DNA of 47,219 bases from a virus: IMG/VR virus record IMGVR_UViG_3300012228_000005, positions 1 to 47,219 of that record. One strand, 5' to 3'. Both the position numbers and the translations under genes were made by a program. The notes under the pieces were generated by a model, which ran no database searches, was not told where the DNA came from, and saw only the letters and a list, made by a program, of their open reading frames with translations. This document shows, in pieces, positions 1-47,219 of the stretch. Each line of letters opens with the position of its first letter. Positions within the stretch are counted from its first letter, which is position 1.

Positions 1-123
1 CAGGACGGCGGCGAGCTCGTGCTGGGTGGCATGGACCAGGGCCGGCGGCTCTTCTCGACGCAGTACCACATCGTCTACGTCAACGAGATGACCGAGCTCA
101 CCGAAGCTGAGTGGATGTCGCTC
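1..123. repeat. terminal direct repeat, left copy
   Basis: These 123 bases are identical to 47097-47219 at the other end of the window. The reading frame of the terminase gene continues perfectly across the join, so the repeat marks closure of a circular or circularly permuted molecule and not a biological duplication. It lies in coding sequence around the terminase Walker B strand, which makes a true packaged terminal repeat unlikely but not excluded. Confidence 0.95.
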
Positions 124-1236
124 CACCGCGCGCTCCGCCGTCCTGGCGGGCCTGGCTGGCATCTCCTGATCGGGGACGCCAACCCCGATGCCGAGTTCCA
201 CTGGGCGCACAGGCGCTTCCCTGACCCCATGCCCCACGGGCTCAGGCGGGTTCGCCAGGGTGGGCGCGAGCGGATCCTCTCGTGGCACAAGGACAATCCC
301 GCCATCACGCCCGAGTACATCAAGCGGCTCGACCAGCAGATGGTCGGGCACATGCACGACAGGCTCTTCAAGGGCCTGTGGAGGACGGCCTCCGGACTCG
401 TCTACGGCGGCTACAACCCCTTCGTGCACCTGCAGGCGATCCGGCTCCTGTGGCCGCGGGACGCCTTCGGGAAGCCCATCCGCGGCGAGACGGTCACCTG
501 CCAATTCACGTCGCTCCAGTGGTCGACCGAGCTCACCTGGTTCGCGGGCGGCATGGACTTCGGGCACACCAGCCCGGGCGCCATCGAGATTGGGGGCTTC
601 GATGCCGAGCGGCGCTGCGTGCGCGTGGCTGAGGTCTACCACACGAAGAAGGACCTCGAGTGGTGGGCAGAGTGGGTGGCGGACCTCTGGTCCGTCTATC
701 GCATGCGGTTCCTGGCGTGCGACTCAGCGGACGGGAGCTCTACCGGCCCTGGTGCTATCGAGAGGCTCAACGACCACCTGCAGAAGCGAGGGGTCCCCCG
801 GATCGCCAAGCCCGTCCAGAAGCCGAGACGGAAGCTCACGATGCTGAACGCGGTCCGGGAAGCCCTGCGGCCACGCATCTCCGATGGCTTCCCGAGCCTC
901 GTGTTCGGGCGGGATGCCCTGCGCTGCAAGCCCGACCCGGCCCTGCTCGATCAGAAGCTCCCGATCTCGCTCGAGCAGGAGATCGTGGGTCTCGTCATCA
1001 AGACGCCACGCGAGACCGAGCGCGGTGACGTCCAGTTCGAAGAAGAGGATCCCGCCTGCCCAAATCACGGCTGTGATGCGCTAGGGTATCTCCTCCTCGA
1101 AGCGTGGAAAAAGGACCTGAGCAAACGGAAGCAGGAGCCCGTGCGGCTCCTACAGGACGCGGACCAGATGCTGTCGGAGACGGCGTACGACCTGGCACGG
1201 AGAGAGCGACGCGGGCGCAGGAGAGGCCGCGCATGA
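1..1236 (+). CDS. terL: terminase large subunit, C-terminal 411 residues (gene continues from 45933-47096)
   Basis: TerL is the ATPase-nuclease that pumps DNA into the prohead and cuts it. Position 1 is in frame with the N-terminal part at the far end of the window; joined, they give a 799-residue precursor, or 518 residues once the intein is removed, a normal TerL length. Here I see the Walker B strand HIVYVNEMTEL early in the segment, then the RNase H-like nuclease with three acidic sites: GMDFG near nt 552, CDSA near nt 718, and HGCDALGYLL near nt 1066. The Walker B acidic pair is N-E instead of the usual D-E, seen in some phage terminases. The stop overlaps the next start (ATGA). The family is certain; the packaging mechanism cannot be read from this. 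Confidence 0.93.
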   Translation, partial: QDGGELVLGGMDQGRRLFSTQYHIVYVNEMTELTEAEWMSLHRALRRPGGPGWHLLIGDANPDAEFHWAHRRFPDPMPHGLRRVRQGGRERILSWHKDNPAITPEYIKRLDQQMVGHMHDRLFKGLWRTASGLVYGGYNPFVHLQAIRLLWPRDAFGKPIRGETVTCQFTSLQWSTELTWFAGGMDFGHTSPGAIEIGGFDAERRCVRVAEVYHTKKDLEWWAEWVADLWSVYRMRFLACDSADGSSTGPGAIERLNDHLQKRGVPRIAKPVQKPRRKLTMLNAVREALRPRISDGFPSLVFGRDALRCKPDPALLDQKLPISLEQEIVGLVIKTPRETERGDVQFEEEDPACPNHGCDALGYLLLEAWKKDLSKRKQEPVRLLQDADQMLSETAYDLARRERRGRRRGRA

Positions 1237-1340
1237 GCCTGCGAATGCGAGAGGCCCTGCGCCAGCCCAGGCGATGGCAGCCCGTAGGCGCGATTCAGAC
1301 GAAGCCCAGCGCCACGCACTGGCTGGAGCGCAGGCCGTGA
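1233..1340 (+). CDS. 35-residue basic peptide
   Basis: A short frame starting in the ATGA overlap with the terL stop and ending in a GTGA overlap with the next gene. The peptide begins MSLRMREALRQPRRW and is Arg-rich. No family is recognised. The perfect overlap on both sides suggests translation, if only as a coupling leader, but so short a frame may be fortuitous. Confidence 0.4.
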   Translation: MSLRMREALRQPRRWQPVGAIQTKPSATHWLERRP

Positions 1341-1615
1341 AGGGAAGCCCGCCCCGCAAGCATCGCCCCGGCTTCGGCTGGCCCGTCGACCTAGCGAAGG
1401 ACGACCAGGCCAACTGCTCGAAGTGCGGCGCTCCGATCTACTGGGTGAACATCGAGACCAAGGCCGGCGCGGTGAAAGCACATCCCCTCTCGGAGGCGCT
1501 GGCGACCCGCGACGGTGAGCAGGTGTACCTGGCTTCGCACTTCTCGGATTGCCCCGCCGCGCAGAGCTTTAGGCCGCCCGAAGTGAAAATGGGCGCAGGA
1601 GGGAAGCCGACGTGA
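1337..1615 (+). CDS. small zinc-ribbon-like protein
   Basis: A 92-residue protein. The start was chosen as the GTG at 1337 because it overlaps the preceding stop in a GTGA quartet; an ATG at 1274 would lengthen it in the same frame. It carries CSKCGAP, then a short beta-like stretch with AHPLSEAL and SHFSDC, so two Cys plus distal His/Cys could bind one zinc ion. This layout is common in small phage proteins of unknown function that recognise nucleic acid or protein. The gene at 31436 has a similar CAKCGA...HWKTC arrangement. The stop overlaps the next start (GTGA). Confidence 0.65.
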   Translation: MKGSPPRKHRPGFGWPVDLAKDDQANCSKCGAPIYWVNIETKAGAVKAHPLSEALATRDGEQVYLASHFSDCPAAQSFRPPEVKMGAGGKPT

Positions 1616-1884
1616 CCATTGATCCGATGGAGGAGGCCAATGTGGGTCAGGTCTTTACTGAGAGATACGACCGATATAACGGCCAGAAGTTCCTTCGGCC
1701 CGCGTTCTACCCCGACGCGGAAATCTCTGTCACGCTGCCTGTTCCACACGCCAAGCCCCCAATCTTCATGGCCGCGCTCTACGTCGACTTTGGCGATGGA
1801 GGCTGGACGTGCAGCGCAACGGGCCGCTCGCCTCGCGAAGCCTGCGAGGCCCTGCGAGACGTGCTTTCGAAGACGACGCATTGA
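1612..1884 (+). CDS. hypothetical protein, 90 aa
   Basis: Starts at GTG within a GTGA overlap and is itself followed by a TTGA overlap. The protein is acidic to neutral with alternating hydrophobic segments (FMAALYVDFGDGGW) and a C-terminal helix (PREACEALRDVLSK). It resembles small single-domain beta-alpha phage proteins in outline only. No family recognised. Position between terL and the first non-coding element gives no functional hint. Confidence 0.6.
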   Translation: MTIDPMEEANVGQVFTERYDRYNGQKFLRPAFYPDAEISVTLPVPHAKPPIFMAALYVDFGDGGWTCSATGRSPREACEALRDVLSKTTH

Positions 1885-2375
1885 CCCCCTCCAACCGCCA
1901 GCCTGGCGCCGACCGTTGGAACTTTTTGCTCCCCACGAAGCGAGGCCTCGCGACACCACGCCGCGAGCTCCTTCCTGGAGCGGTCACCGTGGTCGTCAAT
2001 GGCGCCATCGCCTGGACGAAAGACAACCGGGCCGAGGTCTGGGCGACTGATACGGTCGCCAGCCAGGTGGCCAAGTTCCCACCAGGGCTCTCTGTCTGGG
2101 GGCCCCTGGAGAGCGCCCCCGCCTTCAAGGCCGCGTGCATCCCATTCCTCCCGCTGAAGCCCAACGCGGTCATGGGGCCAGGCAGCGTGCCTCGGCCCGC
2201 GGACGCCTTCTTTCTCTCGCTCGCCTTCGCGCTCGAGAACCTCGGGGCGAAGCGAGTGCGTGTCTTCGGATCCAGGGACTGGAACAGGCCGGATGTCAGG
2301 TGGAAGAGGTGGGCGCTCGCTCGCATCCAGCGTCTGGCGGGGGCCCAGGGGATTGAGATCGAACGCGCCCCTTAG
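1881..2375 (+). CDS. hypothetical protein, possibly a Rossmann-like fold (DUF115/sialyltransferase-like)
   Basis: A protein of 164 residues if it starts at TTG 1881, chosen because it overlaps the upstream stop; the frame is open back to 1809. A hydrophobic strand followed by a small-residue turn (AVTVVVNGAIAW), an Asp-containing segment (VWATDTVASQ) and a late helix-strand (LGAKRVRVFGSRDW) are arranged as in Rossmann-type phage proteins distantly related to DUF115 glycosyltransferase-like enzymes. That comparison is by eye and weak. It is the last gene before the 2376-2817 non-coding stretch. Confidence 0.5.
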   Translation: MTPSNRQPGADRWNFLLPTKRGLATPRRELLPGAVTVVVNGAIAWTKDNRAEVWATDTVASQVAKFPPGLSVWGPLESAPAFKAACIPFLPLKPNAVMGPGSVPRPADAFFLSLAFALENLGAKRVRVFGSRDWNRPDVRWKRWALARIQRLAGAQGIEIERAP

Positions 2376-2414
2376 AGCTCCAGCCCCTCTCTGCCGCCCG
2401 GAGGCGGACGGACT

Positions 2415-2790
2415 CACCCCCTCCAGACCCCCTCCTATCCTCCCCGTTGGGGAGGCTCTGAAAGAGGGGTGACCCCGCCGACGCCGCTTGATTCCCTACG
2501 GGCGTGGGCCGTGATCCATCAGGCCGTCAGATCGACCTGGTGGGCGCTCCGAATCCGGTGTGCTGACGCGGCCAGTGAGCGCGCCAGCAGCAACCTCGAG
2601 GGCCAGTCTCACGCATGAAGCGACCGGCATGGCCCTGAAAACCCGGGGCAACCCTTGCGAGACGCTCTCGCTTCGGTCACCGTGGAACGCACTGGCTTTC
2701 ATTCAGGCGCTGGTCTACCGCCGCCAAGTCGACCATGCTCGGGGCCCGACCTTTCCGCTTGCGGGAAGACCGGGCCCCGAGCTTTTCTTG
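2415..2790 (+). ncRNA. putative structured RNA, copy A (duplicated, inverted, at 31016-31376)
   Basis: The 442 bp between 2376 and 2817 hold no convincing gene. This element shares ordered blocks with the reverse complement of 31016-31376: CACCCCCTCC at the 5' end (2415-2424), a 16-nt block at 2595-2610, a 27-nt identical block at 2623-2649, a 25-nt block with one mismatch at 2704-2728, then a hairpin with a T-rich tail. AGGGCCA (2599-2605) pairs perfectly with TGGCCCT (2630-2636), and both arms are conserved in copy B. The 5' part can also fold (CCTCCCC with GGGGAGG around 2439-2455). Block spacings differ between copies by 23 and 4 nt, not multiples of three, which argues against a protein. 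Confidence 0.6.
2737..2789 (+). terminator. strong intrinsic terminator
   Basis: A perfect 12-bp stem, GCTCGGGGCCCG (2737-2748) pairing with CGGGCCCCGAGC (2771-2782), encloses a loop that has its own small stem, and is followed at once by TTTTCTT. It ends the putative RNA copy A and would also insulate the terminase-side genes from the next operon. Confidence 0.85.
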
Positions 2791-2817
2791 AGGACTGGCC
2801 TGTGATCTCCTTGGCGC

Positions 2818-3057
2818 ATGGAGCACCCCCACCCGTGCTGTGACCCTGGCTTCTGGATGGCGCTCGAAGCGCGCCTCTCCGGGATCGAGCGCACGCTCAT
2901 GGGCGGGCTCACGCCAGCCCAGGTGGCGCTCCTGAAGGCCGAGCTCGCGGCCCTCGCCGGAGAACTTCGCGGCTCTCGGATCCTGCTCGAGCTCGCCATC
3001 AAGAAGGCCAACCGTTCAACCCGCCGACCTGTCCCGAAAGGAAAGATCCCATCATGA
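2818..3057 (+). CDS. hypothetical protein, 79 aa
   Basis: A small helical protein starting with MEHPHPCCDPGFWMALEARL, followed by an Ala/Leu-rich amphipathic helix (LLKAELAALAGEL) and a basic tail. No family recognised. It is the first gene after the terminator at 2737-2789, so it probably begins a transcript; its stop overlaps the next start (ATGA). Confidence 0.55.
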   Translation: MEHPHPCCDPGFWMALEARLSGIERTLMGGLTPAQVALLKAELAALAGELRGSRILLELAIKKANRSTRRPVPKGKIPS

Positions 3058-3287
3058 CCAGCCCCCTCCTCTCCGTCCTCGCCGAGGAAATCACCCAGAC
3101 CCGTGGCGTGATGGCCTCGGCTACCGAGCTCATCAACGGCTTCGCCCAGCGCATCGCCGATGCCATCACCGCAGCGCTCGTGAACGGCGCCACCGAGGCT
3201 GAGCTCGAGCCCTTCCGACAGCTCGAGGTCGAGCTCGAGGAGAGCCGGAACGCTCTGGCCGCTGCTGTCGCCGCGAACCCGCGGTAA
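3054..3287 (+). CDS. hypothetical helical protein, 77 aa
   Basis: Begins in an ATGA overlap with the upstream gene and is almost entirely predicted helix, with heptad-like spacing (LEPFRQLEVELEESRNALAAAVA), so it may form a coiled coil or oligomer. The two-gene pair 2818-3287 ends at a hairpin. No family recognised. Confidence 0.6.
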   Translation: MTSPLLSVLAEEITQTRGVMASATELINGFAQRIADAITAALVNGATEAELEPFRQLEVELEESRNALAAAVAANPR

Positions 3288-3313
3288 ACAGCCGGGCAGG
3301 CCCTTTCCGCAAA

Positions 3314-3348
3314 GCGAGCGCGCGGTCAGACTGCGCGCTCGCTCGTTT
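3314..3348 (+). terminator. GC-rich hairpin, possible terminator
   Basis: GCGAGCGCGC (3314-3323) pairs perfectly with GCGCGCTCGC (3333-3342) around a 9-nt loop, followed by TCGTTTCC, a poor T-tract. It separates the 2818-3287 gene pair from the gene at 3381, which has its own strong ribosome site (GAAGGAG). It may act as an attenuator or a processing site. Confidence 0.55.
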
Positions 3349-3380
3349 CCTATCCCATGCCCTGAAGGAGATTCTGACCA

Positions 3381-3755
3381 ATGGCTCTAGAAAAGCTCTG
3401 CCTTGAGGCTCTCGTCAAGATGGACGACGGCCGAATCCGAGAAGCGTTCGAGCAAGCCCTGAAGCGTTGCGAGGACGACTGCCGAGACCGGCCGATGCTC
3501 AAGAAGGATCGGACCGTGACGTTGGAGGCGAAGATCGTGCCCGTCGCTGATGAGGAGGGCGCGCTAGTCGAGTGCCTCCTACAGCTCCAGGTGAAGGACC
3601 AGCGCCCGGTGCGCTCCTCCAAGGTCTACCACATGAGCGCGGCTCGTCAGGGCCTGTGGCTCAACGAGCTCTCGCCTGACGACGCACGTCAGATGACCAT
3701 CGACGGCCCCGAGCTCCAGGCTGTGCCCGAGAAGGAGGTGGCCGATGCTCGCTGA
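3381..3755 (+). CDS. hypothetical protein, 124 aa
   Basis: Preceded by GAAGGAG at a suitable distance. The protein has a helical N-terminal part (REAFEQALKRCEDDC), then beta-rich sequence (RTVTLEAKIVPVADEEGALVECLLQLQVK) and a SKVYHMS segment. I recognise it only as a type of small protein often found next to a larger beta-rich partner in phages; it overlaps the following gene by 11 bp, supporting a functional pair. No enzymatic motif seen. Confidence 0.65.
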   Translation: MALEKLCLEALVKMDDGRIREAFEQALKRCEDDCRDRPMLKKDRTVTLEAKIVPVADEEGALVECLLQLQVKDQRPVRSSKVYHMSAARQGLWLNELSPDDARQMTIDGPELQAVPEKEVADAR

Positions 3756-4515
3756 AGCCATCGCCAAGATCGTCTCGCTTGCCCCCAACATCGCCGAGCT
3801 CGAGGTGCTGCGCATTCCCGAGCTTCCGCGCAAGGTGTTCGTCCGCAGCCCGGGAGGCGAGGTCAGGGAGTTCGAGCGCGAGCCCACGCCACGCCACGCG
3901 AACATCGACAGCCTCGAGGATCTCATCGCAGCGCTCGTGGATCGGGCCATCGCCCAAGATCCGGAGGTGTACCACACCGCCAACGCCGTGATTGTCCTAC
4001 TCGATCGCACGCAACGACACGAGCAGATCGGCATGCCCCTGTTTTTCAGCCAGAGATTCTCCTGGCTCATGGGCACGGATTACCGGTCAGGCTCTCCGCG
4101 CGAGATCGTGAAAGCTCTCCAGCGCGGCCTTGGATCGTCCGCGCCCTTTCCGGTGGTGGACGCCATCCGGCGCGTCAACTTCACCCGCACGAACGCGGGC
4201 GCCTCAGTCGTCGAGCACGGCAAGGAGTCGCTCGGCCGTTCCGTGGAGGCTGTCGTCCAGCAGGCCGACAAGATCCCGGAGCGCTTCGTGGTGCGCGTCC
4301 CGGTCTACTCGAACCCGGGCCTCCAGGCCTTCCAGGCCGATGTCTGGATGGGCCTCTACCTCGACCTCGAGGGGCAAGCCATCGAGATCTGGCCCGAGCC
4401 CGACGCGATTCAGGCTGCCATCCAGACCGCCCAGGCTCGTCTCCACGAGGCCCTCGTGGCGGCCGAGTTCTGGCCCAACCCCGGGCCCGCACCGGTCTTC
4501 TACGGCACCCCCTGA
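3745..4515 (+). CDS. hypothetical protein, 256 aa (distantly DUF2303-like)
   Basis: The start overlaps the previous gene by 11 bp. It opens with a helix (MLAEAIAKIVSLAP), then strands carrying PRKVFVRSPGGEV, and ends with a helical segment rich in Ala (DAIQAAIQTAQARLHEALVAAEF). The overall order, and its pairing with the smaller upstream gene, recall YfdQ/DUF2303 phage proteins of unknown role, but I cannot confirm this by eye. It has no signal peptide, membrane segment or catalytic motif that I recognise. The 122 bp after it contain no gene. Confidence 0.6.
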   Translation: MLAEAIAKIVSLAPNIAELEVLRIPELPRKVFVRSPGGEVREFEREPTPRHANIDSLEDLIAALVDRAIAQDPEVYHTANAVIVLLDRTQRHEQIGMPLFFSQRFSWLMGTDYRSGSPREIVKALQRGLGSSAPFPVVDAIRRVNFTRTNAGASVVEHGKESLGRSVEAVVQQADKIPERFVVRVPVYSNPGLQAFQADVWMGLYLDLEGQAIEIWPEPDAIQAAIQTAQARLHEALVAAEFWPNPGPAPVFYGTP

Positions 4516-4637
4516 GCCATTGAAGCCCGAGGGCCCAGGGCGCAGACTGGCCCAGGCAATCTCCAAGGCCCGGCCGACTCTTCCACACCGGATACGGCTG
4601 GGCCCCTCACCTCCTCCCTCCCGCGGAAAGGTCCGCC

Positions 4638-4949
4638 ATGGCACACGAGAAGAACTGGGTTCCAGGGCCACCGACGATGAAGAAGAACCTCCCCGGCATC
4701 AAGATTCCGAAGAGCGCCGAAGGCACCTCGTTCCGGCGCAACGCCGGAGGGAAGCCGTCCACCGTGGGGGGCGGCACGATCAAGAAGAGCGGCGCGCTCT
4801 CCTACGGGAATGGCAAGCCCCGCTCGAGCTCCGGCGGCGCACGCGGCTCGACCCGCCACTTCGGCGAGTCGGTGGGCAACTCGGGCGGGCCCGGCTGGCG
4901 CGGCCCGAGCGGGCCCATGAGCTCGATGGGCTTCCGCGAGAAGGCGTAG
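4638..4949 (+). CDS. small basic Gly/Ser-rich protein, 103 aa
   Basis: Low-complexity, rich in Gly, Ser, Lys and Arg (RSSSGGARGSTRHFG), probably disordered. It lies directly upstream of the portal gene. Small basic proteins in this place are sometimes minor head components or DNA-binding proteins, but no family is recognised here. Confidence 0.6.
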   Translation: MAHEKNWVPGPPTMKKNLPGIKIPKSAEGTSFRRNAGGKPSTVGGGTIKKSGALSYGNGKPRSSSGGARGSTRHFGESVGNSGGPGWRGPSGPMSSMGFREKA

Positions 4950-4957
4950 GGCTCCCC

Positions 4958-5173
4958 ATGCGCACGCAGAAGGGCGGCCTCGCGCGCTTCAAGCGCCAGG
5001 CCAGGTACGGGGTTGCCAACCAGGCGCGCTACGAGGCCGAGCAGGCCGCGCAGCGTGAGGCCATGCAGGAGCGTCTCGCCTCGCAGCGGCGCGAGCGTCA
5101 GGCGCGGATCAAGAAGCCCAAGCAGGTCGAGAGGGGCATGAACGCGGGCACGATGGGCCGCTCTCGCCTGTAG
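4958..5173 (+). CDS. small basic coiled-coil protein, 71 aa
   Basis: Starts with MRTQKGGLARFKRQARYG and continues as a very basic Gln/Arg/Ala helix (QAAQREAMQERLASQRRER). It ends 7 bp before the portal start, so it is likely co-translated with it. No family recognised; nucleic-acid or scaffold binding would fit the charge but is inference only. Confidence 0.55.
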   Translation: MRTQKGGLARFKRQARYGVANQARYEAEQAAQREAMQERLASQRRERQARIKKPKQVERGMNAGTMGRSRL

Positions 5174-5180
5174 GGAGCCC

Positions 5181-7073
5181 ATGCTCGTAGCTGCCCGCCG
5201 GGCCTCCGACATGCTGGAGGAGGAGATCCGCCCCGCGGAGGAGTGGATCGAGGGCTTCTTCCAGGACTGGGATCAGCGCATGGCGCGCTACCACGGTCCA
5301 GGCTGGCGCGGCTATCAGGCGGGCCTCACGGCCGACGGCGACGGCGAGGAGTACGACCCCGAGAACTTCGCCTACGAATGGATGAGCCTGCGGGCGGCGC
5401 AGCTCGTCCTCGGGAACCCACGCTGCCGCTGCTCGACGACCCGCTCCGGGCCAGAGCGCGAGATGGTGAAGGCGCACCAGCTCGCCCTTAACCGCTGGAT
5501 CCGTGAGAGCGAGATGCGCACGCTCAACGAGAAGCTGGTCGCGGACTACGGCTTCCACCGCGCGATCTGCCTGACGCTCCCGAACCAGGACGATCAGTAC
5601 TCGGATCTCGACGACCCGCAGGGCTGGCCCAGCGCGAAGCGTGTCTCGCCCAGGCGCTACGTGTACGACGTGCGCGCGATCGAGAAAGAGGAGGAGCTAT
5701 GGCGCGGCCACAAGACCATCCACCAGAAGCACGAGCTCCTGGAGCGCGCCAAGGAGAGTCCCGAGGAGCACTGGGACGAGAAGGCCATCGAGGGGCTGAC
5801 CGAGGAGTACATGGTCGACCAGATGCGCGGCAAGGGCCGCGGGCGCGAGGGCTCAGCGCGCCGGCACGAAATCGTGCTCTACAACATCTGGATGAGGAAC
5901 TACAAGCCCACCAAGGCGGACCGGAAGCGCCATGGTGATGAGGCCTGGGACCGCGAGCTGCGCTTCGGCGCGTGGCTGACGCTCGGGGTGGTCGACGTCG
6001 GGGAAGGGAAATCCAAGTCGGGTTGGGTGCGTGCGCCCTACCCCTACTGGGGTCACCAGCGCGGTCCCTACGTCGTGATCGACGCCTATCCGATCCCGGA
6101 CGAGTCGGTGGGTCTCGCCCAGATCTCCGCGGTCGCGGAGCAGAGCCGCGAGCTCAACGTGCAGGCGCGAGCGCTCTCGCGCGCCATGCGCAAGTACAAG
6201 AAGGGCATCCTGGTCGATGCCTCCGATCCGGAGTTCGAGGAGAAGATCAAGGACTTCGAGGATCACTTCGTGGTGGGTCTCGACGGGCTCGACGACATCG
6301 ACAAGAAGGTGAAGGAGATCGAGCTCGGGGGCGCGACTCAGCAACACCTCGTGCACCTGGACGTCTCGCGGGATCGCCTCAACCGAAACGGCGGCATCAC
6401 CGACATCGAGCGCGGCCAGACCCAAGCGGGGGTCACGGCGACGGCCGACAAGCTGGCTGAGGAGGCGAGTGCGACCAAGGTTGGATTCGATGCCGTCAAG
6501 TTCATCGAGGGGATCCGGCACATCCTCGAGAACATCAGCGTCTACCTGGCGCTCGACGACACGCGGACAAGCCTCGGCACGGAGGGCGCGCGCGTGTTGC
6601 GCGACCCCGAGACGGGCAAGCCGGTGGAGGAGGCCGTCTACGTGGGCGGCATCAGCTCGAAGGCGGAGGCGCGCTGGTTTCGGGCGCTCTCGCTCGAGAT
6701 CGAACCCTACTCGATGGGCTCGACCAGCGAGATGCTGGAGCAGCAGCGCACGCTCCAGCTCATCAACCTGATCGCGGTTGTCCTGCCCATGATGGCCCAG
6801 TACCCATTCATGCTCTGGGATGAGTTCCTGGAGACGATCGGGGAGATGATGCACACGCCCAACCTCTCGGACTACTTCGATCCCGATGGGCTGAAGCAGT
6901 ACCAGGCCCTGATGCTCCAAGGGCAGCAGATCGAGGCGAAGCAGGGCATGGGGATACCGCAGGCTCGCCTCTCGCGTGACGTCTCGATGCTCCTCGGTGG
7001 CCGGCAGGCGCTCCCGAGGAATGGCAACCTCGTCTCAGCCTTCCAGGCCTCCCAGCGGCGCGTTGCGCAGTGA
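5181..7073 (+). CDS. portal protein
   Basis: A 630-residue protein in the position expected for the portal: downstream of terminase and upstream of scaffold and capsid. The portal forms the dodecameric vertex through which DNA is pumped and ejected, and docks terminase and neck. The N-terminal half has an acidic helical start (EEWIEGFFQDWDQRM) and mixed strands; the middle carries long helices with a repeated Asp/Lys pattern (EEKIKDFEDHFVVGLDGLDD), as in the portal stem and wing; the C-terminal part is a long helical segment (EMLEQQRTLQLINLIAVVL). The size matches podovirus portals (about 500-730 residues). I assign it by size, order and general look, not by a diagnostic motif. The stop overlaps the next start (GTGA). 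Confidence 0.72.
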   Translation: MLVAARRASDMLEEEIRPAEEWIEGFFQDWDQRMARYHGPGWRGYQAGLTADGDGEEYDPENFAYEWMSLRAAQLVLGNPRCRCSTTRSGPEREMVKAHQLALNRWIRESEMRTLNEKLVADYGFHRAICLTLPNQDDQYSDLDDPQGWPSAKRVSPRRYVYDVRAIEKEEELWRGHKTIHQKHELLERAKESPEEHWDEKAIEGLTEEYMVDQMRGKGRGREGSARRHEIVLYNIWMRNYKPTKADRKRHGDEAWDRELRFGAWLTLGVVDVGEGKSKSGWVRAPYPYWGHQRGPYVVIDAYPIPDESVGLAQISAVAEQSRELNVQARALSRAMRKYKKGILVDASDPEFEEKIKDFEDHFVVGLDGLDDIDKKVKEIELGGATQQHLVHLDVSRDRLNRNGGITDIERGQTQAGVTATADKLAEEASATKVGFDAVKFIEGIRHILENISVYLALDDTRTSLGTEGARVLRDPETGKPVEEAVYVGGISSKAEARWFRALSLEIEPYSMGSTSEMLEQQRTLQLINLIAVVLPMMAQYPFMLWDEFLETIGEMMHTPNLSDYFDPDGLKQYQALMLQGQQIEAKQGMGIPQARLSRDVSMLLGGRQALPRNGNLVSAFQASQRRVAQ

Positions 7074-7339
7074 CCGATCCGCTCGATCTCTGCGCGCTAT
7101 GCGGCGAGTCAACGGAGTCGAGCCCTTGGATCGTTCTCAATCGCTGGATCATCGGGACAGGGGTCGGTAGGGCGATGGTGGAAGCCCTGAACAAGGACGG
7201 TGAGTACCTGTGGGAAATGCTCCCTGAAGGAGCCGCTCAGGATGAGTTCGCCTCCGGCCGAGTACTTCACTGGCCGATCTGCGCAACCCAGTGGATTGAT
7301 GCGAAGATGGCCGAGACCGCAGTGGAGCTTCGTCAGTGA
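7070..7339 (+). CDS. small zinc-finger-like protein, 89 aa
   Basis: Starts in a GTGA overlap with the portal stop. An early CALCGES motif and a later ICATQW suggest a Cys-based metal site, although the fourth ligand is not clear. Otherwise hypothetical. The stop overlaps the next start (GTGA). Confidence 0.55.
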   Translation: MTDPLDLCALCGESTESSPWIVLNRWIIGTGVGRAMVEALNKDGEYLWEMLPEGAAQDEFASGRVLHWPICATQWIDAKMAETAVELRQ

Positions 7340-7656
7340 CCCATAGGCTCTACGCCTACGCCCATCCTCTCGATCCAGAGGCGAAGGTCTACCGCTGGTT
7401 CCCGAAGGACGGGGCCCCGGCCACGGTGCTCGAGCAGGACGTCGACTTCGAGCTCGTACCGGACAAACCGCGGGACACCACCCAGGCCTTCAAGTGCATC
7501 CGCGAGGGCTTCCGGTCCATCTCCTTACCCCGTTGGTGGCCCTACGCGAGGCACCACGACAAGGGCGGGGCGTGCGTGTTCGAGAGCGAGACCGAGGCGC
7601 TCGAGGCCGTGAAGCGCGCCAGGGACGCGGGCGAACCCGTGAACTGGGATCGCTAA
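7336..7656 (+). CDS. hypothetical protein, 106 aa
   Basis: Begins at GTG in a GTGA overlap. The protein is aromatic-rich (YAYAHPLDPEAKVYRWFPKDG; PRWWPYARHH) with a C-terminal helix (TEALEAVKRARDAG). No family recognised. It closes the portal-proximal coupled group; a putative promoter follows. Confidence 0.55.
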   Translation: MTHRLYAYAHPLDPEAKVYRWFPKDGAPATVLEQDVDFELVPDKPRDTTQAFKCIREGFRSISLPRWWPYARHHDKGGACVFESETEALEAVKRARDAGEPVNWDR

Positions 7657-7669
7657 CCCACTCCCGCCC

Positions 7670-7691
7670 TTGACCGCCCCCAGGTAGGCTC
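7670..7691 (+). promoter_or_regulatory. candidate phage promoter (GTAGGCTC motif)
   Basis: The octamer GTAGGCTC (7684-7691) recurs in five mostly intergenic places. TAGGCT fits a -10 of type TANNNT and ends only 7 nt before the ATG at 7698, so transcripts could be leaderless. A TTGACC at 7670 is too close to be a standard -35, so support is weak. Confidence 0.35.
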
Positions 7692-7697
7692 CCTCCC

Positions 7698-8090
7698 ATG
7701 AACTTCCGCCCCGTCGGTTCGCGCGTGAAGGTGAAGCTCATCTCCAACGAGACGCTCAGCCAGGGCGGCATCATCGTCCCGGGCATCGAGCTCGTGGCTG
7801 CGATGGAGAAGAAGGACGAGGGAGGCAGCCCGAACGAGAAGAAGTATCTCCAGCTCATCGAGGTGCTCGACGTTGGCGACGGGCGCCTTGATCCGACGAC
7901 GGGCGCCTACCGCGGCAGTCGCTTCAAGAAGGGCCAGCGCTGCCTGATGCGCGTAGGCCTCTCAGCTCAGGTGCACATCGACCACATCCCGGGGCGCGTG
8001 AACGAAGCCCTGGTCCTCGAGGACGTGCTCGTCGCCGTCGAGGAAGAGGCGCGCGTGCCCGCGCCCATGAGACTCGCTCCCACCAGCTAG
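7698..8090 (+). CDS. GroES-like co-chaperonin
   Basis: A 130-residue protein with the order of Cpn10 motifs: a first strand FRPVGSRVKVKL, the mobile-loop flank QGGIIVPG, a central EVLDVGDGR, then FKKGQRCLMRVG and a C-terminal LVLEDVLVAVEE. In GroES the N-terminal strand, the GGI-hydrophobic mobile-loop tip and the final DIL strand are hallmarks; all are present. A 20-30 residue insertion after the mobile loop (EKKDEGGSPNEKKYLQ) makes it longer than the usual 95-100. T4 gp31 is the known phage case, replacing GroES so the host GroEL can fold the capsid protein. Its place between portal and scaffold-capsid genes fits that role. The functional statement is inference; the family call is fairly secure. 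Confidence 0.8.
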   Translation: MNFRPVGSRVKVKLISNETLSQGGIIVPGIELVAAMEKKDEGGSPNEKKYLQLIEVLDVGDGRLDPTTGAYRGSRFKKGQRCLMRVGLSAQVHIDHIPGRVNEALVLEDVLVAVEEEARVPAPMRLAPTS

Positions 8091-8135
8091 GGCGCGGAGA
8101 GTTGTTCCTGCTCAGCCAGACCAAGGACCAATCCC

Positions 8136-8342
8136 ATGCCGCAACCGAAACCTCTCCCTGACCATTCCCAGCAAAGCCGTCACCGCAACAAGTACGAGGT
8201 GACGCTCGCTCGCCTTGCCTCGATGTCGCCCGCCGAGCTGCGCACGCTCGGAGCCCAGCTCCAGGCCCACGAGGGCGGCGAGTACATCATGAAGCTGATC
8301 CTCGGCGGGTACGAGGCGTACACGAAGGCTCCGAAGGCGTGA
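8136..8342 (+). CDS. hypothetical protein, 68 aa
   Basis: A short protein with a likely helix-turn-helix outline (RNKYEVTLARLASMSPAEL) and an amphipathic C-terminal helix (GGEYIMKLILGGYEAYTKA). No family recognised. Its stop overlaps the GTG start of the next small gene. Confidence 0.55.
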   Translation: MPQPKPLPDHSQQSRHRNKYEVTLARLASMSPAELRTLGAQLQAHEGGEYIMKLILGGYEAYTKAPKA

Positions 8343-8500
8343 AGCCCCGTGGTGACAAGCTCATCAACCGGGTGGCTGCAACCGGCCCCTGCAACTACCT
8401 CTTCCAGGGCCGCTTCTGGCTCCTCGAGCCCGGCAAGGTCTACGGCACGCGGCTGGACAAGGCGACGGGCGTGCGCAGGATCGTCGTTCTGGTGAGCTGA
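8339..8500 (+). CDS. hypothetical protein, 53 aa
   Basis: Starts at GTG in a GTGA overlap. It reads MKPRGDKLINRVAATG then CNYLFQGRFWLLEPGKVYG and ends VRRIVVLVS; mostly beta, likely a small SH3-like barrel. Third codon positions are nearly all G or C, supporting translation. Function unknown; between co-chaperonin and scaffold genes a minor head role is possible. Confidence 0.5.
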   Translation: MKPRGDKLINRVAATGPCNYLFQGRFWLLEPGKVYGTRLDKATGVRRIVVLVS

Positions 8501-8574
8501 TGGCCGCGCCAGAGCCACCACCCGCGGCGTAGGCTCTTGCCAGGGCCCCTGGCGGCTGTGTAGACCGTTGGCCC

Positions 8575-9747
8575 ATGCCCAAGGTCAAGAATCGCACAGG
8601 TCCGCCCCAGGGGCGCCAGAACGGCCGAAGCGTAGACCAGGCGGTGAGCGACCTCGGGAGGCTCGCCTCAGACGATCGCGGCTCCCAGCGCGACGTTGTT
8701 CCCCGTGGAACACCGCTCGAGGACGACGCCGAGCGCCAGGAGCGCCGAGAGGGGCCCGACGCCGACGTCTACGAGAAGATCATGGGCAAGAAGGCTCCAG
8801 GCGCGCGCAAGCAGATGCAGCAGCGCGATGAGCGCCGGCCGGGACTCGAGCTCGATGAGGAGGAAGATGAGCTCGATGAGGAAGAGGAGACAGAAGAGAT
8901 CAACGCCCGGGACGCCGAGGATGACCTCGAAGGCCCGGACGAGGACGATGACGCTGGGGATGCCGAGGCCCCTCGCGTCACGAAGAAGCAGCTCGAGAAG
9001 GCGCGTAACGCCCTTCGTCGAGCTGGTGCCCCGGCCTGGGCGTTCGATGAGGAACCCGAGAGGGTCCTCGAGCTGGCGCGTTCCTACTCCGGCTACCAGT
9101 CGAATGCCGATCGTGCTCTACAGTCGAAAGACGAGACCATTCGCGCCTTGTCGTCCGCCCTGAGCGGTGGCGGCAAGGGCAAGCAAGCGGGTGCAGCAGG
9201 CGAGAACCCCGAGACAGAGACTCCCTCGGAGGAAGACCTCGTCCGTGCTGCTGAAGGACTCGCTCGCTCGATGGGCGTCGAAGCCGACGAGGGCACGAAG
9301 AAAGCCCTGGTGGAGTTTGGCCGTGCGGCGCGCAAGGGCGCGGGCTCGTCTGCTGAGAAGCAGGAGCTCGATCGCCTTCGTGGCACCGTCGCGGACATGC
9401 TCATCGACCAGGGCATCCGCGGTGTCAGGCGTCGCTACGCCGAACACCTGTCCGACCCTGACGCACGCCAGCGACTCCGGAAGCGCATGGTCGCACTCGA
9501 CTCCGAAGGCGGATTCGGGAGCGACATCGGCCGGCTCGCTCGCGAGGCAGCGCGCTCCCTGTGGGGCGATCCTGCGCGCGCCAAGGAAGGACGAGCACGC
9601 GCTCGCAAGAGCGGTGCACCTGTGACGTCATCGAGGCGTGAAGAGCGCCGGTCGAAAGGGCCCGAGGTGGGGACCGAGGACCACGACCGCGCTGTTTTCA
9701 GGGCGATCACCAAGGGTGAACGCTCGCGCTTCGCTGTGCGCCGCTAG
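8575..9747 (+). CDS. capsid scaffolding protein
   Basis: A 390-residue protein placed directly before the major capsid gene. Its N-terminal third is extremely acidic (runs of Asp and Glu around residues 95-130), the middle is helical and coiled-coil-like (AEKQELDRLRGTVADMLIDQ), and the C-terminus is strongly basic (SSRREERRSKG then ERSRFAVRR). An acidic helical body plus a basic C-terminal capsid-binding tail is the usual design of phage scaffolding proteins, which template prohead assembly and then leave. No protease catalytic triad is evident, so I favour a plain scaffold over a protease-scaffold fusion. Confidence 0.75.
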   Translation: MPKVKNRTGPPQGRQNGRSVDQAVSDLGRLASDDRGSQRDVVPRGTPLEDDAERQERREGPDADVYEKIMGKKAPGARKQMQQRDERRPGLELDEEEDELDEEEETEEINARDAEDDLEGPDEDDDAGDAEAPRVTKKQLEKARNALRRAGAPAWAFDEEPERVLELARSYSGYQSNADRALQSKDETIRALSSALSGGGKGKQAGAAGENPETETPSEEDLVRAAEGLARSMGVEADEGTKKALVEFGRAARKGAGSSAEKQELDRLRGTVADMLIDQGIRGVRRRYAEHLSDPDARQRLRKRMVALDSEGGFGSDIGRLAREAARSLWGDPARAKEGRARARKSGAPVTSSRREERRSKGPEVGTEDHDRAVFRAITKGERSRFAVRR

Positions 9748-9812
9748 GAGCTACTTCAGCTCTCACAACTCGCTTCGTTCCCCAATCCCCGAAAGGAGGA
9801 CGTGGTACTACC

Positions 9813-10997
9813 ATGTCTTCAGGAGTCGCGCTCGCCAACTTCCTCGACTTCGTCGAGGGAACCACGAGCACCTACATCAACGGCCCGATGGGCCTGGTGA
9901 TGGAGGCTGTCAAGAATACCTACTGGTTCGGTCGGCTCATCCAGGGCCAGCGGGCCAAGAAGAAGATGATCTCGGGCGGAGCCAACCTCCGTCACTCGAC
10001 GATCTTCCAGGACTCGGGCTCGCTCGAGACCTACCTGCCCGGTGCCTCGCACCAGTGGCAGAACGTGCAGCGTCTGCAACGAGTCCAGGTCGAGTGGCGC
10101 TACGCCATGGCACACATGTCCTGGGTCGAGCAGGAGATCATCAACAACGAGATCGTGGCGTATGGAGACGACGAGGCTCGCTTCTGCGAGTTCGTCAACA
10201 TCCGGAACGAGAAGGAAACGATCTGCTGGGCGTCGATCTGGAACGGTCTCGAAAACCTGCTGTGGCAGGTGCCTTTCCCGGAAGACATGGAGAGCGCGGA
10301 CGGCACCGAGCCGTTCTCGATTCCGTTCCACATCAACGAGGACACGAGCGGCCTCTTCAATCCCCGCACCGTCGCTGCCTTCACCACCAAGCAGGGCCTC
10401 TCGCCGACAGCGGCAGCGGTTGCTGGGCGGTATCAGCCGCAAGTGGCGACCTACAGCTCCGCTGGCGTCGGCGTCACCGACAACAACATTGTGGTGGCCT
10501 TCGACAACATGTCGGAGCTCCTCACCTACGAGCAGCCTCCGACCATGCAGCAGTACTGGGAAGATCCCCGGTACAACAAGCAGATGATCGTGACGACCCG
10601 TCGCGGGCGTGCGATCTACAAAAACCTGCTGCGCCAGTTCCAGGACCACTTCGTGGCTGGACCGCAGGACCCGGCCTACCCGGATCCGCAGTACTTCGGC
10701 ATCCCGATCCAACGCGCTTCGACCCTCGAAGGGCTGGCGCTCTACGACACGGGAGCGAGCACGCTGGGCGATGAGTTCAACGCCACCAACGATGGCCCGC
10801 GGTTCTACTTCCTGAACGCCGAGTACCTGTACCCGGTGTTTCACGCGCGTCGGTACTTCCACAAGTACGAGGTGACCAAGCACCACAACGTGCCTGACAC
10901 CTGGGTGCTGCCGATCGCGATCTGGTTCAACACCATCTGCACCAGCTATCAGCGACAGGGCATCGTGTCGCCGAGCACCTCGGTCTACACCTCGTAG
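9813..10997 (+). CDS. major capsid protein
   Basis: A 394-residue protein right after the scaffold gene, with the best ribosome site nearby (AGGAGG at 9794-9799). Its length and its order (an N-terminal helix SGVALANFLDFVEGTT, a basic loop QRAKKKMISGG, long amphipathic segment around MAHMSWVEQEIINNEIVAYG, and beta-rich C-terminal part with FYFLNAEYLYPVFHARRYF) fit an HK97-fold shell protein. Strict G/C third positions and high aromatic content fit a highly expressed virion protein. Assigned on context plus overall character, since HK97-fold sequences diverge beyond recognition by eye. Confidence 0.75.
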   Translation: MSSGVALANFLDFVEGTTSTYINGPMGLVMEAVKNTYWFGRLIQGQRAKKKMISGGANLRHSTIFQDSGSLETYLPGASHQWQNVQRLQRVQVEWRYAMAHMSWVEQEIINNEIVAYGDDEARFCEFVNIRNEKETICWASIWNGLENLLWQVPFPEDMESADGTEPFSIPFHINEDTSGLFNPRTVAAFTTKQGLSPTAAAVAGRYQPQVATYSSAGVGVTDNNIVVAFDNMSELLTYEQPPTMQQYWEDPRYNKQMIVTTRRGRAIYKNLLRQFQDHFVAGPQDPAYPDPQYFGIPIQRASTLEGLALYDTGASTLGDEFNATNDGPRFYFLNAEYLYPVFHARRYFHKYEVTKHHNVPDTWVLPIAIWFNTICTSYQRQGIVSPSTSVYTS

Positions 10998-11015
10998 GGC
11001 AAAGGAGAAAACCCA

Positions 11016-11585
11016 ATGTTCCTCATCATGCCCACGGCTTTCGGGGTGGGATTCCAAGTGCCCGACGTGTCGGTCAAGGCGTTCGTCCGTGGTGGTTCGA
11101 AGGTGCTCGGCCAGGTGGTCGAGTTCGACTTCGCCAACTCGGACGCCGCGGTGCTCGACAACAACATGGACGGCGGTAGTGACAGTGGCTTCGCCAACGT
11201 GATCGCCACCACGGTCCCATCCGCCACCACGCGCAGGAAGATCTACGGCATCGTGGAGGGCCCCGGTGAAGGCAGCCAAGCCGGAGCCGGGACCACCGTC
11301 GCGGACGACGCTCTTGCGGTCGTGAAGATGTACGGGCACACCCGTGCCCTGGTCTTCGACGCGACCGGCGCTCTCGCGAAGGACGATGACCTGTTCGTGA
11401 TCGCTGGGGCTTCCCCGGCGAGCGCCACGGGTCTCGTCGATCGTGACGCGACCTTCGTGGTCGAAGTGGAGTACCCAATCGTCGGGAAGTGCCTCGAAAC
11501 CGTCGCTGACGCGGATCCCGCGATCCTCGCCAAAATCTGGTTCTGGGGCGGCCTCCCGTTCGGGATCAATCAACTTCAGACCTGA
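11016..11585 (+). CDS. putative head decoration or minor capsid protein, 189 aa
   Basis: Follows the capsid gene by 18 bp with a good ribosome site (AAAGGAG). The protein is beta-rich, short of charge and rich in Ala, Gly, Val and Asp (VLDNNMDGGSDSGF; DDLFVIAGASPASATG), typical of virion surface proteins. Genes in this place often encode decoration or cement proteins; there is no diagnostic motif, so the call rests on context. Confidence 0.5.
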   Translation: MFLIMPTAFGVGFQVPDVSVKAFVRGGSKVLGQVVEFDFANSDAAVLDNNMDGGSDSGFANVIATTVPSATTRRKIYGIVEGPGEGSQAGAGTTVADDALAVVKMYGHTRALVFDATGALAKDDDLFVIAGASPASATGLVDRDATFVVEVEYPIVGKCLETVADADPAILAKIWFWGGLPFGINQLQT

Positions 11586-11663
11586 CAACTCTCCTGGTGG
11601 GGGCTCCGGCGCCATTCCGATCTGGCATGGGAAGCGCCGGGGCCTCGCCAGCTCTCCCTCGCG

Positions 11664-12647
11664 ATGACGCAGAACTCAGTTTTCTTCGATCACATCCGGA
11701 GCGTGCTGGGCGACGAGCCCTCGGCCGGAATGAGCGAGGGGGAGTACCTTCGACTAGCGGCTGACTGGTTCTCAGCCGCGCACGCCTGGCAGTTCCTCCA
11801 GCGCCCGCTGCGCCTGGATCTCCGTGGAGCGATCTCGATCATAGGCGCCACCTACACCCACGCCACACGGCAACTGGTGAAGGCTGGAGGCTTCACGGAC
11901 CACACCCACGTCTCGGGCGATCGGCTGACGGCCCTGGGCGGGACGGACGTCGAGCTCCGCAGCTACGAGGTCGCACGCAAGCTCGACGACGACACGCTCG
12001 TCCTGTACGGAGACGGCCTGGGGGCTGACGCGGACGGAAGCGCGGATGTCGCCTTCAAGCTGCCGAACGACTCGATCGGGCTCCCGAGCGACTTCATGGC
12101 CTTCCCGGGCCAGCGCCCGCTGCGCAGCACGAGCGACGTGGTTCGCTCGATCGAGTTCACCACGCGCGACGTCCTGACGGGCAGGCGCGCGTCCATGGTC
12201 GAGGTCGATGGCGGCTGCACCTTCCTCGCGGTCATCACCGAGATGCCGAACCGCGTCACGAAGAACACGGACCCCGTGCTGGAGATCTTCCCCGGGGTCT
12301 CAGCGAACCAGAAGGACTCGTTGCGAGGGTACTACCGCGCTCGCCTGGTGATCGACCCAGCGGACGACCAGGCCGTCGTGCCTCTGCCAGCGAACCGCCC
12401 TGCGCTCGAGCTCGCGCTCATCAAGGCGTGCCGGGCCTTCGCGCTCGGGCTCGAGGAGGGCGAGGAGATCGGAAAGCCCTCCCTGGAGGAGCTCCTGGCG
12501 CGTCTCACGATCTCCGACATCTGGAAGGCGGCGAGGAAGCAGGATGGCCTGCAGCAACCCACCGTGGGGCCACTGCGGGGTGGGGTGGGCGACCGTGGCG
12601 GGTACTACAAGCGCAGCCTCGCGTCCGAAGTCGACGGCCCAGTTTGA
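11664..12647 (+). CDS. neck adaptor (head-to-tail connector) protein
   Basis: A 327-residue protein. The N-terminal helices with YLRLAADWFSAAHAWQFL resemble the start of podovirus adaptor proteins (gp11-like tail tubular A and relatives), where a helical bundle contains an Ala-rich helix ending in Trp-x-Phe. A central beta-rich part (RASMVEVDGGCTFLAVI) and a C-terminal helical segment (RPALELALIKACRAFALGLE) follow, as in that family. It lies between capsid/decoration and the nozzle-like gene, the canonical order. The adaptor ring docks the portal to the tail. Family call by pattern and order. Confidence 0.6.
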   Translation: MTQNSVFFDHIRSVLGDEPSAGMSEGEYLRLAADWFSAAHAWQFLQRPLRLDLRGAISIIGATYTHATRQLVKAGGFTDHTHVSGDRLTALGGTDVELRSYEVARKLDDDTLVLYGDGLGADADGSADVAFKLPNDSIGLPSDFMAFPGQRPLRSTSDVVRSIEFTTRDVLTGRRASMVEVDGGCTFLAVITEMPNRVTKNTDPVLEIFPGVSANQKDSLRGYYRARLVIDPADDQAVVPLPANRPALELALIKACRAFALGLEEGEEIGKPSLEELLARLTISDIWKAARKQDGLQQPTVGPLRGGVGDRGGYYKRSLASEVDGPV

Positions 12648-12650
12648 GCC

Positions 12651-15600
12651 ATGGCTGAAGAAGACGAGTTCGAGCTCCAGATGCCCCTCGGCGGGGTTTC
12701 AGACGATCTCGCCTTCAGCCGGCAGGACCTCGGGACTACGCGCGAAGCCTTCAACGCGCGCGGCCAGGACCCGAAGACCGGGCGCGAGCGCATCTCGCAG
12801 CGTTCTGGCCTCTCACTTGCCAACACGGGGCAGCTCGACGGCTCGAACCGGATCCTCGAGATGGCCTCGGTCGTCTTCGACACCCGGAATCTCACCTATG
12901 CGGCCCTCACAAGCGAGGCCGAGGAGTGGTCGACCGTGGGCCCGAAGAAGGAGACCGTGCGCCATGGAGTGACCGACAGCCAGGGCTCGATCTACTTCAC
13001 CGACGGCGCGTCCGGTATCGCGAAGCTGAACCCAGATGGTGAGCTCGTCTGGCAGTTCCCGCTGCCCGTCGCCGACAAGGGGCACTCGATCCGCTTCGTC
13101 TACGTGGACGACCTCTTCGACGTGTATGTGGGAGTCTCGAGCACGGCGGCGACCCTGACGCCCTTTGGCACGCGCCCAGACCTCGGCCAGTTCTGGAAGC
13201 TGACCCAACTCCCCGACGACGAGGTGGAGCTCGCCTGGGAAGTGCGACCAGGCGCGTACGTCGAGGAGGCCAAGGTCTACCGGGACAAGCTCTACACGCT
13301 GCAAAACAACCCCTCGATCGGGAAGGCCTACATCCGGGTCTACAAGGATCTCGATGCGGCGGCACCGAGCCTCGCACAGGAGTGGCGAGTGCCGTGGCCC
13401 GCGAATGGGATGGACCTGAATGAGGCTGGAGACGTGTTCGTCGCGAGTGCGCGTGGCGGGTCCATCGTTAACTTCCTCATCGGCAACTTCCATCGAGTGA
13501 ATCCGAAGTGGCCAAGGACCTCCACCGGCGGACGCCCTCTCGCACCCGAGGTTGTCGATTGGACGCCCTACGATCTCGACGACTTCGAGAGGCGGGTGTG
13601 GTCCTGGTTTATGGCCGAGGACATCAGCGTGTTTGACGTCTTTGGGGCGCTCGCGCAGGACGTACCAATTCAGCGCTGGCCGGATCGCTCGGGCAAGAAT
13701 CGCCACCTGTACGAGCCCTCCTCGATCGGGAAGAAGCCGCCGACGCTCGCATTCAACGCTCTCGGCACGCGCCCCGGGGTGCGCTTCGATGGGACGCAGG
13801 CGCTCGTCTCGCTCGCCAACAGCTCGATCAAGAAGCAGTACGCCGACACACAGAAAACTGTGTGGCCTGCTTACGAGGGCTCGATGTTCCTGTCGATCTT
13901 CGTGGTGCGCCCGGAAAAGCGCGACTCGGGAAATCCATTCTATATCTTCGAGCAAAGCAACACGGCGTCTGGCGCGAGCGACCACGTCATCGCGGCGAAC
14001 CGCTCCGACGGCAACACGATCCCTGGCACCTTCCTGTCGGGCGTGATAACGCACTTCGCCACGACGGCAGTCGGGGACCCTGGCCGTGGCACCAACGGGC
14101 ACCCCAAGGAAGCCTCCTTCGACAACGACCACGACGCGGCGATCATCGCCATCCTGTGGGACGGTGGGATCACTCCGGGCGACACGACGAAGACGCGCTC
14201 ACTCTTCCAGCTCAACGGAGCGCCAGTGGACCGCTACGAGGGCAAGGGCAACACGACAAAAGACCCATCAATCCTCGGCTCGGGTACACAGGGCGGCGCG
14301 ATCGACGATCTGTCTGGCGATGTACTCGCGATCTTCACGCTCGACATGATGGATCGCGACAGCACGGCGGAGCCCAAGGTCCTCACCCACGACAAGCTTG
14401 AGGACACGGATGCGGATGTGGACCAGACGGACAACGAGCTCACCAAACTCGTCGGCTACTTCGCCCACTACTTCGGCCTGTCGCACCTGCTCCCGCGCGA
14501 GACCCAGAGCTATACCCATCCCTACGGCTGCCAGACCGAGACCTTCTTCGGAGGGAATGTGGTCGACCTCGTGTGCGGTCCACCGCCGGATGGCGACCTG
14601 GGCGCGTGGGGGCGATCCATCCGGGACTTCTGGTGCCTCACGAAATGGTCCCCGACGGGCGATCTCGTGTGGACGCTCAATGGCGAGGAGCCCGATCCAC
14701 TCTCCTCTAGCAACGGCGTGGTGGGCGTCGGCTACGGTGTGCGCGTCGACAAGGACGGCAACCTGTTCTCGATCGGGCCCACGACCACCTTCTGGGACAA
14801 TACGCCCTCGACGAATCGGTTGCTCAAGGTGATCGACAAGGGCACGACCTTCAGCCTCGCCGCTGTGGATGGGGCGTGGGGGGTGGCGATCGCCTCGCCG
14901 ACCTATCTCTACCCGCGCATGGCGGTGGATCCGACCGGCAACGTCTACGTCCCGGTCGACGCCGACTCCACGGTGCAGGTGTTCAAGGGCACCGATGGCA
15001 CGCAACTGCACACCTTTCAGGTGGGGGACCCTGTTGTGCCGTCGGCGGTCGCGATCGACCCGAGGATCCCTAACTACGGCGACGACATCGCCGTTTCTCG
15101 CGCTCGCTTCGTGTACGTCTTCGGCGGCGTGGGGACGGCGAAGGATCATGGAATCACCAAGGTTCGGCTGGTGGCCGAGACCCCGCTCAGCGGCTCGCCG
15201 CGTGAGCACGTCCACCTCGGGATCTCCGCGGGCGGGCTCATCAAGACCTTCGCGGTCGGAGGCGCCTCCTACGCCACGCCCTCTGGCGCCGCGGGCGCGC
15301 TCTCCACGACGCCCTTCTACGTCCAGTCGGTGCCAGCCTTCGAGAAGGTCTACATCACCGATGGGGTCTCGAAGATCCAGGTCTTCGACCCACGCGAGGA
15401 CACGGTCGCTCCCCTCGAGAGCACGACTCCCGGGGGCGTCCCGCACGGGGCCAAGCTGGTCGAGCTCTGGCGCGGCCGGCTCTTCTGGGCGCGTGCACCT
15501 GGCCTGATCGGGGGTGCCTTCGACTGGGCTGCTTCGCGCGTGGCTGAGCCCACCGACTACAACAACTTCCCGCCCTCACGCGATCCGGCTTCGGCGATCG

Positions 15601-16529
15601 CGGGCGAGAACTCGGCCGGGCCTGGCATGTGCCCGGACATCATCAACACGCTGATCCCGCTCTCGGACGACTTCCTGCTTTTCGGGTGCGATCACTCGAT
15701 CTTCATGCTCTCCGGGGACCCGGGCGACGGCGGGCAGTTCGACATCGTCTCGGAGGTCACCGGGATCGCCTTCGGCCGGCCCTGGTGCAAGGACCCCGAG
15801 GGCAACGTGTGGTTCATCGGGAGCCGGGGCGGGCTCTTCGCGATCGCGCCTGGTGGGAGGCCCATCCGCGTCTCCGAGCGCAACATCGACGAGCGCCTCT
15901 CCAGGATCAACTTCGAGACCCACTACGTACGCCTCGCCTGGAACGACCGCGACAAGGGCGTCCACATCATGCGCTTCCCGTTCGGGACGCCGGGCGACCC
16001 GGTCGAGCATTGGTTCTGGGACAAGAAGCGGGCAGCACCCTGGCCCGACACTTTCGGCACCGAGACCGAGCCCGACATCGAGCCCACCGCGATCTACGTG
16101 GTCGACGGGGACGACCCCGATGACAGGCTCGTCCTCCTCGGTGGGCGCGACGGCCGGATCAGGAAGTGGGACGTGGACGCCAACGACGACGACGGGACCG
16201 CGATCGACTTCAGCGTCCTGGCTGGCCCGCTGGCTGGCTCAGAGGCCGCGCGCGAGATGCGTTTCGTGGGTCCGCGCGTGGTGCTCGCGAGCGACCAGGA
16301 CGGGGCCATCTACCAGCTCTACGCGACCGATGATCCCGCCATCCTCGGGTCGCCGCGCGCGAGCGGGATCCTGCACCCGGGCCGGAACCCTTTGAAGCGT
16401 GCCAAGATGCGCGGCTCGCACTGCTTCGTCCGGGTCCGGAACTCGGTTGCCGGCCAGCGCTGCGCGATCGAGTCCGTGCACATGCGCGCCCATCCTGCGG
16501 GCCAGAAGCGGGTCAGGAACACGCCATGA
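12651..16529 (+). CDS. tail nozzle-like beta-propeller protein with inserted lectin-like domain
   Basis: A 1292-residue virion protein following the adaptor. Propeller-like blades recur: DSQGSIYFTDGASGIAKL near residue 110, DLNEAGDVFVASARGG near 255, DPTGNVYVPVDADSTVQVF near 760, and GNVWFIGSRGGLFAIAPGG near 1055. The C-terminal part (KLVELWRGRLFWARAP...DWAASRVAEPTDYNNFP) matches the style of podovirus tail tubular B/nozzle proteins, whose propeller closes the tail. Between the blades, roughly residues 340-600, lies a concanavalin A/LamG-like segment (DRSGKNRHLYEP, then GTRPGVRFDGTQALV), normally a carbohydrate-binding fold. Nozzles are usually 600-900 residues; the insertion explains the extra length. 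Its stop overlaps the next start (ATGA). Confidence 0.68.
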   Translation: MAEEDEFELQMPLGGVSDDLAFSRQDLGTTREAFNARGQDPKTGRERISQRSGLSLANTGQLDGSNRILEMASVVFDTRNLTYAALTSEAEEWSTVGPKKETVRHGVTDSQGSIYFTDGASGIAKLNPDGELVWQFPLPVADKGHSIRFVYVDDLFDVYVGVSSTAATLTPFGTRPDLGQFWKLTQLPDDEVELAWEVRPGAYVEEAKVYRDKLYTLQNNPSIGKAYIRVYKDLDAAAPSLAQEWRVPWPANGMDLNEAGDVFVASARGGSIVNFLIGNFHRVNPKWPRTSTGGRPLAPEVVDWTPYDLDDFERRVWSWFMAEDISVFDVFGALAQDVPIQRWPDRSGKNRHLYEPSSIGKKPPTLAFNALGTRPGVRFDGTQALVSLANSSIKKQYADTQKTVWPAYEGSMFLSIFVVRPEKRDSGNPFYIFEQSNTASGASDHVIAANRSDGNTIPGTFLSGVITHFATTAVGDPGRGTNGHPKEASFDNDHDAAIIAILWDGGITPGDTTKTRSLFQLNGAPVDRYEGKGNTTKDPSILGSGTQGGAIDDLSGDVLAIFTLDMMDRDSTAEPKVLTHDKLEDTDADVDQTDNELTKLVGYFAHYFGLSHLLPRETQSYTHPYGCQTETFFGGNVVDLVCGPPPDGDLGAWGRSIRDFWCLTKWSPTGDLVWTLNGEEPDPLSSSNGVVGVGYGVRVDKDGNLFSIGPTTTFWDNTPSTNRLLKVIDKGTTFSLAAVDGAWGVAIASPTYLYPRMAVDPTGNVYVPVDADSTVQVFKGTDGTQLHTFQVGDPVVPSAVAIDPRIPNYGDDIAVSRARFVYVFGGVGTAKDHGITKVRLVAETPLSGSPREHVHLGISAGGLIKTFAVGGASYATPSGAAGALSTTPFYVQSVPAFEKVYITDGVSKIQVFDPREDTVAPLESTTPGGVPHGAKLVELWRGRLFWARAPGLIGGAFDWAASRVAEPTDYNNFPPSRDPASAIAGENSAGPGMCPDIINTLIPLSDDFLLFGCDHSIFMLSGDPGDGGQFDIVSEVTGIAFGRPWCKDPEGNVWFIGSRGGLFAIAPGGRPIRVSERNIDERLSRINFETHYVRLAWNDRDKGVHIMRFPFGTPGDPVEHWFWDKKRAAPWPDTFGTETEPDIEPTAIYVVDGDDPDDRLVLLGGRDGRIRKWDVDANDDDGTAIDFSVLAGPLAGSEAAREMRFVGPRVVLASDQDGAIYQLYATDDPAILGSPRASGILHPGRNPLKRAKMRGSHCFVRVRNSVAGQRCAIESVHMRAHPAGQKRVRNTP

Positions 16530-17047
16530 GCCGCGCTGAGCGACGACGGGCGAACCTCAGGGGCTCTGCTAGGCACAGCAATCTGATGGCAGATGGGCGC
16601 GGCGACCCCCGCGACCACCGTCGGGAGGGGAGCCGGCTGACCGACAATGCCTTCGACCCCACCTTCTTCGAGATCGACACGGACGGACGGCTGACACTGA
16701 CGGCTGGCGCGGCCACGGGCGCCGCAGGGACGGAGCCAGGCCGTGGGCTGCGCATCGGGACGGACGGGAAGCTCGAGGTCTTTCTCGGCGGAGGGCTGAC
16801 CTTCGACGCCGGCAGGGGCGTCTCGATTGCGTTCAGCGAGCTGGCCGAGCTCACCGACAACAGCGCGGGCACGGCCAGCGACACCCTGGCTGCGATCCCG
16901 GACCCGGTTGACGCTCCAGCCACGGCGGACGACCTCCGGGAGGACCTGGTCGCAAACGTGCTCCCGCCCCTGCGCGACGCCTTGGCCTCGCTTGCGGCCA
17001 AGCTCAATGCCATCCTGGACACGGCCACCAACACAGTGAGGACCTGA
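16526..17047 (+). CDS. putative small tail fibre or hub protein, 173 aa
   Basis: Starts in an ATGA overlap with the nozzle-like gene. After a basic N-terminus it has an exposed beta repeat (GRLTLTAGAATGAAG; GLRIGTDGKLEVFLGGGLTFD), typical of trimeric fibre shafts, then a C-terminal helical coiled coil (LREDLVANVLPPLRDALASL). It is the translationally coupled partner of the propeller protein, so a short tail fibre or plug is likely. No named family. Confidence 0.5.
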   Translation: MSRAERRRANLRGSARHSNLMADGRGDPRDHRREGSRLTDNAFDPTFFEIDTDGRLTLTAGAATGAAGTEPGRGLRIGTDGKLEVFLGGGLTFDAGRGVSIAFSELAELTDNSAGTASDTLAAIPDPVDAPATADDLREDLVANVLPPLRDALASLAAKLNAILDTATNTVRT

Positions 17048-17050
17048 CCC

Positions 17051-17680
17051 ATGGGCGGCATTCTCGACACACTGCGGGGCGAGGGCACCAAGCGCTTCCG
17101 CCATGAGCAACGCCGCTTCATCGGCCAGGAGCGGGAGAGCGACAGGCTTTTCGGTGACGCCTCGATCGCGGCCTTGCAGCGCGGCCAGGCGGCTCAGGTG
17201 GGCGGCTACGACCAGGCGATCTCCAAGGCGAGCGACATCAGCCGGGGGGCCAGGCGGGACGCGATCACGCGCTCCAAGGAGCTCGAGGGCACCCTCACCG
17301 CCAGGATGGGCGCGGGTGGCAAGTTCGGCACGACCGCGCTCGACAACGCCCGCATGGGCCTTGCGAGCTCGCTCACGCGCGACCTCGAGGGCATCGACGC
17401 CGGATTCTCGGGGCTCTTCTCGGAGCTCGCGATCGGCCGCGGAGGCGCCATGGCTGAGGGCGAGAACCGCCTGGCGGCCTTCCAGCAGGGTCGCTCCGAG
17501 CAGGAGAGCGAGCTCATCCGGATGCTCGCGGGGACAGTCCGCAAGCCCCAGGGCGGCATGTTGAGCGGGATCTATGGTGCCGCGGGAGCCGCCCTTGGCG
17601 CGGCGTATGGAGGCCCGGCGGGCGGCGCGGCGGGTGGCGAGCTCGGATCGGCCTTTGGGGGTTCCCTCGAGCGCCAGTAG
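17051..17680 (+). CDS. putative internal virion (ejection) protein, 209 aa
   Basis: A helical protein rich in Gln, Arg and Gly (RHEQRRFIGQERESDRLFGD) ending in a hydrophobic Gly/Ala stretch with glycine-zipper spacing (GIYGAAGAALGAAYGGPAGG). In short-tailed phages, small proteins with a C-terminal glycine zipper between nozzle and large polyvalent proteins are typical of ejection proteins that enter the host envelope with DNA. Assigned by context and composition. Confidence 0.5.
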   Translation: MGGILDTLRGEGTKRFRHEQRRFIGQERESDRLFGDASIAALQRGQAAQVGGYDQAISKASDISRGARRDAITRSKELEGTLTARMGAGGKFGTTALDNARMGLASSLTRDLEGIDAGFSGLFSELAIGRGGAMAEGENRLAAFQQGRSEQESELIRMLAGTVRKPQGGMLSGIYGAAGAALGAAYGGPAGGAAGGELGSAFGGSLERQ

Positions 17681-17683
17681 GCC

Positions 17684-19012
17684 ATGCCCTACATCGAAGG
17701 AAAATGGGGCCGGATCGGCCTCGAGCTCGGTGAAGCCCAGGAGCGCTACAAGCGCGACAAGCTCTACCGCGAGGACAAGGCGCGCGCGATGGCGCAGACG
17801 CAAGAGGACCTCGAGGCGAGCCGTGAGGCCGGCACGGAGATGCTCGGCCAGATGGAACAGGAGCAGGCCGCCGAAGCCCCGGGTGCACTCGAGCCGGGGA
17901 TGCAGGGCCCCTACTCGGCGCAAGAGCAGCAGGTGCACGACCGCTTCGCGATCATCAAGTCGATCGCGGGAAGGATGAGCCCAGGGAACCGTGAGCAGTA
18001 CCTCGACGAGCAGCGGGAGTTCCTGAAGACGCGCGCGCTCGGCCGGGCGCGCAAGAAGGTCGCCGAGGGAGTGCAGGACCGCTTCACGCGAGGCGGCTTC
18101 AACTTCCTGGACGAGACCGAGCCCAACGAGGCGATCGCTGGAAGGGTCGAACAGCTCATGACCCTGCTCGATTCCGACCAGGTCGATCCCCTGAAGGCGG
18201 CCGAGATGGAGGGCCAGATCCTCGAGGTGGTCCGGAAGGAGAACGAGCGGCGCCTCGAGATCCAGCGCGGGGACGCGGTCATCGGCGACCGCCTGTCGAA
18301 GGCCGTCGCGTCCGGAAACCGCGATGCGGCTCAGAAGCTCGAGACCGTGCGCGCCATGTGGGGCACGCGCGAACTCGACTTCGATGACCTGACCGATCGG
18401 ATCTTCGAGGCCGAGAATGGCAGGAAGACCGCACGCGCCTCGCAGCCCAACGCCTACGACGTCCGCAAGGAGGCCATGCGGCTCGTGATGTCCACGGGTG
18501 AAGATCCCACGCCCGAGAACCTGCAGAAGTACATCGACCTCCTGACGCCGCCCGAGCCCAGGCAGAGCTTCGCGCCGCTCCAGGCCCTCACGAAGCCGAT
18601 CGGGTACTCGACCCAGTTCGAGCAGCGCGGTAAGAAGCCGAGTCAGGGCGAGGTGGTCCGCGGTGTCGCCCAGAAGGCAGCCGAGAAGGGCAGGGTGGCC
18701 GCTGGCGGGAAGCCTGGGGCCGCTCCGCCCAAGGGGAAGGCGCCTGCCGCGCCTGCCGCCAAGGCCGACACCAAGAAGGCCACCACCGGCGGTGGAGGCC
18801 GCTCCTGGAAGGCCGTCCCGGCTGGCGAGCAGAAGCGTGCCGTGAGCGCCATCCGGAAGGCGATGGCCTCCGGGGACGACCTCGCCAAGCTCGCCAGCCG
18901 CCTGAAGATCGACCTCGAGAGCCTGCCCGAGGAGGTCATCAAGGAGCTCGTGGCTCAGGCCGAGAAGCCGATGGGGCGGATGAGCAATGCCGAAGCAGGC
19001 ACCTTCCCGTAG
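17684..19012 (+). CDS. putative internal virion coiled-coil protein, 442 aa
   Basis: A long charged helical protein: an N-terminal coiled coil (ERYKRDKLYREDKARAMAQT), a central helical body (RVEQLMTLLDSDQVDPLKAA), a basic Ala/Pro/Lys linker (GAAPPKGKAPAAPAAKADTK) and a C-terminal three-helix segment (RSWKAVPAGEQKRAVSAIRK). The order and composition match internal core proteins of podoviruses, packed inside the capsid and ejected with DNA. It overlaps the giant gene by 26 bp. Confidence 0.5.
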   Translation: MPYIEGKWGRIGLELGEAQERYKRDKLYREDKARAMAQTQEDLEASREAGTEMLGQMEQEQAAEAPGALEPGMQGPYSAQEQQVHDRFAIIKSIAGRMSPGNREQYLDEQREFLKTRALGRARKKVAEGVQDRFTRGGFNFLDETEPNEAIAGRVEQLMTLLDSDQVDPLKAAEMEGQILEVVRKENERRLEIQRGDAVIGDRLSKAVASGNRDAAQKLETVRAMWGTRELDFDDLTDRIFEAENGRKTARASQPNAYDVRKEAMRLVMSTGEDPTPENLQKYIDLLTPPEPRQSFAPLQALTKPIGYSTQFEQRGKKPSQGEVVRGVAQKAAEKGRVAAGGKPGAAPPKGKAPAAPAAKADTKKATTGGGGRSWKAVPAGEQKRAVSAIRKAMASGDDLAKLASRLKIDLESLPEEVIKELVAQAEKPMGRMSNAEAGTFP

Positions 19013-22000
19013 CGTCCTGGAGCGCCTCCAGGCTGCGCAGGGGGGCGCCGCTGCTGTCGAGGACCCGGAGGAGCCGCAGGAGGGCGGGAGCGTCCTGGAG
19101 CGCCTGCAGGCCGTCCAGACAGCCAAGCCGCTCGAGATCGCCCAGCAGGTCTCCTCGAAGCTCGCGCGGGGCACGCTCGAGACAGGCCTCGGTGTTGTCG
19201 AGAGCGCTGGGATCGCCACCAAGCTCCTCGGGGCGGAGGACGTCGGGCAACAGGCACTCGACTTCGCCGCGACCGTGCGGGACGTCGCTCACCAGGCCAT
19301 GCCCGAGGTCGAGCGCCTGCGGGACTCCTTCCTGCTCTCGACCGGGCCCGAGGCCCTGGGCTCGGCCATGGGCTTCGCACTCCCTGGCGCCTGGCTGAAG
19401 GCGGCTGGTGTCCCGACGGCGCTCTCGACCATGTCGCTCGGTGCGGCGGTGCAGTCTGCAGCGCAGTACGAGGACGCGCGCCTCTCGGGCGCGAGCGAGT
19501 CCGACCAGTGGAAGGCCTACCTCCTCGGTGGGGCCGTCGGCCTCTCCGAGGCGATCCCGCTCTCGCGCATCCTGGACCGCGCGGACAAGGCGAGCGGTGG
19601 GGGCCTGAAGGAAGCCCTCATCCACGCGCTCGTCGAGGGTGGCGAGGAGTTCCTCCAGGAGTCGGGCTCGACGATGGCCTCGAACATCATCGCGAGCCAC
19701 ATCCTGAAGTATGACGAGGACCGCGAGCTCCTAGAGGGTGTGATCGAGAACGGCACGGGCGGGCTCTTCGCCGGAGTGATCCTCTCCGCGCTCGCGACAG
19801 CTTCCGCGCACTCGCTCACCACGAAGAAGGGCAAGGCGGGTACGCTCGCCGAGGGTGAGGAAGAATCCGATCTGCCCGAGGTGCAGCCTGGAGCCGAAGG
19901 TGCTGCGGGCGCCCTACTGCCGGAACTGCCTGCGGGCGTACCAGAGGGAGCGCCTGCAGAAGCTGAAGCCGGAACGCCGGGAGCTCCTGAGGGTGCGCCA
20001 GCACCTTCTGTCGAGGTTGCGCCGGTCGGGGCGGACCTGGGGCCCGTGCCTGGTGTGCAAGGCTCCGAAGGTGTTGGCGTTTCACCTGAAGGAGGCGGAG
20101 CTGGAGCAGCACCTCGATCTGGTGAAGGCGCACGGGCACCTGTTCCTGCACAAGGGGCAGCCGAAGGGGGCGCTCCCGCTGTGCCGGAAGCACCACCAGG
20201 CGAAGCTACTCCACCGCCGGTGGCTGGCGCGCAGCGTCGGGCTCGGCTGAGCGACTCGGTCGAAGCGCTGCGCAAGGTCGTCGGCGAGATCCGTCGCTCC
20301 GAGCAGGGCGGCGAGGATGACGTGCTCGGGGCGCTCGAAGAAGCGAAGGCCGTCCTGAGGCAGCGCAAGGAAGCCGGGCAACAGACCGACATCGACGCGG
20401 CCCTCGAGGAGCTCGTCCAGGCCGAGGAGCGCGGCGCCGAGATGAGGCTCACGGAGGAGGGCCGGATCCCGGTGGAGCCTTCGGAGCGCGAGCAGGCTGG
20501 AATGGCGCTCACCGCGGCGACGATCAAGCACGCCGAGACGCTACTCCAGGCCTTCGACTCCGCCAAGGGCCGCGCTGCCTTCGAGGGCGCCGAGCGGCGC
20601 GGAGCGCAGGAGGCGCCCAATGCGAAGGAAGAGGAGAAGCCCCTCGTCTACGAGCACACCGAGGACGTGGAGCCCGAGGCTCACGCCCTGATCCCGCCAG
20701 GCTCAGAGCTTGGGCCGGTCGAGCCTGTCCCGATCGCAAGCGTCGTGCGCAAGCAGGCCGAGCGCTTCCGCTCCGGCATCGACGAAGAGCGCGTCGAGAA
20801 GCTGATGGCGGCCATGACCGACGGGACCTCGAAGCTCCCGCCCGTGACGCTCTTCGAGGACAAGGACGGAAAGCTGCACGTCATCCAGGGCCACCACAGG
20901 ATCGCTGCGGCCGAGAAGCTCGGCTTCGAGGATGTGCCGGCGCGGGTCGTCAAGTCGAAGGCCAAGGCCGAGACCAAGCCAGCCAAGGCGGCAGCCAAGC
21001 CAAAGGGTGCCACGGCTCGTGACGCGATCCGCAAGGCGGAGACGGGCAAACCCTTCAAGGCCACTCTGATGCGAGGCCAGGGGAGGGAAACCTCACCCTA
21101 CTCGGAGTTCGTCCCCCAGGAGGCGATCCTCGGACCCGGGCGCTACACGACGCCTGATCTAGAGCACGCAAAGCACTTCGGCCCCAACGTGACCGAGCAC
21201 GAGGCGGCGCTCGGGAACCCACTCGTGATCGACGATGACGCGCAATGGCGCGCTCTCACGAAGGCGGCTGGATGGCCATTCCCTAACCCATTCGGCGGCG
21301 ATGTGGCCAAGGTCTCGGCAGAGATCAAGGACTTGCGCCGGTTGCTCGAGTCGCGCGGCTACGACGGCGTGATCGTCCGTCTGGCCGAGGACGACTCGAC
21401 CAAGACGATGCGGGATGTCTTCGGCGAGGACCAAGTGCTGGAGTTCGAGGCAAAGGCCCCAGCTACTGAGGCCGCCCCGAAGAAGGGCACTGCCGCTGAG
21501 CGCGCTCGCGCCATGGTCGCCGAGTTCCAGGTGCTCACTCCGGAAGTCGAGAAGCCCGCTGGCACCGAGGCCGACGAGCAGCGCCTGAAGGCGATCGAGC
21601 ACAACATCGAGCTCCTGAAGAAGAAGAAGCGCCGCCAGCGCTCGGCCTCGAGCGTCGGTGAGACCCAGAACGCGATCCGCTCGCTCGAGAAGGACGCGGC
21701 TGATGCGCGCCGAGCGATCGAGCAGGGCCGGCGAGCGCGCGAGCGCTACTACGCGAGCGTCAACGAGCGCACCTTCGCGAAGCAGCTCAAGCACACGCCC
21801 GCCATGGGGATGCACCCGCCGAGCCTGCCCCAGGCGCTGGTGCGCATGGTGGACTTCTCGGCGGAAGCAGCGCCCGAGGCTCAGGCGCGTGCCAGCGCCG
21901 CCATGGACTCGTTCCGCGAGCTCGTGGAGGAAGCCGTTGGGAAGCGCGAGCTCCCGAAGGAAGGCATCGGTTCGCTCGACTGGCTGGTGGGCGAGGCCTT

Positions 22001-25000
22001 CCGCTTCTACCGAGGAGGTGGCCTTGGCCAGGACATGGTCAACGAGGCCGCTGCTCGAGGCAGCATCCAATCGGCCGTGGACCAGATCCTTGGCTATGGC
22101 GTCAAGCAGGCCGAGGCGCGCAGCGTCAATGCCGAGCTCGAGGCCGCCAAGAAGGCGCGCGAGGAGGCCTCGAAGGGCTCGCCGCTCACCTACGGAATGG
22201 ACGGCGCCCCCGGACACGTCCCAAGCAACGCGACCTTGGACGAGAGGCGCCGCTACGCTGCCCAGTACCGCGCCGCGGCCGAGAAGCACAAGACCGCCAA
22301 GCTCGAGAAGGAGAAGGCCGACGCCTTCGCTCCGATCGAGCGGCTCGAGAAGCGGATCCCATGGGCACACTGGCGAGCGGACCAAAAGAACCCGGTCAAG
22401 ATCTCGGTCTGGGAGGGCGACAAGGCCGCACGCGACAGCGGGTACTACACGAACGGGCGCGTGCTCATTCGCTCCGCCGCTGTGGATGCGAACAAGACCG
22501 AGAAGGCCGTGCTCGCTCGGCGCTCCGAGGCCTTCCAGGGAATCGGTGAAGGCGTCTCGGTGGCCGGCATGGATCAAGTCTGGAAGGCCGGCCTCGAGGG
22601 TGCGACCGAATTAGGCACCTTCGGCGACATGCTGCCTGCGCGCGAGGGCACGGAGGACACGCCCTTCGTGGTCGTGTACCCGACGCCGATCGACATCGCG
22701 CCAGGGGCCTCGCTCGGCAAGCGCACCGCGCCGCCCGTCTTCCTGAATGCCGACTATGTCGCGCTCGTCCTGAAGGCAACCAAGGCTGATTCGGTCTGGC
22801 TCCCCGATGGAGGGAACCGCCCTGCCGTCTTCAAGAAGGGCAAGGAAGCCGTCGCGCTCGTGATGCCGATCTCGCTCAGCGATAACCCGATCGCGCCGTT
22901 CCTGGGCACGTCTCCGCTCGAGGTCGGACGGCTCATCGCCGAGCGCAAGAAGGAGCTCGAGACGCGCTACCCGACGCCCGCCGAGGATGCCGGGATCGTC
23001 CAGGAGGACCCCGACATCGAGGACGAGCCCACCGACGGGAGCGTGTCACTCGACCCCGGCGAGCTCCCGACCCAGATGCAGGCTGGCTACCCCGCGGATC
23101 CGATCCTGGGTGGTGGTGCCAACCTCGGCACCCCGATCGGTGGCAGGCTCTACGGCGCGCTCCAGCCGCCACCCAAGCCAGGGAAGCTCGTCAGCCAGCC
23201 CGACATCATCGAAGCCCTCTCGAAGGTGGTCGAGGCCACGGGCGGGAAGACCCCAATCCGCTGGGGGCGCCTCGGGATGCGTGGCGCGCGCGGCGTCTTC
23301 AAGGTCGGGCCCGAGGTCATCCGGGTGAGGACGGCCAACAACGTCGCGACCGCCACTCACGAGGTGGGCCACGCGATCGAGAAGCACATCCTCGGTTTCA
23401 AGAAGGGCGGCAACTGGAAGAAGCCTCTCGTCTCGCCTGAGATCCAGAAGGAGCTCGTAGCACTCGGGAAGGCACTCTACGGGCCCACGAAGCCTGCGGG
23501 CGGCTACAAGACCGAGGGCTTCGCCGAGTTCATCCGGCTCTACACGACCGAGCCCGCGAGCGCGCTGGCACGGGCGCCGAAGCTCCATGCCTGGTTCGAG
23601 GCCGAGTTCATCGGACCACGCCCCGAGGTCAAGGCGGCCATCGAGCGCGTGCGCGAGCTCACGACGCGCTGGCGTGCCCAAGGCTCGGTCGCGCGCGCCA
23701 CGGCCTCCATGGTCGAGCCAACCAGCCTGAAGGAGAAGGCGAAGAAGCTCCGCGCCAAGGTGACCATGGACACGGCGATCGAGCTCTTCGTGGAGGCTGG
23801 GCGGCCACTGAACGAGCTCGCACGCGAGGCTGAGAAGCGCCTCGGGCGCCTGCTGGACCCGAAGGAGGACCCCTTCTTCCTCTTCCAGGCTCTGCGCTCG
23901 ACGCACTCGGCTCGGGTCAAGCAGATGGTCGAGAGCGGGATGGTCAACCTCGCGGGCGAGAAGGTCGGGCCGCCCCTCGCCGACATCCGCCCGCTCGTTG
24001 GTGGCCGCTACCGGGAGTTCGTGCAGTACCTCTGGGCGAAGCGAGGCCTCGCGCTGCTCAACGACCCGCGCGGCGCGCGTGAACCTGGGCTCTCGCGCCA
24101 GGATGCCGAGGAGCTCGTGAAGACCTACGACTCGCCGGCCTTCCAGCGCGCCGCTCAGATGGTCTATGACTTCTCGGACGGAGTCCTGAACTACGCCGCG
24201 CAGGCCTCGCCTGAGTTCGCGGACATCGTCGAGAAGATCCGCGACGTCGACCCGGGCTCGTATATCCCGCTGCAGCGCGAGTTCGACGTGCTCGACTCGC
24301 TCTGGGGCGAGGCGAAGAAGAGCCGTGGCATGGGCGGGGCTGGCAGCGTCGCGAAGAAGCTCAAGGGCTCGGGCCGCCGGATCAAGAACCCGTTTCCAGC
24401 CCTGCTCGCAAACGCGGAGCGGACCGTGCTCGCGGCTCACCGTCGGATGGTCTTCGACGCGGTCTTCAAGCTCAGCCAGGTCGAGGGTCTCGGGCATCTC
24501 ATCGAGGAGGTGCCGGTCGACCAGGTCCCCGTTGCCTCGGCCACGATCGAGCAGCTCCTTGAGCGTTTCCGCCAGAAGGCTGGCATCCCGAAGACCGAAG
24601 GCGGGGTCGAGCTCAAGGGGGCAGGCCTGCACGAGGACACTGACCTCAGCGACCTCCTCGGTGAGACCCTGACCTTCTTCGCGCCTGCGCAGTTCCCGAA
24701 GGGCCAAGACCCCGTCATCCCGCGGTGGCGCGACGGCCAGGTCCGCTGGTACCGGGTGCACCACAAGCTGGCCTCGATGCTGGCCGGGATGGACGTCTAT
24801 CGCCTCCCGAAGGTAGCCGACCTCGTCCTGGGCGTGCCCGCGCGGATGTTCCGGCTCGGGACGACCGGGCTCCGGGCCTCCTTCGGGCTCATCACGAACC
24901 CCATGCGCGACTTCCAGGTGCTCTGGCAGAACACGCGCAGCTCGGCCTGGGCCCCGCGGCTCTTCTTCGAGTGGGTGAAGCAGACGGCCCTCGCGGGGCT

Positions 25001-26369
25001 CCACCACGCGACCGGGGGCGTTGTGTCTGGCCCGTACCTGCAGGCCTTCCTGGACCTGGGAACCGAGATGGCGCAGCCCATGGGCCAGGACATGGACTAC
25101 ACCGCCCGCACCGCGCGCCGGCTCTTCCAGAACCGAGCGGTCCGGATCGTCGACCCGCGCAACCTGCTCGACTTCGTCCGGAACATCCTGCAGTTCCCCG
25201 AGACCGGGGCGCGCGTCACTGAGCTGAAGCTCCTCGCGCGAGAGATCGGCTGGACTCCTGGCCAGCCCATGACGATCGACCAGTCGCTGCAGCTCCTCCT
25301 GGCCTCGAAGCAGAGCACGGTCGACTTCACGGCCGCGGGCACCTTCAGCCGCGTGATGAACCAGATGGTTCCCTTCCACAACGCGCCCATCCAGGGCATG
25401 CGCGCGAGCGTCCGCGCTGCGAGGAAGCGGCCCGGCCGCTGGCTCTTCCGCGGGCTCCAGATGACCGCGGCGACGCTCGCGCTTTGGTGGTGGAACAAAG
25501 ACAAGGAGTGGTATCGCGAGCTCTCCGCGCGCGCCCGGGCGCTGTACTGGGCTTTCCCGTTCACATGGAACGGACGCGAAGAGCTCGCCTTGATCCCGCG
25601 CGCGCAGGAGGGTCCGCAACTCTTCGGCTCCTTGCCCGAGGCCCTGGCGGACTCTTGGTATCGCCAGGACCCGAAGACGGCCACCGAGTTCTTCGGCAGT
25701 CTCTTCGAGACGCTCACGCCCAACATGTGGCCGGTCATCCCCGAGGAGATCTACGAGCAGGCAAGGAACCGCGATCGCTTCTGGGACATGCCGATCGTCC
25801 CGACTGGCGAGCTGCGCCGGCCGCCCGAGGAGCAGGCAGGTGAGTACACCAGCGAAGTCGCGAAGTTCTTGGGCGAGCTCTTCAAGGTCTCGCCGCGCAG
25901 GATCGACCACGCCATTCGCGGGGCCTTCGGTGGCGTCGCGACCGACGTCATCGACGAGGTCGGCCTAGGGGGCACAGCTCCGAAGGCCAGCGGCGAGGTC
26001 TCGGACACGCTGGTCCTCGGCCGGCTCTTCCAGCGTGGCGGCCCGCTCGGCGTGCGCCCGCGCTCGGTGGACGTGCTCTACGACGAGATCGAGAAGGCCG
26101 ACCAGGTCGCGGGCTCAGTGCGCCGGAAGGAAGAACCCCAGGAGCGCGCGCGCCGGCTGATGCTCGAGGACGCAGGCCAGGCGGTCTCTTCGCTCTCCTA
26201 CGTGCGCAGCCAGACCACCGATATCGACCAGCGCCGCGAGCTCACCAGGAAGATGGTGGAGGTCAGCCGCCGCGCCGTGCAGGATGCGGCTCGCGAGCAC
26301 GTCGTTCGCGGCCCCATGCAGCAGGAACGCAAACGCGCCGAGCGCGCCGAGAAGGAGCTGAAGCGCTGA
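18987..26369 (+). CDS. giant polyvalent protein: ParB-like, ADP-ribosyltransferase-like, metallopeptidase-like, LPD38-like
   Basis: A 2460-residue protein. Approximate parts: N-terminal helical region with twin SVLERLQA repeats and hydrophobic Gly/Ala segments (residues 1-285); disordered Pro/Gly/Ala/Glu linker (290-415) over the nested gene at 19855; ParB/sulfiredoxin-like domain near 585-655 (GHHRIAAAEKLG); ADP-ribosyltransferase-like domain near 690-820 (LMRGQGRETSPYSEF, GRYTTPDLEHAKHFG, RGYDGVIVRLA); coiled coil around 850-1000; gluzincin-like site HEVGH at 1458-1462 with EGFAEF at 1510-1515 as third-ligand candidate; LPD38-like region near 1950-2305 (ITNPMRDFQVLW, VDFTAAGTFSRVMNQM). Polyvalent proteins of this kind are known to be packaged and injected with phage or plasmid DNA. 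Domain calls are by motif; the injection role is inference. Confidence 0.78.
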   Translation: MPKQAPSRSVLERLQAAQGGAAAVEDPEEPQEGGSVLERLQAVQTAKPLEIAQQVSSKLARGTLETGLGVVESAGIATKLLGAEDVGQQALDFAATVRDVAHQAMPEVERLRDSFLLSTGPEALGSAMGFALPGAWLKAAGVPTALSTMSLGAAVQSAAQYEDARLSGASESDQWKAYLLGGAVGLSEAIPLSRILDRADKASGGGLKEALIHALVEGGEEFLQESGSTMASNIIASHILKYDEDRELLEGVIENGTGGLFAGVILSALATASAHSLTTKKGKAGTLAEGEEESDLPEVQPGAEGAAGALLPELPAGVPEGAPAEAEAGTPGAPEGAPAPSVEVAPVGADLGPVPGVQGSEGVGVSPEGGGAGAAPRSGEGARAPVPAQGAAEGGAPAVPEAPPGEATPPPVAGAQRRARLSDSVEALRKVVGEIRRSEQGGEDDVLGALEEAKAVLRQRKEAGQQTDIDAALEELVQAEERGAEMRLTEEGRIPVEPSEREQAGMALTAATIKHAETLLQAFDSAKGRAAFEGAERRGAQEAPNAKEEEKPLVYEHTEDVEPEAHALIPPGSELGPVEPVPIASVVRKQAERFRSGIDEERVEKLMAAMTDGTSKLPPVTLFEDKDGKLHVIQGHHRIAAAEKLGFEDVPARVVKSKAKAETKPAKAAAKPKGATARDAIRKAETGKPFKATLMRGQGRETSPYSEFVPQEAILGPGRYTTPDLEHAKHFGPNVTEHEAALGNPLVIDDDAQWRALTKAAGWPFPNPFGGDVAKVSAEIKDLRRLLESRGYDGVIVRLAEDDSTKTMRDVFGEDQVLEFEAKAPATEAAPKKGTAAERARAMVAEFQVLTPEVEKPAGTEADEQRLKAIEHNIELLKKKKRRQRSASSVGETQNAIRSLEKDAADARRAIEQGRRARERYYASVNERTFAKQLKHTPAMGMHPPSLPQALVRMVDFSAEAAPEAQARASAAMDSFRELVEEAVGKRELPKEGIGSLDWLVGEAFRFYRGGGLGQDMVNEAAARGSIQSAVDQILGYGVKQAEARSVNAELEAAKKAREEASKGSPLTYGMDGAPGHVPSNATLDERRRYAAQYRAAAEKHKTAKLEKEKADAFAPIERLEKRIPWAHWRADQKNPVKISVWEGDKAARDSGYYTNGRVLIRSAAVDANKTEKAVLARRSEAFQGIGEGVSVAGMDQVWKAGLEGATELGTFGDMLPAREGTEDTPFVVVYPTPIDIAPGASLGKRTAPPVFLNADYVALVLKATKADSVWLPDGGNRPAVFKKGKEAVALVMPISLSDNPIAPFLGTSPLEVGRLIAERKKELETRYPTPAEDAGIVQEDPDIEDEPTDGSVSLDPGELPTQMQAGYPADPILGGGANLGTPIGGRLYGALQPPPKPGKLVSQPDIIEALSKVVEATGGKTPIRWGRLGMRGARGVFKVGPEVIRVRTANNVATATHEVGHAIEKHILGFKKGGNWKKPLVSPEIQKELVALGKALYGPTKPAGGYKTEGFAEFIRLYTTEPASALARAPKLHAWFEAEFIGPRPEVKAAIERVRELTTRWRAQGSVARATASMVEPTSLKEKAKKLRAKVTMDTAIELFVEAGRPLNELAREAEKRLGRLLDPKEDPFFLFQALRSTHSARVKQMVESGMVNLAGEKVGPPLADIRPLVGGRYREFVQYLWAKRGLALLNDPRGAREPGLSRQDAEELVKTYDSPAFQRAAQMVYDFSDGVLNYAAQASPEFADIVEKIRDVDPGSYIPLQREFDVLDSLWGEAKKSRGMGGAGSVAKKLKGSGRRIKNPFPALLANAERTVLAAHRRMVFDAVFKLSQVEGLGHLIEEVPVDQVPVASATIEQLLERFRQKAGIPKTEGGVELKGAGLHEDTDLSDLLGETLTFFAPAQFPKGQDPVIPRWRDGQVRWYRVHHKLASMLAGMDVYRLPKVADLVLGVPARMFRLGTTGLRASFGLITNPMRDFQVLWQNTRSSAWAPRLFFEWVKQTALAGLHHATGGVVSGPYLQAFLDLGTEMAQPMGQDMDYTARTARRLFQNRAVRIVDPRNLLDFVRNILQFPETGARVTELKLLAREIGWTPGQPMTIDQSLQLLLASKQSTVDFTAAGTFSRVMNQMVPFHNAPIQGMRASVRAARKRPGRWLFRGLQMTAATLALWWWNKDKEWYRELSARARALYWAFPFTWNGREELALIPRAQEGPQLFGSLPEALADSWYRQDPKTATEFFGSLFETLTPNMWPVIPEEIYEQARNRDRFWDMPIVPTGELRRPPEEQAGEYTSEVAKFLGELFKVSPRRIDHAIRGAFGGVATDVIDEVGLGGTAPKASGEVSDTLVLGRLFQRGGPLGVRPRSVDVLYDEIEKADQVAGSVRRKEEPQERARRLMLEDAGQAVSSLSYVRSQTTDIDQRRELTRKMVEVSRRAVQDAAREHVVRGPMQQERKRAERAEKELKR
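19855..20250 (+). CDS. HNH-like zinc protein nested in +1 frame of the polyvalent gene
   Basis: A 131-residue protein starting at GTG inside the giant gene, same strand, +1 frame. It has CPRC...CRNC (a zinc ribbon, residues 7-25), a basic helix (AYQRERLQKLKPERRELL), then CLVC, AFHL and LPLCRKHHQAK. The last pattern is that of small HNH proteins, where CxxC, a His and LCxxHH form the beta-beta-alpha metal site. In this frame nearly every codon ends in G or C, as in other genes here; in the polyvalent frame the same DNA gives many A- or T-ending Gly, Ala, Glu and Pro codons, unlike the rest of that gene. The nested frame therefore looks like the original coding frame, inserted without breaking the host. 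Confidence 0.72.
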   Translation: MRKNPICPRCSLEPKVLRAPYCRNCLRAYQRERLQKLKPERRELLRVRQHLLSRLRRSGRTWGPCLVCKAPKVLAFHLKEAELEQHLDLVKAHGHLFLHKGQPKGALPLCRKHHQAKLLHRRWLARSVGLG

Positions 26370-27496
26370 TGGCTACACCCAAGCTGAAGGAGATCAGGCT
26401 GCCGGCTGGTGACGTACGCGCCATCAACATCGGGTGGTACAGGAACTCGGCCGAGCTACAGCTCGACTGGCACTCCTGGATCGACGAGGGTTTCGACGGC
26501 GTGCGGATCATCGGGGCCGGCGTCGACAAGACCCTCGTGGTCGGCAACATGTACGACGGGACTGCTGTCGCGATCGGACGGCATCCTGGCATAGTTCAAC
26601 TTGAAGCCATGACGATCCACGCCGGCTTCTCGATGGGGGTCCAGGCCGGCGAGCAGAACCTCGCGCGCGTGCTCCAACCCAAATTCCAGGTCCGCTACAA
26701 GGGCGTGCGCGGCTGGGTGCCTCCGCCCATTCCGGGCTTCCAGCGCACCAAGTGGTTCGACTTCTCCTACAACGCGGACAAGTCCTTCGAGGACACGGAG
26801 ATCGACGCGACGCTCGCGTCCGAGCACGCGAGCTACAACCACGGCTTCGCGAAACTGGGTCTCTTGGCGCGACGCCTGCACATCAGCGGCTCGGGCTCGC
26901 AGAACCTGAAGGTGCGCAGCGACGCGACCGAGACGGCCTACGCCGGTCCGGCCTGCAAGATCCGCCTCGAGAACTCGATCTTCGAACGCTGGTTCCAGGA
27001 GTGGGCTGACCGCGGCGGCGGCGGGTTCGTGGCCGAGGGCGGCGCCAGCATCATCGAGATCGAGGGCTGCTTCTTCCGCGGGGGCGGCAACCTCTCGCAG
27101 CACGCGCGCTGCATCATGATCTCCTCCGAGGCGAACTCGTACGACTGGGCGACCGGGCGCGTCGGGATCGGGCACGGGAACGGTCCGGTGTCGATCAAGA
27201 ACACGGCGATCTCCGGGCGCGCGCCCAACCTCTGGGGCAACGAGCTCGTGCGCTGCGGGCGGAACGGCGGAACGCAGCTCTCTGCGCCGGCCTTCTTGCT
27301 CGAAGCCTCCGGTGGCTACGGGCACAACATGATCGTGCAGCTCGGCCAGATCCCGAAGGGGAAGGCCGTGATCCGCGGCTGCAACACGCCCGAGATTCGT
27401 GAGCGGTGCTCGCAGATCAGCATGAACGTGGCCGAGGAGGCGACCTATCCGTCGCCCACGCGGCTGATCCCGTTGTCGGAGGACCTTTCGGTATGA
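26369..27496 (+). CDS. putative tailspike (beta-helix-like) protein, 375 aa
   Basis: Starts in a TGATG overlap with the giant gene. The protein shows the short-strand, Gly/Asn-turn rhythm of a right-handed beta-helix: FDGVRIIGAGVDKTLVVG, AGPACKIRLENSIFERWF, SIIEIEGCFFRGGGNLSQ, GPVSIKNTAISG and KAVIRGCNTPEI. Such helices form phage tailspikes that bind or cut surface glycans. No catalytic residues can be named. A lone spike after the internal proteins fits the podovirus layout. Confidence 0.6.
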   Translation: MATPKLKEIRLPAGDVRAINIGWYRNSAELQLDWHSWIDEGFDGVRIIGAGVDKTLVVGNMYDGTAVAIGRHPGIVQLEAMTIHAGFSMGVQAGEQNLARVLQPKFQVRYKGVRGWVPPPIPGFQRTKWFDFSYNADKSFEDTEIDATLASEHASYNHGFAKLGLLARRLHISGSGSQNLKVRSDATETAYAGPACKIRLENSIFERWFQEWADRGGGGFVAEGGASIIEIEGCFFRGGGNLSQHARCIMISSEANSYDWATGRVGIGHGNGPVSIKNTAISGRAPNLWGNELVRCGRNGGTQLSAPAFLLEASGGYGHNMIVQLGQIPKGKAVIRGCNTPEIRERCSQISMNVAEEATYPSPTRLIPLSEDLSV

Positions 27497-27849
27497 CCGA
27501 GGTCCCGCTGAGGGAACACCTGGAGCAACGCCTGGAAGCTGTGGAGCGCCTGATCGGCGCGCGGCTCGACGCGATGGATCGCGCCATCGAGCTCAGCGCC
27601 TCGACGCTGAACGAGCGGCTTCACGCCTCCAATGGCCGTGTCGAGCAGATGCGCGAACAGGCTGCCCACTTCGCGCAGAAGATCGAGGTCGTCGAGGTTG
27701 CTCGCCGCATCGGGCAGCTCGAGCAGGACCGTTCGCAGGGTGAGGGCCGCGAAGTTGGCAAGCAGCCGCTCACGTCACTCTGGCTGATCGTCGTGGCGTC
27801 CATCATCTCGGCGGTTGTCTCCTACTTCACCGGGAAGGTCACGCCGTAG
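27493..27849 (+). CDS. coiled-coil protein with C-terminal membrane anchor (holin candidate)
   Basis: A 118-residue protein starting in an ATGA overlap with the spike gene. Most of it is a coiled coil (HLEQRLEAVERLIGARLDAM), ending in one hydrophobic segment (SLWLIVVASIISAVVSYFTG) and a short basic tail. A single C-terminal membrane segment beside a lipoprotein with its own membrane segment suggests lysis (pinholin, regulator or spanin partner), but tail-anchored virion proteins look similar. No endolysin gene was recognised near it. Confidence 0.5.
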   Translation: MTEVPLREHLEQRLEAVERLIGARLDAMDRAIELSASTLNERLHASNGRVEQMREQAAHFAQKIEVVEVARRIGQLEQDRSQGEGREVGKQPLTSLWLIVVASIISAVVSYFTGKVTP

Positions 27850-27883
27850 CCGTGACCCCGTCATCTTTGGCAAGATGGGCGCC

Positions 27884-28192
27884 ATGAAGCCCTACCTCCT
27901 GTGGTGTCTCGGCCTCCTCGCCATCCTCTCGGTTGTGGCCTGCCAGGCCGCCGGAGACCAGTTCGAGCCGCTCCGTCAGGCGATCGACCAGGCGCGCTCC
28001 TCGAAGAGCGAGGGCGGGTGCACGATCACCAACAGCGAAGCGGATCGGATCGCTGAGGCCATCCCGGGCCGTGGCTTCGACTGGCTGCAAGCCTTCACCA
28101 TTGGAGGCTCCATCCTTGGAGCAATCCTGGGCGTGAAGGTGCTGCCTGGTTCGGTCCTGAACGGGCCGTGGGATAAGCCCGAGCCTGCCTAG
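27884..28192 (+). CDS. lipoprotein with C-terminal membrane segment (unimolecular spanin candidate)
   Basis: A 102-residue protein from the ATG at 27884 (an in-frame ATG at 27875 is an alternative). The N-terminus is a lipoprotein signal, LLAILSVVAC, with the lipobox Cys near residue 18. A short soluble part with a Cys follows, then a C-terminal hydrophobic segment (AFTIGGSILGAILGVKVLPG). Outer-membrane lipid anchor plus inner-membrane segment in one chain is the definition of a u-spanin, which fuses the two membranes at lysis; phage T1 gp11 is the model. The periplasmic part is short, so the call is tentative. If right, the host is Gram-negative. Confidence 0.5.
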   Translation: MKPYLLWCLGLLAILSVVACQAAGDQFEPLRQAIDQARSSKSEGGCTITNSEADRIAEAIPGRGFDWLQAFTIGGSILGAILGVKVLPGSVLNGPWDKPEPA

Positions 28193-28250
28193 CGAGATTC
28201 CAGCTTCTCGCGTAGCCTTGGGTGCGTTCCCCTGACCAAGGACGTGCCCG

Positions 28251-29129
28251 ATGGAGAATGCTGGCGTTTACGACGGGACCGCTCTCCCGTTCATTCCCGC
28301 GCCCACTTACCACGCTTGTCGCTCGAGGATCTCGCGCGGCCAGCTCTGGACGCTGCACAGGAAGAGCCCCGCTCACCTGAAGGCCGAGCTCGACAATCCG
28401 AAGCCGCCCACTCAGGCCATGCTCAGGGGCTCGGCCATGCACACAGCCGTGCTCGAGCCCGCGCGCTTCCTCGTGGAGTACCTCGTGCCGAGCGACGTGG
28501 TCCTCGCTTGCGACAGGCGCACGAAAGACGGGCGAGCTCTCTTCGATGAGTGGCTCGGCAGGGCCAAGGCTGAGAAGCGCATCCCGCTCGGCTGGGATCC
28601 GGAGGAGAGTCGCTTCTACCGTGATGACGTCGTCACGGTCCTGACGGTCGCTGAGAAGCTCGCGCGTGATCCCGCGCTCTCGCGGCTCTTGCGTGAAGGC
28701 GAGGGCCAGACCGAGGCCACCTACTGCTGGGACGAGGACCGCTCGCGCTTCCGGATCCGCTTCGACCGCGTCAACCGGACTCGTGCGGGTTGGGTCGCGA
28801 TCGACCTCAAGAGCTCGAGCGACGCGCGCCTCGGGGCGATGCAGCGCAGCCTGGTCGACTACGGCCTGCACTTCCAGGCCGGCATGTACTCGGACGGCTT
28901 CAAGGCCTGTCGAGATGAGGAGCTGCGCGGCTTCTACTTCCTCGTATACGAGACCGAACCGCCCTACGCGCACGCCTTCTTCCGCTCTTCGGAGGACGTG
29001 CTCGAGGCTGGCCGCTTCGAGTACCGCGCTGCAGTCGCGGCTTTGCGCCTCTGCCAGGAGACCGACCAGTGGCCAGGGTACGAGAGTTTGGGCATCCAGG
29101 AATTAGGGCTTCCGTCTTGGTACAAATAG
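28251..29129 (+). CDS. RecE-like PD-(D/E)XK exonuclease
   Basis: A 292-residue nuclease. It shows the RecE/exonuclease VIII-type core: GSAMHTAVLEP (His63), FDRV (Asp172), IDLKS (Asp185, Lys187) and HFQAGMYSDG (the QxxxY motif, Gln209 and Tyr213). These enzymes degrade one strand from double-strand ends to leave 3' tails for an annealing protein. The RecT gene follows after one intervening HNH gene, so this is a RecE-RecT recombination pair. The C-terminus ends with the usual LPSWYK-like tail, showing the gene is complete although the HNH frame overlaps its last 61 bp. Confidence 0.85.
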   Translation: MENAGVYDGTALPFIPAPTYHACRSRISRGQLWTLHRKSPAHLKAELDNPKPPTQAMLRGSAMHTAVLEPARFLVEYLVPSDVVLACDRRTKDGRALFDEWLGRAKAEKRIPLGWDPEESRFYRDDVVTVLTVAEKLARDPALSRLLREGEGQTEATYCWDEDRSRFRIRFDRVNRTRAGWVAIDLKSSSDARLGAMQRSLVDYGLHFQAGMYSDGFKACRDEELRGFYFLVYETEPPYAHAFFRSSEDVLEAGRFEYRAAVAALRLCQETDQWPGYESLGIQELGLPSWYK

Positions 29130-29668
29130 ACCCCGAGGAGTGGCGTCCGATTCCTGGGGCGTCGCGATATGAAGCAAGCTCGCATGGGCGCGTGCGGCGC
29201 GCGCTAGGAACCGGCGTAAGTAGTGGAGTCGTGCTGCGCCCATGGCGCGCCAAGAGCGGTCACTTGAACGTATCTCTCGCGCGCGGCGACGGCAGATTGC
29301 CGTGGCGGCAAGGCGTACACAGATGCGTGGCGCGCGCCTTTTTCGGAGCGCCGCCAGACGAGCGTTGCTACGCCAATCACTTGAACGGGAACCCCGCAGA
29401 TAATCGGCCAGAGAATCTCGTGTGGGCTACGCCCTCTGAGAATGCCAGGCATTCGTGTCGAATCCTGCGGCGCGGCGGCGTCGGTGAGGCACATCCGGGC
29501 GCGAAACTGAACGTTGTGGCCGTCCGTTCCATTCGAGCCGCGCTGGACTCTGGAGCCTCGCTACACAGCCTCGCTCGGGCACACGGCGTCACGCGCCCAG
29601 TCATCAAAGGAATTCGCGCCCGCACAAGTTGGGCCCACGTCGACCCTGAATGGAGACACCGTCAATGA
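29069..29668 (+). CDS. HNH homing endonuclease with NUMOD4 (between recE and recT)
   Basis: A 199-residue protein. The GTG at 29069 was chosen because AGGAG lies 8 nt upstream; it overlaps recE by 61 bp. Parts in order: NUMOD4-like EEWRPIPGASRYEASSHG (24-41), HNH core with VHRCVARAFFG (83-93) and NHLNGNPADNRPENLVWATP (103-122) followed by NARH (125-128), and a C-terminal helix-turn-helix-type DNA-binding end with LHSLARAHGVTRPVIKGI (165-182). This domain order is standard for freestanding phage HNH homing enzymes. The stop overlaps the RecT start (ATGA), so both neighbours remain intact. The spread is inference; I see no intron borders. Confidence 0.85.
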   Translation: MARVREFGHPGIRASVLVQIDPEEWRPIPGASRYEASSHGRVRRALGTGVSSGVVLRPWRAKSGHLNVSLARGDGRLPWRQGVHRCVARAFFGAPPDERCYANHLNGNPADNRPENLVWATPSENARHSCRILRRGGVGEAHPGAKLNVVAVRSIRAALDSGASLHSLARAHGVTRPVIKGIRARTSWAHVDPEWRHRQ

Positions 29669-30696
29669 GCACCACGAAACAGCCCGCCACCAAAGATCCT
29701 GCGCCCCGCACGCTCGCGACCGTGAGCGGCGGGCTCAACGCCTGGCTCTTGCAACAGCGCACCGAGCTCGCGCGTGCACTCCCGCGCATGCTCGAGCCCG
29801 ATCAATTCATCCGGATCGCCCTGACCACGGTCAAGCAGGACGAGTACCTGATGGAGGCTGACCCGATCTCCTTCATGGCGGCCGTCTTCGAGGCCGCTTC
29901 CGCCGGTCTCCTGATCGATGGGACCCTCGGGCACGCCTACCTGGTCTCGTTCTACAGCAAGAAGCGGGGCTGCCGGCTCGTGCAGCTCATCCCTGGCTAC
30001 AAGGGCCTGATGGAGCTCGCCCGGCGCTCGGGCGAGATCGCCAAGATCGAGGCGCGGGTCGTCCGCGCTGGGGACCGCTTTCGCTACGCCTACGGCATCC
30101 ACCAGGTGCTCGAGCACACCCCCACGGACTCGGACGACACGCTCGAGCGCTGGACGCACGTCTACGCGATTGCCTGGTTCAAGGACCAGAACACGCCCCC
30201 TCAGTTCGAGGTGATGACGTACAAGGCCGTGATGGCGATCAAGAAGCGCTCCGCCAGCGTCGTGGCTGGACGCTCGAGCCCCTGGGACACCGACGAGATC
30301 CCCATGGCTCAGAAGACCGCCATCCGCAGGCTGATGAGGCTCCTGCCCCTCTCGACCAGCGATCAGCGCATCGTCGAGAAGGACGAGGCCTTCGATGCCG
30401 GGATCCGGGAAGCTGAGTTCGACATGCGCGCTGCCGCGCCCTCGACCGTGGAGGAGCTCTCCACGCCTCGCCAGGCGCCTGCTGGCCCTCTGGATGAGCT
30501 GAGCGGCGTCGAGAAGGACGCCCATCCCACGGGCGAGCCTATTGCGTCTGGAGAAGAGCGCGCCCCCCCGGTCTCAGGCAAGCCAGGGGCCCCTGGCCCT
30601 GGGGCTGGGGCGGGCGGTTCTTCTACCTGGGACCACGAGACCATGGGCGACCCCCCGCCCGACCTCGCCCCGAAGAAGGGGAAGGCGAGCATCTGA
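29665..30696 (+). CDS. recT: RecT-family single-strand annealing protein
   Basis: About 343 residues from the ATG at 29665, which overlaps the HNH stop; an in-frame ATG at 29650 would add five residues. RecT hallmarks: LARALPRMLEPDQFIRIALT, the LLIDGTLGHAYLVSFYSKK segment, LIPGYKGLMELARRSG (the conserved GYKGL motif) and the late MAQKTAIRRLMRLLPLS. RecT coats the 3' tail made by RecE and anneals it to complementary DNA. The C-terminal 80 residues are Pro/Gly/Ala-rich and likely disordered. A hairpin beyond the gene may terminate the operon. Confidence 0.88.
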   Translation: MSTTKQPATKDPAPRTLATVSGGLNAWLLQQRTELARALPRMLEPDQFIRIALTTVKQDEYLMEADPISFMAAVFEAASAGLLIDGTLGHAYLVSFYSKKRGCRLVQLIPGYKGLMELARRSGEIAKIEARVVRAGDRFRYAYGIHQVLEHTPTDSDDTLERWTHVYAIAWFKDQNTPPQFEVMTYKAVMAIKKRSASVVAGRSSPWDTDEIPMAQKTAIRRLMRLLPLSTSDQRIVEKDEAFDAGIREAEFDMRAAAPSTVEELSTPRQAPAGPLDELSGVEKDAHPTGEPIASGEERAPPVSGKPGAPGPGAGAGGSSTWDHETMGDPPPDLAPKKGKASI

Positions 30697-30865
30697 ACGA
30701 GGGGCCTCGCCGCGTCCGCCCGGCTCGTGCATTCGGCTGGGAACCATCAGACGCGGCCGGTTCCGTGGCCCGACCCTCTGCGATAGCTGGCGCACCCAAC
30801 CTCCTCCCTCGGGGTCCGCTTGGCATTGCAGGGTGGTCGGGCCTTTTCCTTTCAGGCCAAGAAGA

Positions 30866-30906
30866 AAGGGCCGACGCTCCCGCGGGGACCGCCGGCCCTT
30901 CTTGAC
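30866..30906 (+). terminator. hairpin with T-rich tail downstream of recT
   Basis: AAGGGCCG (30866-30873) pairs with CGGCCCTT (30893-30900), with a small inner CCCGCGGG palindrome, then CTT. Placed about 170 bp after the recT stop, it could end the recombination operon. Between 30697 and 30865 I see no gene; an imperfect hairpin near 30837-30876 partly overlaps it. Confidence 0.5.
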
Positions 30907-31015
30907 CAAGGTTGGAAAACCCTGTTGCCCTGGCAGAGGCTAGGCCACCAGGACGAAGAGGAAGCTACGCGAGGATCCGGATCTCGACAAGACGCACGCG
31001 CGCAACTCCTTGAAG

Positions 31016-31058
31016 GAACAGGGCCGAGAAGAACTTGCGTTCGTCTCGGCCCTTGTTC
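31016..31058 (-). terminator. long hairpin at the end of RNA copy B
   Basis: GAACAGGGCCGAGAAGAAC (31016-31034) pairs with GTTCGTCTCGGCCCTTGTTC (31039-31058) around a 4-nt loop, with one mismatch and one bulge. It sits at the same place as the terminator of copy A, but has a different sequence and a weaker T-tract on the minus strand (CCTTCAAGG). It could act on either strand. Confidence 0.6.
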
Positions 31059-31376
31059 GGTCTGCTTGGCGGCGGTAGACCTGCGCCTGTGAACAAGGCC
31101 GACGCCACGGTGGTCGATGGAGCGCGAACGCGCAAGACCGCCCCGGGTTTTCAGGGCCATGCCGGTGAACTTCAGGGTTTCCGCCTAGGGAGCCCTGTGC
31201 AGAGACTGGCCCTCGAGACGATCGCTTGCGCGGTGGCCTTCCGCGCCGGCCGCTGCGTAGGTGTGCTTCCGGGCTAGGCGAAAGCCGACCCCGGTTGTTC
31301 GGGCGGACAGCGACACGAACACGAGGCCCGGGATGAGCCCATTCTCGACCCTCCAATCAGCGGAGGGGAGGGGGTG
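31016..31376 (-). ncRNA. putative structured RNA, copy B (inverted relative to copy A)
   Basis: This part of the 739-bp gene-free stretch 30697-31435 matches copy A (2415-2790) in the opposite orientation. Read on the minus strand, blocks come in the same order: CACCCCCTCC-type start near 31376, a 16-nt identical block (31202-31217), a 27-nt identical block (31140-31166), a 25-nt block with one mismatch (31065-31089), then a hairpin (31016-31058). The 7-bp pair AGGGCCA/TGGCCCT is preserved although the sequence between the arms is 23 nt longer than in A. Conserved stems with variable loops suggest RNA. No promoter was identified. Confidence 0.58.
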
Positions 31377-31435
31377 GTCTGAGCTAGGAGCGGAATGCAG
31401 CATTCAGGGAACTCTGGGCCCTCTGGGGATTTCTC

Positions 31436-31660
31436 ATGGGTAGACGTAGGAAGAAGAAGAAGCAGTCTGGACCGGCGTGCGCCAAATGCGGCGCTGTGTG
31501 CGCCTGGGAGCGCACGTCCTCGGGGCGGTGGTCCCTGATGGACCGGGGCGGTGGGCCGCACTGGAAGACGTGTCAGGCCACCCTAGAGCTTCGCCATGCG
31601 ATGGGTCGCCAGCGCGCGCTGGAACTCGACGGCGTAAGCAGAATCAGGCGTGAACCATGA
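31436..31660 (+). CDS. small zinc-ribbon-like protein, 74 aa
   Basis: Begins MGRRRKKKKQSGPACAKCGA: a very basic N-terminus then a CxxC, with a later HWKTC that can complete the site. It resembles the gene at 1337, which also has CSKCGAP and a distal His/Cys group; both may belong to one small family. Its stop overlaps the next start (ATGA). Confidence 0.6.
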   Translation: MGRRRKKKKQSGPACAKCGAVCAWERTSSGRWSLMDRGGGPHWKTCQATLELRHAMGRQRALELDGVSRIRREP

Positions 31661-32040
31661 GCGCGAAGCGCGTGTGCCCCCACTGTGGACAAGACCTCCC
31701 TAGAGGCGACCGCCTACCAGGCGCCGACCCCGAGCCGAAGAAGCCCGAGCAGGTGCCTCTCCCGGCCGTGCTCGATGATCCGGAGTTCCGCGGGGAGTTC
31801 CTCACGTACTGCCGCCACCGTGCACAGGGCTGGCCGAGGGAGCGCTGGACGGTTGTGGCGGCCGAGCGGAAGCTGGCCGCTCTGGCGAAGCTGGGGAGAG
31901 CGGAGGCGATGGGCTGGGTGCGGTTCGCGCTGGAGCACGGGCTCAAGAACATCCAGGAGCCGTTCGAGCGCGGCCGGAACGGAGAGGCCCGGCCCTCGAG
32001 GTCGAACGAGCAGCTTCTCCGAGAGGCTGGGCTCCTGTGA
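31657..32040 (+). CDS. hypothetical protein with N-terminal zinc knuckle, 127 aa
   Basis: Starts MSAKRVCPHCGQDLPRG, a single CxxC, followed by a helical body (RWTVVAAERKLAALAKLGRA; MGWVRFALEHGLKNI). It lies in the replication/recombination region before RusA. In similar positions phages often have replication-initiation or helicase-loader proteins, but nothing here proves it. Overlaps neighbours by ATGA and GTGA. Confidence 0.55.
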   Translation: MSAKRVCPHCGQDLPRGDRLPGADPEPKKPEQVPLPAVLDDPEFRGEFLTYCRHRAQGWPRERWTVVAAERKLAALAKLGRAEAMGWVRFALEHGLKNIQEPFERGRNGEARPSRSNEQLLREAGLL

Positions 32041-32453
32041 AGCTCGAGGACATCCGGGACGCCGCTCTCCGAGAGTGGGTGACCGACTACGTCGCGAAGA
32101 AGCTGACCGAAGCGAAGAAGAGCGCGGGGAAGGCGGAGCAGCTCCGCTCGGTGTGGAGGCGGAACACCGAGGCCCACTGGGCCGCCTGGCGCGAGCTCAT
32201 GACGTTGCGCCCACTGGCGCGCGAGCGCTTCAGTCAGACCGAGGTCGACGTCGCCGTCCAGCGGAGGCTCGCTTCACTCCCAAGGACCGGAGCCGGCTAC
32301 GCGGCCCCCTACAGCTACGGGCTCGAGGTCGCCGCCCTGCGCGAGCTCCTCGGGCCACAAGCTGAGCCGCCCCCGCCTGCGCCAGTCAAGAAACCAGGGC
32401 GGACCGCCGAGCTCGACTTCGGGGCGCCAGCTCGAAGCTCCTTCGACGACTGA
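32037..32453 (+). CDS. hypothetical helical protein, 138 aa
   Basis: Starts at GTG in a GTGA overlap. It is helical and Lys/Arg-rich at the N-terminus (YVAKKLTEAKKSAGKAEQLR), with a Pro-rich C-terminal stretch ending LDFGAPARSSFDD. A Phe-containing acidic C-terminal tip recalls tails that bind SSB or the sliding clamp, but this is speculation. Part of the 31436-32453 coupled group. Confidence 0.55.
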   Translation: MKLEDIRDAALREWVTDYVAKKLTEAKKSAGKAEQLRSVWRRNTEAHWAAWRELMTLRPLARERFSQTEVDVAVQRRLASLPRTGAGYAAPYSYGLEVAALRELLGPQAEPPPPAPVKKPGRTAELDFGAPARSSFDD

Positions 32454-32461
32454 AGACCCCC

Positions 32462-32490
32462 TTGCGGCCCTGAGGCCCCCCGGTAGGCTC
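32462..32490 (+). promoter_or_regulatory. candidate phage promoter (TTGCGG, 16 nt, TAGGCT)
   Basis: TTGCGG (32462-32467) and TAGGCT (32484-32489) are 16 nt apart; TAGGCT lies in the recurring GTAGGCTC octamer. It ends 8 nt before the ATG at 32498, so the transcript may be leaderless; no good ribosome site is present upstream of that gene. Confidence 0.45.
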
Positions 32491-32497
32491 TAAAAGC

Positions 32498-33007
32498 ATG
32501 ACCAAGGCTAAGGCTAACGATCCTGGGGATCCCATCATCTTCATCTGGCTCCTGCCGGATGTGGTCGCGTTCAAGAGCGAGGGCTCCAAGGTGAGCAAGC
32601 TCTTCCTGATGCGCGCGTGCGCGGTGATGGTTCGCGTCGTGGCCCAGCTTCGCCACCAGGAGAGCGCGCCTGAAGGCAAGCGCCTGAAGAAGCGCGACGT
32701 GGGCAACATCGCGACCGAACTCTTTAGTGATGCGGCGGAAGAGATCCCGCTGACCACGCAGGCGCAAACGCACCGTGCGGACGTGGCGCTCGCGCCTTAT
32801 GGAGACGGAGCGGTAAACGCCTGGATCTCTCCACTCGCGACACGAGCCGAGCTCGAGCGCGCGACGCGCTTCATGCTGCGCGCGGCCTTCCGAGCGATGC
32901 TCGAGGCGCGCGTGGCGCTGAAGCCCAACGAGTTCCTGTGCTGGCTGATCGAGCTCTCGAGCGATACCGCGGTGGGCGTCGTAGCGCCATCGGAGAGCCC
33001 TGAGTGA
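32498..33007 (+). CDS. hypothetical protein, 169 aa
   Basis: Begins MTKAKANDPGDPIIFIWLLP, 8 nt after a candidate -10 element. The rest is mostly helical (RATRFMLRAAFRAMLEARVA). No family recognised. Located before RusA in a coupled run of genes; the stop overlaps the next start (GTGA). Confidence 0.58.
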   Translation: MTKAKANDPGDPIIFIWLLPDVVAFKSEGSKVSKLFLMRACAVMVRVVAQLRHQESAPEGKRLKKRDVGNIATELFSDAAEEIPLTTQAQTHRADVALAPYGDGAVNAWISPLATRAELERATRFMLRAAFRAMLEARVALKPNEFLCWLIELSSDTAVGVVAPSESPE

Positions 33008-33192
33008 AGGTCAGGGAAGACGCTCCGCACGCGCAGGCGATGAAGACGCTGCTCAAGCTGGCAGAGGAGGCGAACCCGCTGCCCAAGGGGACGCGCGTGA
33101 CGAACGAGGCGCGCTTCTACGCTGAGGCGCGGCGCTGGGTGCCGTTCCTGGTTGGGCACTACCTCGAGAGCGTGAAGGCGGCGAAGCCGTGA
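33004..33192 (+). CDS. hypothetical protein, 62 aa
   Basis: Starts at GTG in a GTGA overlap and ends in another with RusA. Helical, with HAQAMKTLLKLAEEAN and RFYAEARRWVPFLVGHYLES. Unknown function; the tight coupling suggests it is expressed with the resolvase. Confidence 0.5.
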   Translation: MKVREDAPHAQAMKTLLKLAEEANPLPKGTRVTNEARFYAEARRWVPFLVGHYLESVKAAKP

Positions 33193-33893
33193 TGTCGATT
33201 GAGTTCACGGTCTTTGGCCGCCCCGCGACAGCGGGCAACAAGACCGCGTTTCCGTTCAAGCGCAAGGATGGCTCACTGGGCGTGCGCGTGACCGAAGGCC
33301 GCCGGCCGGAAGCGCGCGACCACGCAGCCGCCTGGCGCGTGGCAGTGCAAACCGCGGGCGCTCATGCGATGAGCGGAGCGGGCCTCTTCGCAGGCCCGCT
33401 CGAGCTCCGCATCCAGATCGTGCGCACGCGGCCCAAGAGCCACTACGGAGCGAGCGGCGCTTTGAAGGCGAGCGCGCCCGTCTATCCGACCACCAGGCCC
33501 GACCTCACGAAGTACGAGCGCGCCATCGAGGACGCCTTGACGGGCATCGTGTGGTGCGACGACTCGCAGGTCGTGAGGAAGCACACAGGGAAGCTCTATG
33601 GCGACTCCGACAGGACCACGGTTACGGTCACCCTCATCGACTCCGGCCAGACCCCAGCGCAGCCAAGCGCAACCGCTTCCGAGAGTTCATCGGGTGGGGG
33701 CGCCGTGCGACTCGGCACCCCGGGCGGGTTGGTTACGGGTCTGGCCGGTCTTACTAACTCGGCGGCTTGCCCCCAAACCGCACAGGACGCGCTACAGGAG
33801 GCCCTTGGCTGGAATGACCCCGAGGTCAAGTTAGGGAAGATCAACGCCCCAGCGGGCAGCCCACGCAGCGCCAAGGCCAGCGAGCAAGCATGA
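33189..33893 (+). CDS. rusA: RusA-type Holliday junction resolvase
   Basis: Starts at GTG 33189 (GTGA overlap) or ATG 33192. The core fits RusA: N-terminal strand IEFTVFGRPATAGNK, strand LELRIQIVRTRP, then RPDLTKYERAIEDALTG with WCDDSQVV. Asp105, Asp115 and Asp124-Asp125 match the acidic positions that hold metal in this family. RusA resolves or debranches junctions formed during replication and recombination, a natural partner of RecE/RecT. The family is about 120-140 residues; here there is a C-terminal extension of about 90 residues, low in complexity (QPSATASESSSGGGAVRL), which I cannot assign. Confidence 0.83.
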   Translation: MMSIEFTVFGRPATAGNKTAFPFKRKDGSLGVRVTEGRRPEARDHAAAWRVAVQTAGAHAMSGAGLFAGPLELRIQIVRTRPKSHYGASGALKASAPVYPTTRPDLTKYERAIEDALTGIVWCDDSQVVRKHTGKLYGDSDRTTVTVTLIDSGQTPAQPSATASESSSGGGAVRLGTPGGLVTGLAGLTNSAACPQTAQDALQEALGWNDPEVKLGKINAPAGSPRSAKASEQA

Positions 33894-34612
33894 ACAACCC
33901 CAAGCTGTGGAAGGGCCTGCTCGCCGCGATCGGCTTCAACCTCGTTGTGGCCGGCTCGATCTGGCTCTTCCTCAACCGTTCTGGCGCCGGTCCAGAGGTT
34001 CGGGCGGACACTCTCTCCCGATTGCCGCCCGAGCCCAGGCCCTACCCTCGGCCGAGTGTGGAGCCCGTCCATGACGAGGCCGGCGCCAGTCTTCTTGCTC
34101 CCGAGCTGGAAGTTCCCAACCCCCCCAAGGTGGGGCCTGTGAACCAAGAGAACCAGCTTGGGAGCATTCTCGCTGACTACGACTTCGGCACCAGCGCCGA
34201 GGCCATCGCGTGGCTGACCATCGAGCCCTGGGGGCAGCCTGACTTCTTGGAGCTCACCGAGGAGGAGGCGCACGAGCTCCTGGGAACGGACGACACGATG
34301 GGTCTGCACGGCCCGAAACTCGTGACCTCGATTGCCGGCCCGCTTCCAACGATGGAAGACTGCGAGCGCGCGGCCAAAAACAACGAGGTCCGCTTGAGCC
34401 TCCGGTACGCCTTGATGTGGAACAAAGTCGTGATCGAACTCGGCAGCGCACCGGCCGCGGCGCGCTCTCGTTTCTTCAACTCCGCCCTCGAGGGAACTGT
34501 CCGGAGCAAGAACGACGCCGAACTCGCGCTGATGCAGGACCTCGAGCATGCAACAGGGGTCACAACGTGGGTGCTCTGGTGGCGCCTGTGGAAACGCTGG
34601 GAGTCTGGATGA
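33890..34612 (+). CDS. membrane-anchored protein, 240 aa
   Basis: Starts in an ATGA overlap with rusA. One N-terminal membrane segment (LLAAIGFNLVVAGSIWLFLN) is followed by a Pro/Glu-rich linker and a soluble domain (ELTEEEAHELLGTDD; CERAAKNNEVRLSLRYALMW) that ends with Trp-rich VLWWRLWKRW. Likely inner-membrane with the bulk outside the cytoplasm. No family recognised. Confidence 0.55.
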   Translation: MNNPKLWKGLLAAIGFNLVVAGSIWLFLNRSGAGPEVRADTLSRLPPEPRPYPRPSVEPVHDEAGASLLAPELEVPNPPKVGPVNQENQLGSILADYDFGTSAEAIAWLTIEPWGQPDFLELTEEEAHELLGTDDTMGLHGPKLVTSIAGPLPTMEDCERAAKNNEVRLSLRYALMWNKVVIELGSAPAAARSRFFNSALEGTVRSKNDAELALMQDLEHATGVTTWVLWWRLWKRWESG

Positions 34613-34671
34613 GCACGGCCTTGACAGCTGAAACACCCGGAGCATGGTGCCCCGGGCGAGATAGGAGATAA
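34609..34671 (+). CDS. 20-residue leader peptide candidate
   Basis: Frame starting in an ATGA overlap (MSTALTAETPGAWCPGRDRR) and ending 3 bp before the ATG of the secreted protein at 34675. Too short to judge; it may couple translation of the two neighbours. A TTGACA at 34620 inside it could be a -35 element but no matching -10 is seen. Confidence 0.25.
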   Translation: MSTALTAETPGAWCPGRDRR

Positions 34672-34674
34672 ACC

Positions 34675-35139
34675 ATGAAGCGACTCATCATCGCCTTCGC
34701 TCTCCTGACTCTGACCCCCGTGGTCTCTGCTCAGATCCGCGACGGCCAATTCTTTTCGGATGGACAGGGCACGACAGCCCGAGCGAGTGTCGCCGACACC
34801 AACGGGTCCGCACCGGGCGGAGTCGTGGTGCAGATCGTCGACCATACCGGCTTTACGAGCGCGGTCCCCGCCTACGGCGACGGTCCCACAGCCGGAGAGT
34901 TCGCGCCCGTTCAGACCCAAGGTGGCAACTGGTACAGGGGCAGATCCATCGGTGACCCGACCTACTGCAACCTCCAGAAGAAGAACTCGGAAGGCAAGTG
35001 GGTGAACATGAAGAAGATCAACAAGCCGAGAAACTGGAGGAAGCCGAGGACCCCGCAGCGCGCTGAGGCTGGTGGCGGCCTGCAAATTGGCGAAGAAGGG
35101 ACATCGGTCCCGATGCCCCTGGCGCCGAAGCCTCTGTGA
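34675..35139 (+). CDS. secreted protein, 154 aa
   Basis: Preceded by TAGGAGATAAACC, a good ribosome site. A classical signal peptide (MKRLIIAFALLTLTPVVSAQ, cleavage after Ala-Gln region) leads into a polar, Gly/Thr/Asp-rich domain (VVVQIVDHTGFTSAVPAYGD), with a Lys/Asn-rich C-terminal part. The mature protein would be periplasmic or exported. No known phage exclusion or lysis family recognised. The stop overlaps the next start. Confidence 0.65.
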   Translation: MKRLIIAFALLTLTPVVSAQIRDGQFFSDGQGTTARASVADTNGSAPGGVVVQIVDHTGFTSAVPAYGDGPTAGEFAPVQTQGGNWYRGRSIGDPTYCNLQKKNSEGKWVNMKKINKPRNWRKPRTPQRAEAGGGLQIGEEGTSVPMPLAPKPL

Positions 35140-35474
35140 CCATGGACGACAAGCCGGAGGCGCAAGCGTCTCCAGACGCGACCGGCATAGAGGCGCCCGC
35201 TCTGGAGGTCGGGCCCTCGGGCGTCGGCGCGCCTCCGGCCTCCCACGCGCCCGACCTCCTCATCCTTGAATGGATCGGAGGCTATGAAGACAAGACGCAG
35301 CCGGTCGAAGTGCCGCCGTTCGTGCTCGTCGCAGCAGCCCGCGCCATCCGCGAGCTGCGGGCGGACTTCGATCAAGTGTCCAATGTCGCGAGCGGGTGCG
35401 TGTTTTGTGACTCGCCTTGGCTCGAAGCCGCCCGCGCGAGGTGGGCGAAGAAGGAGCCGCATGCTGACGCCTGA
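35136..35474 (+). CDS. hypothetical protein, 112 aa
   Basis: Starts at GTG 35136 (GTGA overlap) or ATG 35142. Pro/Ala-rich acidic N-terminal third, then a conserved-looking LLILEWIGGYEDKTQPVEV and CVFCDSPW near the C-terminus, where CxxC could be part of a metal site. No family recognised. Confidence 0.5.
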   Translation: MTMDDKPEAQASPDATGIEAPALEVGPSGVGAPPASHAPDLLILEWIGGYEDKTQPVEVPPFVLVAAARAIRELRADFDQVSNVASGCVFCDSPWLEAARARWAKKEPHADA

Positions 35475-35532
35475 GAAGCTCGCCGAGATCGAGGCCGACG
35501 TGCTCGACGCGGCGGAGGAGGCGGGCAAGTGA
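35461..35532 (+). CDS. 23-residue peptide related to N-terminus of gene 36773
   Basis: Starts MLTPEKLAEIEADVLDAAE and ends in a GTGA overlap with the methyltransferase. The gene just after the methyltransferase begins MTLTPAKLAEIEAAARKAT. The shared stretch is encoded by a 22-nt identical direct repeat (35476-35497 and 36791-36812). It is probably the cut-off front of an Ea22-like gene left when the methyltransferase gene was acquired. Confidence 0.45.
   Translation: MLTPEKLAEIEADVLDAAEEAGK
35476..35497 (+). repeat. 22-bp direct repeat, left of methyltransferase gene
   Basis: Identical to 36791-36812 (AAGCTCGCCGAGATCGAGGC plus CG). Together the two copies flank the methyltransferase gene and lie at the same codon positions of two related short coding starts, suggesting cassette insertion or recombination at this site. 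Confidence 0.8.
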
Positions 35533-36776
35533 GGTATCTCTCAGTGTGCAGCGGCATCGAGGCCGCGACCGTCGCGTGGCATCCGCTAGGATGGACGCCG
35601 GTAGCATTCTCGGAGATCGAGCGCTTCCCGTGTAGCGTCCTTGCGCACCACTACCCAGACGTGCCGAACCTCGGAGACATGACAAAGATTGATGACCTAC
35701 CAACAGTCGACGTTCTCGTGGGAGGCACGCCCTGCCAGTCCTTCAGCGTCGCTGGCCTCCGAAAAGGCATGGCGGACCCGCGTGGAAACCTGGCCCTCGT
35801 CTATCTCCGACTGGCTGACAGAATGCGCCCCCGTTGGATCGTGTGGGAGAACGTCCCGGGCGTACTGTCGTCGAACGGAGGACGGGACTTTGGCGCCTTC
35901 CTCGGAGGGATTGCTCAGCTCGGGTACGGGTTCGCCTACCGAGTGCTGGACGCTCAGTTCTTCGGATTGGCCCAGCGACGGAAGCGCGTGTTCGTTGTCG
36001 GCCATCTTGGAGACTGGCGACGTGCCGCAGCGGTACTTCTTGAGCGCGCGGGCGTGTGCTGGGATCCTCCGCCGAGCAGAGAGGCGGGGAAAGACGTTGC
36101 CCCAAGCCTTGCGGCTCGCACTAGAGGAGGTGGCGGGCTCGGCACCGACGCAGAGTGCGGCGGAGCATTGATCGCCGACACGGTCCGCTCGCATCCGCGA
36201 CCGGGCAGCAATTCGCTTGGAGCCATCACGCACGTGCTCTGCGCCGAAGGCCACGATGCGAGCGAAGACGGCACGGGACGAGGAGTTCCGCTCGTGGCGC
36301 GCGCTCTTACGAAGAACGGATGCCTCGACGGCGAGAGTGAGACCTTCGTCGCCTGCGATCTCCAGCAAGCAACCTCGCCCGACCATCGTGGCAGCCCGAC
36401 TCCTGTGGCGCCTTCGCTCAGCGGACAGATGAGAGTCTGCGCCTTCAACGCGCGCCAAGATCCGGACGTGTCGGGCGAGATCGCAGCGCAAATCGGAGCG
36501 AAGGATACGGGGCACGCCATCGCGTGGAACCTGAGAGGCCGCGATGGCGGCTCGCTGCCCGAAGTCGGAGACGTGAATTTGCGCGCGTCGTCGGGCGGCT
36601 CGTCGCGCTCGTATGTTGGCATCCGCCGCCTCACCCCGCGCGAGTGCGAGCGACTCCAGGGCTTCCCGGACGACTACACGAACATCCCCGGCGCGTCTGA
36701 CTCCGCTCGCTACCGTGCGCTCGGAAACTCGATGGCCGTGACGGTCATGCGCTGGATCGGTAAGCGCATCTCATGA
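35529..36776 (+). CDS. DNA (cytosine-5) methyltransferase
   Basis: A 415-residue C5-methyltransferase, starting at GTG in a GTGA overlap. Motif I region SVCSGIEAATVAW, motif IV GGTPCQSFS with catalytic Cys69, motif VI ENVPGV (107-112), motif VIII QRRKRVFVVG (149-158), motif IX RRLTPRECERLQGFP and motif X RYRALGNSMAV are all present. It transfers a methyl group from S-adenosylmethionine to cytosine, target unknown. The region between motifs VIII and IX (about 160-360) is the target-recognition part. No cognate restriction enzyme is seen, so this is an orphan enzyme, probably protecting phage DNA. Codon third positions are less GC-rich than in neighbours, suggesting recent transfer. Confidence 0.92.
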   Translation: MRYLSVCSGIEAATVAWHPLGWTPVAFSEIERFPCSVLAHHYPDVPNLGDMTKIDDLPTVDVLVGGTPCQSFSVAGLRKGMADPRGNLALVYLRLADRMRPRWIVWENVPGVLSSNGGRDFGAFLGGIAQLGYGFAYRVLDAQFFGLAQRRKRVFVVGHLGDWRRAAAVLLERAGVCWDPPPSREAGKDVAPSLAARTRGGGGLGTDAECGGALIADTVRSHPRPGSNSLGAITHVLCAEGHDASEDGTGRGVPLVARALTKNGCLDGESETFVACDLQQATSPDHRGSPTPVAPSLSGQMRVCAFNARQDPDVSGEIAAQIGAKDTGHAIAWNLRGRDGGSLPEVGDVNLRASSGGSSRSYVGIRRLTPRECERLQGFPDDYTNIPGASDSARYRALGNSMAVTVMRWIGKRIS

Positions 36777-37003
36777 CGCTCACCCCCGCCAAGCTCGCCG
36801 AGATCGAGGCCGCCGCGCGGAAGGCGACGCCGGGGCCGTGGCGACACGGCGGCACGTGCGAAGTCCATGCGGCGGTTGCATCCATCATCGCTACCTGTAG
36901 CAATCGGAGCACGCGAGACGCCGCCTACCTCGCCCTCCTCGACCCCGCCACCGTCCTGGCGCTCGTCGCCAGCGCGCGGCTCCTGCCGCTAGAGAAGCCG
37001 TGA
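36773..37003 (+). CDS. Ea22/ead-like small protein, 76 aa
   Basis: Starts in an ATGA overlap with the methyltransferase. KATPGPWRHGG near residue 20 and a C-terminal AAYLALLDPATVLALVAS match the common phage Ea22/ead-like proteins of unknown function (the ATPGPW motif is typical). It runs 15 bp into the opposite-strand gene at 36989. Confidence 0.6.
   Translation: MTLTPAKLAEIEAAARKATPGPWRHGGTCEVHAAVASIIATCSNRSTRDAAYLALLDPATVLALVASARLLPLEKP
36791..36812 (+). repeat. 22-bp direct repeat, right of methyltransferase gene
   Basis: Second copy of the repeat at 35476-35497, within the first codons of the Ea22-like gene. Confidence 0.8.
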
Positions 37004-37237
37004 CCCGTCGTCTGACGTGATCCTGAGCACCTGGAACCGCGTTTCGCCGCAGACCAGATCTGCTTGGTCATCGACCTTAGCGCCTATGGCCTCCATGAAG
37101 TAAATCTCTCGGTTGCAGTCGCAACCGTAATTGCCATCCGTCCAGCGGTAAAGGTCGATTTCCTCCCATTCCTGGTCCGAATGCCACCTGGCTACGCGGC
37201 CGTCCGCGGTTCGCTTTATCTCTACCGTGAAGCCCAA
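36989..37237 (-). CDS. small phage protein, 82 aa
   Basis: Minus-strand gene with a TTG start just 2 bp after the stop of the upstream minus-strand gene. The sequence VEIKRTADGRVARWHSDQEW then LYRWTDGNYGCDCNREIYF is typical of a small conserved phage protein with a GNxxCDCNR signature, function unknown. This conserved look, and the spacing to its neighbour, make it real although its strand is unusual here. Confidence 0.6.
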   Translation of the reverse strand: MGFTVEIKRTADGRVARWHSDQEWEEIDLYRWTDGNYGCDCNREIYFMEAIGAKVDDQADLVCGETRFQVLRITSDDGSRLL

Positions 37238-37239
37238 GC

Positions 37240-37941
37240 CTAGCCCTTCTTGTGCGCGCTCTTCGCCTGCTTCGCCTCGCGCATCCGCTGCATGTGCTCA
37301 CGCCTCGGGTTCGGAGGGATGACGACCTCGCTCTGGGGGAGCCTCTTCATTCCCTGCGGTAGCGGTCCAGGTGCGCCCTCGAGCTCGCCAGGGTCACCCC
37401 ACTTCGGATCCCAGCGCTCGTGCCCATCGGTCTCCTTCTCCCCGGCGTGCGCGGCCTTGATGCGCTCATGTTCGTTGATCTTCCCGAGCTTGGTGCGCTC
37501 CTTGAGCGTGCGCGCGGCTGCCTGAGCAGAGCGCGGGGCCGGGAGATCGTCGTCACCCTCCTCGTGGTCGACCGTGGGCGTGGCGCCCGTCTTCATGGGG
37601 TCGGGGAGCCTGGGAAGCCTCCGCACCTGGCGCGCCTCGAGCTTCCGGAGAGCGCGTTGCCATTGGCTCTTGGCGTACTCGATGCCCTTCCTCAGGGGTT
37701 CCGTCCGGCCAGGCGAGCCCTTCTCGAGCCCCTTCACGTACGCCTCGAGCAGAGGCCACAGCATCTTCTGTTTCGCGATCGGGTCATCCTCGAACCAGAA
37801 GGCATCTGGGAACGAATAGCGCGCGTAGTTCCGAAGGTGGGGCATCTCCTTTTCGTGGATGCCAGCGAAGGCCATCTCGCTGCGGGAGAGGACCTTGGTG
37901 ATCGGGGTCTGGACCGCTCGCATCCGCTGGGTCATTCGCAT
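37240..37941 (-). CDS. hypothetical protein on minus strand, 233 aa
   Basis: N-terminal part has conserved-looking HLRNYARYSFPDAFWFEDD and a helical LLEAYVKGLEKGSPGRTEPL; the C-terminal half is charged and Lys/Pro-rich (DPKWGDPGELEGAPGPLPQG) and likely disordered. No family recognised. It is the first gene of the two-gene minus-strand unit, divergent from 38041 across a 99-bp spacer that must hold promoters for both directions. Confidence 0.55.
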   Translation of the reverse strand: MRMTQRMRAVQTPITKVLSRSEMAFAGIHEKEMPHLRNYARYSFPDAFWFEDDPIAKQKMLWPLLEAYVKGLEKGSPGRTEPLRKGIEYAKSQWQRALRKLEARQVRRLPRLPDPMKTGATPTVDHEEGDDDLPAPRSAQAAARTLKERTKLGKINEHERIKAAHAGEKETDGHERWDPKWGDPGELEGAPGPLPQGMKRLPQSEVVIPPNPRREHMQRMREAKQAKSAHKKG

Positions 37942-38040
37942 GATGGAAACAGGCTAGCCTCGGGCAAGCAGGATTTGCAGACCAAGGTAGAATCGTGGGT
38001 GCCAGCGCTAGTGTTGGCCCCTCTGACCAAGGAGACCCTG
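37942..38040. promoter_or_regulatory. divergent intergenic region
   Basis: Separates the minus-strand pair from the plus-strand gene at 38041. Contains TAGAAT near 37990 and TAGTGT near 38011 as possible -10 elements for the plus strand, and CTGACCAAGGAG as ribosome site. No clear operator palindrome is visible. Confidence 0.35.
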
Positions 38041-38427
38041 ATGAGCGACGCCCAAGAGTCCTACGAGCGTGCCTACGCGCAGCACCGTGAGACCCACGGG
38101 CCGCATGGCGCGAGACCTGAGCCCGCTCTTGACGCGAGGCTTGAGCGCATCGGCAAGCTGGCCGACCTAGGTGCGCGCGTGCTCGAGATCCTGGCCGAGC
38201 GCTCTGCTCTGCGCGTGTCCAGGCAGCACGGTGGCGTTCTAGAGCTCCATCGCAAGCTGATGGGGGAAGGACCCGCGTACCTGATGACCGAAGGCGAGAT
38301 GCGGATGTTCCAGGATGACGAAGCGGACCGCGTGGTGCTGCAAGCGCAGACTGTAGACATCATCGAGCACGCAGCCCGCTCGCTCGGGCTGCTCGACAAC
38401 GCACCTACCAGCGGAGACGCACCGTGA
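38041..38427 (+). CDS. hypothetical protein, 128 aa
   Basis: Start ATG 38041 is preceded by CTGACCAAGGAG. Helical, with MSDAQESYERAYAQHRETHG, a Leu-rich segment LADLGARVLEILAERSALRV and ADRVVLQAQTVDIIEHAARS. No family recognised. First of a four-gene coupled run (38041-39702). Confidence 0.6.
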   Translation: MSDAQESYERAYAQHRETHGPHGARPEPALDARLERIGKLADLGARVLEILAERSALRVSRQHGGVLELHRKLMGEGPAYLMTEGEMRMFQDDEADRVVLQAQTVDIIEHAARSLGLLDNAPTSGDAP

Positions 38428-38744
38428 CCGCGATCTCCCGCGCCGCTCTCGCCGCCGTGCTCTCCGGCCCGCGCGATGAACGCTACTGGGCGATTCGCTG
38501 GCAGTACATGCACGGCGACGGGTTCTTCGACGCGCTGCTCCGCGCTGCGGAGCACGCCGACCCGGAGAACCTCGCGCGCATCGAGCTCGGATTCCCGGAG
38601 ATCGCTCGCGCCGTGCGCTCCTGGAAGAACGTGGAAGGCTGGGCGCAGGAGGTCGAACGGTGGGCCGAGTCGCTCGTGCCCAAAGACGGCCTGTCTCGTC
38701 GCGAGCCCCACTGCGAGCCGGGGGGAGAGGTCTTCAAGCCGTGA
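38424..38744 (+). CDS. hypothetical protein, 106 aa
   Basis: Starts at GTG in a GTGA overlap. Contains an early hydrophobic Ala-rich stretch and aromatic RYWAIRWQYMHGDGFFDALL, with a conserved-looking RSWKNVEGWAQEVERWAESL. Function unknown. Stop overlaps the lipoprotein start (GTGA). Confidence 0.55.
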   Translation: MTAISRAALAAVLSGPRDERYWAIRWQYMHGDGFFDALLRAAEHADPENLARIELGFPEIARAVRSWKNVEGWAQEVERWAESLVPKDGLSRREPHCEPGGEVFKP

Positions 38745-39547
38745 AGTTCCTCGCCTCCTGCGCCCTGCTCTCCGCTTGCAGCCAGCAGCTCACCTACTCG
38801 GGCTCGGACCTGGGTGCGGTCACGCACATCCGCGAGACCGATGGAACCGCGGTCCTCATGGTCTCGAGCGCTGAGCCAGGCGGTCGCCTCTCGCCAGGCG
38901 AGCCCGTCCAGGTGCTCTACCTGGACGCTGGCCGGGCGCTGATCGTCCAGGAGCCCCAGGTGCTCGAGGTCGACGGCGAGGCGCTGGCCACGCCACCGGA
39001 GGCCGCTGAGGCCCTCCTGTGCTTCGAGCCAGCGAGCCCGCCCGCCGGCGGAGGCACCTTCGGGTACGGCGGCGGCTCGAGCTCTCCACGGGGCTGGCCG
39101 TATCGCCTGGTCACCCTGGACGGCCAGGCTCGCCCCTGGAGCCGCTTCGTGGACTTCACCGCGCGTGCACGCTCACGCACCCAGGCTGACGCCCTCGCCC
39201 TGCTCTTCCTCAAGGCTCCATGGCAGCAGGCCCCGCCCCAGGGCATCACCGTGGGCGCCTACGCCCTCGCCAGGGCGGAGCAGCAAGGTCTCTACCTGCT
39301 CATGCTCTCGCTCGATGGGCCGACCTACGCCGCCGTGCAGCTCAACTCCTGGAGCCATCAGGGCCTCCCAGGCATGCGCCTGGGCTACACGGCGCCGTGG
39401 TGGTGCGTTATGGCCTACATCCCCTGGCCAGGCTTCCAGTACCGCCCGCGCCTCGGAGGCTCGAATCACATCGAGTTCCACCTCCTGAATGGCACGGGCA
39501 CGCATCACGAGGGCGTCCTACAGCTCGAGCTCGGGCCTTCACGATGA
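38741..39547 (+). CDS. lipoprotein, 268 aa
   Basis: The GTG at 38741 was chosen since it overlaps the upstream stop and yields a short lipoprotein signal (MKFLASCALLSAC, lipobox LSAC). The mature part is beta-rich (TDGTAVLMVSSAEPGG; GTHHEGVLQLELGPSR) with a Gly/Ser-rich hinge (GGGTFGYGGGSSSPRGWP). It would be lipid-anchored. Phage lipoproteins can block superinfection or take part in lysis, but nothing specific is recognised. Its signal sequence is unusually short, so cleavage is uncertain. Confidence 0.55.
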   Translation: MKFLASCALLSACSQQLTYSGSDLGAVTHIRETDGTAVLMVSSAEPGGRLSPGEPVQVLYLDAGRALIVQEPQVLEVDGEALATPPEAAEALLCFEPASPPAGGGTFGYGGGSSSPRGWPYRLVTLDGQARPWSRFVDFTARARSRTQADALALLFLKAPWQQAPPQGITVGAYALARAEQQGLYLLMLSLDGPTYAAVQLNSWSHQGLPGMRLGYTAPWWCVMAYIPWPGFQYRPRLGGSNHIEFHLLNGTGTHHEGVLQLELGPSR

Positions 39548-39702
39548 AGCGCCACAGCGGCCCCCGCATCGAGATCGAGGGCGTCCGCATCGTCGACACC
39601 CTCAAGGCCTGGTGGCTCGAATGGTGGGAACGGCGACCCGGCTCCGACTGGCGTGTCCGACACCTCCTTCTGGCATGGAAGGACGACCACGGGCCCGCCT
39701 GA
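39544..39702 (+). CDS. Trp-rich small protein, 52 aa
   Basis: Starts in an ATGA overlap with the lipoprotein gene. The short chain contains LKAWWLEWWERRPGSDWRVR, seven Trp in 52 residues in all; it could be a membrane-active or interfacial peptide. No family recognised. It ends the coupled run. Confidence 0.5.
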   Translation: MKRHSGPRIEIEGVRIVDTLKAWWLEWWERRPGSDWRVRHLLLAWKDDHGPA

Positions 39703-39842
39703 TTGCTGATGGGTGAAGGGGACGCACTCCCCGAGAGGCGGGCGCCCCGCTGAGGCCATGGACGGGCTTCGGTGTGGCGCCCGCTGCTTCTTCTGAAGGG
39801 GAGCGCCAGCAGGGCCAGGCCCCCCATCGGCACCGGAGCCGC

Positions 39843-39872
39843 TGTCAGAGCTGTCAGTGTCAGAACTGTCAG
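39843..39872 (+). repeat. four TGTCAG iterons
   Basis: TGTCAG occurs at 39843, 39852, 39858 and 39867, spaced by 9, 6 and 9 bp, outside any gene. Short regular repeats of this type bind initiators or regulators. With only four copies of six bases chance cannot be ruled out. Confidence 0.5.
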
Positions 39873-39909
39873 AGCAGGAACCCATGGCGGCGGAAGCCTC
39901 GTTCGGTGA

Positions 39910-39938
39910 TTGCTTCCCCCGCGCCCCCGAGTAGGCTC
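39910..39938 (+). promoter_or_regulatory. candidate phage promoter (TTGCTT, 16 nt, TAGGCT)
   Basis: TTGCTT (39910-39915) and TAGGCT (39932-39937), within GTAGGCTC (39931-39938), have the same 16-nt spacing as the candidate at 32462. It points into the non-coding region, so it could drive an RNA or the genes from 40319. Confidence 0.4.
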
Positions 39939-40318
39939 GGCGTCCGACGGGTCGAGCTGTCCCCACGGCTCGCTCCGCCATCGGTTGGCGCCGAAGCATG
40001 TGCATCCATGCGGCTACCCTGGTACTCGAGGCCCCCTGCAGGCGACGGTCTGCGGTGAGTGGAGGCGCACCAGTCTCTCTGGACGGTGCGAATCCCTGGG
40101 CAGGGCCGCACGCTCGAGCTCGAGCGGCGAGCTGACTGAGCTCCTCGCAGAAGCGGGAACTCGAAGGGGCCTGAAAACCCCCGGCGCCGACCGGCTTTAG
40201 GACAACGCGCGCCCGTGGGCCGGCCTTTGCGGCTTGACGCGCGGCGGTTCTGGAGTGTACGCCTGGCGCACCAGGCCGCCTGGTTCCGCGCGGCGTGAAC
40301 GCGAAGCGTCGTGGCCTC

Positions 40319-40531
40319 ATGAGCAAGGCAAAGCCCGTCCCGATCGAGCTCCGGAACCCAGAGCTCGGATCGCCGGCTCACGAGCGGCTGATGCGCGCCG
40401 GCGCCCACGAGGGTATGAGGCGCAAGCTCGGCCGGGCGCCTACGGCGACTGAACGGCGGATCGCGTGGATGAAGGCGCGGAGGGACATCGTTCTCGCGCG
40501 CGTGCGGCACGGCGTCGAAACGATCGGCTGA
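40319..40531 (+). CDS. small basic protein, 70 aa
   Basis: Starts MSKAKPVPIELRNPELGSPA; an in-frame GTG at 40295 would add eight residues. Arg-rich helical C-terminal part (TATERRIAWMKARRDIVLAR). No family recognised; nucleic-acid binding is possible from charge only. Confidence 0.5.
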   Translation: MSKAKPVPIELRNPELGSPAHERLMRAGAHEGMRRKLGRAPTATERRIAWMKARRDIVLARVRHGVETIG

Positions 40532-40585
40532 TAGAGCGGGGAAGTGGCTTGCTTGCCAGGGGCGCTTTTTGGCCTCCTGTACGGG

Positions 40586-40681
40586 ATGAAAACAATCCTC
40601 GCCCCGCTGCTCGTCGTCCCGGTGCTGCTCGTCGCGGCCATGTGCGGGGGGCGCGGGAGGCTACCTCCGCGAGCGCCGTAG
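40586..40681 (+). CDS. 31-residue lipoprotein-like peptide
   Basis: MKTILAPLLVVPVLLVAAMC is a clear lipoprotein signal with lipobox AAMC, leaving an 11-residue Gly/Arg/Pro mature tail. Such tiny lipoproteins resemble bacteriocin-release or lysis peptides. A functional role is unproven, but the signal is typical. Confidence 0.45.
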   Translation: MKTILAPLLVVPVLLVAAMCGGRGRLPPRAP

Positions 40682-40693
40682 GGCCGGCCTCTC

Positions 40694-42418
40694 GTGTCCA
40701 ACGAGATCATCATTCGGGACGTCGCCTTCACGCTCCCGAACGCGACCGGGAACTTCACGATCACGGACACGGGCGGGCCACCAGGGCTGACGCCCAAGGC
40801 CTGCATCATCGTGCTCTCGGGGGCCACGGGAACCGGCTCCGAAACAAACCCTGCGCGCTGCTCGATCGGGCTCACAGACGGGACGAACGCCATCGCCATG
40901 GGCTGGATGGCGGAGCACGGCGTGATTGCCGCGAACGCCGACACAGGCCGGCGCAGGGCCAACAACAAGATCCTCAACATCCCGGTGACGTCGAGCGAGG
41001 CGCTCGGGGTGGGCGCCACCTTCGTCTCCGTGGGCGTGAACGCCCTCACGATCAACGTAGACACGGCGAGCGTGCTCAAGGGCTTCGTGCGCTTCATCTA
41101 CGGAGCGCACTTCACCGCCAAGGTCACGACAGTGACGAGCGCGGCGATCATCAATACCGCGGTGAACTCGCCCTCCCTGGGCCTCCAGGCGGATGGGTGC
41201 TTCCTCACCAGCGCCCGAACCGCCTGGAACACGGACGCGGGCCTCGCCAACACCATCATCTCGATAGGGTGCGCTGGGCGCTTGCCTTCGATCACTCAGG
41301 CGTGCATGAACGTCTGCGCCGGGGACCGCATCGACCCGACGAGCGTAGGGCAGAAGCCTCGGAACGACCGCGCTCTCTCGATCGTGATCTCGACCGCGGG
41401 CGTCATCACCGAGGCGGTCGCGATCGAAGTGACGGCCTTCAACGCGGACGATATCGAGTTCACCACGAGGGACCTGGGTGAAGCGATCGGGATCGGGATC
41501 CTGGCCTTCTCGCTCAACGGCGAGAAGTGCTTCGCGGACCTCGCCGTCCTCAACTCGGACACAACCGGCGTCTCCTCGTACACGACGCCAGGCTTCAGGG
41601 CGCGCGCTCTCTTCTTGCTCGGGCAGGCGGGCGCGACCGCGAACACGCTCGACACCACGACCGGCGCCATGAGCATCGGGGTCTTCTCGCCTGCTACCGG
41701 GTCAGCAGGTGGGTCTTTCGCCAAGTGGAACTCCGCGGACAACCAGGGCACCAGCATCACAACGTGCTCGATCGCGGAGGACCAGGCCGTGCACGTCGAG
41801 TCCAAGTGGGCCGCCCGTGTGGTGCGGATAACCGCGACCGGCTTCGACTACAACGTCCTCGTTGCGGCTTCGGCCGATCTCCCCACCGTGGTCTTCTCGG
41901 TCGGGGAGCAGCCGCCTCCCGCGGTCAAGCGGCCGGCCCTACAGAGGATCCTCCAGGGGGTTCGGCAGGTGGGTCGCGTGTTCCGCGGCCTCCCCCTGAC
42001 GCGGCCCGTGCGGGGCGGGGCGGTACGGCCAGCACCAGCGGTCCAGCGCGCCCCTGCCAGCCAGCCAGCGCGCCTGCAGGCCGCGAAGCCTCCGAGCAGG
42101 GTGCACACGAGGAGCTCGAGCTTGGGGCCTGGCGTGGCCTCTCCGCGAGCGCCGGGCGTGCAGCAGGTGCGCCCGCACGTCGCGAAGCCTCTCGGGAGGG
42201 TGCGCACGCGGGCGCCCACCTGGATCAGGCTCTTCCAGTTCTGGGAGGTGCAGCGCCAGGCCATGAGGCAGAGGCTCTTCCCGAGGAAGAAGCTGCCCGT
42301 GCCTCCGGTCGTGGTCACGGAGCGCTTCGAGGGCTACCCGAAGGGCGCCAACGCCTTCGCAGGCAGCCAGCTCGGGGACGATGCCACCGCGGGCTCGCGC
42401 AAGGGCTCGACTCTGTGA
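40694..42418 (+). CDS. virion protein of paralogous family, 574 aa
   Basis: Starts at GTG (MSNEIIIRDVAFTLPN). The first 400 residues are Ala/Gly/Thr-rich beta (NALTINVDTASVLKGFVRFI), typical of virion surface proteins; then a basic Pro/Ala/Arg linker (about 405-510) and a C-terminal module from residue 512 (RLFQFWEVQRQAMRQRLF, TERFEG, NAFAGSQLGDDATAGS). The 42993 protein has the same tail and a similar N-terminal pattern, so they are paralogues. It may be a capsid-attached or fibre-like protein. No named family. Confidence 0.6.
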   Translation: MSNEIIIRDVAFTLPNATGNFTITDTGGPPGLTPKACIIVLSGATGTGSETNPARCSIGLTDGTNAIAMGWMAEHGVIAANADTGRRRANNKILNIPVTSSEALGVGATFVSVGVNALTINVDTASVLKGFVRFIYGAHFTAKVTTVTSAAIINTAVNSPSLGLQADGCFLTSARTAWNTDAGLANTIISIGCAGRLPSITQACMNVCAGDRIDPTSVGQKPRNDRALSIVISTAGVITEAVAIEVTAFNADDIEFTTRDLGEAIGIGILAFSLNGEKCFADLAVLNSDTTGVSSYTTPGFRARALFLLGQAGATANTLDTTTGAMSIGVFSPATGSAGGSFAKWNSADNQGTSITTCSIAEDQAVHVESKWAARVVRITATGFDYNVLVAASADLPTVVFSVGEQPPPAVKRPALQRILQGVRQVGRVFRGLPLTRPVRGGAVRPAPAVQRAPASQPARLQAAKPPSRVHTRSSSLGPGVASPRAPGVQQVRPHVAKPLGRVRTRAPTWIRLFQFWEVQRQAMRQRLFPRKKLPVPPVVVTERFEGYPKGANAFAGSQLGDDATAGSRKGSTL

Positions 42419-42471
42419 GGCACAACCGCTAGCGTCTCGGGCGTCCAGAGCCCCTACAGGAGCCACCCACG

Positions 42472-42969
42472 ATGGGACGTCGTTACACCACCATCATCTC
42501 GCAGGTCACGTTGCCGGCGACCAACGCCTTCGACGTCTTCGAGCTGACCACGCCCGCGACGTGCATCACGAAGATCAAGGAAGTGGTGATCGGGATCGAC
42601 GGAGTGGCGGACTTCGGTGACACGAACGCGGGGGGCCTGGACGTGCGCTTCCTGCGGGGCACGGGCACGACCAACAACGGCTCCGGCGGCAGCACTCCCA
42701 CGCCTGCTCCGCATGAGACTGGCGACCCGGCGGCGGAGACCACGATCGAGGCGGCCAACACGACCGTGGACTCGACCGCGACCCTGACGACCCTGCGTGA
42801 GGAGCCCTTCAACATCCAGATTGGCTACCGCTACACGCCGCCCGAGGGCCTCGAGTTCGTGATGGCGCCCTCGGAGCGCTTCATCGTGCGGCTCCCGCGC
42901 AACAGCACGAACGAGCTGACGACCTGCCTGTACGCCTCGATCACGTTCGAAGAGATCGGCGGCGCGTAG
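42472..42969 (+). CDS. putative minor virion protein, 165 aa
   Basis: Good ribosome site (CAGGAGCCAC). Beta-rich with Thr/Asn/Gly-rich loops (RGTGTTNNGSGGSTPTPAP; ETTIEAANTTVDSTATLTTL) and C-terminal strands, resembling decoration or base proteins. Lies between two paralogous virion genes. No family recognised. Confidence 0.55.
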   Translation: MGRRYTTIISQVTLPATNAFDVFELTTPATCITKIKEVVIGIDGVADFGDTNAGGLDVRFLRGTGTTNNGSGGSTPTPAPHETGDPAAETTIEAANTTVDSTATLTTLREEPFNIQIGYRYTPPEGLEFVMAPSERFIVRLPRNSTNELTTCLYASITFEEIGGA

Positions 42970-42992
42970 GCCGCGAGGCGGGATAGCCGCCC

Positions 42993-44525
42993 GTGGTCGA
43001 GCAGATCGCGGTAGTCCACTTCGACGCCCCCCTCGCGACGGGGGACTTCGACATCACGGACCCGTCCATCACGGAGACGGTCAACCTCGCGCTCTTCATC
43101 TACTCAGGCACGACAGCTCTCGGGACTGACGCGGACGGGTGCATGCTCGGCATGGGCGCTTGCACGCCCAACGGCTCCGACTCGGGGCATCAGAACGCGA
43201 GCTATTGCACGCACGGCGACAACGCCTCGCTGAACGCGCCCGACTACGACACGCTGCGCGACACTGGCGACGCTTCTAGCCATTGCATCGTGGTTGTGAA
43301 CCAAGCCTTCACCATCGTGAGCAATGCGGCCTTCGTGAGCACGATGGCGGGCGGCGTAAAGATCAACTTCAACGTGGCCTCGGCTGCCGTCAAGGTGACG
43401 TGCATCCTCTTCGCGGGCTTCTCGGCCGGAGCGGTCGGATCCTTTTCAGGCGAAGGCCCGACAGCGGAGCTGGTCGGCATCTCGCCCCACTTCGCACCTG
43501 ACGTGCTGGCGCTATTCGGCGGTGGTGGGACGCTAAACACGGCCATCAACGACGCACAGGCCAACCTCGGCTTCGCGACCAGGGTGCAGGCTGCCGAGCG
43601 CTCGATGTTCGTCAACTTCGACCAGGTCGAGCCAACCGACATGGACGGCATCGTGTCGAGCGACGCCATGGCCACGGGGCACCAGAACCAGACCAGAGCG
43701 GTCGAGTACATGGACCTCGACTCGTGGAACTCGGACGGCTTCACCTGGCGCGGCGATCGTGTGGCCGGTCTCCCAAGCCCCTCCGCCATGTACTGCGCCC
43801 TGAAGGCTGCAAGCTCTCAGGTGAAGATCGCTTGCGCCGCCATGACGGTGGCGGGTGCCACGGGCCGGCAGGACTTCAACCCCTTCGGCTTCACCCCTGA
43901 CATCGTGGTCGGGATGCTGACGCCGCTGACGGCGCTCGACAGCTACACGAGCGGGGCGCTCGCGGGCGCGGCGGCTTTCTTCGTGACCGGGAAGTATGGC
44001 AGCCGGGCCGCCGCCATGCATGCCGAGAACGCGAAGAGCGGCACAGGCATCAGCTTCAACAACCGGAACCGCCAGGAGAACGTGGCGCTGCTCGGCTACA
44101 ACCACACCGGGACGGTGGTCCAGCGCGCGACCTGGGCGGGACCGAGCGGAAACGGAGGCTTCGCGCTCAACTTCTCGGTCGCAAGCCAGGCGGGCTACAT
44201 GGTGGCGCTCGGGATCCAACTCGCCCCGACCTCGCTGGTGGCCCCGCGCAGGCCCCAGGGATCGGCCAGGGCCAAGCAGCGCCGCTCGCCCCAGGCCAGG
44301 GCCGCCTTCACCCGGCGGGCCCGTGGGACCTTCCTGCGGCTCCTGCAGTGGTGGGAGGTGCAGCGCCGGGGCATGTTCGACCGCCTGCACCGGCGCTCGC
44401 TCCCGCCCAGGGCTGGCGTCGTGATCGAGCGCTTCGAGGGCGAGACCCGCGGTGACAACGCCTTCGCCGGGTCCCTGAAGGGCGCTGACGCCGGGGCTGG
44501 ATCCCAGGTCGGGGACACGGGATGA
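42993..44525 (+). CDS. virion protein of paralogous family, 510 aa
   Basis: Starts at GTG (MVEQIAVVHFDAPLATGDFD). Same layout as the 40694 protein: Ala/Gly/Thr-rich beta body (residues 1-410), basic linker, C-terminal module from about residue 449 (RLLQWWEVQRRGMFDRLH, IERFEG, NAFAGSLKGADAGAGS). A 16-nt stretch of the module, TGGGAGGTGCAGCGCC, is identical in both genes, so the tail is recently duplicated or under strong selection. It may be the anchor that joins different surface domains to the virion. Confidence 0.6.
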   Translation: MVEQIAVVHFDAPLATGDFDITDPSITETVNLALFIYSGTTALGTDADGCMLGMGACTPNGSDSGHQNASYCTHGDNASLNAPDYDTLRDTGDASSHCIVVVNQAFTIVSNAAFVSTMAGGVKINFNVASAAVKVTCILFAGFSAGAVGSFSGEGPTAELVGISPHFAPDVLALFGGGGTLNTAINDAQANLGFATRVQAAERSMFVNFDQVEPTDMDGIVSSDAMATGHQNQTRAVEYMDLDSWNSDGFTWRGDRVAGLPSPSAMYCALKAASSQVKIACAAMTVAGATGRQDFNPFGFTPDIVVGMLTPLTALDSYTSGALAGAAAFFVTGKYGSRAAAMHAENAKSGTGISFNNRNRQENVALLGYNHTGTVVQRATWAGPSGNGGFALNFSVASQAGYMVALGIQLAPTSLVAPRRPQGSARAKQRRSPQARAAFTRRARGTFLRLLQWWEVQRRGMFDRLHRRSLPPRAGVVIERFEGETRGDNAFAGSLKGADAGAGSQVGDTG

Positions 44526-44532
44526 TCGGGCC

Positions 44533-44952
44533 ATGAGCTCGCCGCGCGTCTACACGCACAAGGTCTTCGAGGGCGCGGACTGGCAGCCCCTGGACCTCTT
44601 CACCTACGGGGACGGGGAGCTCCCGATTCACTCGGAGATCACGGACATCGACATCCGGATCTTCAAGGGCAACGACCCGACCGTGATCCACGAGTTCCTG
44701 GCGCTCTCGCCCGGCAACGGCACGACAGGCCCCATCTTCAACACGCCCCTGCTCGATGCCGGGTGGAAGCAGGGCCCGCCGGGCTACAACTTCAAGCGGC
44801 GCATCCAGATGAGCGTGCTCGAGGCCGTGCCCATCGTGATCGAGCCCGGGCAGCGCTACCGCGTCGAGATCATCCTGAACGGCACGCCCGAGGGGCGCCT
44901 GATCTCGGTGCACGAGTACCTGGTGCGGGACTTGGCCAGCCTCCCGGAGTAG
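44533..44952 (+). CDS. hypothetical beta-rich protein, 139 aa
   Basis: MSSPRVYTHKVFEGADWQPL leads into strands (ITDIDIRIFKGNDPTVIHEF; RYRVEIILNGTPEGRL), consistent with a jelly-roll or Ig-like virion or decoration domain. No family recognised. It follows the paralogous virion genes and precedes the terminase module; its stop overlaps one GTAGGCTC motif. Confidence 0.55.
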   Translation: MSSPRVYTHKVFEGADWQPLDLFTYGDGELPIHSEITDIDIRIFKGNDPTVIHEFLALSPGNGTTGPIFNTPLLDAGWKQGPPGYNFKRRIQMSVLEAVPIVIEPGQRYRVEIILNGTPEGRLISVHEYLVRDLASLPE

Positions 44953-45065
44953 GCTCGGAGCCGGGCACCCGCGCGACCCCTGGCCTCACGTTCGTCTTGA
45001 TGGTTCATGTTTCCCCGGGCCGGCACGGGGAGCCGATCGGCGGGCGCCGGCACTTCTTCTCCCCC

Positions 45066-45758
45066 ATGCCCACGAAGAAGCAGAACCAGAAGCGCGACCA
45101 GCGCGGCCTCCAGCCGCCCAAGGAACCGGAGCTCGTCCCGAACGACGTCGCCCTCGAGCGGCGCAAGACGAAGAAGCTCGGGAGACCCCAGCGCAGCCAA
45201 GGCACCATTCCGACGCAGTACCAGCTCACGATGCTGGAGAAGGTGCTGGCGGGGGGCAACCACTTCCAGACCGCCTGCAAGGCGGCTGGCATCCCCTGGA
45301 AGGTCTTTGAGGGTTGGAAGGACATGGGGTATCGGGGAGACCCGCTCTACCAGCCGCTCCTCGAGGCGATCGACCGAGGCGAATCCGCCGCCGAGATGCT
45401 GGCGCTCGCGATCGTGGTGGAGTGCGCGCAAGGCTCGACCATCGAGCGCGAGATGAACGTGAAGGGCGGGAAGAACAACTCCAGGGGCTGGCACGAGAGC
45501 GAGACCACAAAGCAGAAGGACTGGCGCGCTGCAGCTTGGATCCTCGAGCACCGCTTCAGCGAGCGCTTCGCCAAGCTACGCAGGCTCCAGCATTCCGGTG
45601 GGCTGACACACCGCCAAGTCATCATCGTTCACAACGAGGACCCCAGCCTTGAGTTCACCGAGTGGGAAGAGAAGAAGGACGGAGACCCCGAGCTCGAGGC
45701 AGCTGACCCTCAAGCAGATGCAGACGCGGAGGGCGGAGAGCCGAGAGTTCCAGAGTGA
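45066..45758 (+). CDS. terS: terminase small subunit
   Basis: A 230-residue protein starting MPTKKQNQKRDQRG. A helix-turn-helix-like segment (YQLTMLEKVLAGGNHFQTAC, then KAAGIPWKVFEGWKDMG) is the DNA-recognition part typical of TerS, followed by helices for oligomerisation (SAAEMLALAIVVECAQGSTI; KDWRAAAWILEHRFSERFAK) and a very acidic C-terminal tail. TerS recognises the packaging site and loads TerL, whose gene follows after one small gene. The order supports the call; the pac/cos site was not located. Confidence 0.75.
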   Translation: MPTKKQNQKRDQRGLQPPKEPELVPNDVALERRKTKKLGRPQRSQGTIPTQYQLTMLEKVLAGGNHFQTACKAAGIPWKVFEGWKDMGYRGDPLYQPLLEAIDRGESAAEMLALAIVVECAQGSTIEREMNVKGGKNNSRGWHESETTKQKDWRAAAWILEHRFSERFAKLRRLQHSGGLTHRQVIIVHNEDPSLEFTEWEEKKDGDPELEAADPQADADAEGGEPRVPE

Positions 45759-45936
45759 CCGGGAGCTCGTGCACGGGCTCGAGCTTCTCGAGCTCGCCTT
45801 CCGCTGGGAGCAGGAGCTCCTCGAGGAATGTAGTGAGCGCGTGTACCAGCATGAGCGCGCGCTACTGCCAAGGCAGAGGGAAGCGGCTGAGAAGGTGATA
45901 GGCAGGCGCACCGCGGCCGAACACGGCGAGGAATGA
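45718..45936 (+). CDS. small helical protein between terS and terL, 72 aa
   Basis: From the ATG at 45718 (the frame is open to a TTG at 45649), overlapping terS by 41 bp. Almost wholly coiled-coil-like helix (LVHGLELLELAFRWEQELLE). Its stop overlaps the terL start (ATGA). Function unknown, but the overlaps on both sides suggest it belongs to the packaging unit. Confidence 0.5.
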   Translation: MQTRRAESREFQSDRELVHGLELLELAFRWEQELLEECSERVYQHERALLPRQREAAEKVIGRRTAAEHGEE

Positions 45937-47219
45937 AGGCCGCCCCGCCGCCCTCCGAGAGGTATCACGCGCACGGAGCAGCGGTGGTGCTGGCGAGTTG
46001 GCTGGAAGGGAAGGAGATCCCGCCCGAGGAGTGCATGATCGTCGGGCCCGCTGGATGCGTTGCCGGCGAGACGGAGCTCTGGGATCCGATCGCTGGCGAG
46101 GGCCGGCGCATCGACGAGCTTCAGCGTGCGCAAGAGCGACCGTGGGTGTCCACGCTTCACGGCCCGGTGCGCGCGCACGCGCCTTTTGTCAAGGGCTTCG
46201 CGAGGCTCTACCGCGTCGAGCTCGCCGGAGGCGCGTCTTGCCTGGCAACGGGCGACCACCTTTTCCTTTCCCGCGCGGGGTGGATCCGTACCGATTCGCT
46301 CTCGCCGGGCATGGAACTCCTGTCGTCGTCGCTCGAAGGTGCTCCCCGTTCGTCGAGAACAACCGCAGATTCGACAGCCGGTTGTCCCAGCTCTTGCCGT
46401 TCCGGTGATCGACGACCTCTCGTCGCGTCAGGAAGCGCCCGAGCTTCTTCTCCATCAGGAGCCGATGCTCGCGCACGTAGCCATGCCGATTTGCCTGAGG
46501 GTGGTCCGGCATCAGCACGAGCCAATAGCCGTCCTTGTCCTGCATGCGGCCTCCACGCCACGCCGGATTCAAATACCCAGCGACCGGCCGCGCCATCGGG
46601 TGTGCTCCAGGAGGCGCACGCCGCCAGCCTGGACGTGGGAGCGCGTGGCGCTCTACGTACTCACGGACGATCCGCTTGTTGGTCCCGACGCGACGGCCGA
46701 TCGCCTCCAGGGTGGCGCCTTCTCGCGCCATCCGCGCTACAAGCTCGTGATTACGCGCGCACGCGGCTGTTGCCCGAGGAGGCATCGGTCCTGTGGGACA
46801 GGGTACGGTCCGTCCGTTTCGAGCGCAACGACTTCTACTATGACCTCCACGTCCCGGGAGCCGAGCACTATCTTGGTGACGGCCTGTGGTCGCACAACAC
46901 CGGAAAGTCGTTAGGAGTTGGCTGTTTTCTCTGGGGCTTCCTCGATCGCTGGTCGAACGCGAAGGTGCTCGTGCTGCGCAAGACGCGCGTCTCGCTCAAC
47001 GACTCCTTCCTCGACACCTTCGAGACCGAGGTGCTCGGCTTCGGGCACTACGCCATCGGAGACCGCACGCGCGAGCACCGCTCGAGGTACGTGCACCAGG
47101 ACGGCGGCGAGCTCGTGCTGGGTGGCATGGACCAGGGCCGGCGGCTCTTCTCGACGCAGTACCACATCGTCTACGTCAACGAGATGACCGAGCTCACCGA
47201 AGCTGAGTGGATGTCGCTC
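45933..47219 (+). CDS. terL: terminase large subunit, N-terminal part with in-frame intein (continues at 1-1236)
   Basis: The frame is open from ATG 45933 to the window end and continues at position 1. The N-extein is 41 residues and ends GPAG; the C-extein begins TGKS at 46899. Joined, GPAGTGKS is a perfect Walker A P-loop. Next comes the ATPase core (VLVLRKTRVSLNDSFLDTF). Between lies the 281-residue intein. Without splicing the P-loop does not exist, so packaging ATPase activity must depend on intein removal. Precursor 799 residues, mature 518. Confidence 0.92.
   Translation, partial: MKAAPPPSERYHAHGAAVVLASWLEGKEIPPEECMIVGPAGCVAGETELWDPIAGEGRRIDELQRAQERPWVSTLHGPVRAHAPFVKGFARLYRVELAGGASCLATGDHLFLSRAGWIRTDSLSPGMELLSSSLEGAPRSSRTTADSTAGCPSSCRSGDRRPLVASGSARASSPSGADARARSHADLPEGGPASARANSRPCPACGLHATPDSNTQRPAAPSGVLQEAHAASLDVGARGALRTHGRSACWSRRDGRSPPGWRLLAPSALQARDYARTRLLPEEASVLWDRVRSVRFERNDFYYDLHVPGAEHYLGDGLWSHNTGKSLGVGCFLWGFLDRWSNAKVLVLRKTRVSLNDSFLDTFETEVLGFGHYAIGDRTREHRSRYVHQDGGELVLGGMDQGRRLFSTQYHIVYVNEMTELTEAEWMSL
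46056..46898 (+). other. intein in TerL Walker A motif
   Basis: 281 residues in frame with TerL. Block A: Cys1 in CVAGETELWDP. Block B: TGDH with Thr65 and His68 (CLATGDHLFLSRAGW). Block F: YYDLHVPGAEHYLGDG. Block G: SHN with penultimate His and final Asn, followed by Thr as the +1 extein nucleophile. All splicing residues are present, so it is probably active. Residues about 90-240 in the sense frame are Ser/Arg/Pro/Ala-rich and have no endonuclease motif; that DNA is the antisense HNH gene. The Hint parts alone (about 90 plus 40 residues) would be a normal mini-intein. Confidence 0.9.
46189..46785 (-). CDS. HNH homing endonuclease encoded antisense inside the TerL intein
   Basis: A 198-residue minus-strand protein. 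Residues 12-45 form a helix-turn-helix (LVARMAREGATLEAIGRRVG); then YLNPAWRGGR (71-80), GYVREHRLLMEKKLGRFL (102-119), VVDHRNGKSWDNRLSNL (124-140) and EH (148-149). This is the standard HNH_3-type homing nuclease layout, His127 and His149 being the likely catalytic/metal residues. The HNH core lies opposite intein residues 95-134. The last 40 residues (Arg/Gly/Lys-rich) lie antisense to intein block B and may be an added tail. Codons end mostly in G/C on this strand. No promoter was found. It could cut the intein-free terL allele; that is inference. Confidence 0.88.
   Translation of the reverse strand: MPPRATAACARNHELVARMAREGATLEAIGRRVGTNKRIVREYVERHALPRPGWRRAPPGAHPMARPVAGYLNPAWRGGRMQDKDGYWLVLMPDHPQANRHGYVREHRLLMEKKLGRFLTRREVVDHRNGKSWDNRLSNLRLFSTNGEHLRATTTGVPCPARANRYGSTPRGKGKGGRPLPGKTRLRRARRGRASRSP
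47097..47219. repeat. terminal direct repeat, right copy
   Basis: Identical to 1-123; see the left copy. The overlap allows the window to be closed into a circle with no frame change in terL. Confidence 0.95.

Follow-up and report, generated by a model that had tools for sequence, protein, structure and literature searches.

A diverged, oppositely oriented pair of noncoding sequences in the genome of an uncultured tailed phage

Two stretches of one phage genome, at positions 2415-2790 and 31376-31016, had been read from the sequence alone as two copies of a structured RNA of 376 and 361 nt, and they raise the question of how much of them is duplicated, whether the duplicated part gives rise to an RNA, and, if so, from which strand. 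The window analysed here is the whole virus record of 47,219 bases. Because its ends carry an exact 123-nt direct repeat the genome is circularly closed, and the source is an uncultured tailed phage with a circular genome of 47.2 kb. The G+C content of the window is about 67%. The terminase was recognised by NCBIfam TIGR01547 (E 6.5e-8, below the cut-off) together with tblastn matches to annotated phage terminases, and a podovirus-type major capsid protein by NF033394 (E 6.5e-10, below the cut-off). Further genes in the window encode exonuclease VIII, RecT, RusA, and a DNA methyltransferase, and no tRNA was found in it. According to codon usage almost all genes are located on the plus strand. 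Searching for the host with the major capsid profile in five sets of 9, 396, 395, 398, and 396 genomes resulted in one marginal match (E 9.9e-4 over 82 residues); the last four sets were sampled from the phyla of four of the first nine genomes. Copy 1 is found on the late-gene side of the map on the plus strand, between the open reading frames (ORFs) 1809-2375 and 2818-3057. Copy 2 is on the minus strand in a gap of 739 nt between the RecT gene, which ends at 30696, and a short plus-strand ORF read as starting at 31436.

The genome contains two diverged copies, in opposite orientation, of a noncoding sequence of about 140 nt. This core comprises 134 nt in copy 1 (2595-2728, plus strand) and 153 nt in copy 2 (31217-31065, minus strand), which can be aligned to each other and contain the blocks A, B, CACCGTGG, and C in the same order. 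Block A (2595-2610 and 31217-31202) is identical at all 16 positions, block B (2623-2649 and 31166-31140) at all 27, block CACCGTGG (2678-2685 and 31112-31105), which had not been mentioned before, at all eight, and block C (2704-2728 and 31089-31065) at 24 of 25. In addition, a C-rich 10-mer (2415-2424 and 31376-31367) is common to both copies. The sequence-only reading was therefore right about the position, length (10, 16, 27, and 25 nt with one mismatch), order, and opposite orientation of every block that it had named. The spacer between A and B is 12 nt long in copy 1 and 35 nt in copy 2, so that the pairing AGGGCCA/TGGCCCT is indeed retained across a length change of 23 nt, and the distance between B and C differs by 4 nt. 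The B-to-C spacer is alignable in its own right (score reached by 4 of 1000 shuffles). In a self-BLAST the core gives 78% identity over 114 nt (E=1.7e-14), which makes the pair the strongest repeat of the genome after the terminal repeat, the next one having an E of 1.7e-11 (42.2 versus 44.3 kb). The core alignment score of 52.5 was reached by none of 1000 mononucleotide shuffles, the best of which scored 16.5.

Beyond the core no homology could be demonstrated. The 5' stretches (2415-2594, plus strand, and 31376-31218 in copy 2) share only the C-rich 10-mer: their local score of 14.0 was reached by 59 of 1000 shuffles and by 868 of 1000 when the 10-mer was omitted, and their global alignment by 19 of 1000. 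A long 3' hairpin (2737-2782 in copy 1, 31058-31016 in copy 2) ends each copy at the same position with a different sequence, as had been noticed, and the two hairpin parts are not more alike than shuffled sequences (967 of 1000 reached their similarity). The same is true for the flanks (354 and 633 of 1000). The demonstrable homology thus amounts to 134 and 153 nt instead of the 376 and 361 nt claimed earlier; the duplication holds for the core, and the longer extent is not supported.

Both copies are noncoding, which had also been proposed. The spacing differences of 23 nt (A-B) and 4 nt (B-C) are not divisible by three, and the reading frames through the blocks differ between the copies. 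No ORF overlapping the copies has a codon-usage signal above the score limit, and on the minus strand around copy 2 codon usage gives no coding signal either. The overlapping ORFs tested have no convincing match in Pfam or PHROG (ORF 31274-31561 has one chance-level Pfam match with E 0.033, below the cut-off), and tblastn of two of them against plasmids gave E-values of 0.9 or worse, with the two matches inspected taken as chance. A protein gene or a remnant of one is not supported, given the frame-breaking spacing, the differing frames, and the missing convincing Pfam or PHROG match.

The element is accessory and an orphan, without a homolog in the Rfam, phage, plasmid, IMG/VR, and genome searches. 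None of the 4227 families of Rfam 15 reaches its gathering score in the window, and for both copies only chance-level matches appear at E-values up to 10, in agreement with the earlier statement that the blocks belong to no known RNA class. HDV-like ribozymes and group I and II introns were dropped on this result. BLASTN against 50,697 phage and 72,556 plasmid records gave only E-values of 0.5 or worse. In IMG/VR, neither the exact 19-mer of block B nor the combination of A and B was found. A loose pattern of B and C had one match there, which was rejected because it is inside a frame resembling a helix-turn-helix gene; the B and C pattern had no match in genomes of 84,980 species, one per species. 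A 17-mer of block B is present at 91 places in genome contigs and three in IMG/VR (96 places examined including the two of the window itself), none with A or C nearby, and a 17-mer of block C at six places in IMG/VR, in surroundings that contain neither A nor B. Since exact motifs are required in the scans of IMG/VR and of the genomes, distant relatives would be missed. A covariance model from both copies (204 positions, seven pairs) scores the copies at 233 and 199 bits and the next best site of the window at 11.4. Such a search had been suggested as a check of the RNA family; run on the window and three related contigs, G1, G2, and G3, found by protein search, it places only the two copies above background. 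Its best scores in the relatives are 13.1 in G1 and G2 (E 0.11) and 15.8 in G3 (E 0.027), and these weaker matches were assigned to the background, being short and surrounded by dozens of similar scores.

G1 comprises 10.2 kb and matches the window with 98% identity from position 2999 onwards, which leaves copy 1 outside its coverage. G2 is 47,066 bases long and has an exact terminal repeat of 123 nt, and G3 is 47,004 bases long and has an imperfect one of 227 nt. Both of these near-complete relatives lack the element: the best block matches cover 41 and 43 of 68 positions compared to 67-68 of 68 in the copies, and the covariance model run without filters did not find it either. Where the window has copy 1, the homologues of 1809-2375 and 4638-4949 are separated by only about 60 bases in G2. 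Copy 1 therefore belongs to an accessory block, since the stretch of about 2376-4637 is missing there in G2 and G3. This stretch consists of copy 1 and four small genes, three of which have homologues in the early regions of G2 and G3: those of the window genes at 3381-4515 are in the early region of G2 (32358-33431), and that of 3054-3287 is at 31498 in G3. The stretch looks like a relocated accessory module, with whose genes the element may have moved. Within the same module, 3381-3755 weakly matches a PHROG family named 'replication terminator' (E 0.012). The large terminase gene (45933-47219, continuing at 124-1236 of the circular genome) is interrupted in its ATP-binding (Walker A) motif, where an intein with a length of about 280 residues is inserted. 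The intein is supported by Pfam PF14890 slightly below the cut-off (E 3.4e-7) and by TIGR01443 above it. It is absent in G2, where the frame resumes at the next base (44445/44446), and the match in G3 spans the whole stretch. The sole convincing minus-strand gene of the window, 37240-37941, is kept in G2 and G3, overlaps the plus-strand ORF 37420-38427, and has no family match.

If the element is an RNA, its folding should be considered on both strands, and we will call forward the strand of the sequence-only reading (plus for copy 1, minus for copy 2) and reverse the opposite one. Against dinucleotide shuffles, the full stretch of copy 1 has z-scores of -3.44 (forward) and -3.45 (reverse), and that of copy 2 of -2.09 (forward) and -4.10 (reverse, reached by 0 of 100 shuffles). 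These good values are not reproduced in the cores without the end hairpins, which fold no better than the shuffles (copy 1 core -1.45 forward and +0.10 reverse, copy 2 core +0.31 forward and -1.20 reverse). The consensus folding by RNAalifold, based on a block-anchored MAFFT alignment of the two copies, was compared to 200 column shuffles. It is slightly better than these for the full stretches (reached by 8 forward and 6 reverse) and shows no excess for the cores (89 forward and 30 reverse). Aligning and folding both copies simultaneously with a home-made program (120 column shuffles per test) gave no excess in five of six tests: in forward and reverse order, the values were reached by 16 and 39 shuffles for the full stretch, 82 and 55 for the core, and 61 for the forward 5' part, the exception being the reverse 5' part with 4 of 120. 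The claim of a structured RNA family therefore goes too far, given that the cores fold like shuffled sequences, the joint folds are without excess in five of six tests, and only two copies are available. Known from one genome, the element cannot yet be called an RNA family, and its status as a structured RNA is unproven.

The best single evidence for pairing is suggestive and fits the reverse strand. It is a candidate stem of 2647-2653 with 2675-2681 (copy 2: 31142-31136 with 31115-31109), read on the minus strand of copy 1, in which all seven pairs form in both copies and two pairs have been changed on both sides. On the reverse strand all 14 cells are paired, compared to the forward strand with C/A mismatches in three of the 14. 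A stem statistic anchored on CACCGTGG was reached by 1628 of 2000 shuffles forward and 10 of 2000 reverse, and by 22 of 2000 when either strand was allowed. This statistic was devised with the stem already known, and the form of the stem that scores best in it is a register-shifted one of 6 bp. The stem itself was picked after inspection among about five segments. An earlier statistic, whose position tolerance was too narrow, gave 410 of 1000 forward and 178 of 1000 reverse.

Terminator-like hairpins point to the forward strand. Our own scan for hairpins with a T-tail found 106 sites in the window, ranked by kcal/mol. The 3' hairpin of copy 1 at about 2736-2783 (plus strand), with the T-tail TTTTCTT extending to 2794, resembles an intrinsic terminator and ranks third (-39.9 kcal/mol). 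That of copy 2 at 31058-31016 (minus strand; inner stem 31052-31021) has the weak T-tail TGTTCCTT and ranks 17th (-23.6 kcal/mol). A second terminator-like hairpin behind copy 2 (30901-30866, minus strand, tail TCTTCTTG) ranks fifth (-30.0 kcal/mol) and separates copy 2 from the convergent RecT gene. Two such sites on the minus strand of the 739-nt gap compare to 0.13 expected (Poisson P=0.008), the expectation being based on the density of sites at least this strong, 17 over both strands of the window. In the reverse orientation no hairpin with a T-tail is found at the 3' side of either copy among the best 30 of the 106 sites. Since both copies have T-tailed hairpins at their 3' sides and copy 2 has another one behind it, the forward strand is more likely, by about two to one. 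A stricter terminator tool flagged none of the three hairpins, and a promoter scan, restricted to the sigma-70 type that may not be that of the host, found no promoter-like site in either region.

We tentatively interpret the copies as two paralogous, accessory small-RNA genes of one phage, read in the forward direction, and assign a probability of roughly 0.4 to this. The frame-breaking spacing between conserved blocks, the missing coding signal on the minus strand around copy 2, the T-tailed hairpins, and the forward z-scores of both full stretches are consistent with it. Against it are the cores folding like shuffled sequences, the joint folding, the compensatory stem and the better folding of copy 2 on the other strand, the missing promoter-like sites, the result of the stricter terminator scan, and the evolutionary support from two copies only, with no homolog in relatives or databases. 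Copy 1 would be transcribed on the plus strand within the late-gene side and end at its own 3' hairpin. For copy 2, transcription would start on the minus strand at a putative promoter of its own, located in the interval that separates the RecT gene from the early genes, and would stop at its 3' hairpin, with the hairpin about 115 nt further on as a possible second stop. On either strand, one of the two copies is directed against its neighbours, with no convincing genes downstream of it, so that a purely cis-acting leader would fit at most one of them. Therefore, the RNA is probably trans-acting. Its invariant blocks may be contact sites for a common partner such as a host mRNA, an RNA chaperone, or RNA polymerase, and the variable hairpins could serve as spacers and terminators. 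Antisense pairing of the blocks with the rest of the phage extends to 10-11 nt at most, taken as chance by judgement without a null model. It is doubtful whether a phage RNA of a new class is made from an early and a late locus in opposite orientation and so supplies the same core at both stages of infection.

An RNA could also be made from the reverse strand, with copy 2 preceding the early genes on the plus strand, copy 1 opposing the late genes on the minus strand, and the long hairpins then at the 5' ends. The stem that is complete only there, with its two double changes and the related statistic, the folding of copy 2, and the joint fold of the 5' part all argue for this. However, no terminator-like site follows at the 3' sides among the best-ranked sites, the core folds are not significant, and the stem was selected by inspection, so that we regard this as unlikely. 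In a quite different explanation, the copies are sites at the DNA level, for example paired replication, recombination, or packaging sites, in which the blocks would be sites for protein binding or single-strand initiation. Opposite orientation and independence of gene direction would be natural for DNA sites, as would blocks conserved without a proven RNA structure. However, G2 and G3, which have most structural genes in common with this phage, lack the element, which excludes it as a core site of replication or packaging in this group, and the block spacing is not constant. DNA sites therefore also seem rather improbable.

Even less probable is a decayed or miniature mobile element, or a gene remnant, that was inserted twice long ago and kept its blocks by chance. 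The accessory nature of the element and the absence of the surrounding stretch in G2 and G3 would fit, and copy 1 is open in one frame (ORF 2560-2805, 81 codons). However, no protein family matches convincingly, the spacing breaks the frame, no terminal repeats are visible by eye at the core ends, and perfect blocks of 16 and 27 nt beside stretches of background similarity are unlike neutral decay. The copies could, in turn, be cis-acting processive antiterminators or operon-end elements like the put RNAs of phage HK022, but we consider this the least probable of all. The presence of two similar, oppositely oriented copies in a single phage genome would be in line with such elements, and the putL and putR transcripts of HK022 diverge as well. 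However, whichever strand is chosen, one copy lacks genes behind it on that strand according to codon usage, and in the forward orientation a terminator-like hairpin and not an operon follows directly. The core is also about twice as long as the put elements of about 70 nt (PMC9378689).

The elements putL and putR are a sequence-related pair with two stem-loops each, located in early-operon leaders with an early promoter each and acting on their own transcript (PMC9378689). They come closest as a precedent for a phage genome that contains two similar RNA elements. The element here resembles them in being two sequence-related elements of one phage and differs in its core of 134-153 nt, its unproven structure, and the one copy lacking downstream genes on its strand. 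No leader of an operon is evident, there being no convincing minus-strand genes downstream of copy 2, nor genes downstream of copy 1 if it is reversed. With the small regulatory RNAs encoded by phages (PMC12197685) it would share being a noncoding phage transcript, here only predicted and with a predicted terminator, and it differs from them in forming a diverged pair within one genome. GOLLD and ROOL (PMC12286853) are also phage noncoding RNAs without known function, which are larger, have elaborate structures supported by covariation, and are often found near tRNA islands. The candidate RNA described here is smaller, without an Rfam match, and in a window without tRNA. Searches of the open-licence PMC literature listed no description of a pair of this kind. 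If the preferred small-RNA genes are transcribed, they provide a noncoding RNA without a match in the libraries searched, which one uncultured phage lineage carries as two diverged copies. They would then be a clean case for testing what makes a phage retain both. If they are not, the presence of a second copy and of a terminal hairpin does not yet count as evidence of RNA structure at a G+C content of about 67%.

Other conserved or repeated sites were noticed in the window and in G3. In G3, a cluster of direct repeats extends over 38549-39919, with 58 bp repeated exactly and others at 69-85% identity. The conservation of a site of 47 bp at 39988-40034 of the window, without an assigned gene, amounts to 89% identity with G2 and about 80% with G3 and exceeds that of its surroundings; the site is possibly an origin or operator. 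Another 48 bp at 1293-1340 are far more conserved than their surroundings, with 96% identity in G2 (94-141), and 30 bp of these also match the other end of G2, inside its terminal repeat.

Follow-up and report, generated by a model that had tools for sequence, protein, structure and literature searches.

A terminase large subunit (TerL) gene in the viral record IMGVR_UViG_3300012228_000005 is interrupted by what is best explained as a mobile intein coded on both DNA strands, in which one strand carries a continuous intein frame and the complement of its central linker carries a separate HNH endonuclease gene. The stretch analyzed, hereafter the window, is the record at its full length of 47,219 nucleotides. 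We hold this explanation with high confidence, and the splicing, nuclease expression, cleavage and homing that it involves are predictions from sequence and modeled structure. Only a little less firmly, we regard the window element as one member of a widespread class of dual-strand-coded selfish elements that occupy the P-loops of TerL proteins and of at least one helicase, with about 470 bp shared between the two coding strands in one fixed phase that has been retained despite very wide divergence.

The ends of the window carry an exact 123-nt terminal repeat (1-123 = 47097-47219), and the genome is therefore circularly closed, with a length of 47,096 bp and with TerL running across the join. 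The TerL frame is open from 45933 to the contig end and, split by the contig ends, resumes at 1-1236, the first 123 nt of which are a copy of the contig end. The N-extein (45933-46055, plus strand) ends with the first half of the Walker A motif, MIVGPAG, and the C-extein (46899-47219, plus strand) begins with TGKS and carries on at 124-1236 past the circular join. The intein is thus inserted within Walker A, at GPAG^TGKS, and the same motif is continuous, as GPAGTGKS, in the intein-free TerLs of two relatives (L007 and L009) that are 76-77% identical to the window TerL. Elsewhere in the window, a DNA methyltransferase is encoded at 35529-36776 (plus strand, PHROG E=3e-95), and a second HNH gene, apparently free-standing, of another subfamily and on the sense strand, lies at 29069-29668 (plus strand, PHROG HNH E=3e-36); for most of the other large ORFs of this phage that were scanned, no PHROG match was found.

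An initial sequence-only reading had described an uninterrupted TerL-intein frame here, and this is borne out. The frame at 46056-46898 (plus strand) comprises 281 codons without a stop, from Cys1 to His280-Asn281, followed by Thr at the +1 position. Block A reads CVAGETELWDP, the block B histidine lies within LATGDHLFL, and the C-terminal end is YYDLHVPGAEHYLGDGLWSHN^T, with SHN as the final intein residues. The Hint-N half (46056-46331, plus strand) contains blocks A and B with the catalytic Cys1 and block B His68, and the Hint-C half (46788-46898, plus strand) contains blocks F and G and the terminal His-Asn; between them lies a linker of about 152 residues (46332-46787, plus strand) that is predicted to be disordered, is kept free of stops, and has the HNH gene on its opposite strand. 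The intein matches the Pfam Intein_splicing model (E=1.2e-7; 32.1 bits, slightly below the curated cut-off of 35.8), and the family intein profile matches the solved DnaB and RecA inteins with E-values down to 6e-24. Among 45 aligned family inteins C1 and H68 are invariant, as are D263, V266 and N281 in the family alignment, and H280-N281 and the following Thr join C1 and H68 in being invariant or nearly so across the family. An AlphaFold2 model built on the 45 aligned inteins has pLDDT values of 93-98 over Hint-N residues 1-90, exceeds 90 over roughly the final 36 residues and stays mostly below 50 in linker residues 95-240, and the fold closest to the Hint halves is that of the Mtu RecA mini-intein (TM 0.90 by target length, rmsd 1.9). 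No nuclease match was found in the sense linker, and an in-frame endonuclease domain is absent from the intein polypeptide. The catalytic residues, the predicted Hint fold, the in-frame insertion into a conserved motif and the existence of empty alleles together identify the insert as a real intein, one that would be expected to splice.

The minus-strand gene at 46189-46785 encodes 198 residues plus a stop, and its identification as an HNH endonuclease gene is confirmed by a match to HNH_3 (PF13392; E=5.4e-8) that exceeds the Pfam cut-off and by a PHROG HNH match (E=9e-23). The nuclease motif (EHR...DH...N...N) and HNH_3 domain lie at 46351-46467 (minus strand); PF13392 is present in 51/51 members of the family, and residues H107, H127, N135, N139 and H149 are invariant in the 51 aligned sequences. 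AlphaFold2 predicts two domains, both near or above pLDDT 90: an HTH-like N-terminal DNA-binding domain of four helices at residues 4-46 (46648-46776, minus strand; pLDDT about 90) and the HNH domain at residues 80-156. HTH Pfam models are matched by some family members, and the protein thus combines a conserved catalytic motif with an adjacent, predicted DNA-binding module, as tested for HNH nucleases. In a fold search the resemblance to I-HmuI was modest (E 0.14, probability 0.93). I-HmuI is intron-encoded, and the resemblance, seen in the HNH core both by sequence profile and as the best fold match, is limited to the HNH region.

The conserved portion of the HNH protein, residues 1-156 (46318-46785, minus strand), is co-terminal with the sense linker. 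The tail that follows (46189-46317, minus strand) lies over Hint-N codons, is unconserved as HNH protein, and is poorly predicted, with low pLDDT from about residue 156; these last 42 codons are Hint-N coding DNA read in reverse and have diverged from the sequence of the relative. The working overlap is therefore about 470 nt (46318-46785), shorter than the 600 nt or so noted initially. The HNH gene has its start codon 3 nt away from Hint-C and reaches the end of Hint-N at residue 156, so it occupies the slot normally taken by an in-frame endonuclease domain, as had been noted, with residues 1-156 filling the gap between the Hint halves exactly.

This layout recurs widely. An independent phage genome (L004) has the same antisense arrangement, with a TerL 64% and an HNH protein about 50% identical to those of the window, and searches with the HNH protein led to further loci in which ORFs of 700-800 residues opposite the HNH gene proved to be TerLs with Hint domains. 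HNH profile scans of viral contigs returned 441 and 548 relatives, and from each set the best 80 were retained; a long ORF lies opposite the HNH gene in 79/80 of the best 80 of the 441 matches. In all, at least 135 distinct HNH loci are antisense within a Hint-containing ORF, and both Hint halves are detected in 131 of them, a count that is not a population frequency, as the Hint models were derived from the family and the search was seeded with antisense members. The loci range in GC content from about 31 to 71%, and the inteins are 271-347 residues long. Nearly all insertions are in the P-loop, ahead of SGK/TGK or else behind GK, and the host gene is nearly always TerL; one host gene (L112) is a helicase. 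Cultured phages also carry the element: eight Pectobacterium/Dickeya phage records (Pectobacterium phage Ymer and relatives) and Pseudoalteromonas phage PHS3. In the Ymer record the intein-bearing terL is annotated as a hypothetical protein, and the TerLs of Klebsiella and E. coli phages without the intein align to it in two pieces that flank the intein. The public annotation of PHS3 (L142, KX912252.1, 655-2778) gives only the C-terminal TerL, lists the HNH separately as an opposite-strand gene, and omits the intein and the N-terminal TerL.

Several loci at the margins of this family are worth recording. In an AT-rich phage (L022/L023/L024, 1691-4108) the TerL intein lies before CILFDE in the Walker B region rather than in the P-loop, and its antisense HNH, which has the nuclease domain at the N-terminus, forms a divergent branch with unchanged phase; relatives of this type of HNH were not found among named phages. 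At L152 (1-1300) a Hint-N lies opposite an HNH gene with one sense stop near the start of the linker, making this a candidate in which the stop may stem from decay or from misassembly at the end of the contig. A contig from a Nitrospira MAG (L117, 1523-4489) has a long DNA methylase-like ORF opposed, in the family phase, by an antisense HNH, and no Hint domain was detected in that ORF.

In 135/135 loci the relative phase of the two genes is identical, with codon position 1 of the HNH gene facing codon position 1 of the intein. One might suppose that this is simply the easiest phase in which to overlap. This idea finds no support: among HNH homologues that lack the layout, stops are fewer in the in-register antisense phase than in the family phase (5.5 vs 7.2 per 150 codons). 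Because the phase used is not the one with the fewest stops in ordinary HNH genes, its constancy most likely reflects common ancestry, and this suggests one old origin for a now widespread architecture. The initial proposal that a reversed HNH gene had entered a mini-intein is thus retained as regards the antisense HNH, and is set aside as regards a one-off invasion, given that at least 135 loci share the phase. The idea that HNH wobble positions tune the polarity of the sense linker, as a reason for the fixed phase, received no support; A-ending codons, which are hydrophobic on the sense side, are commoner in HNH genes than in TerL.

The distribution of the intein is patchy: it is absent from TerLs 76-77% identical to that of the window and present in one that is 64% identical. 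This supports mobility, and the earlier suggestion that the intein remains mobile is a reasonable reading of the pattern. Recent homing would leave an intein more alike than its flanks; in the comparison with L005, too near a relative to show such a contrast, identity is about 99.7% across the intein and likewise over some 2 kb of flank. In two loci the HNH gene is damaged, by a stop in L050 and by truncation in L021, and the sense frame is intact, as expected if the nuclease decays while the intein must still splice. An alternative is that the antisense HNH serves mainly in competition or regulation, cutting rival phages or damping TerL through antisense RNA, rather than in homing. HNH homing enzymes can exclude co-infecting phages (PMC7468147), and an antisense transcript would overlap the terL mRNA; the scattered occurrence of the element at exact P-loop positions across many TerL families nevertheless fits homing, and homing and competition are compatible with each other. 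We consider a mainly competitive or regulatory role unlikely.

It is less likely again that an unrelated free-standing HNH gene has been carried, reversed, as a passenger in a TerL mini-intein that it does not drive. HNH homologues also occur free-standing, which makes a passenger conceivable and cleavage at the intein site by this enzyme a prediction. Against a passenger, however, a conserved HNH fills the endonuclease slot exactly and in one phase at no fewer than the 135 loci, and its protein is under strong purifying selection. Tree distances, moreover, agree better between HNH and Hint (rho 0.61) than between Hint and TerL (rho 0.41), and this agreement, together with the patchy presence, is as expected of a unit that moves as one.

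That both strands are under selection is seen in the pattern of open frames and substitutions, which also bears on whether one frame is a chance shadow of the other. Long antisense ORFs are abundant in GC-rich phages, including the ORF list of the window itself, and in such DNA either of the two frames, HNH or intein, could in principle arise as a shadow of the other. In the HNH region of 73 loci, however, two of the six frames are open in nearly every case, the other four averaging 4.3-8.4 stops, with one extra stop-free frame in three of the most GC-rich loci, and the layout is found down to 31% GC. When 44 pairs are aggregated, 54% of the differences in TerL and 50% of those in Hint-N fall on sense position 3, whereas in the overlap 48% fall on sense position 2, where the antisense HNH gene has its wobble; the wobble position thus changes strand. 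Taken by itself, the window-L004 pair is so far diverged that its codon-position signal is weak. Across 39 independent pairs dN/dS in the overlap is about 0-0.3 in the HNH frame and exceeds 1 in the sense frame, which contains no stops in any of them.

The avoidance of sense stops is equally marked. When expected stops are computed from the given HNH proteins and their own codon usage, the 73 loci should contain 463.5 in the sense frame and contain 0; for the window alone the expectation is 5.1, with 0 observed (P=0.002). Phe followed by M, I, T, N or K in the HNH protein, where the pair would force a sense stop, occurs in 0/148 cases, and the corresponding frame of HNH homologues outside the antisense layout contains about 7 stops per 150 codons. 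These results uphold the earlier claim that selection has kept the sense frame free of stops. Taken with the dN/dS values in the HNH frame, they indicate selection for a protein product on the antisense strand and for an open frame on the sense strand, and a chance shadow ORF, refuted by the frame, wobble, dN/dS and stop-avoidance tests (464 sense stops expected against none), is left with very little probability.

Some nuclear group I introns carry antisense endonuclease genes, and we considered whether the insert might be such an intron, or another RNA element, with an incidentally open sense frame. As in those introns, the endonuclease gene is on the strand opposite to the host gene and would be expressed separately. 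Unlike an intron, which splices as RNA and needs no open sense frame, the window element would rely on protein splicing, which would force dual coding; the splicing residues are all invariant in the sense frame, the Hint fold is confidently predicted, and no Rfam match, to a group I ribozyme or otherwise, was found anywhere in the window, so this reading is rejected as extremely improbable. An inversion or chimera introduced by metagenomic assembly, a natural concern for an assembled viral contig, is refuted to the point of being negligible, since the sequence is common to three IMG/VR contigs and the identical layout occurs in a diverged, independent genome and in separately sequenced cultured phages.

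Separate expression of the nuclease, also proposed initially, has support at the level of translation, good in the family and slighter in the window. Shine-Dalgarno motifs precede 36% of in-frame HNH starts, compared with 7.6% of the starts on that strand that are out of frame (p=2.5e-15), and the full AGGAGG precedes the HNH start in several family loci. In the window there is a weak Shine-Dalgarno-like AGGA (46789-46792, minus strand) 3 nt before the HNH ATG, which is close for a ribosome site, and no sigma-70-like promoter for the HNH gene was found. These start-site motifs make independent translation well supported for the family and weakly supported for the window member, and transcription of the HNH gene, possibly at another time, would follow from the proposed arrangement.

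We suggest that a dual-strand-coded mobile intein of this type would work as follows. The sense strand would yield a single TerL-intein precursor, in which the Hint halves would fold together around a disordered linker of about 150 residues and splice out, joining GPAG to TGKS and so restoring the ATPase. The complementary strand of the linker would yield a separate HTH-HNH nuclease, translated from an antisense transcript at a start of its own. This nuclease would cleave the P-loop site of terL genes that lack the intein, and repair templated by the intein-bearing copy would insert both genes together. Over the nuclease gene, the sense frame would be kept merely open and the antisense frame kept as protein.

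The textbook intein is one polypeptide in which splicing and homing domains are fused. Inteins are known in mycobacteriophage TerLs, and several encode active homing endonucleases (PMC5050341); the window element resembles them in having a Hint domain in the TerL ATPase region, the same endonuclease slot and presumed homing, but its endonuclease is a separate protein from the opposite strand rather than part of the sense intein polypeptide. Split inteins with a free-standing endonuclease gene between their halves, in fractured genes, are described by Dassa et al. (2009), as cited in PMC10448857; going by that secondary account, they share with the window an endonuclease that is a separate gene tied to the intein, and differ in that the host gene and intein lie in two ORFs, whereas the window intein frame is continuous over the endonuclease gene. 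The nearest published case found is ShiLan, in which phage DNA methylase genes carry an out-of-frame HNH insertion (Arsenault et al., 2025, PMC11855218). There too an HNH of similar type, linked to ours by tblastn, overlaps an open host frame and presumably homes. The ShiLan HNH, however, shares the strand of the host gene but not its frame, and the insert has no splicing domain, whereas the window HNH is antisense inside a complete intein. Judged by their hallmarks, the window element belongs with none of the in-frame bifunctional inteins, split inteins, ShiLan-type elements or group I introns. A search of the open PMC literature turned up no account of an endonuclease gene lying antisense within an intein, and priority for this arrangement is accordingly likely but, with subscription papers outside that scope, not certain.

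Three further loci show HNH frames on the same strand as the gene they overlap. A DNA methylase ORF of a huge phage (L140, LR756508.1, 1558-3912) has intein-like ends and an out-of-frame HNH, and is perhaps intermediate between ShiLan and the antisense layout. In L099 (1175-3190), a contig that also has the antisense layout, a second Hint-containing ORF is spanned by an out-of-frame HNH. In Gordonia phage GAL1 (L143, 1754-2641) the HNH frame overlaps a gene annotated as a nucleotide kinase, a candidate hidden HNH.

The arrangement proposed here has implications for how selfish elements couple splicing with homing. The two activities are separate as proteins yet locked together in DNA, such that nuclease expression need not be tied to that of the packaging motor, and simple deletion of one gene would endanger the other. 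If correct, this would be a third way to couple splicing with homing, beside in-frame fusion and splitting, and the family would rank with the largest and best supported sets of antisense overlapping genes. In practical terms it corrects the annotation of terL genes with this layout, which are recorded as hypothetical or truncated in public phage genomes. Several questions become testable: how long selection can maintain double-strand coding, for which more than 130 natural replicates with a wobble-position readout are available; how homing elements control the dose of nuclease relative to host-gene expression; and whether other "mini-inteins with long linkers" may also conceal antisense genes.
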